DNA of 40,676 nt from Actinomycetota bacterium (GTDB lineage Bacteria > Actinomycetota > Humimicrobiia > JAHJRV01), in contig JAHJRV010000005.1 of assembly GCA_018830725.1 (NCBI GenBank), forward strand, positions 1 through 40,676. Reading direction: 5' to 3'. The notes beneath the pieces were generated by a model. The model did no database searches. It saw only the letters and a list, made by a program, of their open reading frames with translations, and was not told where the DNA came from. The translations under genes and the position numbers were made by a program. Of the stretch, positions 1 to 40,676 are shown piece by piece; within the stretch, counting starts at the first letter, position 1; the number at the start of each line of letters is the position of its first letter.

Positions 1-2
1 CT

Positions 3-608
3 GTTTTTATTCAAACTGAGCCAGTTAAAGATTTGGGTGATTTAAGTTCAATTTTGGATGAATTAAGTGATATCTCTGTTGAAAATGTGGTTGAGGATAC
101 TAATAATGAGATATCAGCTATTTTTTCTCCAAATGATTTTAAAAAAGTAGAAAAATTCAGAGAAGATGATATTCAACAGATAGTAGATATATTAAGAAGT
201 TCATATGAATATATATTTTTAGATCTACCTAATAACTTAAACTTAAATTCTACAAAAGCTGGTATTAATTCTTCAGATGAGCTGATAATAGTTACACTTC
301 CACAATTTCTTTCAATAAGAAGATGCGATTGTCTACTAAAAGAAATTACTTCCTTTAAAAAGGGAGCAAATATTCATCTTGTTGTAAATCGATATGATAG
401 CTTTTCTGCAATTCCTTTAAGACATATAGAGCAGTTTTTAGAAATTCCAATTTCTCAGGTGATATCCGAGGATTTAACACTGGGAATGATGTTTGATCAA
501 AAAGGTACATTATTATGTGATAGAAAAGATTTATCTGTAATTAGTTCTATTAATAAACTTGTTTATATAATTTCTAATTCTAAAAATTTAAAGGTTAAAG
601 AGGATTAG
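3..608 (+). CDS. tadZ: TadZ/CpaE-like pilus localisation ATPase (5' truncated by window edge)
   Basis: The reading frame is open from the first bases of the window, so the true start and the deviant Walker A motif lie upstream. What remains is the C-terminal part of a MinD/ParA-like fold. A hydrophobic strand with an aspartate (IFLDLPNN, where ParA proteins have the Walker B-like DxP) is followed by a strand-turn (ELIIVTLP) and a VVNRYD segment, which resembles the base-recognition region of this family. TadZ/CpaE proteins place the Tad (Flp) pilus machine at a cell position. The stop is 2 nt before tadA, so the two are certainly co-transcribed. The identification rests mostly on this position ahead of tadA and on the CpaE-like pattern, because the P-loop cannot be seen. 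Confidence 0.8.
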   Translation, partial: VFIQTEPVKDLGDLSSILDELSDISVENVVEDTNNEISAIFSPNDFKKVEKFREDDIQQIVDILRSSYEYIFLDLPNNLNLNSTKAGINSSDELIIVTLPQFLSIRRCDCLLKEITSFKKGANIHLVVNRYDSFSAIPLRHIEQFLEIPISQVISEDLTLGMMFDQKGTLLCDRKDLSVISSINKLVYIISNSKNLKVKED

Positions 609-610
609 TA

Positions 611-1933
611 ATGATCGCTGCAGTGAGAAATTCTCTAATTTCTGAAAAGAATTTCTTTAAAAAGAGTGACGAAAGTATCGTAAATTCTCAGCCAGATTTA
701 TCTGAAATAAGAAATCAGATTCAAATAAAGTTGCTTGAGAAATTAGACTCTTCACTCTTTAATATACCCGATTTCGAAAATAAAAGAGAAAGACTTATTA
801 AGGAGATTATAAATCTTTTCAAGGAAGAGAAAATAATATTATCCAGAACACAAATGAATAACTTAATAGAGGATTTAATTAACTCTATTTTGGGTTTGGG
901 TAGATTAGAGCCGTTGATCAATGATAGTGAAATATCAGAAATTATGGTAAATGGGGAAAATTATATCTATATAGAAAGAGATGGACATATCTATCAAACT
1001 AAAATCAAATTATCAAGTGAAGAGCAGCTCTATCATTTAATTGATAAGATAATATCTCCACTGGGTTTAAGAGTTGATGAAAGTTCCCCTATGGTTGATG
1101 CTCGTTTACCAGATGGATCAAGAATAAATGTTATTATTCCACCTCTTTCCTTGGTAGGTCCAATAATAACTATAAGGAAATTTATTCTGAAATTATTTTC
1201 ATTGGATCAACTGGTAAAAATCGGGACTTTAAGTAATGAAATGGTGAAATTTCTAAAGTCAGTTATTATGGGAAAATGTAATATCATAATTTCAGGTGGA
1301 ACTGGAAGTGGTAAAACCACTTTCCTAAATGCTCTTTCTACAGTTATTTCATCAGATGAAAGGCTGGTAACTATTGAAGATGCAGCAGAACTAAAGTTAG
1401 CACAACCGCATGTAATTTCTTTGGAAAGCAGACCCCCAAATATTGAAGGAAAAGGTGAGATCACCATAAGAGATTTGGTTAGAAACGCCTTAAGAATGAG
1501 ACCTGATAGAATAATAATTGGCGAAGTTAGGGGTAAAGAGGCACTTGATATGCTTCAAGCTATGAATACTGGACATGATGGCTCTCTTACAACTGTTCAC
1601 GCAAATTCTCCAGAAGATCTCATTTCTCGTTTAGAAACAATAACATTAATGTCTGATGTAAACCTATCAACGAAATCGGTTAAGAGAATGATCATAGCAG
1701 CCTTAGATTTAATAATACATATGGAGAGATTCCCTGATGGTAAAAGAAGAGTAACTAAGATAAGTGAGATACTGCTTGAAAGGGAAGATGTAAAAGTTAA
1801 GGATATCTTCGTTTTCAAACAGGAGGGAGTGGATTCTGGTGGTAAGGTATTAGGAAACTTCTACTATACAGGTAATATGCCAAATTTTTATAATAAACTG
1901 CTTTCACAAGGTATTAAGTTAAAAATGCATTGA
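611..1933 (+). CDS. tadA: TadA/CpaF secretion ATPase of the Tad (Flp) pilus
   Basis: This is a 440-residue type II/IV secretion-system ATPase that powers Flp pilus assembly at the inner membrane. The Walker A motif GGTGSGKTT is at residues 229-237. It is followed by a Walker B/Asp-box region (LVTIEDAAEL), an RPDRIIIGEVRGKEA segment and the His-box motif (TGHDGSLTTVHANS), all diagnostic of the CpaF/TadA branch. The N-terminal 90 residues are the usual helical all-alpha region, and residues 95-215 are the N-terminal domain with IMVNG and DARLPDGSRIN. Length is typical of the family. It sits 2 nt after tadZ and 29 nt before the TadB-TadC fusion. The family assignment is clear. Whether the system makes adhesive or motile pili cannot be told from sequence. 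Confidence 0.96.
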   Translation: MIAAVRNSLISEKNFFKKSDESIVNSQPDLSEIRNQIQIKLLEKLDSSLFNIPDFENKRERLIKEIINLFKEEKIILSRTQMNNLIEDLINSILGLGRLEPLINDSEISEIMVNGENYIYIERDGHIYQTKIKLSSEEQLYHLIDKIISPLGLRVDESSPMVDARLPDGSRINVIIPPLSLVGPIITIRKFILKLFSLDQLVKIGTLSNEMVKFLKSVIMGKCNIIISGGTGSGKTTFLNALSTVISSDERLVTIEDAAELKLAQPHVISLESRPPNIEGKGEITIRDLVRNALRMRPDRIIIGEVRGKEALDMLQAMNTGHDGSLTTVHANSPEDLISRLETITLMSDVNLSTKSVKRMIIAALDLIIHMERFPDGKRRVTKISEILLEREDVKVKDIFVFKQEGVDSGGKVLGNFYYTGNMPNFYNKLLSQGIKLKMH

Positions 1934-1962
1934 TTTTTAAAATTCCTTTATGTTAGGTCATT

Positions 1963-3567
1963 ATGAATTTATTTATAAATACTAAATTTTTAAAATTACA
2001 AAGACCTCGATTTGTTAATAATTTATATAACTTCTTCAAGCAGTGCTATGAAAGATTTGCTCAGAAATTTGAAATATATCTTTCAGCTAAAAAGCTTTTA
2101 TTAGTAGTATTAAACGGAATTTTTATTTTGGGTTTATTAATTTATCTGTTTTCTGAAAATCTTCTTATTTCTACTATCTTTTCGCCATTTGGCATTTTTA
2201 TATTTATTCCCATTAATGATTTATTAAAAAGAAAAAGAAGAAATCTTATCGAAAACCAGATTTTAGAATTTTTATCTTTATTAAATATTACCTTAAGAGC
2301 AGGACTTACTATAAGAAATGGGCTTGAGATATGTAGTAAAAAGATAAAGTCACCATTAGGTGAGGAACTTAAAAAAGTGATAAATGAAATAAATATAGAT
2401 ATTGACATATTGAAATCACTTCATAATATGGCAAGTAGAATTAAAATACCAGAGATAGATTTGATTGTTTCAGCAATAGAAATAACGGGAAGGGTTGGAG
2501 GCGATGTCACTGAAATATTTAGCTCTTTAATAAATATAATAAGAGAAAGACAAAATCTAAAAGAGGAAATAAGAGTCTTTACAACGCAAGGTCGTCTTTC
2601 TGGAAACATAATCTCCTTTCTTCCGTTGGGATATTTCGTATTATTTTACATTTTTGAAAGTGAACATGTTAAGTTAGTTTTTTCAAAAACATTAGGTGTG
2701 ACAATTGTTTTAACAGGCTTGTTGCTAAATCTAATTGGTTATTTAATTATAAGAGGAATAACAAAGCCAGGAATCAATTATTCAAGACACAAGGAAAGAG
2801 AAAATAATAAAATTTTAAAAAAATTTCAATTACTGTTCAAAGAAATTATTGAAATATTAAAGAGACATAAGCTAATTAGATTATTTTTTAAATCTAAAAA
2901 TTTTAAAAATTTTTTAATTTTCTATAACGATTCTTATAAAAATTTTGATGAAGACTTATTAGAAAAAATAATTTCTATGAAAATAGTATTTGTAGTATTA
3001 GCAATAATTATCTCCATCATCTATAGTAATTCAATTAAATCCTTTACCCTGTTTTTAGTTGTCATTAGTATACTTTTCTTTTTTATACCAGATTTTTATA
3101 TTAGGAAGAAGGTAGCAAGAGAGAGTGTTTTAATAGATCGAGATTTGCCAAAGGTGATTGATGAACTAAATTTAAGTTGTAAAGCAGGGTTGAATTTAAG
3201 GAAAGCACTATATTTGGTTACAAATAATACAGTTGGTTTGTTGGGTAAAGAATTAAGGAATCTGGTAAGGAATTTGAAATTGGGCAAACCTAAACAGGAA
3301 GCTTTTAATGAACTGATTGGTAGAACAGAAAGCAGTGAATTAAAAAGTTTTATTTCAGCTTTAATACAGGGAGAAATATTTGGTGTTCCCGTATCTGAGA
3401 TTTTAGAAAATCAAGCAAAGGATTGTAGACTTAGAGTTCATAAGAGGGAAGAACAAAGAGCTAGAAAAATTCCTATTTTGATCCTTTTTCCACTAATATT
3501 TTTTATACTTCCAGGATTTTTGACTATCGCAGTGGGAACATTTATTTTTTCAATTTTAAATATTTAA
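1963..3567 (+). CDS. TadB-TadC fusion: Tad pilus inner-membrane platform protein with two T2SSF domains
   Basis: At 534 residues this is about the sum of a compact TadB and a compact TadC. It contains two type II secretion F (T2SSF) domains in one chain. The first spans about residues 97-235, after membrane segments at about 44-63 and 70-86, and has the motif FLSLLNITLRAGLTIRNGLE. Membrane segments follow near 215-232 and 245-265. A basic linker and two more membrane segments (about 335-380) lead to the second T2SSF domain at about 391-520 (DLPKVIDELNLSCKAGLNLR), closed by a C-terminal membrane segment. In most Tad loci these are two adjacent genes, and no second gene is present here. No stop or frameshift separates the halves, so this is a true fusion. 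It would be the membrane platform on which TadA acts. Confidence 0.9.
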   Translation: MNLFINTKFLKLQRPRFVNNLYNFFKQCYERFAQKFEIYLSAKKLLLVVLNGIFILGLLIYLFSENLLISTIFSPFGIFIFIPINDLLKRKRRNLIENQILEFLSLLNITLRAGLTIRNGLEICSKKIKSPLGEELKKVINEINIDIDILKSLHNMASRIKIPEIDLIVSAIEITGRVGGDVTEIFSSLINIIRERQNLKEEIRVFTTQGRLSGNIISFLPLGYFVLFYIFESEHVKLVFSKTLGVTIVLTGLLLNLIGYLIIRGITKPGINYSRHKERENNKILKKFQLLFKEIIEILKRHKLIRLFFKSKNFKNFLIFYNDSYKNFDEDLLEKIISMKIVFVVLAIIISIIYSNSIKSFTLFLVVISILFFFIPDFYIRKKVARESVLIDRDLPKVIDELNLSCKAGLNLRKALYLVTNNTVGLLGKELRNLVRNLKLGKPKQEAFNELIGRTESSELKSFISALIQGEIFGVPVSEILENQAKDCRLRVHKREEQRARKIPILILFPLIFFILPGFLTIAVGTFIFSILNI

Positions 3568-3622
3568 CCTAAAAGAACAATAATTATTTAAGAGTCAATA
3601 ATTATAAGAAAGGGGAAAACAA

Positions 3623-3793
3623 ATGAAAGTAATACTAAAGAGAGTAAAAATGGAGAAAGGGCAAAGCACAATTGAATATGCCTTAATTATTGCGGTTGCT
3701 TTTGTACTTGTTGGAATACTTCTTAAAATAGCAAGTCCTAAATTTTCAGAATACCTGAATGCAATTTTTTCAAAATTAATGTCCTTTTTATAA
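3623..3793 (+). CDS. flp: Flp/type IVb pilin, 56 residues
   Basis: This is a small gene with start ATG behind an AAGGGG ribosome-binding site. The 56-residue product begins with a basic leader of 13 residues (MKVILKRVKMEKG). This is followed by QSTIEYALIIA, the type IVb prepilin signature, in which the peptidase cuts after the Gly and the Glu five residues into the mature protein is conserved. One hydrophobic helix (about residues 19-37) and a short C-terminal tail follow, which is the usual size of a Flp major pilin. It lies between the platform gene and tadE, the expected place for an Flp subunit. It is probably the major structural subunit of the pilus, processed by a TadV-type peptidase that must be encoded outside the window. 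Confidence 0.93.
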   Translation: MKVILKRVKMEKGQSTIEYALIIAVAFVLVGILLKIASPKFSEYLNAIFSKLMSFL

Positions 3794-3849
3794 AATTTTA
3801 GTACTCCTTAAAATTTAATAGCAGGTGTTCCTTAAAGTTAAGATCATTT

Positions 3850-3947
3850 TCCTCTCCCTTTATGGGTGAGGGATAGGGAGAGGGTGTAAATTTGATAATT
3901 TAAATATTTCCCCCTCCCCTAAAATCCCCTCCCACAAGGGGAGGGGA
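3850..3947. repeat. G/C-rich hairpin repeat (copy A, two units)
   Basis: Two tandem C-rich/G-rich hairpins lie in an otherwise AT-rich gap. In the first, CCTCTCCC pairs with GGGAGAGG across a loop. In the second, CCCCTCCC pairs with GGGAGGGG across a short loop. The same motifs recur at 11503-11581 and 27026-27115. It occupies part of the 358-nt gene-free stretch between flp and tadE. It could attenuate transcription between the abundant pilin and the downstream minor proteins, but no U-tract of a canonical terminator follows. Confidence 0.75.
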
Positions 3948-3991
3948 ATAATAAGAGAAGATCTTCTTACTCCTTTCACGAGTGGAGGGGA

Positions 3992-4122
3992 CTACATATG
4001 TAGATAACTACACTGTTAGAAACTACAGTTGTAGATAACTATACTTTTTGGAAAAGAGCTTAAAATTTTTGAAAAAAATAATTTAAAAAAATAATATTAA
4101 CTACACTTTTTAGTGAAGAGCC
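3992..4122. repeat. Cluster of short direct repeats and a 12-bp palindrome upstream of tadE
   Basis: The palindrome CTACATATGTAG (3992-4003) recurs exactly at 27014-27025. A 15-nt direct repeat, GTAGATAACTACACT (4000-4014) and GTAGATAACTATACT (4031-4045), differs by one base. A second pair shares an AACTAyACTTTTT start and an AAGAGC end (4037-4059 and 4099-4121). I see no open reading frame or tRNA here. The purpose is unknown. The rest of 3794-4151 is AT-rich spacer without a recognisable signal. Confidence 0.6.
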
Positions 4123-4151
4123 ATAAAATTCTATAAAATAAGGATAAGTTT

Positions 4152-4556
4152 ATGAACAATATTTATGTATTATTTAGAAAAGAGAAAGGTCAATCAGCAA
4201 CTGAATTTGCTCTGGTCTTACCAATTATACTGATAGTAATTTTAGTGATTGTTCAATCAGGAATCATAGTAAACGCTCAACTTGTTATTACTCATGCTGC
4301 GAGGGAAGGGGTAAGGGATGGTTCAGTTACAAATAATAACTCAAAGATTATAAACTCAATAAGAAATTCAACAAGAACTCTTGATTATGATATGTTAAAT
4401 ATATCTATTAACCCCTCATCAGGTAGAAAAATTGGAGATTATTTGACTGTATTGATTGAATATAAACCTCCAATTGTTATTCCTATAATAAAATCATTTT
4501 TTCCTAGTAATATTTGTTTAAGATCATCAGCGACAATGAGGATTGAAAAAGAGTAA
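4152..4556 (+). CDS. tadE: TadE-like minor pseudopilin
   Basis: This 134-residue protein starts with a short basic segment and then EKGQSATEFALVLPIILIV, the TadE signature: a Gly-Gln processing site, conserved Glu, and one N-terminal membrane helix at about residues 18-40. The remaining about 95 residues form an extracytoplasmic beta-rich domain. The AREGVRDGS stretch just after the helix is also typical of TadE proteins. It has an AAGGATA ribosome-binding site. TadE proteins are pseudopilins processed by the same peptidase as Flp and are needed for pilus assembly. Its place between flp and a TadG-like gene fits. Confidence 0.9.
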   Translation: MNNIYVLFRKEKGQSATEFALVLPIILIVILVIVQSGIIVNAQLVITHAAREGVRDGSVTNNNSKIINSIRNSTRTLDYDMLNISINPSSGRKIGDYLTVLIEYKPPIVIPIIKSFFPSNICLRSSATMRIEKE

Positions 4557-4581
4557 TAAACTATGAAGTTTAATAGATAAA

Positions 4582-5004
4582 ATGGAAAATCTTAATAAGG
4601 GTCTTATAATTAAACTTAGAAAATTTATAAAAAAGTTCAACTTTCAAAGAGGTAATGTAACTATTCTAAGTATAACAATCACTATAGTTCTAATAGTATT
4701 TACTCCATTTATTATAGATGTTGCAATTCTTTTTAAGACTAGAGCAGATGCAAAATCAGCTTCAGATGCAGCCTCTTTAGCTGCAGCTCAAGAGATTCTG
4801 TTTTTAGAAGATGGTGAGAATGTAGCAAAAGCTATAGCTGAAAAAAATAATGCTAAGTTGGTATCATATTTTGCTAATAATAACGAAGTTATAGTAACAA
4901 CCTCTAAAATTGCAAATTTTATATTTATTGATAATTTTATAAAAGGTTCTATAGAAATAAAAGCTACCTCCAGTTCTGAGGTAAAATTTCCCTGGGGTGA
5001 GTAA
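4582..5004 (+). CDS. Short TadG-like (Flp pilus-assembly TadE/G) protein
   Basis: This 140-residue protein has the N-terminal Tad module: a basic leader, RGNVTILSITITIVLIV as the membrane helix (about residues 23-48), and then DVAILFKTRADAKSASDAASLAAA, the Ala/Asp-rich segment of the putative Flp pilus-assembly TadE/G-like family. Full-size TadG proteins carry a von Willebrand-type or long C-terminal domain. Here the protein ends about 75 residues after the Ala-rich segment, so only the anchor module is present. No frameshifted remainder is visible downstream. It is the last gene of the tad cluster, 25 nt after tadE. Confidence 0.82.
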   Translation: MENLNKGLIIKLRKFIKKFNFQRGNVTILSITITIVLIVFTPFIIDVAILFKTRADAKSASDAASLAAAQEILFLEDGENVAKAIAEKNNAKLVSYFANNNEVIVTTSKIANFIFIDNFIKGSIEIKATSSSEVKFPWGE

Positions 5005-5037
5005 TAAATGAATATTTAAAAATAAACTTAACGTTTT

Positions 5038-5079
5038 ATTTTAGTAATTATTTTTAACATTTTGTTATAGTAACAACAA
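5038..5079. repeat. 42-bp intergenic element, copy 1 (upstream of rpsF operon)
   Basis: This 42-nt stretch matches 15115-15156 with a single difference (A for T at one position). The core is TTTTTAACATTTTGTT followed by TAGTAACAACAA. Both copies lie between genes, on the same strand relative to the downstream + gene. The surrounding 314-nt gap (5005-5318) is otherwise AT-rich, with only the rpsF promoter near its end. Confidence 0.75.
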
Positions 5080-5247
5080 TTTATAAGAATTTAATTAAAA
5101 TTACAAAATAATTAGTTTATAATTTAAGATACAAAGTTTTTATAAAAAAAATTTTCTTATAGAATTTTTATTAAATTTTCAATACACTTCGTTAAATAAT
5201 TCTATAAGAATATGTATGAATAAATATTATTTATTCTGAAGATTTCA

Positions 5248-5256
5248 TGGTATAAT
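5248..5256 (+). promoter_or_regulatory. Predicted extended -10 promoter of the rpsF operon
   Basis: TGGTATAAT fits the extended -10 consensus (TGnTATAAT). No good -35 hexamer is present at 17 nt. The predicted start would lie near 5263, giving a leader of about 56 nt that contains a small ATCCC/GGGGT hairpin and a strong AGGAGG site before rpsF. I did not find the CCG-bulge structure of known S6:S18 autoregulatory leaders. Confidence 0.5.
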
Positions 5257-5318
5257 TTGCACTTATTTGTAAGAATCTTATCCCTTTTAGGGGTAATTTT
5301 GTCCAAAGGAGGTAATTT

Positions 5319-5621
5319 GTGAGGAGATATGAGATGATGATGATTACTGATTCTACTCTTGGTGAAAAAGAACAAGAAGATCTAGTTTCCAAAGTCAAGG
5401 ATATAATATCAAAATATGATGCTGAGTTATATAGCATTGATAAGTGGGGAGAGAAAAAATTAGCTTATTCAATAAAAGGTTATGATATAGGAACATATTA
5501 TGTTTTATTTTTTTCAGGTTCAAATGAATTAATTGAAGAATTAAAAAGGGTATTAAAAATAACAGAAGGAATAATAAGATTTAGAATTTTTAGAAGAGAA
5601 GATTTAGAGAAAGTAGAGTAA
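5319..5621 (+). CDS. rpsF: 30S ribosomal protein S6
   Basis: The 100-residue product is the right length for bS6 and begins MRRYEMMMITDSTLGEKE, the usual first strand. It contains WGEKKLAYSIKGYDIGTYYVLFF, the conserved central sheet, and ends with the RFRIFRRED segment. The GTG start lies 5 nt after AAAGGAGG. S6 binds S18 on the platform of the small subunit. It is the first gene of the classic rpsF-ssb-rpsR-rplI-dnaB group, although a 109-nt gap separates it from ssb. Confidence 0.98.
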   Translation: MRRYEMMMITDSTLGEKEQEDLVSKVKDIISKYDAELYSIDKWGEKKLAYSIKGYDIGTYYVLFFSGSNELIEELKRVLKITEGIIRFRIFRREDLEKVE

Positions 5622-5730
5622 AAGATTATTATTAATAATAATTACCAAGGTCCAAAATAAAAAGTATTACTTTATAAAAATTTATAATAAAATTTAGTGT
5701 ATTATTTTAAATATTTAAGAGAGGGAAAAG

Positions 5731-6156
5731 ATGGCAAGTATAAATAATATAACGATATTAGGTAACTTAACCAGAGATCCAGAATTAAGATTCACTCCAA
5801 GTGGAAGTCCTGTAGCAAATTTTGGAATAGCAGTGAGTAGGAGATGGCAAAATAGCATAGGAGAGTGGCAGGAAGATGTAAGTTATGTTGATGTAGTTGC
5901 GTGGAGAAGTTTAGCTGAAAATTGTGCTGAATCTTTGAAAAAGGGGGATAGGATAATTGTAAATGGAAGGCTTCAGATGAGAACCTGGGAGACTCAGGAT
6001 GGTCAAACACGAAATAAGATTGAGGTTATAGCCAGAGTTATAGGGCCAAGTCTTGAGTGGGCAACTGCTTCAATTACCAAAAATATAAAAGCCCAAGAAG
6101 TATCCTCAGAGCTACTTGAAGGGGAATCGGGAGAAACAAATGATATACCATTTTAA
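5731..6156 (+). CDS. ssb: Single-stranded DNA-binding protein SSB
   Basis: A single OB-fold (about residues 1-110) opens with [20 protein letters not shown] and contains [20 protein letters not shown] and [17 protein letters not shown], all typical of SSB. The C-terminal tip is NDIPF, the acidic-hydrophobic peptide that recruits repair and replication partners. The linker is short (about 25 residues), giving 141 residues in all. Binding of ssDNA as a tetramer is known for the family and inferred here. The start follows a GAGAGGG site, and rpsR begins 14 nt downstream. Confidence 0.97.
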
Positions 6157-6170
6157 GAGAGGAGGTATTA

Positions 6171-6425
6171 GTGCGTGAGAGAGGAAGTGCAAAGAGAACA
6201 GAATATCCAATTAAGCGGAGAAAAAGATACTGTTTTTTCTGCAAGAATAAAATTAAATATATTGATTACAAAGAGATTGGTTTAACCAGAAGATATATTT
6301 CTGATAGGGGCAAAATAAGACCTCGAAGGATTACTGGGGTTTGTGTTCAACATCAATCTGATTTAGCAAGAGCTATTAAAAGAGCAAGAGAACTTGCATT
6401 AATGGGATATATTACAAAGGTTTAA
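6171..6425 (+). CDS. rpsR: 30S ribosomal protein S18, zinc-binding (C+) form
   Basis: The 84 residues include [16 protein letters not shown] near the N-terminus and the S18 signature [20 protein letters not shown]. There are four potential zinc ligands, C-x2-C early and C-x2-H later, so this is the zinc-ribbon form rather than the Cys-less paralogue that some bacteria induce under zinc limitation. GTG is the start, 6 nt after GAGGAGG. It lies between ssb and rplI. The protein partners S6 on the ribosome. Confidence 0.97.
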
Positions 6426-6437
6426 TAGGAGATAGAT

Positions 6438-6998
6438 TTGAAAATTATTCTTAAGGAAACAATAGAGAATTTAGGAAGAGCTGGTAATATTGTAGATGTA
6501 AAAGATGGATTTGCCAGAAACTATTTAATTCCTAAAAAATTGGCAGTTAAAGCTACTGAGGGAAATATTAAACATATAGAAGTCATAAAAAAGAAGGGTG
6601 TGGAGTCGGAAGCGAAAGATAGAGCTCATGCCAAGGCACAAGCTGAGATCTTAAATAATCTCGTTCTCACAATATCTAAGAAAGTTGGAGAAGAAGGAAA
6701 ACTTTTTGGATCGGTAACAGAAAGAGATATATTTGAAAAGATTCAGGATGAAACTGAAATAGCTATAGACAAAAGAAGAATAATTTTAAAAGAAAGTATC
6801 AGATATATCGGGGAATATGTAGTTGATATTCGACTTTATCCTGAAGTGGAGGCTCATGTAAAAATAAGGGTAGTAGATGAAACTGGAAGAGAGTGGTTAG
6901 AACTCGAGCCATGGAGAAAGGAAATAGAAGAAGAGAAAATAAAAGAGAAGAAAGAGGTAGAGGAGAAGGAGAAGATAAAAAAAGAAGAAGATAAATAA
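6438..6998 (+). CDS. rplI: 50S ribosomal protein L9 with a long charged C-terminal tail
   Basis: The N-terminal domain begins MKIILKETIENLGRAGNIVD and carries VKDGFARNYLIPKKLA, the L9 signature. The connecting helix and C-terminal domain (KLFGSVTERDI) end near residue 150. The family normally stops there. This protein continues for about 35 residues of almost pure Lys and Glu (EIEEEKIKEKKEVEEKEK and on), giving 186 residues. The tail reads through in frame and ends in a clean stop. The TTG start lies 5 nt after AGGAGATAG. The identity is certain, and the tail is the unusual part. Confidence 0.97.
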   Translation: MKIILKETIENLGRAGNIVDVKDGFARNYLIPKKLAVKATEGNIKHIEVIKKKGVESEAKDRAHAKAQAEILNNLVLTISKKVGEEGKLFGSVTERDIFEKIQDETEIAIDKRRIILKESIRYIGEYVVDIRLYPEVEAHVKIRVVDETGREWLELEPWRKEIEEEKIKEKKEVEEKEKIKKEEDK

Positions 6999-7091
6999 AA
7001 TTCAAAGATAATTAAATTAGAAAAATGTTTAATTTTAATATAAAAAACTCCTTTTAAAATATTTTTAACATTTGAAAATAATAGGTTAAAA

Positions 7092-8465
7092 ATGGCGAGA
7101 AAAAATTCAAAAAGTTCACTCGATTTAACAAGGCTTGATAGAATTCCACCACATAATATTGAAGCAGAAGAATCAATCCTTGGTGCAATGATGATATCTC
7201 AGGATGCGATTGCAATTGGTGGAGAAATATTAGATGATGACGACTTTTACAGAGGTAACCACAAAAAGATATATAGTGCAATAAAGAATGTTTATGTTAG
7301 AGGAGAAGCAGCAGATCCGATAACTATTACTGAAGAATTAAAAAGAATGAATGTCTTGGAGGATGTAGGCGGAAAAGCCTACATTCATACACTAATAAGT
7401 AATGTACCATTAGCAGCAAATGCGAAACATTATGCGACCATTATAACGCAAAATGCTACTTTAAGAAGACTCATTGAAGCAGCGACAAAGATTGCTGCTA
7501 TGGGCTATGAGGTTCCAGAGAGTATAGAAAAGACAGTTGATACCGCAGAACAGATAATTTTTGATGTATCAAAGAGGAAAATTAAAGGAGACTTTACAGT
7601 CTTAAAAGATCTTCTAAAAGAAGGATTTGAGCAGATCGAAAAGCTTCATGGAATGGGAACTCAGATAACTGGACTTTCAACTGGATTTAAAGACCTTGAT
7701 AGATTAACATCTGGACTCCAACCATCTGATTTAATCATAGTTGCTGGAAGACCATCAATGGGAAAAACATCACTTGTTTTAGGAATAGCTCAATATGTTG
7801 GACTACAATTGAAAAAACCAGTAGCTATATTCTCTTTAGAAATGGCTTGTCACCAACTTTCCCAAAGGATTATGTGTTCGGAAGCAGAGATTGATGCAAC
7901 CAGACTTAAGACTGGAAGACTTAAAGAAGATGACTGGCCCAGGTTGGCAAAAGTTGTAGGTGAGTTAGCTGAAGCCCCTATTTTCATTGATGACACAGCA
8001 TCAATAAATATGATGGAGTTAAGAACTAAGACAAGAAGACTTATAACTCAACAAAATATTGCCTTGATAGTTGTTGATTATATACAATTAATGACTGGAC
8101 CTGCTAATCTTCAAAATAGGCAACAAGAGGTCTCCGAAATATCCAGGTCTTTAAAAATTTTGGGTAGAGAATTTAATGTTCCTGTAGTTGCAGTTTCACA
8201 ACTTTCACGCGCATGTGAATTAAGACAGAATAAAAGACCTCAACTTGCGGATTTAAGAGAGTCTGGAGCAATAGAACAGGATGCTGACTTAGTAATCTTT
8301 ATTTATAGAGATGAGCTTTATAATTCGGATACTGAAGATGCTGGAATTGCAGAGATAATAATTAGAAAACATAGAAATGGTCCAACCGGTGATATTAAGC
8401 TTACTTTTAGACCTCGATTTACAAAATTTGCTGATTATACTGAAGAATACAAAGAACTTTCATAA
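7092..8465 (+). CDS. dnaB: Replicative DNA helicase DnaB
   Basis: The 457-residue DnaB has an N-terminal helical domain (about residues 18-120; PPHNIEAEESILGAMM) and a RecA-like motor from about 180. The Walker A is GRPSMGKTSL near residues 220-229, and the Walker B region is IALIVVDYIQLM. SQLSRACE and RQNKRPQLADLRESGAIEQD form the downstream DnaB motifs. The length is normal, so there is no intein, which often inserts at these motifs. It ends the rpsF group, 93 nt after rplI, with no strong ribosome-binding site. It unwinds DNA at the fork as a hexamer. Confidence 0.98.
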   Translation: MARKNSKSSLDLTRLDRIPPHNIEAEESILGAMMISQDAIAIGGEILDDDDFYRGNHKKIYSAIKNVYVRGEAADPITITEELKRMNVLEDVGGKAYIHTLISNVPLAANAKHYATIITQNATLRRLIEAATKIAAMGYEVPESIEKTVDTAEQIIFDVSKRKIKGDFTVLKDLLKEGFEQIEKLHGMGTQITGLSTGFKDLDRLTSGLQPSDLIIVAGRPSMGKTSLVLGIAQYVGLQLKKPVAIFSLEMACHQLSQRIMCSEAEIDATRLKTGRLKEDDWPRLAKVVGELAEAPIFIDDTASINMMELRTKTRRLITQQNIALIVVDYIQLMTGPANLQNRQQEVSEISRSLKILGREFNVPVVAVSQLSRACELRQNKRPQLADLRESGAIEQDADLVIFIYRDELYNSDTEDAGIAEIIIRKHRNGPTGDIKLTFRPRFTKFADYTEEYKELS

Positions 8466-8652
8466 ATACTTTAATGTTTGTTGCCATATAAAAAATACAG
8501 ATAATTTCTATAAAACTCCGATACTTATTATCATTTAATACCCAGACTAATTGTTATTTATTTCTTAAAACACTTACCACATTAAAAATTATAGACAGCC
8601 TTCGTAAAATTATGCTCAAATCTTCCAAGGGTAATTATTTTTTATTTTTCTA

Positions 8653-8690
8653 TTTTCACCTGAATAATATAAAATAAGATGTGGTGAAAA
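8653..8690. promoter_or_regulatory. Perfect 8-bp inverted repeat upstream of the FAD-protein gene
   Basis: TTTTCACC (8653-8660) and GGTGAAAA (8683-8690) form a perfect inverted repeat with a 22-nt AT-rich spacer, 31 nt before the TTG start at 8722. It could be an operator or an RNA hairpin. There is no U-tract. The rest of 8466-8721 shows nothing recognisable. Confidence 0.4.
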
Positions 8691-8721
8691 ATGAAAATTA
8701 TTCTTATTAAAAGGAGATAGA

Positions 8722-10125
8722 TTGGCAAAAATATATGATGTGATTATTGTTGGTGGAGGACCTTCTGGTATTTTTTCAGCGATTGAGTTGACAAAAAATA
8801 ACGATTTAGATGTTCTACTTTTAGAAAAGGGAAAAGATCTTAAAGAAAGGGATTGTCCAGGAAAAGGCAAAAAATGCTTAAAGTGTAAATTGTGCGCCAT
8901 TACTAGTGGTTGGGGAGGAGCAGGAGCTTTTAGTGATGGAAAGTTAAATCTATCTACGAAAATAGGTGGATGGTTAAGTGAGTATATTTCTGAAAAGGAA
9001 TTCTCAGAATTAATAGAATATATTGATGACATATATTTAGAATTTGGAGCTCCTAACGACGATATTTGTTTGGATGAAGATAGAGTTAAGGCTTTGAAAG
9101 ATAAAGCTAAAAGATCTGGTTTGTTATTTATTCCTACCCCAATAAGACATTTAGGTACGGATAGGTGTGTTCATGTTTTAGAGAGGATGAGATCTTATAT
9201 AAGTTCCAAGGTAGAAGTATTGACTGAAAGTGAAGTTGTAAAAGTTTTAACATCTGATAACAAGGTTGGTGGTGTAGTGCTTGCTAATGGAACTAGATAT
9301 TTATGCAAAAATCTAATTTTATCACCAGGTAGAGAAGGTTCAGACTGGTTAATGAAAGAGGTGAAAAGGTTAAAGCTAAAAGTAGAAAATAATGCGGTAG
9401 ATATTGGATTGAGGGTGGAGGTGCCAGCATATGTTATGAAACCAGTTACAGATTACTTTCATGAATCAAAATTAATATATTACTCAAAGCAGTTTGAGGA
9501 TCAGGTTAGAACATTCTGTATGAATCCATATGGTATTGTTTCTACTGAAAAATATGGAGATGTAATAACTGTAAATGGTCATAGTTATGCGAAAGATAAG
9601 ACAGATAATACAAATTTTGCTTTACTTGTATCTACCAATTTTACAGAACCATTTAAAGAACCCATAGCTTATGGAAAATATATTGCGAGATTAGCGAATC
9701 TACTTGGTGGTGGAACTATTATTCAGAGATTGGGTGATTTGAAAAAGGGAAGAAGGTCTACTATGGTTAGAATAAAACGAAGTAAAGTAATACCAACTCT
9801 AAAAGAAGCAACACCTGGTGATTTAAGTTTTGTACTTCCGTATAGATATCTTTTAGATATATTAGAGATGTTAAGTGCACTAAATGATATAGTTCCAGGA
9901 GTGGAAGCAAGAGATACTCTTCTTTATGGAATCGAAACCAAATTTTACTCGTGTAGACTTCATCTATCTCCAAATTTAGAAACAGAGATAAAAAATATGT
10001 ATGCAATTGGAGATGGTGCTGGGATCAGTAGAGGTTTAGTCCATGCATCTGTTTCGGGAGTTATAACTGCTAGAGATGTTTTAAAAAAACAAAAAATAGG
10101 AGGGCAAGGCTTTAGCCTTGCATAA
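8722..10125 (+). CDS. COG2509-type NAD(P)/FAD-dependent dehydrogenase of unknown substrate
   Basis: The N-terminus is a Rossmann FAD site (VIIVGGGPSGIFSAIEL) with an acidic residue ending strand 2 (LLLEKG). A Cys-rich segment near residues 47-62 (CPGKGKKCLKCKLC) runs into SGWGGAGAFSDGKLNLS, the hallmark of the COG2509 family. A second FAD-contact motif (MYAIGDGAG) is near the C-terminus. The substrate of this family is not established. The four clustered cysteines may hold a metal or take part in redox chemistry, which is inference. The TTG start follows AAAAGGAGATAG. The last residues (GGQGFSLA) are encoded by a REP-like palindrome, so the natural C-terminus was probably extended by repeat insertion. 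purA follows 66 nt downstream. Confidence 0.85.
   Translation: MAKIYDVIIVGGGPSGIFSAIELTKNNDLDVLLLEKGKDLKERDCPGKGKKCLKCKLCAITSGWGGAGAFSDGKLNLSTKIGGWLSEYISEKEFSELIEYIDDIYLEFGAPNDDICLDEDRVKALKDKAKRSGLLFIPTPIRHLGTDRCVHVLERMRSYISSKVEVLTESEVVKVLTSDNKVGGVVLANGTRYLCKNLILSPGREGSDWLMKEVKRLKLKVENNAVDIGLRVEVPAYVMKPVTDYFHESKLIYYSKQFEDQVRTFCMNPYGIVSTEKYGDVITVNGHSYAKDKTDNTNFALLVSTNFTEPFKEPIAYGKYIARLANLLGGGTIIQRLGDLKKGRRSTMVRIKRSKVIPTLKEATPGDLSFVLPYRYLLDILEMLSALNDIVPGVEARDTLLYGIETKFYSCRLHLSPNLETEIKNMYAIGDGAGISRGLVHASVSGVITARDVLKKQKIGGQGFSLA
10104..10121. repeat. REP-like palindrome GCAAGGCT-TT-AGCCTTGC
   Basis: This is a perfect 8-bp inverted repeat around TT that overlaps the last codons of the FAD protein. 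A near-identical copy lies at 26911-26929, after cooC. Its G+C content stands out from the surroundings. Confidence 0.75.
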
Positions 10126-10185
10126 AATAAGAGGTCATTTAACAGAATAATAAATACTAATTAAAAAATTAAAAAGGAAAGGTGA

Positions 10186-11478
<1,293 letters not shown>

Positions 11479-11502
11479 TAAACTAAATATCAAAATCAGT
11501 CG

Positions 11503-11581
11503 ATTCCCCTCCCTTGATGGGAGGGGGTAGGGGGATTTATCCTCTCCCTTGGTGGGAGAGGGAAAGGGAGAGGGGGAATTT
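11503..11581. repeat. G/C-rich hairpin repeat (copy B)
   Basis: Two C-rich/G-rich units between purA and purB resemble copies at 3850-3947 and 27026-27115. The first unit is CCCCTCCCTTGATGGGAGGG and the second begins CCTCTCCCTTGGTGGGAGAG; each folds on itself. A copy of the dispersed 3' element follows directly at 11583. Confidence 0.78.
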
Positions 11582-11582
11582 A

Positions 11583-11629
11583 AAATGTCTTCAGAATCAT
11601 GGCACAAATCTCTAACAATAATTAGATTT
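11583..11629 (+). repeat. Dispersed 3' element, copy 1
   Basis: It begins AAATGTCTTCAGAATCATGG, continues with CACAAATC and then AATTAGATTT. It matches the family seen at 30801, 37122 and 38080, with several substitutions. It has the same orientation as the upstream gene (purA). Confidence 0.65.
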
Positions 11630-11682
11630 AACAAAATATAAATTATATTAATTTAAAAAATATACTTTTATAGGAGGATTCA

Positions 11683-12981
11683 TTGATATCAAGATATAGC
11701 AGACCTGAGATTAAAAAAATCTGGTCAGATGAAAACAAATACAGAAGATGGTTAGAGATTGAGCTTTTAGTATGTGAGATACAAACAAAAATTGGGATAA
11801 TTCCAAAAGGTGTTTTAGAAAGGATAAAAGGGAAAATAAGTTTTGATTTAAAGAGAATCTCAGAGATAGAAAAAACAACTAAACATGATGTAGCTGCTTT
11901 TTTAAAAAATATTTCAGAAAATATTGGACAAGACGCTCGATTTCTACATTTTGGTCTTACATCATCTGATATTAAGGATACAGCATTATCTCTAAATTTA
12001 AGGGATGCCCTCACAATTATAACAAGAGACTTAAATGGATTAATAGAAATACTCAAAGAAAAGGCGATTAAATTTAAATACGATTTGATGGTAGGAAGAA
12101 CACATGGCATGCATGCAGAACCTATAACCTTTGGAGTAAAAATGGCTAACTGGGCATTTGAAATGGACAGAAATAGGTCAAGAATTATGAGAGCAAAGAA
12201 TGAGATAAGTTATTGCAAGATTTCAGGAGCAGTTGGAACATATTCTAATATAAATCCTGAGGTTGAGAGATATGTATGTGAGAAGTTAGATTTAAAACCA
12301 GAGCCAATTTCAAGTCAGATAATTCATAGGGACAGACATGCTTATTGTCTAAATGTATTGGCTTTAGCAGGAAGCAGTATTGAGAAAATGGCAACAGAGA
12401 TAAGAAATCTTCAGAGAACAGAAATAGATGAAGTTCAGGAACCGTTTTCTAATAGCCAGATAGGCTCATCTGCTATGCCTCATAAAAGAAATCCAATTAT
12501 CAGTGAGAGATTATGTGGACTTGCAAGATTATTAAGAGGTTATGCTCAGACGTCTATGGAAAATATTTCTCTTTGGGGGGAGAGGGATATGTCTCATTCT
12601 TCAACAGAGAGACTCATATTACCTAATAGCACAATCTTATTAGACTATATGCTTTATAAATTTAAGTATATGATGAAAAACTTGATTGTTTTTCCTGAAA
12701 ATATGAGGAAAAATCTTGAACTATCAAAGGGACTTATATTTTCTGAAAATGTTTTAATAGAACTTGTTAAAGCTGGTTTATTAAGAGATAGAGCACATGA
12801 TTTGGTAAAAAAATGTTCAGACAAAGTCTACAGTGAAAAAATCAGTTTTAAACAGGCATTACTAAGCAGTGATGAAATTTGTTTAGTTTTAACTAATGAG
12901 CAGATAAGCGAGTGTCTAAATATAAAATCATATTTAAAAAATGTTGATCTTATAGTTAATAAGCTTAAGAAAATCCATTAA
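11683..12981 (+). CDS. purB: Adenylosuccinate lyase
   Basis: The 432-residue fumarase/aspartase-superfamily enzyme has the signature GSSAMPHKRNPI (about residues 263-274), the catalytic loop. The first conserved region has KHDVAAFL and FLHFGLTSSDIKDTA, and the second has GRTHGMHAEPITFG. It cleaves adenylosuccinate to AMP and the SAICAR intermediate to AICAR. The TTG start (MISRYSRPEI) is 7 nt after AGGAGG. Length is normal. The product follows that of purA in the AMP pathway. Confidence 0.98.
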   Translation: MISRYSRPEIKKIWSDENKYRRWLEIELLVCEIQTKIGIIPKGVLERIKGKISFDLKRISEIEKTTKHDVAAFLKNISENIGQDARFLHFGLTSSDIKDTALSLNLRDALTIITRDLNGLIEILKEKAIKFKYDLMVGRTHGMHAEPITFGVKMANWAFEMDRNRSRIMRAKNEISYCKISGAVGTYSNINPEVERYVCEKLDLKPEPISSQIIHRDRHAYCLNVLALAGSSIEKMATEIRNLQRTEIDEVQEPFSNSQIGSSAMPHKRNPIISERLCGLARLLRGYAQTSMENISLWGERDMSHSSTERLILPNSTILLDYMLYKFKYMMKNLIVFPENMRKNLELSKGLIFSENVLIELVKAGLLRDRAHDLVKKCSDKVYSEKISFKQALLSSDEICLVLTNEQISECLNIKSYLKNVDLIVNKLKKIH

Positions 12982-13008
12982 ATATAATGCTTTTAATAGT
13001 ATATGTTT

Positions 13009-13037
13009 TTGACTTTTTGCATCAAGGAGTTTATACT
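13009..13037 (+). promoter_or_regulatory. Predicted housekeeping promoter of the ribbon-helix-helix gene
   Basis: TTGACT (13009-13014), a 17-nt spacer and TATACT (13032-13037) match the sigma-A consensus at 5 of 6 positions each. The start would be near 13044, about 42 nt before the ATG at 13086. Confidence 0.6.
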
Positions 13038-13085
13038 CAAGTAGATAAAAGTATTTTTACTTAAAAATAAATTTTGGAGGTTTTA

Positions 13086-13322
13086 ATGGAATCTAAAGCT
13101 GATTACAGGAGAGTACCTATTACTATGCCTAAAGAAATGTATACATACATGTTAAAGTTAGGTACTGAATCTGAAGAAACAGGAGGTAAGAAGCTTCAAG
13201 TAACATGGATAGTAAGATGTGCACTTAAGGCTATTATGGATGTGGATTTGGATGTAAGTAATATAAATTCTGAGGAAGAGTTAGAATCAAGAATAAAAGA
13301 AGCATTCAGGAAATATAAATAA
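13086..13322 (+). CDS. Small ribbon-helix-helix-like protein of unknown function
   Basis: The product has 78 residues from the ATG at 13086, chosen because TTTGGAGG sits 5 nt upstream. An in-frame TTG at 13074 has no such site. The N-terminal half (YRRVPITMPKEMYTYMLKLG) looks like a beta-strand leading to a helix. The next part (LQVTWIVRCALKAIMDV) looks like the second helix of a ribbon-helix-helix DNA-binding fold, and the C-terminus is an acidic/basic helix (EEELESRIKEAFRKYK). I do not recognise a specific family. It has its own strong predicted promoter and stands alone between purB and the convergent anti-sigma gene, so it is not part of a visible toxin-antitoxin pair. A DNA-binding role is inferred from fold resemblance only. 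Confidence 0.7.
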   Translation: MESKADYRRVPITMPKEMYTYMLKLGTESEETGGKKLQVTWIVRCALKAIMDVDLDVSNINSEEELESRIKEAFRKYK

Positions 13323-13369
13323 ACTGAGAACTATATGATAATCACAGATGTTCTTTAAGGATGATTGCG

Positions 13370-14401
13370 TTAGTCAATAGTTTTTAGATGGAGTATCTTA
13401 TTTGTACCAGCTTCTATAACACAAACAAATTGTTTAGTAAGTTTATCTTTTTCAAAATCTTTTCCAGGACCTATACCAGAAATTATGAAAGCATCTTTCC
13501 CCTCAAACCTTGCTTTTTCTACAGAGAAGATTAACAGTGGGAACTTCTCAGGTAATTGTTCTTGCCCTGTAAGATATTTATATATTTCAGATTCTAATAT
13601 CTTTAAATTTTCATCAAAATGTGGAAATTGTAAAACTTTGGATTTTATACTTTTATATAATATCTTATCGTATTCATCTTTTATTAAGAGGACTTGATTT
13701 GAATCTATTGGTAAAATTTGTTCAATAGTTTCTTGTGTAGATATCCTTTCTTCAGATTTTTGTTTTGTAAAAAATTCATCAATATAATTTTGTGTATAAT
13801 CATTTTCTGAAACAGTTATTATAGGTTGTGGTACGAAAACTCCAGGCTTTATAGTTATTAATTCTCGTTCCACTATACCCTCTTCAGTTACTACCGATTG
13901 CTCAGCTTCAGCTACTTCTTCATCTTTAACTTCTCCTTCTACTGTATCTTCTCCATTGCCAAATTCTTTAGGTGTAGTTTCTTCTGAAATAGTGGCTCCT
14001 TTTGACAATTCCTCAGCTTCTTGAGCTGCTTTCTCCATAAGAATTGGAGAAGCAAAGTACGGACCATAGGTTCTAAGTACTAAAGTTCCTAATATTAATA
14101 TAGCTAATACGCTTATAATTGAAATAAATTGCCATCTTGACCAGATTGGTTTGGGTATTAGAGTTGGATGAATTTCTATACTTTTTTCTCTAACTAATTT
14201 AGCCAACTTTTTTGCTTTATCAAAAGATAAATCATAAAAAGCAGATGAGGAGATGAACTCTTTTACACCTTTTATCTCATTAAAATACTTTTTGCAATCT
14301 GGGCATGTTTTTATATGCTCTTCTACTTTTTTATTTTGGTTAATAGAGAGTTCAGAATCAATATATTCAGAAATCATATTTTTTATATTTTTGCAATTCA
14401 A
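13370..14401 (-). CDS. Membrane anti-sigma factor with zinc-finger (zf-HC2) and large outer domain
   Basis: The 343-residue protein has an N-terminal zinc-binding anti-sigma domain with ligand pattern Cys3 ... His29-x3-Cys33-x2-Cys36 (HIKTCPDC). One membrane helix lies at about residues 91-109 (WQFISIISVLAILILGTLVL). A Glu-rich linker follows (about 125-180). The outer domain of about 150 residues near the end (LLIFSVEKARFEGKDAFIISG) I do not recognise. The start is TTG behind AAAGGTGAT on the minus strand. It follows the ECF sigma gene by 36 nt in the same operon, so it presumably holds that sigma at the membrane. Either the HxxxCxxC zinc site (thiol-sensitive in ZAS proteins) or the outer domain could receive the signal. 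Confidence 0.88.
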   Translation of the reverse strand: MNCKNIKNMISEYIDSELSINQNKKVEEHIKTCPDCKKYFNEIKGVKEFISSSAFYDLSFDKAKKLAKLVREKSIEIHPTLIPKPIWSRWQFISIISVLAILILGTLVLRTYGPYFASPILMEKAAQEAEELSKGATISEETTPKEFGNGEDTVEGEVKDEEVAEAEQSVVTEEGIVERELITIKPGVFVPQPIITVSENDYTQNYIDEFFTKQKSEERISTQETIEQILPIDSNQVLLIKDEYDKILYKSIKSKVLQFPHFDENLKILESEIYKYLTGQEQLPEKFPLLIFSVEKARFEGKDAFIISGIGPGKDFEKDKLTKQFVCVIEAGTNKILHLKTID

Positions 14402-14437
14402 TTTATCACCTTTAAATATATCTTTTAATATAAGACT

Positions 14438-15034
14438 TTAAAAATCTATTTTTTGTTCTCTTTCTTCTTTCAAAATATTTCTTAAGATCTCTCGAGACCT
14501 GCTTATTCTTGATTTAACTGTTCCTAAGGGAATATTTAAAATTTCAGATATTTCTTTATATTTCAAATCGTATATATCATTTAGTACAATTACAATTCTA
14601 AGATGTTGTGGTAGTTTTTGAAGTAGGTTCTGTACTTTATCTGTTTCTTCAGCTTCTAAAATTCTATTTGAAACTTCATTAAATCTATTTTTATAAGTAA
14701 CCTTTTCTGTTAATTTTAGTTCTTCATAAGAACCAGATATTAATTTTTTTCTTTTAATAAGTATGTCTTTACAGACATTACATGTGATTCTATAAAGCCA
14801 TGTAGAAAACTTGGAAGCTCCCTTAAAGCTTTTAGCTCTTTTAATTAATCTGATAAATGTTTCCTGAGTTGCATCCCATGCGTCTTGAGAATTATTCATA
14901 AAGCGGAATGATAAATTATAGATATTTTTCTGGTGACGTTTTACAAGTTGAACAAGAGCTTCCTCATCCCCTCTTGTGTAATATCTTATAAGTTTTTCAT
15001 CATTTATTTTTTCTCTTTTAAATTTTATTGTCAT
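14438..15034 (-). CDS. ECF-family RNA polymerase sigma factor
   Basis: The 198-residue two-domain sigma has region 2 (about residues 25-95), with FMNNSQDAWDATQETFIRL and FSTWLYRITCNVCKD, and region 4 (about 135-190), with LPQHLRIVIVLNDIYDLKYK and IPLGTVKSRISRSREIL as the helix-turn-helix. Regions 1.2-bearing N-terminus and 3 are absent, as in ECF sigmas. It is transcribed away from trxB and followed by its anti-sigma. In mycobacteria an ECF pair (sigM/rsmA) is next to trxB2-trxC-cwlM, and here the same neighbours appear with the pair inverted. Its regulon cannot be read from one window. Confidence 0.95.
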   Translation of the reverse strand: MTIKFKREKINDEKLIRYYTRGDEEALVQLVKRHQKNIYNLSFRFMNNSQDAWDATQETFIRLIKRAKSFKGASKFSTWLYRITCNVCKDILIKRKKLISGSYEELKLTEKVTYKNRFNEVSNRILEAEETDKVQNLLQKLPQHLRIVIVLNDIYDLKYKEISEILNIPLGTVKSRISRSREILRNILKEEREQKIDF

Positions 15035-15114
15035 GAAATATTTTTTTTCTTTTATATTTGACTGTTACTGGATTTAAAACTAATATTCTCATATAAAGGT
15101 TATAATAATAAGCT

Positions 15115-15156
15115 ATTTTAGTAATTATTTTTAACATTTTGTTTTAGTAACAACAA
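15115..15156. repeat. 42-bp intergenic element, copy 2 (between sigma factor and trxB)
   Basis: It is identical to 5038-5079 except for one base (TTTTAG here, TTATAG there). It lies 15 nt upstream of the predicted trxB -35 box and 80 nt from the start of the divergent sigma gene, a position suited to a regulatory site. Confidence 0.75.
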
Positions 15157-15170
15157 AAATATACCACAAT

Positions 15171-15199
15171 TTGACTTTATATAAAAATTTGATTAAACT
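15171..15199 (+). promoter_or_regulatory. Predicted trxB promoter
   Basis: TTGACT (15171-15176), a 17-nt spacer and TAAACT (15194-15199). The -35 is 5/6 and the -10 is 4/6 of consensus. The leader to the ATG at 15250 would be about 45 nt. Confidence 0.45.
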
Positions 15200-15249
15200 T
15201 TTTTCTATCTATTTGAATAATTATAGTTATATTTAGGTTGAAATAAAAA

Positions 15250-16179
15250 ATGAAGGTAAGAGATTTAATTATTATTGGAGCAGGTCCAGCGGGAATGAGT
15301 GCTGGAATATATGCAGCCAGGTCAGCTTTATCACCCCTCATTATAGAATCACAAATGCCCGGTGGTAAGGTAGCTCTTACAGATTTTATCGAAAACTACC
15401 CAGCATTTCCCAATGGTATGTCTGGTCAAGAGTTAACTAAACTTATGGAAGAACAGTGTAATAATTTTAATGTTGAGTTTATGAACTTTGTCCAGGTTGA
15501 TTTTGTTGAAAAGGAAAACAAAATCTTTAAGTTAAAAACTAACCGGGGTGATTTTTTTGCTAAAACTGTTATAGTTGCAACTGGAGCAAGTCCGGCTGAA
15601 CTGGGTATTCCTGGAGAAAGGGAGTTTAAAGGAAGAGGAGTTTCATATTGTGCAACTTGTGATGGCCCTTTGTTTAAGGATAAAGATATCCTTGTTGTTG
15701 GTGGTGGTGATTCAGCTGTTCAGGAGGCAATTTATTTAACTAAATTTGTATCATCTTTAAAGGTAGTTCATAGAAGGGATAAATTAAGAGCAAGAAAGAT
15801 GCTACAAGAAAAAGCTTTTAAAAATCCCAAAATAGATATTTTATGGAATTCTAATCTATTGGAAATCAAAGGAAAGGATTTGGTCGAGACGGTAGTAATT
15901 TTTAATAATAAAACAAATCAGAAAAGAGAGATAAGAATAGATGGCGTTTTTATGTATGTGGGATTTAAACCAAATTCATCCTTAGTTAAAGACTTAGTAG
16001 AAATGGATAAACTGGGTAGAATAATAACAGATCATAAAATGAGAACTTCTACTACTGGATTATTTGCTGCTGGGGATGTAAGAAATACACCTTTAAGACA
16101 AGTCGTTACTGCTGTTTCAGATGGAGCAATAGCAGCTATAAACGCAGAAGAATATTTAGAATACGAGATGAAAATTTAA
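15250..16179 (+). CDS. trxB: Thioredoxin reductase
   Basis: The 309-residue low-molecular-weight flavoprotein has the FAD Rossmann motif IIGAGPAGMSAGIYAAR at the start. The redox-active disulfide CATC is at residues 134-137, inside the NADPH domain (VVGGGDSAVQEAIYL). The closing FAD motif is TTGLFAAGDVRNTPLRQ. The NADPH-binding HRRDKLRA segment has the two arginines typical of NADPH-dependent forms. It passes electrons from reduced pyridine nucleotide to thioredoxin, whose gene is 70 nt downstream. It is transcribed away from the ECF sigma gene. Confidence 0.97.
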   Translation: MKVRDLIIIGAGPAGMSAGIYAARSALSPLIIESQMPGGKVALTDFIENYPAFPNGMSGQELTKLMEEQCNNFNVEFMNFVQVDFVEKENKIFKLKTNRGDFFAKTVIVATGASPAELGIPGEREFKGRGVSYCATCDGPLFKDKDILVVGGGDSAVQEAIYLTKFVSSLKVVHRRDKLRARKMLQEKAFKNPKIDILWNSNLLEIKGKDLVETVVIFNNKTNQKREIRIDGVFMYVGFKPNSSLVKDLVEMDKLGRIITDHKMRTSTTGLFAAGDVRNTPLRQVVTAVSDGAIAAINAEEYLEYEMKI

Positions 16180-16249
16180 TCTGTAAAATTTAAAAGTATA
16201 TATAAAAATAAATAATGAATATACTTTTTAAAATAGAAAGGTGAAGGAT

Positions 16250-16573
16250 TTGCCAGAGAAAATATTAAAACTAACTGATGAAAATTTTCAGGAAACTATT
16301 AAAAATACAGATCTTCCTATAATTGTGGATTTTGGGGCTTCATGGTGTGGACCTTGCAGGATGATGGAACCAATATTTAATGAATTAGCAAAGGAATTGG
16401 AAAATGAGGTAATACTTGCAAAATTAAATGTTGATGAAAATCCTGAAATTTCTAAGAATTATGAGATTATGAGCATTCCAACATTTATAATGTTTCAAGA
16501 TGGAAAATTAGTGAAAAAAGCAATGGGAGCTCGCCCAAAGGAGAAATTTTTAGAAGAATTTGGTTTGAAATAA
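16250..16573 (+). CDS. trxA: Thioredoxin
   Basis: The 107-residue thioredoxin has active site WCGPC (cysteines 33 and 36) in the context DFGASWCGPCRMMEPIF. The cis-proline loop is MSIPTFIMF, and the last strand is DGKLVKKAMGARPKE. I prefer the TTG at 16250, because AAAGGTGA lies 5 nt upstream. A GTG at 16241 overlaps that ribosome-binding site and would add three residues. Both active-site residues are cysteine, so this is not a selenoprotein although the cell makes selenocysteine. It works with trxB as the cell's dithiol system. Confidence 0.97.
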   Translation: MPEKILKLTDENFQETIKNTDLPIIVDFGASWCGPCRMMEPIFNELAKELENEVILAKLNVDENPEISKNYEIMSIPTFIMFQDGKLVKKAMGARPKEKFLEEFGLK

Positions 16574-16691
16574 TTCAACAATATTGTAAAAATTTAACTT
16601 TCTCTCAAAAATAATAAAAATATCCTATAAATTAAATTTATCAATTCTTCAAAATTTGTTTAGATAAATATTATTTTGTGTTTGAACTTTT

Positions 16692-17747
16692 ATGAAACTA
16701 AAAATAGGATCCAAGGGTAAAGAGGTTGTTGATTTGCAAACTAGGTTAAAATCCTTAGGATTTTCACTTGGTTTAGAGGATATTGATGGTTTTTTTGGAA
16801 TAAAGACAGAAGAAGCTGTTAAATCCTTTCAACAAAAAAGAGGTCTGGCAGTTACAGGTACTATTGATTCAATTACATGGCTGGAAGTTGTTGAAGCAGG
16901 ATACACTTTAGGAAGTAGAACTCTATATTTTAAAGTACCACCTTTTAGAGGTGATGATGTTAAGACTTTACAACATTATCTCAATTCACTTGGTTTTGAT
17001 TCAGGAGAAGTAACAGGAATTTTTAACAAAAAAACAGAAACTGCTGTTAGAAAATTTCAAAATAACATGTCTTTAGATGAAGATGGACTTGTTGGTCCGG
17101 AAACTATAAAGTCTCTTAATAATTTAAAAAGATCATTAGAGAGAGGGACTAATTATCATATTCCAGAAAGAAAAATCATCAAGCAAACTAAGCCAATAAT
17201 CTGTATTGATCCGGGACATGGGTTACCTGCTGATCCAGGTAAAATAGGAGTTTACGGGTTAACTGAGGCTGAAGTCTGCTGGGAAATTGCTGAAAATCTG
17301 ATTCAAGAGATTTCAAAAACAGAATTGGCTGGATGCATAACTCAAAAGATTGGTGAAAATTTAAATGAGAGTGAGAGAGCATCGGTTGCGAATTCAAAAA
17401 AGGCAAATATTTTAATAAGTGTTCATTTAAATTATTGTGATAGCCCATTTGCTGAGGGAAGTAGTTGTTATTATTTCTCATCCGGATTATCATTCTCAAA
17501 TTCTGGAAAAATACTTTCAAACTTAATAGAGGACAATTTAATCAAAAGATTAAGGGTACCGGATTGCAGGGTTCATGGAATGAATATACCAATTCTAAAA
17601 GAGACATCAATGACATCTGTAAGAGTGGAACCAGGATTTATTTCAAATCCAGAGGAAGAGAAAAGGATGGCAACTAAAAAATATAAAAAAAATGTAGCAA
17701 TTGCCATTTTAACAGGCATAAAAGATTTTCTAAATAAGGATATTTAA
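16692..17747 (+). CDS. CwlM-like N-acetylmuramoyl-L-alanine amidase with two peptidoglycan-binding domains, no signal peptide
   Basis: The 351 residues hold two PG_binding_1 repeats (about 3-71 and 84-145; each with LQxxLxSLGF and a TExAVxxFQ helix) and an Amidase_3 domain (about 168-348). The amidase zinc ligands are all present: His176 (DPGHG), Glu192 (GLTEAE) and His245 (SVHLN). The catalytic-type Glu313 (VRVEPGFISNP) is present too. The N-terminus MKLKIGSKGKEVVDLQ has no signal peptide or membrane helix. The domain order and the place right after trxB-trxA match mycobacterial cwlM, a cytoplasmic regulator of peptidoglycan precursor synthesis. A regulatory role here is inference. Because the zinc site is intact, an active lytic enzyme released by another route is the alternative. 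Confidence 0.88.
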   Translation: MKLKIGSKGKEVVDLQTRLKSLGFSLGLEDIDGFFGIKTEEAVKSFQQKRGLAVTGTIDSITWLEVVEAGYTLGSRTLYFKVPPFRGDDVKTLQHYLNSLGFDSGEVTGIFNKKTETAVRKFQNNMSLDEDGLVGPETIKSLNNLKRSLERGTNYHIPERKIIKQTKPIICIDPGHGLPADPGKIGVYGLTEAEVCWEIAENLIQEISKTELAGCITQKIGENLNESERASVANSKKANILISVHLNYCDSPFAEGSSCYYFSSGLSFSNSGKILSNLIEDNLIKRLRVPDCRVHGMNIPILKETSMTSVRVEPGFISNPEEEKRMATKKYKKNVAIAILTGIKDFLNKDI

Positions 17748-17864
17748 GGATATTATTAGAATTTAAAATATTATTTTTTTTGCAATATTATTAATTTTAT
17801 ATTAGAATCTTACAGTAATAGTAAATGATAAGTAGTTGAAGAAGTGAAAAACGGAGGTTATTTA

Positions 17865-18887
17865 TTGGAAGATCCTTTACTTAGAAAGAGGAGAAGCTTC
17901 TTTATTATAAGTAAAATTGTTTTTAGTGTAATTTTAGTCATTTCATTTACACTTTCCTATTCGTCACCACTTAGTGCCACGCCTTTAAGTGAAAAAAGAG
18001 CTGAAAAAGATAGACTTATTAAAGAAATATATCGCATTCATGAGGACCTTGATGAAACAGTTGAGAAATATAATTTTTATACAGATGAGCTTAATAAGGT
18101 TGAATCAAAGATAATATTTCTTGAAAAACGAGAAAGTAGACTTAATTTTGAACTCGTCTCTTTAAAAACAGAGCTTGAAGCTGCATTAGAAGAAATTTAT
18201 AAATATGGACAGATGAATTTTGTATATGTAGTGTCGTCTCCAGACACTGTTAATGATCTGATGGATAGAATAAAACTCTTTTCAATAGCTGGAGATAAGC
18301 ATGCTCAGTTGATAATGAAGGTTGAGGAAATGAGAAATGAAATTATTAATATTGAGCAGGAAGCTGAGAAGCAAAAGAAGATAACATTGGGCTTGATGTC
18401 AGAGTTAAATTTGATAAGAGAACAAGTAGAAGAAAAAATAAGAGAGAAGGAAAGACTTCTTGCCAAGGTTAAGCAGGATATACAAATCTTAGAAAGAGAG
18501 ATGTATACACCAGTAATTAATTTCATTTCTCCATCTGATTATACAGGTGTGGTATCTCTTGCATTAGCTCAACAGGGAAAACCTTATGTCTGGGGAGCTT
18601 CAGGTCCTAATAGTTTTGATTGCTCAGGACTTGTTTATTGGGTTTTTAGACAATTTGGAACCTATCTACCTCGGACTGTAAGAGGTCAATATAATGCAGG
18701 AGCTTCTGTTTCAAAATCAGATCTTAGACCAGGAGATTTAGTTTTTTTCAAAAACTTTAGTCATGTTGGAATATATATTGGAAATGGAAACTTCGTTCAC
18801 GCTCCGCATACTGGAACTAGAGTAAGAGTAGAATCATTAAGTAATCCATATAGGTTAAAAAACTATTGCGGAGCCTGTCGTATTTAA
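17865..18887 (+). CDS. NlpC/P60 peptidoglycan endopeptidase with coiled-coil N-terminus (RipA-like)
   Basis: The N-terminal membrane/signal segment (about residues 12-35, FIISKIVFSVILVISFTLSY) ends near an SATP site. A long coiled coil follows (about 45-210), and then an NlpC/P60 domain (about 225-340). The catalytic Cys253 (FDCSGLVYW), His300 (SHVGIYIG) and third polar residue His312 are present. I chose TTG 17865, because ACGGAGG lies 7 nt upstream. A GTG at 17844 is in frame but lacks a site. The layout is that of RipA/P45-type enzymes that cut stem peptides during cell separation. It follows the CwlM-like gene, forming a wall-maintenance pair. Part of its coiled-coil coding region is duplicated at 20430-20486. 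Confidence 0.92.
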   Translation: MEDPLLRKRRSFFIISKIVFSVILVISFTLSYSSPLSATPLSEKRAEKDRLIKEIYRIHEDLDETVEKYNFYTDELNKVESKIIFLEKRESRLNFELVSLKTELEAALEEIYKYGQMNFVYVVSSPDTVNDLMDRIKLFSIAGDKHAQLIMKVEEMRNEIINIEQEAEKQKKITLGLMSELNLIREQVEEKIREKERLLAKVKQDIQILEREMYTPVINFISPSDYTGVVSLALAQQGKPYVWGASGPNSFDCSGLVYWVFRQFGTYLPRTVRGQYNAGASVSKSDLRPGDLVFFKNFSHVGIYIGNGNFVHAPHTGTRVRVESLSNPYRLKNYCGACRI

Positions 18888-18920
18888 GACTAATAACAAA
18901 CTTCTAAAATTATCAAAAAA

Positions 18921-19961
18921 ATGTCTACAGGATTATTTTATCATCCAATTTTTTTAGAACATGATACGGGGTGGGGTCATCCGGAAAGAGCACAAAGATT
19001 AGTTGCAATATTAGATGAAATTGAAAAAAGAAAAGATTTAAATAATATTGAAACTGTTTCGCCTGATAAAGCCTCTATAAAGGATATTCAATTAAATCAC
19101 AGTGATAGCTATATTAAATTAATTCAAAATACATCAGAAATAAAAGGTATAAAACATTTAGATCCCGATACAGCAGTCTGTTCAAAGTCATATGAAAGCG
19201 CGCTTCATGCATGTGGAGCAGTTTTAAATGCAGTCAAGTCAGTATATGAGGGGATTTATAGAAATGCATTTGCTTTAGTGAGACCACCTGGACATCATGC
19301 ACTTTTTTCCCAAGCTATGGGTTTTTGTATATTTAATAATATTGCAATAGCTGCTAAGTATTTAAAGAATGTAATGGGTTTGCGTAAAGTAGTTATTATT
19401 GATTGGGATGCTCATCATGGAAATGGTACACAAGATTCATTTTATAATGACCCAGATGTCCTTTATATATCTTTACATCAATTTCCTTTTTATCCAGGAA
19501 CTGGTTCTGCTAATGAAATTGGAACGGGTATTGCAAAAGGATTTAATGTAAATATACCAATGTTTGCATATAGTGGAGAGAATACTTATTTATTGGCAAT
19601 AGAAAGGATCATTTCTCCGATTGTTTATCAATTTTCACCAGAATTCATTTTGATTAGTGCTGGATATGATGGACATTATAAGGATCCTTTAACTCAACTT
19701 CTTTTAACAAGTAATACATTTTTTAGATTATCAAAAGCTGCAATAGAAATGGCGAATGAAGTTTGTAGTGGTAGAATTATCTTCTCTTTAGAGGGTGGCT
19801 ATTACTTAAATGGATTATCTCAAAGTGTAATAGAAACCCTCAGAGCGATGGTCGGGTATAATGATCCAGTTCCTTATCCATCAGAAGAGTTAAAGGAGAG
19901 GAATTCAAGCAGGGAAATAGAACAAATAATAGAAATTCAAAAAAGATATTGGAAATTATAA
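18921..19961 (+). CDS. Histone-deacetylase-family (AcuC/HDAC-like) amidohydrolase
   Basis: The 346-residue arginase/deacetylase-fold protein has the motifs in order: DTGWGHPERAQR (N-terminal loop), RPPGHHA (the double-His general base), IIDWDAHHGNGTQ (Asp and His zinc ligands), SLHQFPFYPGTG and ISAGYDGHYKDPL (second Asp ligand). EGGYYLNGL closes the active site. All the zinc and catalytic residues are present. Bacterial members deacetylate acetylated lysine, polyamines or other amides. The substrate cannot be fixed from sequence, although AcuC-type deacetylation of acetyl-CoA synthetase is a possibility. No ribosome-binding site is evident at the ATG. The next gene starts 3 nt later. Confidence 0.93.
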   Translation: MSTGLFYHPIFLEHDTGWGHPERAQRLVAILDEIEKRKDLNNIETVSPDKASIKDIQLNHSDSYIKLIQNTSEIKGIKHLDPDTAVCSKSYESALHACGAVLNAVKSVYEGIYRNAFALVRPPGHHALFSQAMGFCIFNNIAIAAKYLKNVMGLRKVVIIDWDAHHGNGTQDSFYNDPDVLYISLHQFPFYPGTGSANEIGTGIAKGFNVNIPMFAYSGENTYLLAIERIISPIVYQFSPEFILISAGYDGHYKDPLTQLLLTSNTFFRLSKAAIEMANEVCSGRIIFSLEGGYYLNGLSQSVIETLRAMVGYNDPVPYPSEELKERNSSREIEQIIEIQKRYWKL

Positions 19962-19964
19962 GAA

Positions 19965-20429
19965 ATGTTTTTAAAAAAATATGTAATCCAAAAATATATT
20001 AAATTCCGTTTTTTACTTTTAGTTTTTCTATTGATTACAAACCTACTTATCTTGTTAGGTTGTGAATTTTTAATATTTAAATCTGAACCTGAAAGAACGG
20101 TTTTTAGTTTTTTTAATGACCTGAATTTAAAAGATGTTGAAAGGATATATGATAAATATCTCTTAAATAATGATAAATTAGAGATAGACAAGGAAGATTT
20201 TAATTTATTGATTTCCAAATCTCTCTCCTCTGTCAAAAAAATAGAGTTAAAAAGAACTGATTTATTAAAAAGGAATGATGAGAAAGCAGCGGTAAGTGCA
20301 AATTTTATTATTACTTATGTTGATGACAGAGAAGAGATAAGAACAGAAGAAATATTCCTAATTTATGAAGATGGGAAGTGGAAAATCAATTTTGAAGAAA
20401 CCTTCATGTCTTTAAAGCCACAACCTTGA
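19965..20429 (+). CDS. Putative lipoprotein with NTF2/DUF4878-like domain
   Basis: The 154-residue protein starts with a basic N-terminus and hydrophobic stretch (about 14-31), ending in the lipobox LLGC, with Cys33 as the lipidation site. The mature part (FSFFNDLNLKDVERIYDKYL) and the closing IYEDGKWKINFEE strand resemble small secreted domains of the NTF2/DUF4878 type, where helices precede a curved sheet ending in a Trp-containing strand. The function is unknown. It begins 3 nt after the deacetylase-family gene and is presumably co-translated. It ends in TGA, and an odd duplicated fragment continues in the same frame directly after. Confidence 0.75.
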   Translation: MFLKKYVIQKYIKFRFLLLVFLLITNLLILLGCEFLIFKSEPERTVFSFFNDLNLKDVERIYDKYLLNNDKLEIDKEDFNLLISKSLSSVKKIELKRTDLLKRNDEKAAVSANFIITYVDDREEIRTEEIFLIYEDGKWKINFEETFMSLKPQP

Positions 20430-20486
20430 GTAAAAAAAGTTGAAAAAGGTAGACTTATTAAAGAAATATATCGCATTCATGAGTAA
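20430..20486 (+). pseudogene. Duplicated fragment of the NlpC/P60 gene's coiled-coil region
   Basis: Positions 20450-20483 repeat 18011-18044 base for base (34 nt), and the similarity extends about 18 nt further upstream with a few changes and one gap. In the frame of the preceding lipoprotein, after its TGA stop, it reads VKKVEKGRLIKEIYRIHE then TAA. The same residues (RLIKEIYRIHE) begin the coiled coil of the NlpC/P60 protein. It is too short to function and looks like a scar of a duplication or recombination event about 2.4 kb away from its source. Confidence 0.8.
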
Positions 20487-20631
20487 GAAATTCTTTTAAA
20501 CACAATTTCTATATAACCTCTATTACTTCCGCATTTACAAAATTATTGTTTATCTTGACGATTTTATTCTCCTAACAAAATATGTAAAAAAAATATTGAT
20601 TTTTTTGTGAAATTCTGGTAAAATATCAAAA

Positions 20632-20652
20632 CTTGATAATACTATTATTAAG
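20632..20652. promoter_or_regulatory. HAIR-like HspR operator, site 1
   Basis: CTTGATA-N7-TATTAAG is 21 bp, the layout of the HspR-associated inverted repeat (consensus CTTGAGT-N7-ACTCAAG). The whole 21-mer is nearly palindromic: ten bases on each side of one central base, with one mismatch. It lies just upstream of the dnaK -35 box. hspR is the fourth gene of this operon. Confidence 0.75.
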
Positions 20653-20655
20653 ATA

Positions 20656-20685
20656 CTTGACAATATTATTATAAAGTTTTATAAT
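20656..20685 (+). promoter_or_regulatory. dnaK promoter with overlapping second HAIR-like site
   Basis: TTGACA (20657-20662), exactly 17 nt, then TATAAT (20680-20685) is a perfect sigma-A consensus promoter. A degenerate second HAIR-like site (CTTGACA-N7-TATAAAG, 20656-20676) covers the -35 and most of the spacer, so HspR bound there would block polymerase. The predicted start is near 20692, giving a leader of about 67 nt with AAGGAGG before the dnaK ATG. The rest of the 329-nt gap (20430-20758) holds the duplicated fragment and AT-rich sequence. Confidence 0.8.
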
Positions 20686-20758
20686 TTTGTAAACAAATTT
20701 TGGGTTATTATTAAATATTTGAAATTTTTAAAATAAAAATAAAAAGGAGGATTAAATA

Positions 20759-22600
20759 ATGTCAAAACCAATTGGTATTGATCTAGGTACAACCAACTCA
20801 TGTATTGCTGTATTTGAGGGAGGAGAATCAACAGTTATACCAAATGCGGAAGGTGGTAGGGTAACACCATCAGTTGTAGCTTTTACTAAATCTGGTGAGC
20901 GTTTAGTAGGAATGATAGCAAAAAGACAAGCAATAACAAATCCGGATAAAACTATATCATCTATTAAGAGAAAAATGGGTTCGAAACATAGAGTAAAGAT
21001 AGATGATAAAAATTATTCACCACAAGAAATTTCTGCAATGATATTACAAAAGTTGAAAGCTGATGCAGAAGCATATTTAGGTGAAGAGATAACTGAGGCA
21101 GTAATTACAGTTCCAGCCTATTTTGAGGATAGTCAAAGAAAAGCTACAAAAGAGGCTGGTAAAATAGCAGGCATGAAAGTACTAAGAATAATAAATGAGC
21201 CAACAGCAGCTGCTCTTGCATATGGTTTGGACAAGGAGCAAGATCAGAAAATATTAGTTTTTGATCTTGGTGGAGGAACATTTGATGTTTCAATTTTAGA
21301 TATTGGAGATGGAGTTTTCGAAGTAAAAGCTACAAGTGGGAACAATCTTTTGGGTGGGGATGATTATGATGAGAAAATAGCGGAATGGATAATTTCTGAA
21401 TTCAAAAAAGAACAAGGAATAGACCTTTCTGGTGATAAGATGGCAATGCAAAGACTTAAAGAAGCAGCTGAGAAGGCAAAATGTGAACTTTCTACTACTC
21501 AAACTGCTAATATAAATCTACCTTTTATAACAGCTGATGAGTCAGGACCAAAACACCTTGAGATGACACTTACCAGAGCCAAACTTGTTCAATTGGTTTC
21601 TGATCTAATTGATAAGTGTGTTGGTCCAACAAAAAGAGCAATGGAGGATGCTGGAGTAAAGCCTGGGGATTTAGACCATGTCCTATTAGTTGGAGGGCAA
21701 ACAAGGATGCCCGCAGTAAGAGATTTAGTAAAGAAATTGACAGGGAAAGAACCGAGAAAAGATATAAATCCTGATGAAGTTGTTGCTGTAGGAGCAGCAA
21801 TTCAAGCAGGGGTTTTAAAGGGTGAAGTTAAAGATGTTCTTCTACTGGATGTTACTCCTTTGTCATTAGGTATTGAGACAAAAGGCGGAGTTTTTACTAG
21901 GTTAATTGAGAGAAATACAACAATTCCTACCAAAAAGGGAGAAATATTTTCCACAGCTGAGGATAATCAAACAACTGTTGAGATTCATGTACTTCAAGGT
22001 GAAAGACCAATGGCAGCTTTCAATAAGACATTGGGTAGATTTCAACTTGTAGGAATACCATCAGCTCTAAGAGGAATCCCGCAGATTGAGGTAAATTTTG
22101 ATATTGATGCTAATGGAATTGTTCATGTATTTGCCAAAGATCTTGGAACTGGAAATGAACAGAAAATAACAATAACTTCTTCAGCTGGTATATCTGATGA
22201 TGAGATAGAAAAAATGATGAAGGAAGCTGAAGTTCATGCAGAGGAAGATAAAAATAAAAGAGAAGAAGCTGAGACAAGAAATAATGCAGATAATCTCATA
22301 TATTCAACAGAGAAATCGTTAAGACAATTAGGTGATAAATTACCTTCAGGAGAAAGAAGCAATATAGAATCTACTATTTCAGAATTGAAAAAAGCATTAG
22401 CTGGAACAGATGTTGAAGCTATAAGACAGAAGTCACAAGATTTGATGGATGCCTCTCATAAATTAGCTGAAGCAGTGTATGCCCAGACAACTCAAAAGAC
22501 TACAAAAGCTGAAGAGTCTAAAGGTGAGGAAAAAGTGAAACCAGAAGAAGAGGAAGAAGTCGTGGATGCTGATTATGAAGTTGTGGATGAAAACGAATAA
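20759..22600 (+). CDS. dnaK: Chaperone protein DnaK (Hsp70)
   Basis: The 613-residue Hsp70 has the nucleotide-binding domain at about 1-360, with [17 protein letters not shown], phosphate-2 loop [15 protein letters not shown] and adenosine motif [18 protein letters not shown]. The linker is [12 protein letters not shown], the substrate-binding sheet is at about 370-480 and the helical lid follows. The acidic tail ends [14 protein letters not shown], like the EEVD-type bacterial tails. The ATG start is 7 nt after AAGGAGG. It is the first gene of dnaK-grpE-dnaJ-hspR, under the consensus promoter with HAIR-like operators. It folds and refolds proteins in the cytoplasm with GrpE and DnaJ. Confidence 0.99.
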
Positions 22601-22672
22601 TTTGTATTAATTTTTAAATGATAAATCTTATTTAAAAAATAGAAAGGAGATAAATAGTCATGAGGAGATTTT

Positions 22673-23338
22673 ATGTCAGAAGCTAAAAAGAAAAATGAAT
22701 CGTATTCAAAAATTAGTTATGGCAAAATTCTATTTAAAAATAATGGAAAAAGCAATGAGAAGACAAGTAAAAATCGATCTCAAAAAATCAAGCCAGAATC
22801 AATTAAAAAAAAGAAGGTAAAAAGAAAAAAAACTAAGAGTGAGATAAAGTTGAATAAAAAGATTGTAGAATTAAAAAAAGAATTAGATGAGAAAGACAAT
22901 AAACTAAATGATTATATTGATACTCTGCAGAGACTACAGGCAGAATTTGAAAACTATAGAAAGAGGATTCTAAAAGAACAGAGTAAATCCAAAACATTAG
23001 CTAATATGGATTTAATAAAGAAGTTGCTCCCCATACTTGATGATCTTGAAAAGGCAATAATTTCTAAAGAAAATAAAGATGAAGTTAAAGCCATTATTGA
23101 TGGTATAGATATTATATATAAGGAATTTGATCAGATATTAAATAAAGAGGGGGTAAGAGAAGTCTATTCTGAAGGAGAAATATTTGATCCAAGGTGTCAT
23201 CATGCAATAATGCAAATCGAAAGTGATAAACACGAGGAAGGGACAGTACTTGAAGTATTACAGAAAGGATACCTTCTGAATAACACATTACTAAGGCCCG
23301 CAACTGTAAAAGTTTCAAAAAAAACGGACAAGTCCTAA
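22673..23338 (+). CDS. grpE: Nucleotide exchange factor GrpE
   Basis: The 221-residue protein begins with a Lys-rich, low-complexity N-terminus (about 1-60). A long helix follows (about 63-110; LQRLQAEFENYRKRILKEQ is the core GrpE signature). The four-helix and beta-wing domain has LLPILDDLEKAI, EGEIFDPRCHHAIMQIE and the closing YLLNNTLLRPATVKVSK. It releases ADP from DnaK. The basic N-terminal extension is longer than in many GrpE proteins. The ATG follows GAGGAGA. It is 72 nt after dnaK. Confidence 0.97.
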   Translation: MSEAKKKNESYSKISYGKILFKNNGKSNEKTSKNRSQKIKPESIKKKKVKRKKTKSEIKLNKKIVELKKELDEKDNKLNDYIDTLQRLQAEFENYRKRILKEQSKSKTLANMDLIKKLLPILDDLEKAIISKENKDEVKAIIDGIDIIYKEFDQILNKEGVREVYSEGEIFDPRCHHAIMQIESDKHEEGTVLEVLQKGYLLNNTLLRPATVKVSKKTDKS

Positions 23339-23382
23339 GAAAAAAATATTGGAAGATTTTAAATTTATTATTGGTGAATTAA

Positions 23383-24507
23383 TTGGAATTTAAGGATTAT
23401 TACAAAATTCTGGGTGTGGATAAAAACGCAACACAGGATGAGATAAAGAAAGTATATAGAAAGTTAGCTCAGAAATACCATCCTGATATTAACCAAAATA
23501 ATAAAGATGCAGAGGAAAAATTTAAAGAAATTTCAGTTGCATACTCAGTTTTAGGAGATAAAGAGAAGAGAAAGAGATATGATGAACAGGTTAGAACGTA
23601 CAGTCAGGGACCTTTTGGATTTCAAGCTAAAGGATTTAGACCAGAGGATTTTCAAACAATTTGGAACTTTCAGGAATTTAGTGAATCTTCAGCCTTCGAG
23701 AGCATATTTGACTTATTTAAAACTGGGGGTGTAAGAAACAGAAGAACTAAAGCGCCAAAGAGAGGAAATGACATTACATATAAAATAAATCTCTCCTTTG
23801 ACGAAGCAATGAAAGGTGTAACTACAAAAATAAATGTAAGCGCTAATTTAGCATGTACGAAGTGCGAAGGTGCGGGAACTGAGCCAGGGACTTTTCCAAT
23901 AACATGTCCAAATTGCAATGGAAGGGGAGTAGTATCGAGAAATCAGGGCTTTTTTAGTATAAGTCAAACATGTCCTCGATGTTTAGGTCAAGGTAGAATA
24001 ATAAAGCACCCTTGCACTAAATGTAAAGGTATAGGGAGGGAGAGGAGAGTAAGAAAATTAACTATAAAAATCCCAGCTGGAGTGAAAAATGGTTCAAAAA
24101 TAAGGTTTAAGGGTATGGGGGAATCTGGTGACAAAGGAAGTCCATCTGGAGATTTATATATTATTACTAAAGTAAAATCGCATCCCATTTTTAAAAGAAG
24201 AAATAGTGATATTTTAATAGATTTACCTATTACCTTCACTGAAGCTGCTTTAGGAACAAATATTGAAATTCCAACCCCAAATAGAAAAATTTCATTAAAG
24301 ATTCCAGCTGGTTCACAAAGCGGGAAACTGTTTAGAATAAGAGGTAAGGGAGCACCAAAATTAAAAGGAAGTGGCAACGGAGATTTTTTTATAAAACTTA
24401 AAGTTGTAACTCCCAACAAGCTTTCAGTAAAGGAAAAAAGATTATTTATGGACCTTGAGAGGATTAGCAAATCAAATCCAAGGGAAAAAATATTTAAATA
24501 TCATTAA
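23383..24507 (+). CDS. dnaJ: Chaperone protein DnaJ (Hsp40, type I)
   Basis: The 374 residues start with a J-domain (about 4-68; KYHPDINQ contains the HPD motif). The linker (about 70-125) is richer in Phe than Gly. The zinc domain has all four CxxCxGxG repeats ([32 protein letters not shown]), and beta-barrel domains follow ([34 protein letters not shown]). It delivers unfolded clients to DnaK and stimulates its ATPase. TTG is the start, with a weak GGTGA site. Together with grpE and hspR it keeps the actinobacterial gene order. Confidence 0.97.
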
Positions 24508-24567
24508 AAGATTTTAAATTTTGTGTGTAAAACATTTCTTAAGTATTTTTAAAGAGTAATTACAAAT

Positions 24568-24957
24568 ATGAACAGGGATAAAAAGAAACCAGTATATATA
24601 ATAAGCATAGCTGCTAAACTAGCTCAAGTACATCCTCAAACTCTAAGATTATATGAGAGAAGAAGATTAGTGAAGCCCGTAAGAACGTCTACTAACATAC
24701 GTTTATATTCAGAGGAAAATATTGAGCAGACTATATATGTTCACGAATTAACTCAAAACCTTGGGATAAATTTAGCAGGTGTTAGAAGGATTTTAGATTT
24801 AGAAAAAGAACTTGAGTTAGCTGAATTAGATCTTAAAAAAGCACAAATGGAATTGGAAAGACTAACTAAAGAAATGGAAAGAGAAATAGAAAATGTTCGC
24901 AAAAGTTTCAAACATGAAATTGTTCCATTTTCTTCTCGTGATATAGAACCTATTTAA
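24568..24957 (+). CDS. hspR: HspR, MerR-family heat-shock repressor
   Basis: The 129-residue protein has an N-terminal MerR helix-turn-helix (about 10-75), with AAKLAQVHPQTLRLYERRRL as recognition segment and wing, then RLYSEENIEQTIYVHELTQ. A coiled coil follows (about 85-118). The HPQTLRLYER pattern with NIRLYS is the HspR branch. HspR binds HAIR sites and represses dnaK operons in Streptomyces, Mycobacterium, Helicobacter and others, with DnaK as co-repressor in Streptomyces. Here it ends the dnaK operon whose promoter carries HAIR-like sites, so autoregulation is the straightforward reading. Its 3' end faces the DUF72 gene, 13 nt away. Confidence 0.94.
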   Translation: MNRDKKKPVYIISIAAKLAQVHPQTLRLYERRRLVKPVRTSTNIRLYSEENIEQTIYVHELTQNLGINLAGVRRILDLEKELELAELDLKKAQMELERLTKEMEREIENVRKSFKHEIVPFSSRDIEPI

Positions 24958-24970
24958 TAGATGAAAGAAA

Positions 24971-25738
24971 TTATAGCAGGGAAAGCAAGAGATTAGCAGC
25001 CTTTACAGCCTTTGATTTATAATGATTATTAAAATAAATCATAGTTTTAATAGCTTTTTCCTCTAGTTCCTTTATTTTAGGAACCCATTCCAATAATTCA
25101 TCTTGCTTGTATTCGTAATCATACCTCTCATATGCCTTCTTGTGATGCCACCATTTTTGAGAATTTCTTCCATGAAATCTGACATAAGCAATATCAGAGG
25201 TTATTTTAGCAACAGGAGGAATCAAACCCCTTAGTTTTGGTTGGTCAACACAACAAAATCCTAATTCATTCTGTTCAAGGAAATCAAATGTTTCATCATT
25301 TATCCAGGAAGTGTTTCTGAATTCTATAACCAGGGGGATATCAATCATATTATCTCTTAAATGTTTTAAATAATCTAAGTTGTAACGATCAAGCTTAAAA
25401 GACCAGGGAAATTGTGCTAAAACACAAGCTAACTGATCTCTTTCAATTAATGGAGATATACCTTTTATAAAACCATTATAATCCTTGGACTTAGCTTTTC
25501 TTTCATGTGTCATTAAGCTGTTTGCTTTTACTGAAAAAACAAAATCATCAGGTACTTTATGAGCCATCCTGTTGATTATGTATGGATTTGGCATTCTATA
25601 ATATGTAAAATTTATTTCAGTTGTTTTAAAATTTTTAGAATAGAATTTTAACATATCAGATTTATTTATATCAGTTGGATAATAATTTCCCTTCCAATCC
25701 TCATAGCTATAACCAGATGTTCCTATTAATATACTCAC
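24971..25738 (-). CDS. DUF72 family protein (YecE-like)
   Basis: The 255-residue TIM-barrel-like protein has the start ILIGTSGYSYEDWKGNYYP, the body FKTTEINFTYYRMPN, FVFSVKANSLMTHERK, and late YVRFHGRNSQKWWHHK and MIYFNNHYKSKAVKAA. These are the conserved elements of DUF72 (YecE). No biochemical role is established for this family. It is convergent with hspR (13-nt gap) and divergent from the cooC region. The minus-strand start has GGAGGTATC upstream (25741-25749), a good ribosome-binding site. Confidence 0.93.
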   Translation of the reverse strand: MSILIGTSGYSYEDWKGNYYPTDINKSDMLKFYSKNFKTTEINFTYYRMPNPYIINRMAHKVPDDFVFSVKANSLMTHERKAKSKDYNGFIKGISPLIERDQLACVLAQFPWSFKLDRYNLDYLKHLRDNMIDIPLVIEFRNTSWINDETFDFLEQNELGFCCVDQPKLRGLIPPVAKITSDIAYVRFHGRNSQKWWHHKKAYERYDYEYKQDELLEWVPKIKELEEKAIKTMIYFNNHYKSKAVKAANLLLSLL

Positions 25739-25838
25739 AAGATACCTCCTAACATAGAAAGCTTCTTTTTATTATTTTATTAATAACTTATTATCATTTT
25801 TGTTTAATAATATTTTAACAAAAGTAAGGATATAGTTG

Positions 25839-25847
25839 TGTTATAAT
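25839..25847 (+). promoter_or_regulatory. Predicted extended -10 promoter upstream of the cooC region
   Basis: TGTTATAAT fits TGnTATAAT. A TTAACA hexamer upstream (25815-25820) is 21 nt away, too far for a normal -35. The leader would run from about 25854 and include the hairpin at 25885-25904. Confidence 0.45.
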
Positions 25848-25884
25848 TTTTTGATATGATTTTAGGAATAAATTAGAAAGAAAC

Positions 25885-25904
25885 CCAACGGTTTTAGTCG
25901 TTGG
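25885..25904. repeat. REP-like palindrome CCAACG-N8-CGTTGG
   Basis: This perfect 6-bp inverted repeat around GTTTTAGT lies in the 5' leader of the cooC region. It resembles the other TTTAG-centred palindromes in the window (10104, 26911). Confidence 0.6.
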
Positions 25905-25967
25905 AGGTGTCACAGTAGTCTATCAAAAAAATTTTAATAATCATAAGAGTTTTCAAAGGAGATAAGT

Positions 25968-26093
25968 GTGCCACATAGTGATGTTTATATTGGCAATGAG
26001 CTCTTTATAATGCTGGATATTTTTTATCCAGTGCGTAAGGACTTTATAAAGAAATTCAAAATTCAATTTGTAAAAAATAAGAGGGTTGAATGA
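25968..26093 (+). CDS. Possible 41-residue protein overlapping the cooC start
   Basis: A GTG at 25968 lies 5 nt after AAAGGAGAT and opens a 41-codon frame ending in TGA, which overlaps the cooC ATG as ATGA. The product begins MPHSDVYIGNELFIMLDIF and ends in a basic helix (RKDFIKKFKIQFVKNKRVE). I do not recognise it. Support is the good ribosome-binding site and the translational-coupling overlap. Against it, the same bases form a nested inverted repeat, and codon statistics of so short a frame mean little. It could instead be a leader peptide for cooC. Confidence 0.4.
   Translation: MPHSDVYIGNELFIMLDIFYPVRKDFIKKFKIQFVKNKRVE
26003..26051. promoter_or_regulatory. Nested inverted repeat just upstream of cooC
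   Basis: The outer arms CTTTATAA (26003-26010) and TTATAAAG (26044-26051) enclose a perfect inner hairpin, CTGGATA-TTTTT-TATCCAG (26013-26031). This could form a bulged RNA stem 38 nt before the cooC ATG. It coincides with the possible 41-codon frame. Confidence 0.45.
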
Positions 26094-26896
26094 AGGGATT
26101 TAAAATAGCTATAAGTGGTAAAGGTGGTGTCGGAAAAACAACTATTGCAGGAACACTCGCTTTTATTTATGAATTAGATAAGAAAAAGGTATTGGTTGTG
26201 GATGCTGATCCCAATACAAATCTCGCATCTGTTTTAGGAATAAGTTATGCCCAGTCTTCTCAAATCACCCCCATATCTGAAATGATAGAACTCATAGAGG
26301 AGAGAACTGGAGCAAAGCCTGGAACTTATGGTACTTTCTTTAAGATGAATCCAAAAGTTGATGATATCCCTGATAAATACTGCCATAAAATAAATGGAAT
26401 TAAACTACTCATCATGGGAACAGTAAAGAAGGGTGGTTCCGGATGTGTTTGCCCTGAAAATGTTTTGCTTAAAAGATTGGTATCTCATCTTATTTTAAGA
26501 AGAGATGAAGTTGTGATAATGGATATGGCAGCGGGGGTAGAACATTTAGGTAGGGCTACTGCAAGTGCAGTGGATTCTTTAATAATAGTAGTAGAACCTG
26601 GACAAAGGAGTATACAAACCGCTTTTACTATGAAAAAACTTGCGGGTGAAATTGGTTTAAAAAATATTTATATAATACTCAATAAGGTTAGAACAAAAGA
26701 TGAAGAAAAGTTATTAAAAGAGAGATTATATGATTTTGAAATTTTAGGAACTATATATTTTAGTGAAAAAATTCGCTTAGCAGATCTGGGTCAGAAAATC
26801 CCTTTTAAAGTTGATAAGGAGTTTGTGAAGAATCTTAATCAAATAAAGAAGAAGCTGGATACCAAAATAACCCAAAAAAAATCACAAATCTATTAA
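26090..26896 (+). CDS. cooC: CooC-type nickel-insertion ATPase
   Basis: The 268-residue MinD/ParA-fold ATPase has the P-loop GKGGVGKTT (about residues 10-18), VLVVDADPNTNLASVLG as the switch region, and a CVC metal-binding motif at residues 119-121 in GSGCVCPENVLLKRL, the hallmark of CooC. The downstream DMAAGVEHLGRATA and ILNKVR segments fit too. CooC loads nickel into carbon monoxide dehydrogenase (or the CODH part of acetyl-CoA synthase). No CODH gene lies in this window. The last codons overlap a copy of the dispersed 3' element. The neighbouring nfnAB fits an acetogenic or CO-linked redox metabolism, which is inference. Confidence 0.92.
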   Translation: MKGFKIAISGKGGVGKTTIAGTLAFIYELDKKKVLVVDADPNTNLASVLGISYAQSSQITPISEMIELIEERTGAKPGTYGTFFKMNPKVDDIPDKYCHKINGIKLLIMGTVKKGGSGCVCPENVLLKRLVSHLILRRDEVVIMDMAAGVEHLGRATASAVDSLIIVVEPGQRSIQTAFTMKKLAGEIGLKNIYIILNKVRTKDEEKLLKERLYDFEILGTIYFSEKIRLADLGQKIPFKVDKEFVKNLNQIKKKLDTKITQKKSQIY

Positions 26897-26904
26897 TAAA
26901 AATT
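26880..26904 (+). repeat. Dispersed 3' element, partial copy overlapping the cooC stop
   Basis: The stretch with TCACAAATCTATTAATA matches 37142-37158 (CCACAAATCTATTAATA) nearly base for base, and continues AAAATTA against GAGATTA. It supplies the last four codons and stop of cooC. Confidence 0.55.
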
Positions 26905-26910
26905 AAGTAG

Positions 26911-26929
26911 GGAAGGCTTTAGCCTTGCC
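26911..26929. repeat. REP-like palindrome, second copy of the GCAAGGCT element
   Basis: GGAAGGCT-TT-AGCCTTGCC is the same as 10104-10121 with one mismatch in the left arm. It lies 14 nt after the cooC stop. Confidence 0.7.
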
Positions 26930-26994
26930 TTGTAAAAACAATGTCATAGTAATAAATAAAATTTAGAAAAATATAATGTATGTAGTTTATAATT

Positions 26995-27115
26995 GCAACC
27001 TTAAAGGGTTGCCCTACATATGTAGCCCCTCCCTTAATGGGAAGTAGTTTAATAATAAGCATTTTCCTTTAGTTCCCCTCCCTTGATGGGAGGGGGTAGG
27101 GGGAGGGTGAAAAAT
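26995..27115. repeat. Composite repeat: hairpin, CTACATATGTAG palindrome and G/C-rich hairpin (copy C)
   Basis: In order, the region holds a GCAACC...GGGTTGC hairpin (26995-27012), the palindrome CTACATATGTAG (27014-27025, also at 3992-4003) and C-rich/G-rich units like those at 3850 and 11503. It fills the gap between cooC and nfnA. The shared order of palindrome and G/C-rich block suggests one composite mobile or recombination-prone element. Confidence 0.72.
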
Positions 27116-27177
27116 TGTTTAACTTAAATCAAATTAGTAAAATTTTTTAAATCTTTAAAATAGAAAGAGAGGGATAC

Positions 27178-28014
27178 ATGTATAAAATTGTAAGAAGAGA
27201 AGTACTTGCAGAAGATAGCGACCTCTTTGAAATTCATGCTCCAGAAATTGCTAAAAAAGCAAAAGCGGGTCAATTTGTAATAATAAGAATTAATGAGACT
27301 GGAGAAAGAATACCACTTACTCTTGCTGATTTTGATGCTAAGAAAGGAACTATCACTTTGGTTGCATTAAGAGTGGGAAAAACAACCCATCTTTTAAGCA
27401 CATTAAAAGCTGAGGACGAGATATTAGATGTTGTTGGTCCTTTAGGAAATCCAACCGAGATTGATAATTACGGAAGAGTCATTTGTGTTGGTGGTGGATT
27501 GGGAATTGCTACTATAATTACAATTTGTAAGGCACTTAAAGATGCTGGAAATTATGTTATAGGAATTATAGGTGCAAGAACAAAAAATCTTATAATTTTT
27601 GAGGATAAGTTGAGAGGAATATGTAATGAACTTCATATTTCAACCGATGACGGTTCCTATGGACATCACGGATTTGTTACTGATATATTAAAAAAATTGC
27701 TTGACGAGGATAATCCTATAGATGCAATCTGGGCTATTGGACCTGCTATAATGATGAAATTTGTCTGCAAAACTACAGAATCATATAAAATTAAAACTAT
27801 TGTCAGTTTAAATCCTATCATGGTAGATGGAACAGGTATGTGTGGTGCTTGTAGAGTTGAAGTTGATGATAAAACTAAATTTACATGTGTTCATGGACCA
27901 GAATTTGATGGGCATAAAGTAAATTGGGATTTACTACTCTCTCGTCAACAGATGTATCTTAATAGTGAAAAACTATCTTTAGATGAATTTAAGAAAAAGA
28001 TAGGAAGACAATAA
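27178..28014 (+). CDS. nfnA: NfnA / SudB: FNR-like subunit of NADH-dependent ferredoxin:NADP+ oxidoreductase
   Basis: The 278-residue protein has an FAD domain (about 1-95; AGQFVIIRINETGERIPLTL), an NAD domain (about 97-210; VGGGLGIATIITICKAL) and a C-terminal [2Fe-2S] site. Likely ligands are Asp217 (VDGTG) and Cys222, Cys225 and Cys237 (MCGACR ... C), the one-Asp/three-Cys set known in sulfide dehydrogenase/NfnA. With the next gene it forms the flavin-based electron-bifurcating NfnAB complex, which couples NADH and reduced ferredoxin to NADP+ reduction. A sulfide dehydrogenase (SudBA) activity is the alternative name. It has a GAGAGGG site 4 nt before the ATG, and nfnB starts 2 nt after its stop. 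Confidence 0.93.
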   Translation: MYKIVRREVLAEDSDLFEIHAPEIAKKAKAGQFVIIRINETGERIPLTLADFDAKKGTITLVALRVGKTTHLLSTLKAEDEILDVVGPLGNPTEIDNYGRVICVGGGLGIATIITICKALKDAGNYVIGIIGARTKNLIIFEDKLRGICNELHISTDDGSYGHHGFVTDILKKLLDEDNPIDAIWAIGPAIMMKFVCKTTESYKIKTIVSLNPIMVDGTGMCGACRVEVDDKTKFTCVHGPEFDGHKVNWDLLLSRQQMYLNSEKLSLDEFKKKIGRQ

Positions 28015-28016
28015 GA

Positions 28017-29456
28017 GTGAAAGAGAAAAGAGAAATGAGAAAAGAGGAAAGGAAAAAGAGGAAACCCAGTAAAAGAAAATTAAAAGTTGTTATACCACAG
28101 CAGGAAATAGAAGTAAGAATTAAAAATTTTAATGAAGTCCCTTTTGGTTACAGTGAAGAGCAAGCAATTGAAGAAGCTAAAAGATGTCTTCAATGCAAAA
28201 AACCTAAATGTATTGAGGGATGTCCTGTAGATGTTGATATTCCAGCATTTATAAAATTAATAGAAGATGGCAAGTTTGATAAAGCTGCAAAGAAGATAAA
28301 AGAAAAAAACAGCCTTCCAGCTGTATGTGGAAGAGTTTGTCCTCAGGAAGACCAGTGTGAAAAGGTATGTGTTTTGGGAAGAAAGAAAGAATTTGAACCA
28401 GTAGCAATTGGGGGACTTGAAAGATTTGCCGCTGATTGGGAAGCTGAACATGGAACAGTTGAGGTTCCTGAGATACCTCCATCAACAGGTAAAAAAGTTG
28501 CAGTTGTGGGGTCAGGACCCGCAGGGCTTACATGTGCATCTGATCTTGTTAGAATGGGACACCAGATTACTCTATTTGAGTCACTTCATAAGTCAGGTGG
28601 GGTTCTGGTTTATGGTATTCCTGAATTTAGACTTCCGAAAAAAATAGTACAAAGAGAGGTTGATTATATTAAGAGTCTTGGGGTCGATTTAAGAGTGAAT
28701 TCATTGATTGGTAAACTATATACAATTAATGAATTGAAAGGAAAATATGATGCAATATTTTTAGGAACTGGTGCTGGTCTTCCAATGTTCTTAGGGATTC
28801 CAGGTGAGAATTATAATGGAGTTTATTCAGCTAATGAGTTTCTTACAAGGTCAAATTTGATGAAGGCATATCTTTTCCCAGAGTGGGATACTCCAATAAA
28901 GAGGGGAGAGAAGGTTGCAGTAGTTGGAGGTGGGAATGTCGCAATGGATTCAGCAAGAACTGCACTAAGATTGGGAGCAGATGAGGTTTACCTTGTTTAT
29001 AGAAGAAGTGAAAAGGAGATGCCTGCAAGGATAGAAGAGATTGAAAGAGCTAAAGAAGAGGGTATAAAATTCATGATACTTTCAAATCCAGTTGAAGTAA
29101 TTGGAGAAAATGGTTGGGTAAAAGCTCTTAAATGTATAAAGATGAAATTAGGTGAACCCGATGAGTCGGGTAGAAGAAGACCTATTCCTATACAAGGGTC
29201 TGAGTTTGTATTTAATATAGATTTATTCATAGTGGCAATTGGAACAAGACCAAATCCATTAATTCCCCAATCTACTCTTGATTTAAAGACCACAAAATGG
29301 GGGACAATAGTAGTAAAGGAAGATGTTCCCATGACAAGTATAGATGGGGTTTTTGCTGGTGGTGATATTGTTACAGGAGCTGCCACAGTTATTTTAGCAA
29401 TGGGTGCTGGAAAAGGAGCTGCAAAAGCTATAGATGAATACTTGAAAAAAAAATAA
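28017..29456 (+). CDS. nfnB: NfnB / SudA: GltD-like subunit of NADH-dependent ferredoxin:NADP+ oxidoreductase
   Basis: The 479-residue glutamate-synthase-small-subunit-type flavoprotein has an N-terminal Cys-rich region for iron-sulfur clusters (CLQCKKPKCIEGCPVDVDIP, then CGRVCPQEDQCEKVC). An FAD Rossmann motif (AVVGSGPAGLTCASDL, about residues 161-176) and a second dinucleotide motif (VAVVGGGNVAMDSARTALRL) follow, closed by GVFAGGDIVTGAATVILAMG. No glutamate synthase large subunit is nearby, and the partner is nfnA, so the bifurcating transhydrogenase is the best call. The GTG start is 2 nt after nfnA. The first about 30 residues are very basic (KRKPSKRKLK). Confidence 0.94.
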   Translation: MKEKREMRKEERKKRKPSKRKLKVVIPQQEIEVRIKNFNEVPFGYSEEQAIEEAKRCLQCKKPKCIEGCPVDVDIPAFIKLIEDGKFDKAAKKIKEKNSLPAVCGRVCPQEDQCEKVCVLGRKKEFEPVAIGGLERFAADWEAEHGTVEVPEIPPSTGKKVAVVGSGPAGLTCASDLVRMGHQITLFESLHKSGGVLVYGIPEFRLPKKIVQREVDYIKSLGVDLRVNSLIGKLYTINELKGKYDAIFLGTGAGLPMFLGIPGENYNGVYSANEFLTRSNLMKAYLFPEWDTPIKRGEKVAVVGGGNVAMDSARTALRLGADEVYLVYRRSEKEMPARIEEIERAKEEGIKFMILSNPVEVIGENGWVKALKCIKMKLGEPDESGRRRPIPIQGSEFVFNIDLFIVAIGTRPNPLIPQSTLDLKTTKWGTIVVKEDVPMTSIDGVFAGGDIVTGAATVILAMGAGKGAAKAIDEYLKKK

Positions 29457-29825
29457 AATTCTAATTTAAAAATAAATCCTTCTTATGAACAATTTTCAAT
29501 TTTTATTAGTCTAAAAGTTAGAAATGTTAATATTAAACATAAGATGTACTATACACGAGATAAGTTTACAGTTTGCTCCTTGAAGGACTAATATAATATA
29601 ATAAAAATATTTGTCATTCCTTCCCCTTCGTTACACTCGAGGGTCGAGGACATAGTCTGAAGGAAATCTCATTAAATATATTAAAGAAACTAATAGGATT
29701 TGAACTTTTAGAAATACTGTTTTTAAATAGAATTAGTTTTAAAGAGAAAAAGAATAAAGCACATTCATTTATCTAATAAAGAGCTTATTTTAAAAAGTAA
29801 AATTATTTATAAGAAGGAGGAAAAA
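29457..29825. other. 369-nt gene-free stretch with a small structured patch
   Basis: I see no credible open frame here. A C/G-richer patch at about 29614-29668 contains CTCGA-GGG-TCGAG and flanking CCTTC/GAAGG arms. It looks like a decayed dispersed repeat against the AT-rich background. The 3' end has GAAGGAGG before the next ATG. Confidence 0.5.
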
Positions 29826-30800
29826 ATGGGAAAAAACTCAAAACAAAGTTTCTTTAAAAAAACAAGAATTCTTAAAATTCCTACATTAACTTTATTTTCA
29901 ATGATTCTTGTTCTGATTATGACTATGAATATTGTAGGTTGTGCCATGGTTACTTCAACGTTCAAAAGTTTAAAAACCAATGAAATTGCAAAAGAAACAC
30001 CTTACGTGTTAGAGGAAAAGATACTTTTAGAAGAAGCTGAAAAATCTGATAGAGCTGAATATATTGAAACTGAAGTAGCAACTGGAGGTGAGATTGTTTT
30101 TAATCCTCAAGTTACAACATTGGAAAGAATGATTATTTATCATGGAAATATAGAGTTAGAAGTTGAGAAGGGTAAATTTAGTGAAAAATTTGAACAGATA
30201 GGTAATATTACAAGAGCAGCAGGTGGTTTTGTATCTAATACAAGTAGTAGAGCATATGGAGATGAACCTGCAATAGGGACAATTACAATAAAGGTACCCT
30301 CAGAGAATTTTAATTCAGTTATTGATCAGATAAAAAAACTTGGCAATGTGAAAAATTTAAATACATATGCTGATGAAGTAACCCAGGAATATGTGGATTT
30401 AAATAGTAGACTCAAACATTTCCAGGCTCAAGAAAAGGTTCTTTTACAAATGATGGATAAATCAGGAACGATAGAGGATAGCATTGCTGTACATAGAGAA
30501 CTTTCAAGTGTTCAAGAACAGATTGAGATTATAAAGGGAAGATTAAGATGGTTGGATGAACAGATAAGTTTCTCAACCATAACTATTTCTGTTAGTGAAC
30601 CACATGTAAAACCTCAGCCATATCCAATTAGGTGGGAATTTCTGGATACTCTTAGAGAAGGTGTTAGAGCAATTATTAAAGTAATTGATGGTTTGGTCCT
30701 TTTTATGATGATAATCTCACCAATAGTATTTTTAGTGGTTATAGGATTTCTTATTGTTAGGTATGTATTGAAAAGAAGAAAAAGCAAAAAAGAAATCTAA
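29826..30800 (+). CDS. DUF4349 family lipoprotein
   Basis: The 324-residue protein has a hydrophobic N-terminal segment (about 18-36) ending in the lipobox IVGC, with lipidated Cys39. An acidic linker (about 55-90) leads to a DUF4349 domain at about 100-315. MIIYHGNIELEVEKGKFSEKF starts the domain, TITIKVPSENFNSVIDQIKK and YVDLNSRLKHFQAQEKVLLQ (coiled coil) are in the middle, and DEQISFSTITISVSE is at the end. A last membrane helix (about 290-315) and a basic tail follow, so the protein would be tethered at both ends. The function of this family is not established. It has a GAAGGAGG ribosome-binding site. A copy of the dispersed element begins immediately after its stop. Confidence 0.88.
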   Translation: MGKNSKQSFFKKTRILKIPTLTLFSMILVLIMTMNIVGCAMVTSTFKSLKTNEIAKETPYVLEEKILLEEAEKSDRAEYIETEVATGGEIVFNPQVTTLERMIIYHGNIELEVEKGKFSEKFEQIGNITRAAGGFVSNTSSRAYGDEPAIGTITIKVPSENFNSVIDQIKKLGNVKNLNTYADEVTQEYVDLNSRLKHFQAQEKVLLQMMDKSGTIEDSIAVHRELSSVQEQIEIIKGRLRWLDEQISFSTITISVSEPHVKPQPYPIRWEFLDTLREGVRAIIKVIDGLVLFMMIISPIVFLVVIGFLIVRYVLKRRKSKKEI

Positions 30801-30862
30801 AATAGCTTAGAAACTATGCCACAAAGCGATTAATAGAAATTAGATTATATAAAATATTAAAT
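30801..30862 (+). repeat. Dispersed 3' element, copy 2
   Basis: It contains CTTAGAAACTATGCCACAAA followed by GCGATTAATAGAAATTAGAT, matching the copies at 37122 and 38080. It starts the base after the DUF4349 stop codon. The rest of 30863-31053 shows nothing recognisable. Confidence 0.72.
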
Positions 30863-31053
30863 CCTTCTCTTCTATTTTCTTTTTAAGTTAATTAGAGATC
30901 AAATTTAGAGGATCATTAAATGTACTTACCTTTCAGTCCTCTTAGCATTGAGTTTAGGGTAATAGCAAAAAATAAATAAAGTGATATGTTAAAATTATTT
31001 AAAAAGATTATTTAATAATATTTTAATTTATATTCATTTAGTAGCGAGACAAG

Positions 31054-31290
31054 ATGAAAAATAAGAAAGATAAAAAGTTTGAGTTAATTACTTCATTTGC
31101 TATTGGATTTTGTGTTGGAGTTTTAATCGCTCCGAGAACAGGAGAGGAAACAAGAAAGATATTATCAGAAATAGGAAAACAATATATCCAGAAATCATCA
31201 GATTGGTTAAATGAGAAAATAGCTCAATTTTCAGAAATAACAGAGCAGTATGCTGAAAATATAAAGGAATATCTGGAAGATATAAAATAA
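31054..31290 (+). CDS. YtxH-domain small membrane protein
   Basis: The 78-residue protein has a short basic start (MKNKKDKKFE), one membrane helix (about 10-27; ITSFAIGFCVGVLIAPRTGE) whose APRTGEETRK exit is the YtxH signature, and an amphipathic C-terminal helix. YtxH proteins are small general-stress-associated membrane proteins of unknown biochemical role. It is 27 nt before the DUF951 gene and probably co-transcribed with ychF. Confidence 0.83.
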   Translation: MKNKKDKKFELITSFAIGFCVGVLIAPRTGEETRKILSEIGKQYIQKSSDWLNEKIAQFSEITEQYAENIKEYLEDIK

Positions 31291-31317
31291 AAGTTATATA
31301 TTTGAGGATTAAAATAA

Positions 31318-31530
31318 TTGGTAAAGACCACGACTATTAAAATAGGTGATTTAGTAAAATTAAAAAAGAATCATCCATGTGGAAAAAACAGATGGCAAGT
31401 TTTTAGGGTTGGAATGGATATTGGGCTCGAGTGTCAAGGATGCGGAAGAAAAATAAAGTTGATAAGAAGAGAATTTAATAGAAGATTTAGAGGGTATTTA
31501 AAAGAGGAGCTTAAAGAAAAGGAAATGTAG
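31318..31530 (+). CDS. DUF951 family protein
   Basis: The 70-residue protein has the pattern IGDLVKLKKNHPCGKNRWQV, then RVGMDIGLECQGCGRKIKL. The cysteines (one in NHPCG and two in CQGC) form a likely zinc ribbon. It is typical of DUF951, which sits next to ychF in many Gram-positive bacteria. TTG is the start behind TTGAGGAT. Its stop codon directly abuts the ychF ATG, with no spacer, so translation is probably coupled. Binding of nucleic acid is possible but not shown. Confidence 0.87.
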   Translation: MVKTTTIKIGDLVKLKKNHPCGKNRWQVFRVGMDIGLECQGCGRKIKLIRREFNRRFRGYLKEELKEKEM

Positions 31531-32625
31531 ATGAAGATAGGGATAGTTGGACTTCCTAATGTAGGTAAGTCCACTTTTTTTAATGCTTTAACTAAACAAA
31601 ATGCAAAGATTGATAGGTATCCATTTACTACGGTTAAACCAAATTTAGGTGATGTAGAAATACCTGATAAAAGATTAAAAGCACTTAAAAATGTATTTAA
31701 TCCAAAGAGAGTAGTGTCAACTTCAATAAATTTTTTAGATGTTGCTGGATTGGTCAAAGGAGCCAGTCATGGGGAAGGTCTGGGCAACAATTTTTTAGCA
31801 CAAATACGAGATACTGATGCAATTGTTCATGTTGTACGTTGCTTTGAAGATATAAATGTAGCTCACATTAATACAGTTCTTTCTCCAAAAAGGGATATTG
31901 AAATAGTTGATTTAGAATTGATTTTGGCTGATCTTTCTACTATTGAGAAAAGCTTAGAAAAAACTAAAATAGCAAGTAAATCTGGAAAAAAGGAAGAACT
32001 TAAGAGATTAGAAGTTTTAACAAAGATAAGAGATTCTTTACAAAAAGGTGATTCAGTAAGAGCTATTAGGTTAAAGGAACATGAGTTAAGAATAATAAAA
32101 GGATTAAACCTCCTAACACAAAAACCAGTTGTTTATGTTGCAAATGTTGAGGAAGATTATTACAAGACTAATAAGAGCAAAGAACTTGTCAAAGAAGTTG
32201 AAGATATTGCTAAGTTAGATAAAGCTGAAGTTATGATAATATCTGCAAAAATTTTACAGGAATTATCGGAATTACCAGATGAAAATGCTCAAGAATTTGC
32301 AAAGGATATGAAAATTCCATATGAGGGACTAAGTGAATTTATAAGAGCAAGTTACAAGCTTTTAGATATTATTACATTTTTTACCGGGAACGAAAATGAG
32401 GTTCATGCCTGGACCATAAAAAGAAACACACCTGTAGTAAAAGCTGCGGGAAAAATACACTCCGATATGGAAAAAGGCTTTATAAAAGCTGAAGTTACAA
32501 ACTGGGAGGATTTATCGGATGCAGGTTCAATATCTAAGGTAAAGGAGATGGGAACTTATAGAGTTGAAGGTAGAGATTATTTAGTAAAAGATGGTGATGT
32601 AATATATATTCACTTCCACAGGTAA
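31531..32625 (+). CDS. ychF: Redox-regulated ATPase/GTPase YchF
   Basis: The 364-residue Obg-family P-loop protein has the G1 motif GLPNVGKSTFFNALT (about 5-19) and G2/G3 (YPFTTVKPNLGDVEIPDKR, FLDVAGLVKGAS). A coiled insertion follows (about 130-200), and a C-terminal TGS domain (about 280-362) with FTGNENEVHAWTIKR and the end VKDGDVIYIHFHR. A noncanonical NxxE-type G4 (VANVEEDY) fits YchF's preference for ATP. It interacts with ribosomes in other bacteria. The gene begins immediately after the DUF951 stop. Confidence 0.97.
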   Translation: MKIGIVGLPNVGKSTFFNALTKQNAKIDRYPFTTVKPNLGDVEIPDKRLKALKNVFNPKRVVSTSINFLDVAGLVKGASHGEGLGNNFLAQIRDTDAIVHVVRCFEDINVAHINTVLSPKRDIEIVDLELILADLSTIEKSLEKTKIASKSGKKEELKRLEVLTKIRDSLQKGDSVRAIRLKEHELRIIKGLNLLTQKPVVYVANVEEDYYKTNKSKELVKEVEDIAKLDKAEVMIISAKILQELSELPDENAQEFAKDMKIPYEGLSEFIRASYKLLDIITFFTGNENEVHAWTIKRNTPVVKAAGKIHSDMEKGFIKAEVTNWEDLSDAGSISKVKEMGTYRVEGRDYLVKDGDVIYIHFHR

Positions 32626-32672
32626 TGTATTATTTTTAAAGAATTTAAAACTTTTTTTAGAAGGTGGAGAGT

Positions 32673-33572
32673 TTGTCAGGAGAAATAGTTGATTATGAGG
32701 ATTATGATTACAGAGAATTTTGGAGTGGTAAAAAAAGAAGCTATGAGCACCTTTCTGAAATTTATGCTTTAAAAAAACTTATTTCTAAGAAAGGGAAAAG
32801 ATTTATTGATATTGGTGGAGGGTATGGTAGACTCTCAAGTACTTACATTAATTTATTTCCTCAGACAGTTTTATTGGATTATTCTCTCAAAAATCTTTCA
32901 GTAGCAAAAAAAGAACTATCCAAGAGATCGAAGTCTAAGATTTTTTTTGTGGCATCGGATGCCTACGATATGCCTTTTAAAAATTTCACGTTTGATTTTG
33001 CTATTTCTATAAGATTGATACATCATCTTACTCAACCTCAGAACTTTTTCGATGAAATAAGCAGGATTTTAACACCTCAGAGCTTTTTTATTTTAGAATA
33101 TGCAAATAAGAGAAATCTCAAAAGAATGGGGAAATTCTTAATTAGAAAGGGAGCAGAAAATCCATTTTTTTATGAGCCTTCAATGATTGGAAAAAATATA
33201 TACAATTTTCATCCTAAATTTATCAGTGATAAGTTAAAATTAGCTGAGTTTAAAATTCTTAAAATTTTAAGTGTATCCAATTTTAGATTAAATTTTATAA
33301 AAAATATAATAAATCCAGAAATTCTCTCGAAGATAGATAATATAGTTCAATTACCTCTTGGCTTAATAAAAACTGGACCGTCAATTTTTGTGTTATCTCA
33401 AAAGAGGAATGAAAAAACTATAAAGATCTCTTCTGCTATTGAAAAAATTCCGTGGAAATGTATTTATTGTAAAAGTGATATTATAGATGAAAAAGAAGAT
33501 GAACTAATCTGTAATCAATGTGGTGCTAAATTCCCAATAATAGGTGGTATATATGATTTCAGAAAAAAATAA
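32673..33572 (+). CDS. Class I SAM-dependent methyltransferase with C-terminal Trm112-like zinc ribbon
   Basis: From the TTG at 32673 (AAGGTGG five nt upstream; a GTG at 32664 overlaps this site) the product has 299 residues. The methyltransferase core is at about 45-155: FIDIGGGYGRLSS is the SAM motif I, LLDYSL the acidic strand 2, FVASDAYDMPFKNFTFDFAI motif II-III, then HHLTQPQNFFDEISRIL. The C-terminal about 35 residues carry CIYCKSDI ... CNQCGAKFPIIGGIYDF, a Trm112p-like ribbon with two CxxC pairs. The substrate is unknown. Such fusions occur in surface-glycan and lipid modification loci. It precedes selA by 36 nt. Confidence 0.85.
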   Translation: MSGEIVDYEDYDYREFWSGKKRSYEHLSEIYALKKLISKKGKRFIDIGGGYGRLSSTYINLFPQTVLLDYSLKNLSVAKKELSKRSKSKIFFVASDAYDMPFKNFTFDFAISIRLIHHLTQPQNFFDEISRILTPQSFFILEYANKRNLKRMGKFLIRKGAENPFFYEPSMIGKNIYNFHPKFISDKLKLAEFKILKILSVSNFRLNFIKNIINPEILSKIDNIVQLPLGLIKTGPSIFVLSQKRNEKTIKISSAIEKIPWKCIYCKSDIIDEKEDELICNQCGAKFPIIGGIYDFRKK

Positions 33573-33608
33573 AATAGGTATTTTATAGAAAGAGTAAGGG
33601 TGAAATTT

Positions 33609-35021
33609 ATGGATAGACAAGAATATTTAAGCAGGATACCTAAGGTTGATAACATATTATCAATTCCTGATACTAAAAAGCTTTTAGAAAAGTTTCCCAG
33701 AAATATTGTAGTAGAAGCAATAAGAACCGTTCTTGAAGAATTAAGGCAATCCATATCTGAAGCGAAAGAAGAAGAACTTGAATCTATAACCATTGATTCA
33801 GAGGATCTTATACCAATAATTTCTAAACTTGTAGAAAAAATTATGACTCCAAGCTTGAGGAAAGTGATAAACGCTACAGGAGTTATTATTCATACAAATT
33901 TAGGAAGAGCTCCACTTTCTGAGCAAGCACTCAATTCATTAAGCAAAATATCAGAAGGATATTCAAACCTTGAGTATGATCTTATTAAAGGTGAAAGAGG
34001 CGACAGGCAGATGCATGTAAAAGCTCTTCTTACAACACTAACCAATGCTGAGGATGCAATGGTTGTAAATAACAATGCTGCTGCTGTTCTTTTAGCATTA
34101 AACAGTATAGCTAAGGATAATGAGGTAATAATTTCAAGGGGTCAGTTAGTAGAGATAGGAGGTTCTTTTAGAATTCCTGATGTTATAAGTTCGAGTGGAG
34201 CTATAATTAGAGAAGTTGGTACCACCAACAAAACAAGATTATTAGACTATCAAAAAGCAATCACTGATGAAACAGCTATTATCTTGAGAGTTCATACTTC
34301 CAATTACAGGATTGTAGGATTTGCTGAGCAAGTAAGCTTATCTGATTTAGTTAAATTGGGGCATCAGTATAATATTCCCATTATGGATGATTTGGGAAGC
34401 GGTGTCTTATTGGAACTTGATGTTGAAGGTTTTGAAGATGAACCAATTGTGAAAAGCAGTATAGAAGCTGGTGCTGATATCGTTACATTTTCTGGGGATA
34501 AGATATTAGGAGGCCCCCAAGCAGGAATAATATTAGGAAAAACTGAATTTATACAGAAAATGAGAGTAAATCCTCTGACAAGAGCTCTTAGAGTAGACAA
34601 AATGATACTTGCTGCACTTGAAGCTACATTGAGATTATATCTTGACCCAAAGAAGGCTAAGGCGCAAATTCCAGTAACTAAAATGATAACTTATCCTATT
34701 AATGAAATTGCACGTATGGCAAGAAATATTGAAAAAAAATTAGTAGAAGAATTAGGTAGCAAATGTGATATTGATATTAAAAAGGAATTTTCGAAGGTTG
34801 GTGGTGGTGCGTTGCCACTTTTGAATTTAAAAACAAGAGTAGTTACACTATTACCAAGGACAATATCACCAAATAAGTTGGCATCAAAACTAAGATTATT
34901 GTCAATACCCATAATAGTAAGAATAGATAAGGATTTAATGATTATTGATCCAAGAACTCTTCTACCAGGTGAGGATGAAATAGTAGTAAATTCAGTAAAG
35001 GAGGTAATTCTTAGTGAATAA
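33609..35021 (+). CDS. selA: L-seryl-tRNA(Sec) selenium transferase
   Basis: The 470-residue PLP enzyme converts Ser-tRNA(Sec) to Sec-tRNA(Sec) with selenophosphate. Motifs include VINATGVIIHTNLGRAPLSE, the N-terminal signature, VVNNNAAAVLLALN and IMDDLGSGVL, and the PLP lysine near residue 298 in FSGDKILGGPQAG. It ends with PRTLLPGEDEIVV. I chose ATG 33609, with AAGGGTG upstream. A GTG at 33600 would add three residues. Length is normal. The gene overlaps selB by 8 nt. selD, which makes selenophosphate, is not in this window and must lie elsewhere. Confidence 0.97.
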   Translation: MDRQEYLSRIPKVDNILSIPDTKKLLEKFPRNIVVEAIRTVLEELRQSISEAKEEELESITIDSEDLIPIISKLVEKIMTPSLRKVINATGVIIHTNLGRAPLSEQALNSLSKISEGYSNLEYDLIKGERGDRQMHVKALLTTLTNAEDAMVVNNNAAAVLLALNSIAKDNEVIISRGQLVEIGGSFRIPDVISSSGAIIREVGTTNKTRLLDYQKAITDETAIILRVHTSNYRIVGFAEQVSLSDLVKLGHQYNIPIMDDLGSGVLLELDVEGFEDEPIVKSSIEAGADIVTFSGDKILGGPQAGIILGKTEFIQKMRVNPLTRALRVDKMILAALEATLRLYLDPKKAKAQIPVTKMITYPINEIARMARNIEKKLVEELGSKCDIDIKKEFSKVGGGALPLLNLKTRVVTLLPRTISPNKLASKLRLLSIPIIVRIDKDLMIIDPRTLLPGEDEIVVNSVKEVILSE

Positions 35022-36957
35022 AAACTCCTATCCTTCAGTCATAATAGGGACAGCAGGTCATATAGACCATGGAAAAACTGAGCTTATAAAGCAAATAACA
35101 GGTATAGATACAGATAGACTAATAGAAGAAAAACAGAGGGGTATGTCAATAGATATAGGTTTCGCTCCCCTGGTTTTTTCTTCAGGTAAAATTGTTGGAG
35201 TAATAGATGTTCCAGGACATGAGAAATTTGTAAAAAATATGATGGTAGGTGCATCAGGAATTGATATTGGTCTTTTGGTGATTGCTGCTGATGATGGAAT
35301 AATGCCACAGACTATTGAACACTTTGATATATTAAGACTTTTAAATATTAATAAGCTATTGGTAGTGATTACAAAAATGGATTTAGTAGATGAAGAGACA
35401 GTAGATATAGTTGAAAGTGAAATTAAAGAACTTTTAAAAAATAGTCCTTATAGAGATGCAGCAATAGTTAGGACATCTTCAAAGACCAGAGAAGGGATAG
35501 AGGAAGTAGTTAAAGAGTTAGAAAAACTAACCTCATTAAAATTTACAAAAGATATTAATTTGCCAATTAGACTTCCAATAGATCGTGTCTTTACTCTTTC
35601 TGGAATAGGTACTGTAATTACTGGTACATTATGGTCAGGAAAAGTAAAATCTGGTGATGAAATAGAGATACTTCCTAATAAAATAAGATGTAGAATCAGA
35701 AATGTTCAGGTCTTTAACGAAGATGTAAAAGAAGCACTTGCTGGACAAAGAGTTGCATTAAATTTAATAGGAGTTAAAAAGAATCAGTTGAGTAGAGGAG
35801 ATGTCGTTTTAAAACCTGGATATTTAACCCCAACTTCTTTATTAGATACCCATATTGAAATTTTATCAAATCAAAAGAGTAGCCTTAAGTCAGGAAGAAA
35901 AGTGAGTTTGCATCATGGAACGAGAGAGATTATAGCCAAAGCCTCTCTGCTTGGTGTGGGAGAGATAAAACCTGGAGAAACAGGTTATGTGAGATTCAAA
36001 TTGGACTACCCATTAGTTGTTAAAAATTATGATAAATTTATAATAAGAAATTCATCTCTACTAAGAACAATGGGGGGCGGGTTAATACTTCTCTCACATC
36101 CATCTAAAAAAAGAATAAAGAGAGAAAAAATTATAGATAAACTTAATATACTTTATGCTGGAAATAAAGATGAAATAATATCTTTGTGGCTTAAGGAAAA
36201 TTATCCGGAACCATTAACTACAGGCGAAATATCGAAAAAGTCAGAAATTTCAGTTGAGGAAGTAGAAGATGTAATAAAAAAGTTATTGCATTTAAATAAA
36301 GTTATTAATATGTCAACTGGTGTATCAATATCTGATAAACCACAATATCTTTTATTAACTGATTTTCAAAGACTTAGACAGGAAATGCTTTCCTATTTGG
36401 AAGAATATCACTTAGAAAATATCTTAAAAATTGGAATTGATACTGAAATTTTAAGAAAAAAAATATTTTTCACAATTCCAAAAACAAAGTATGAGACATT
36501 GTTACAAAAATTTCAGCAAGATAAAATTATAATTAAAGAAGGCTCAAAAATATTGTCCCCTCTTATATCCTATGAGCTAAGTGGAAAGGAAAAACAGAAT
36601 TATTTATTAGTAAAAAATAGTATAGTAAGTGGAAAGTTTTCACCACCAGATGTGAAAGAGTTATCTAAAAATATCAATCTAAGTATTGAAGAAGTTAACC
36701 AGATTCTAAATATTTTAAAAAGAGAAAAAAAGGTTATTAAATTAAAAGACGGACTTTTTTTTGCAACAGAATCATTTGAAAAAGCAAAAGATAAATTAAT
36801 AGAAACAATTAATAAAAATAGAAAAATTACATTAGCTAAATTTAGGGATGTTTTAAAGACTTCAAGAAAATATTCAGAAGCATTATTGGAATATTTTGAC
36901 AAAGAAGGTTTAACAAAAAGAGTAGAAGATTACAGGATTCTTAAAAAGAATGACTGA
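35014..36957 (+). CDS. selB: Selenocysteine-specific elongation factor
   Basis: The 647-residue EF-Tu-like GTPase has G1 AGHIDHGKTELIKQITG (about 14-30), G3 DVPGHEKFVKNMMVGA, and G4 TKMD. Domains II-III follow (about 180-365; VFTLSGIGTVITGTLWSG). The C-terminal half (about 380-645) contains winged-helix repeats that bind the SECIS hairpin, such as TTGEISKKSEISVEEVEDVI and the final KYSEALLEYFDKEGL. The start is GTG, 6 nt after AAAGGAGGT, inside selA. The stop is 1 nt before the tRNA(Sec). It delivers Sec-tRNA to in-frame UGA codons. Confidence 0.97.
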   Translation: MNKNSYPSVIIGTAGHIDHGKTELIKQITGIDTDRLIEEKQRGMSIDIGFAPLVFSSGKIVGVIDVPGHEKFVKNMMVGASGIDIGLLVIAADDGIMPQTIEHFDILRLLNINKLLVVITKMDLVDEETVDIVESEIKELLKNSPYRDAAIVRTSSKTREGIEEVVKELEKLTSLKFTKDINLPIRLPIDRVFTLSGIGTVITGTLWSGKVKSGDEIEILPNKIRCRIRNVQVFNEDVKEALAGQRVALNLIGVKKNQLSRGDVVLKPGYLTPTSLLDTHIEILSNQKSSLKSGRKVSLHHGTREIIAKASLLGVGEIKPGETGYVRFKLDYPLVVKNYDKFIIRNSSLLRTMGGGLILLSHPSKKRIKREKIIDKLNILYAGNKDEIISLWLKENYPEPLTTGEISKKSEISVEEVEDVIKKLLHLNKVINMSTGVSISDKPQYLLLTDFQRLRQEMLSYLEEYHLENILKIGIDTEILRKKIFFTIPKTKYETLLQKFQQDKIIIKEGSKILSPLISYELSGKEKQNYLLVKNSIVSGKFSPPDVKELSKNINLSIEEVNQILNILKREKKVIKLKDGLFFATESFEKAKDKLIETINKNRKITLAKFRDVLKTSRKYSEALLEYFDKEGLTKRVEDYRILKKND

Positions 36958-36958
36958 A

Positions 36959-37054
36959 GGAGGTGTAACTGTTCTGGTGGGCAGCTCGGTCTTCAAAACC
37001 GTTGTGGGGAGTAAGTGCTTCCCAGGTAGGTTCGATTCCTATCCACCTCCGCCA
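36959..37054 (+). tRNA. selC: tRNA-Sec (anticodon UCA)
   Basis: This 96-nt gene has an encoded CCA end. The acceptor GGAGGTG pairs with CACCTCC, followed by discriminator G and CCA. The anticodon loop CTTCAAA, on a CGGT/ACCG stem, gives anticodon UCA. The long variable arm has a 7-bp stem (TGGGGAG/CTTCCCA). The T arm GTAGG-TTCGATT-CCTAT extends the acceptor, as in the 13-bp coaxial stack of bacterial tRNA(Sec). It starts one base after the selB stop. Confidence 0.95.
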
Positions 37055-37104
37055 AAAAATTTATAAAATATCAGATTCTCACTAAAAAAGTATTGGAAGA
37101 TTTG

Positions 37105-37193
37105 GGTATAGTTTCTCGACTGAAATGTCTTCGAAACCATACCACAAATCTATTAATAGAGATTATATTTAGTAATATATTAAATTCTCATTA
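37105..37193 (+). repeat. Dispersed 3' element, copy 3 with both palindrome arms
   Basis: GGTATAGTTTC (37105-37115) pairs with GAAACCATACC (37133-37143) at 10 of 11 positions, with a 17-nt loop. The right arm continues into CACAAATCTATTAATAGA, shared with the other copies. It lies 50 nt downstream of selC and may be the complete form of the element. Confidence 0.75.
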
Positions 37194-37211
37194 TAAGAAT
37201 ATTAAAAGAAT

Positions 37212-38081
37212 ATGAAAGCTACAGTTGCAATAGTCAATTACAATACAAAAGACTTTTTAGATAAATGTTTAAACTCAATCTATAAATTTGGTTCTAAATA
37301 TGATATTGAAGTAATAGTTGTTGATAATAATTCAGATGATGGTAGTGTTCAGATGGTAAGAAATAATTATCCAGATGTAAAACTTATTGTAAATTCTAAG
37401 AACATAGGTTATACAGCAGCAGCAAATCAATCAATAAAATTAACAAATTCAGATTTTTTAATACTTTTAAATAGTGATACGGAGGTCTTTGAAGGAAGCA
37501 TAGATAGAATTATTGAATATTTAAAAAACAATACTGAAGTAGGTGTAGTAGGACCAAAAATAATTGACCCATCTGGTAATGCACATCTCTCATGTAGAAG
37601 GTTCCCATCTTTTAAAGAAGCTGCAATGCATGTTTTAGTAGGTATATTTTGGTCAAGAAATCCGTATACAAGAAGATATAAGATGATGGATTTTGATCAT
37701 AATAAAGAAGTGAAGATAGATTGGGTGAGTGGAGCATGTATGGGTTTAAGAAGAAGAGCTTTAGATGAAGTTGGTTTATTTGATGAGAGATACTACATGT
37801 ATGTTGAAGATCTCGACCTCTGTGAAAGAATGTGGAATGCTGGATGGGAGGTAAGATATTTTCCCAGGGCTACAGTTGTTCATTACATAGGTGGAAGTAC
37901 GAAGGGAACTGGTGTTGAGCTTTTTTACCAACAACAAAAAAGTGTTTTTAGATATTTTTTAAAGAATTATGGATATAGTTGGAGAGTTATTTTAATTCCA
38001 TTTCTAGCAATAGCATTAGGATTTAGAGTTTTGGTGTTTTTTATAATAAAAAATTATGAGAAATTTATAAAAAGAAAATAA
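37212..38081 (+). CDS. GT2-family glycosyltransferase (rhamnosyltransferase-like)
   Basis: The 289-residue GT-A enzyme starts VAIVNYNTKDFLDKCLNSIY and has VIVVDNNSDDGSVQMV (nucleotide-sugar site) and LLNSDTEVF (near residue 93, the metal-binding DxD-like region). It also has IDWVSGACMGLRRRALDEVG and YMYVEDLDLCERMWNAGWEV, which holds the catalytic acidic residues. A membrane-associated helix lies at about 258-280. Similar enzymes add rhamnose or other sugars to surface glycans. The acceptor cannot be told. It is the first gene of a short glycan group with the next methyltransferase and the WecA-like gene. A dispersed element begins at its stop codon. Confidence 0.9.
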   Translation: MKATVAIVNYNTKDFLDKCLNSIYKFGSKYDIEVIVVDNNSDDGSVQMVRNNYPDVKLIVNSKNIGYTAAANQSIKLTNSDFLILLNSDTEVFEGSIDRIIEYLKNNTEVGVVGPKIIDPSGNAHLSCRRFPSFKEAAMHVLVGIFWSRNPYTRRYKMMDFDHNKEVKIDWVSGACMGLRRRALDEVGLFDERYYMYVEDLDLCERMWNAGWEVRYFPRATVVHYIGGSTKGTGVELFYQQQKSVFRYFLKNYGYSWRVILIPFLAIALGFRVLVFFIIKNYEKFIKRK

Positions 38082-38140
38082 AAATGTCTTCGAAACTATG
38101 CCACAAAGCTATATAAGATAAATATTATTTGTAATAAATT
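38080..38140 (+). repeat. Dispersed 3' element, copy 4
   Basis: ATGTCTTCGAAACTATGCCA followed by CAAAGCTATATAAGATAAAT matches the copies at 37122 and 30801. It begins at the stop codon of the GT2 gene. Confidence 0.72.
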
Positions 38141-38177
38141 AGTTTTTTAAATTAAAGGAATTTTTTATATATTTATT

Positions 38178-39119
38178 ATGACAAGTGAGTTGGAAATAAA
38201 TAATTATAAATGCATTATATGTGATGGTAACAGGTTTAAAGAAGTTTTTAATCTCGAGAAGATATCAAAGAAACCCTATAGGGTTATAAAATGTTCAAAT
38301 TGCAGTATGATTTCAATCTATCCCATTCCTTCTAAAAATTTTATTCAAAGACATTATAATGATCCACTCTATCCCAAATCTGCTTATTTTAGGAATATAA
38401 CAATAAATTTTAAAGGAAGTCCCGAAGCTAAACTCTTTTTAAAAGGTTTAAATTTGATTGAAAAATTAAATCCTAATAAGGGAAAGATTTTAGATGTAGG
38501 TTGTTCATCAGGTGTTTTTTTAAATATGGCAAAAGATAGAGGATGGGAGACACTTGGAATTGATGTATCAAAAGATTTTGTAAATTATGCCAAAAAGAAT
38601 TTTAAGTTGGATATAAGATATGGTTTTTTAAAAGATTTTTCTTTTAAGGAAAATAGTTTTGATGTTGTGACATTATGGGATTTAATAGAGCATGTAAGAG
38701 AGCCAAAGAAGCTACTAAAAGAAGTGTGTAGGATTCTTAAGCCTGAAGGGATTGTTCTAATATTAACTCCTAATCAAAATTCTCTAATAAAAAAGACAAC
38801 TAATTTAAGTTACAAACTTAGTTTTGGAAGATGGAAGACCCCGGCAAATGTAGTCTATGATATACATCATTTATACTACTTCTCTAAAAAGAATATAACA
38901 ATTCTTTTAAACAAAATTGGTTTTAAGATAGTCTATACAGGTAAAGAGGAAACAATTTTAAACAGAATAATCGGGGAGGAATCTGACCACTGGATAAAGA
39001 AGAACAAGTTTATGGTTTTTGGACTTAGATTAATATTTTTTATTGCAAAATTAACTGGGAATAAAAATAAATTATTGATATTATCCAGGAAAAAGAGGAT
39101 ACTAGCAAATATTATTTAA
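38178..39119 (+). CDS. SAM-dependent methyltransferase with N-terminal zinc motif
   Basis: The 313-residue protein has an N-terminal two-CxxC zinc ribbon (CIICDGNRF ... CSNCSMISIYP, about residues 12-50). A class I methyltransferase core (about 95-210) follows: ILDVGCSSGVFLNMAKDRGW is motif I, LGIDVS the acidic strand, and FDVVTLWDLIEHVREPKKLL the motif that follows. The C-terminal region (about 215-313) has a membrane-like helix (FMVFGLRLIFFIAKLTG). Such proteins often act on sugars or lipids in surface-polysaccharide loci, as the neighbours suggest. The actual substrate is unknown. Confidence 0.87.
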   Translation: MTSELEINNYKCIICDGNRFKEVFNLEKISKKPYRVIKCSNCSMISIYPIPSKNFIQRHYNDPLYPKSAYFRNITINFKGSPEAKLFLKGLNLIEKLNPNKGKILDVGCSSGVFLNMAKDRGWETLGIDVSKDFVNYAKKNFKLDIRYGFLKDFSFKENSFDVVTLWDLIEHVREPKKLLKEVCRILKPEGIVLILTPNQNSLIKKTTNLSYKLSFGRWKTPANVVYDIHHLYYFSKKNITILLNKIGFKIVYTGKEETILNRIIGEESDHWIKKNKFMVFGLRLIFFIAKLTGNKNKLLILSRKKRILANII

Positions 39120-39212
39120 ATATAAATAGTAAAATAAGAATATTATCCAAAATTTTAAATTCCATAAAAACTTATAATTAATTTAAAAATCAATATAGAT
39201 GGTTATAGTAAA

Positions 39213-40301
39213 ATGCAATTTGAATTCTTAGAATTTTTACTATTTTTAGTAGCAATAGTTCTTACAGTAATTTTCACTCCATGGGTAAGAAGATTAGCTC
39301 TAAAAGTGGGTGCTTATGTTGATGTTCAAAGGGAAAGAAGAGAGAGGGACATTCATAAGGATATAACTCCAACTATGGGTGGACTTGCCATATTCCTTTC
39401 CTTTTTTATCACCTCTTTTTTTGCAATAGGGATTAATAAAAGTCTTATAGGGATAATTTTGGGTAGTTTAGTTATACTTACAGCAGGTATTATTGATGAT
39501 ATATATGAGCTTTCACCGCTGAAAAAACTTTTTTGGCAATTAGCATCAGCAATTATTTTAATTATATTTGGATTTTATCCCAGTGTTATCACTAACCCAT
39601 TTGGTGCAGAACCTATTTATTTAGATAAAATAAATCTTTCTTTTGCTCTCTTTGGAAAATCTCTTATTATTCCAATTTTTTCAATAATTTTTACCATTTT
39701 ATGGGTTATGATTTTAGAGAATGCAATAAATTTTCTTGATGGATTGGATGGTTTAGCCAGTGGAGTATCTGGAATTGCTGCATTAGTTCTTTTTGGAATT
39801 GCCGCAGAGTCAATTATTTTAACAAAACCTCAAACAGCTATTATGGCATTGATTTTTGCTGGAGCTATTTTTGGATTTCTACCACATAACTTTTATCCCG
39901 CAAGAATATTTTTAGGTGATACAGGAAGCATGTTTTTGGGTTATATGCTTGCAGTGATATCACTGCTTAAAGCAGCGAAAATACCGACAGCAATTATAGT
40001 TTTAGGTTTTCCAATATTGGATTTGGTCTGGGCGATAGTGAGAAGGTCTTTTAAAGGGAAGCTCCCGATAAATGCAGATAGAGGACATTTTCACCACCTG
40101 CTTGTAGATATCGGATTATCACAACCTCAAGCAGTTATAATACTTTATATTATTTGTGGAACTTTTGGCTTAGCCTCTCTTTTTCTAAAAGAAACCTATC
40201 AAAGCAAATTGATGTTAGCTTTTATTTTTGGATTGATGTTATTTACTGCAGCGATATTTATAATCTATGCCACGATTAAGAGGAACAATAGAAAAAGATA
40301 G
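39213..40301 (+). CDS. WecA/TagO-type undecaprenyl-phosphate N-acetylhexosamine-1-phosphate transferase
   Basis: The 362-residue membrane protein has about ten to eleven hydrophobic helices. Conserved cytoplasmic motifs are TPTMGGLAIFLSF, the Asp-Asp pair in GIIDDIYELSPLKK, NFLDGLDGLASG (about residues 174-185), FLGDTGSMFLGY and the C-terminal HFHHLLVDIGLS, which holds the HxxH-like sugar-recognition motif. This is the polyprenyl-phosphate sugar-phosphate transferase family (GT4/MraY-like), WecA branch rather than MraY. It starts lipid-linked glycan synthesis at the inner face of the membrane. In actinobacteria a WecA-type gene often sits before the atp operon. Here the next gene encodes a metallo-beta-lactamase-fold protein. 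Confidence 0.92.
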   Translation: MQFEFLEFLLFLVAIVLTVIFTPWVRRLALKVGAYVDVQRERRERDIHKDITPTMGGLAIFLSFFITSFFAIGINKSLIGIILGSLVILTAGIIDDIYELSPLKKLFWQLASAIILIIFGFYPSVITNPFGAEPIYLDKINLSFALFGKSLIIPIFSIIFTILWVMILENAINFLDGLDGLASGVSGIAALVLFGIAAESIILTKPQTAIMALIFAGAIFGFLPHNFYPARIFLGDTGSMFLGYMLAVISLLKAAKIPTAIIVLGFPILDLVWAIVRRSFKGKLPINADRGHFHHLLVDIGLSQPQAVIILYIICGTFGLASLFLKETYQSKLMLAFIFGLMLFTAAIFIIYATIKRNNRKR

Positions 40302-40542
40302 ACGGTATTGGTTAGTTTAAAAGAATTTTTGAATAACCTAAGAATAACCTAATAGATACTACCAAGCTCAACAAAAGGGATAAAACAATCACCAAACTTA
40401 TTTTTTAAAGTGTAAAGTGTGTTAAACTATTTAGAGTAATATATTAGTGTGTTATTAACAAAATAGGTCTAAAATTTACTTTATAAAAAATAATGCGCTA
40501 AAATCTCCGCCTTGATGAGTAAGGAAATTGGAAACATAAAAA

Positions 40543-40676
40543 ATGAGTGTAAATGAGATAAAAATAGCTGATAACTTATATATATATTCAAGTTCAAGAT
40601 ATCATAATATCAACTCAAGTGCATTTTTAACAAGGGAAGGGGTATTAATTATTGACACTATGCTTTTTCCTGATGA
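40543..40676 (+). CDS. Metallo-beta-lactamase-fold protein, N-terminal part (truncated by window edge)
   Basis: This is the first 44 codons of a frame that runs off the window. The start ATG has only a weak ribosome-binding site. The sequence KIADNLYIYSSSRYHNINSS, followed by AFLTREGVLIIDTMLFP, is the opening two-strand pattern of metallo-beta-lactamase-fold hydrolases, with the invariant Asp in IIDT. The HxHxDH metal motif would come just beyond the end, so hydrolase activity cannot be verified. The gap 40302-40542 shows no gene or clear signal. Confidence 0.78.
   Translation, partial: MSVNEIKIADNLYIYSSSRYHNINSSAFLTREGVLIIDTMLFPD

Follow-up and report, generated by a model that had tools for sequence, protein, structure and literature searches.

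A dnaK-grpE-dnaJ-hspR operon preceded by a degenerate, tandem pair of HAIR-like sites in an uncultured low-GC lineage

The HspR operator of the dnaK operon in Streptomyces and relatives is HAIR, an inverted repeat of the form CTTGAGT-N7-ACTCAAG. The locus described here comes from an actinobacterial genome (G000) and combines an hspR gene with a strong promoter overlapped by a sequence that resembles HAIR in part, and it raises the question of whether HspR controls the operon and, if so, through which site. Throughout, the window is the whole stretch of DNA that was analysed, 40,676 nucleotides in length.

The operon has the order dnaK-grpE-dnaJ-hspR, with all four genes on the forward strand. 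DnaK (20759–22600; 613 amino acids) matches NF001413 at 971.6 bits, above the cut-off, GrpE (22673–23338; 221 amino acids) matches PF01025 at 1e-48, and DnaJ (23383–24507; 374 amino acids) matches TIGR02349 above its cut-off. The fourth gene (24568–24957) encodes a MerR family protein of 129 amino acids to which, of the NCBIfam models, the two for HspR fit best, so that gene order and protein family matches bear out its earlier naming as hspR. The two models score 100.8 and 104.9 bits against this product, and the next MerR model scores 39 bits. With NF047375, the 100.8 bits of the protein here and the 101.8 bits of its counterpart in the congeneric genome G003 both fall just under the curated cut-off of 105; sister HspRs reach 116.9 and 128.3 bits with an NCBIfam HspR model. 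Identity is 55% to the HspR of G004, a genome of the same class, and 50% to that of G040, from the same phylum. In the product of this gene, the recognition segment HPQTLRLYER is exactly that seen in HspRs whose genomes have clear HAIRs, and the protein therefore gives no sign of a shift in specificity. Past the hspR stop codon, and separated from it by 13 bp, lies a DUF72 gene in convergent orientation (window 24971–25738), and elsewhere in the window positions 33600–37050 hold selenocysteine machinery, namely selA, selB and a tRNA-Sec (36959–37050).

Upstream of dnaK lies a perfect sigma-A-type promoter, TTGACA-17-TATAAT, here designated P2 (20657–20685, forward strand; predicted start near 20692). 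The window, both strands considered, has no other exact consensus promoter so spaced, and P2 was reproduced in none of 3000 dinucleotide shuffles of the 329-bp intergenic region (19% GC), on which the chance tests were based. The earlier note had given its letters and coordinates correctly, as it had those of two CTTGA-type 21-mers; the 54-nucleotide segment that it described as lying upstream of dnaK is likewise real, but it does not adjoin the gene, as its end, the −10 element of P2, is 73 bp upstream of the dnaK ATG at 20759.

The first of the 21-mers, site 1, reads CTTGATA-ATACTAT-TATTAAG (20632–20652, forward strand) and is the upstream copy of a repeat. The second, site 2, reads CTTGACA-ATATTAT-TATAAAG (20656–20676, forward strand) and overlaps the −35 element and spacer of P2. 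Together they make up a 24-bp tandem repeat (20631–20676, forward strand; 1.9 copies, 86% match), and the pair apparently arose by one tandem duplication. Two matches to CTTGA-N11-TNAAG were seen in none of the 3000 shuffles and one match in 0.17%; a tandem identity of 19/22 at a period of 24 was also never reached, and with the period free to vary from 15 to 40, 0.7% of a separate 300 shuffles reached it. The near-perfect palindrome that had been claimed for site 1 does pair at 9 of 10 base pairs, but this is unremarkable, being found in 15% of the AT-rich shuffles, and agreement with canonical HAIR at 9 of 14 positions was reached by 46% of them. These results lead to the conclusion that the sites are non-random as a CTTGA-bearing tandem repeat, and not as HAIR matches alone.

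What the sites hold of HAIR is the CTTGA left arm and the 7-7-7 layout at the dnaK promoter. The loss is confined to the right arm, from which most of the GC letters have gone; the left arm is intact, and in site 2 it coincides with the −35 element of P2. Neither right arm, TATTAAG or TATAAAG, is of the ACTCAAG type, each agreeing with it at 4 of 7 positions (chance 0.08), and we term the sites HAIR-like rather than HAIR for this reason. A matrix built from 21 dnaK-promoter sites from outside the genus, those of G004 and G040 included, gives 6.0 bits to site 2 and 2.7 bits to site 1 (better strand), compared with 25.6 bits for G004 and 18.2 bits for G040, both of which are training sites. Within the window, site 2 ranks 7th and site 1 46th.

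The position of site 2 has clear counterparts among relatives. In G004, CTTGACA-ATCATAT-ACTCAAG lies across the −35 element and 17-bp spacer of a promoter directly before dnaK, and in G040 the same place is taken by GTTGATA-CAGACGT-ACTCAAG; in both genomes hspR is in the operon, as here. They differ in that the site is single and its ACTCAAG right arm intact, in the presence of clpB after hspR and in the possession of HrcA. The same design recurs in many genomes with HspR from other phyla. Among the further HspR genomes compared (actinobacterial, acidobacterial, armatimonad, Aquificota and others), the usual best match before dnaK is [CAG]TTGACA-N7-ACTCAAG-like. The Streptomyces-type system shares with this locus its gene order, a MerR-type HspR with the same recognition segment and a 21-bp 7-7-7 element at the dnaK promoter, whereas here the right arms lack ACTCAAG, the sequence is very AT-rich, two copies stand in tandem 24 bp apart, and clpB and lon are without a site. 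Of the proposal that the 21-mers are HAIR-like operators of the HspR type, the position of site 2 is thus upheld, by G004, G040 and the shared recognition segment, while the match in sequence is weak for both copies and site 1 is doubtful.

Besides its own genome, the genus is represented by G001, G002 and G003, and the operon is present in G001 and G003, the DnaK of both being 97% identical to that of the window. In G002, which is about 90% complete, dnaK and hspR were not found in the assembly, having either been lost or lain on a missing contig. Across the three genomes with the operon, P2 together with site 2 shows 0–1 differences, compared with 11–21% at the 4-fold sites of dnaK, and the right arm TATAAAG is fixed, yet scores near background. 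This conservation, in just three close genomes, is explained in part by the promoter that the site overlaps. Site 1 is altered at one position in G001 and at four in G003, whose copy has CTTTATG for CTTGATA and TATTAAA for TATTAAG, both key G positions being gone; because of these four changes it is to be regarded as unprotected across the genus. The conservation in relatives on which the operator proposal leaned is accordingly found for site 2, and by position also in G004 and G040, but not for site 1.

These observations give rise to the main rival to a reading in which HspR closes P2, namely that HspR has largely ceased to bind at dnaK or binds there more weakly, the CTTGA of site 2 persisting as part of a −35 element and the tandem copy being a neutral duplication. 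A right arm that matches HAIR no better than chance, the low matrix scores of both sites and the decay of site 1 in G003 are all in keeping with this, as is a parallel at groES, where a CIRCE element is kept though no HrcA was found. Against it, each of the three genus genomes in which hspR was detected has an intact copy, with the recognition segment unchanged, and the C before TTGACA and the spacer letters are kept as well as the promoter. Moreover, HspR of Campylobacter jejuni, whose genome is AT-rich, binds several HAIR-like sites in which the left arm is conserved and the right arm AT-rich and similarly degenerate, and low-affinity sites are filled cooperatively beside a stronger one (PMC7464140). 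In Helicobacter pylori, HspR binds about 70–80 bp around one HAIR-like repeat (PMC6102357). The sequence upstream of dnaK would be compatible with binding of this kind, and the likeness to C. jejuni takes in an AT-rich genome, several HAIR-like sites at one promoter and the same asymmetry between arms (PMC7464140); the two differ in that C. jejuni has HrcA and more HspR targets, whereas the genus here has no detected HrcA and a candidate site at dnaK only. The same C. jejuni sites make plausible the earlier suggestion of an AT-rich operator adapted to a low-GC genome (PMC7464140), which is nonetheless not distinguished from simple erosion. On balance, we consider an operator eroded to the point of losing most of its HspR binding to be unlikely.

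The reading that we consider probable is that of a heat-shock operon autoregulated by HspR, with its operator on P2, and site 2 is likely, judging by its position and its conservation in the genus, to be the main HspR operator. The genes, the promoter, the tandem repeat and a position in common with the HAIRs of relatives can all be read directly from the DNA, and from them we infer HspR binding and repression. DnaK is a co-repressor of HspR in Streptomyces and Mycobacterium. P2, as a strong housekeeping promoter, would drive the four genes. While the temperature is normal, HspR would lie on site 2 over the −35 element and spacer, DnaK being its probable co-repressor, and so block RNA polymerase; the occupation of DnaK by unfolded proteins would release HspR and induce the operon. 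Against this reading, no second target gene backs the motif, both sites rank low with the HAIR matrix, the right-arm agreement is near chance, site 1 is not conserved in G003, and the overlapping promoter accounts for part of the conservation of site 2. The circuit would be an ordinary one, its operator eroded, AT-rich and apparently duplicated.

A role for site 1 may be sought in a second predicted promoter upstream of P2, which was absent from the earlier note. Designated P1, it reads TTGATT-17-TAAAAT (20596–20624, forward strand), agrees with the consensus at 9 of 12 positions and has an extended −10 element (TGG before TAAAAT). Its predicted start point coincides with the beginning of site 1, where a second, weaker HspR dimer may bind. 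One variant, compatible with HspR acting at P2, is that P1 and P2 are each closed by an HspR site of their own, with two-stage induction through cooperative binding. P1 is kept in the three genus genomes with 1–2 differences per 29 bp, and in G003 the sequence upstream of its −35 element diverges completely while that from the −35 element onward is conserved; this conservation and the extended −10 element would favour such an arrangement, as would the tandem placing of the sites and the cooperative filling of several adjacent sites by HspR of C. jejuni (PMC7464140). However, promoter-like matches in the scanned region are no commoner than in shuffles (25 compared with 23 expected), and site 1 is degraded in G003. 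P1 may act as a promoter, judging from its sequence, but the dual arrangement is a tentative proposal that we find possible rather than probable.

A further question is whether HspR has targets other than its own operon. A wider regulon taking in clpB, lon or similar genes had been suggested, and the scan did not bear this out: no HAIR was found upstream of clpB, lon, clpC or groES. The upstream region of clpB itself differs within the genus (loci L153 and L152), with a gap of about 200 bp after the preceding gene in G000 and a clpB that almost directly adjoins its neighbour in G003. Across the genome of the window, CTTGA-N11-TNAAG gave 27 strand-wise matches compared with 15 for a reversed control, nearly all of them genic; the intergenic ones besides dnaK are at non-chaperone promoters, one of them preceding a gene identified as ATP-synthase-gamma-like from its sequence rather than by a search, and another preceding the gene of a protein that looks secreted and has no Pfam match. 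When CTTGAYA-N7-TATNAAG was allowed one mismatch, dnaK was matched exactly in three genomes and the rest, among the matches inspected, were genic or at non-chaperone promoters, one of which was additional to those already found. In G000, G001 and G003 no Hsp20 was detected; G002, unlike these three, has two Hsp20 genes. The HspR regulon is likely to consist of the dnaK operon alone.

The same scans bear on the notion that a different regulator, or no regulator, binds the sites and that HspR acts elsewhere in the genome. By score the motif is indeed not HAIR, yet hspR is in the same operon, orthologs have their operator at the same position, and no better HspR site was found elsewhere by the pattern scans among the matches inspected; this alternative strikes us as very improbable. 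Control of dnaK may take another form elsewhere in the class. In family f3 (L202–L211), a short, divergent MerR family gene precedes dnaK. The one such regulator tested was rejected as an HspR, having NSRTLYYYE in place of HPQTLRLYE, no match to an HspR model at E ≤ 1e-15 and no HAIR at its locus. Several f3 genomes also have a conserved palindrome, TTTTCACTTAAAGTGAAAA, about 130–200 bp upstream of the MerR family gene, and gene and palindrome may constitute a different regulator-operator pair for dnaK.

HspR extends here to an uncultured low-GC lineage, in which clear HAIRs, still seen at the same position in the class and phylum, have given way to a degenerate tandem pair, making this a compact case of operator drift. 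As HrcA was not found, HspR is the only known heat-shock repressor identified in the genus. Three HrcA models detected no HrcA in any of the four genus genomes, whereas 27 of the 41 genomes searched, among them G004 and G040, have HrcA above the family cut-off; absence by chance from all four assemblies (65–96% complete) is unlikely. A more elaborate scenario, which we think quite unlikely, is that HspR changed in step with its operator towards an AT-rich half-site, the tandem duplicate making up for weak right arms at both promoters, once HrcA had been lost and CIRCE retained at groES. CIRCE itself is present upstream of groES in all four genus genomes (L250, at G000:C94:109319-109345, and L251, L252 and L253), with 0, 0, 1 and 2 mismatches and no control matches in these genomes. 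A genus seemingly without HrcA that keeps CIRCE at groES raises the question of what the element does without its repressor; in its RNA form, CIRCE folds into a strong stem-loop in the versions tested.
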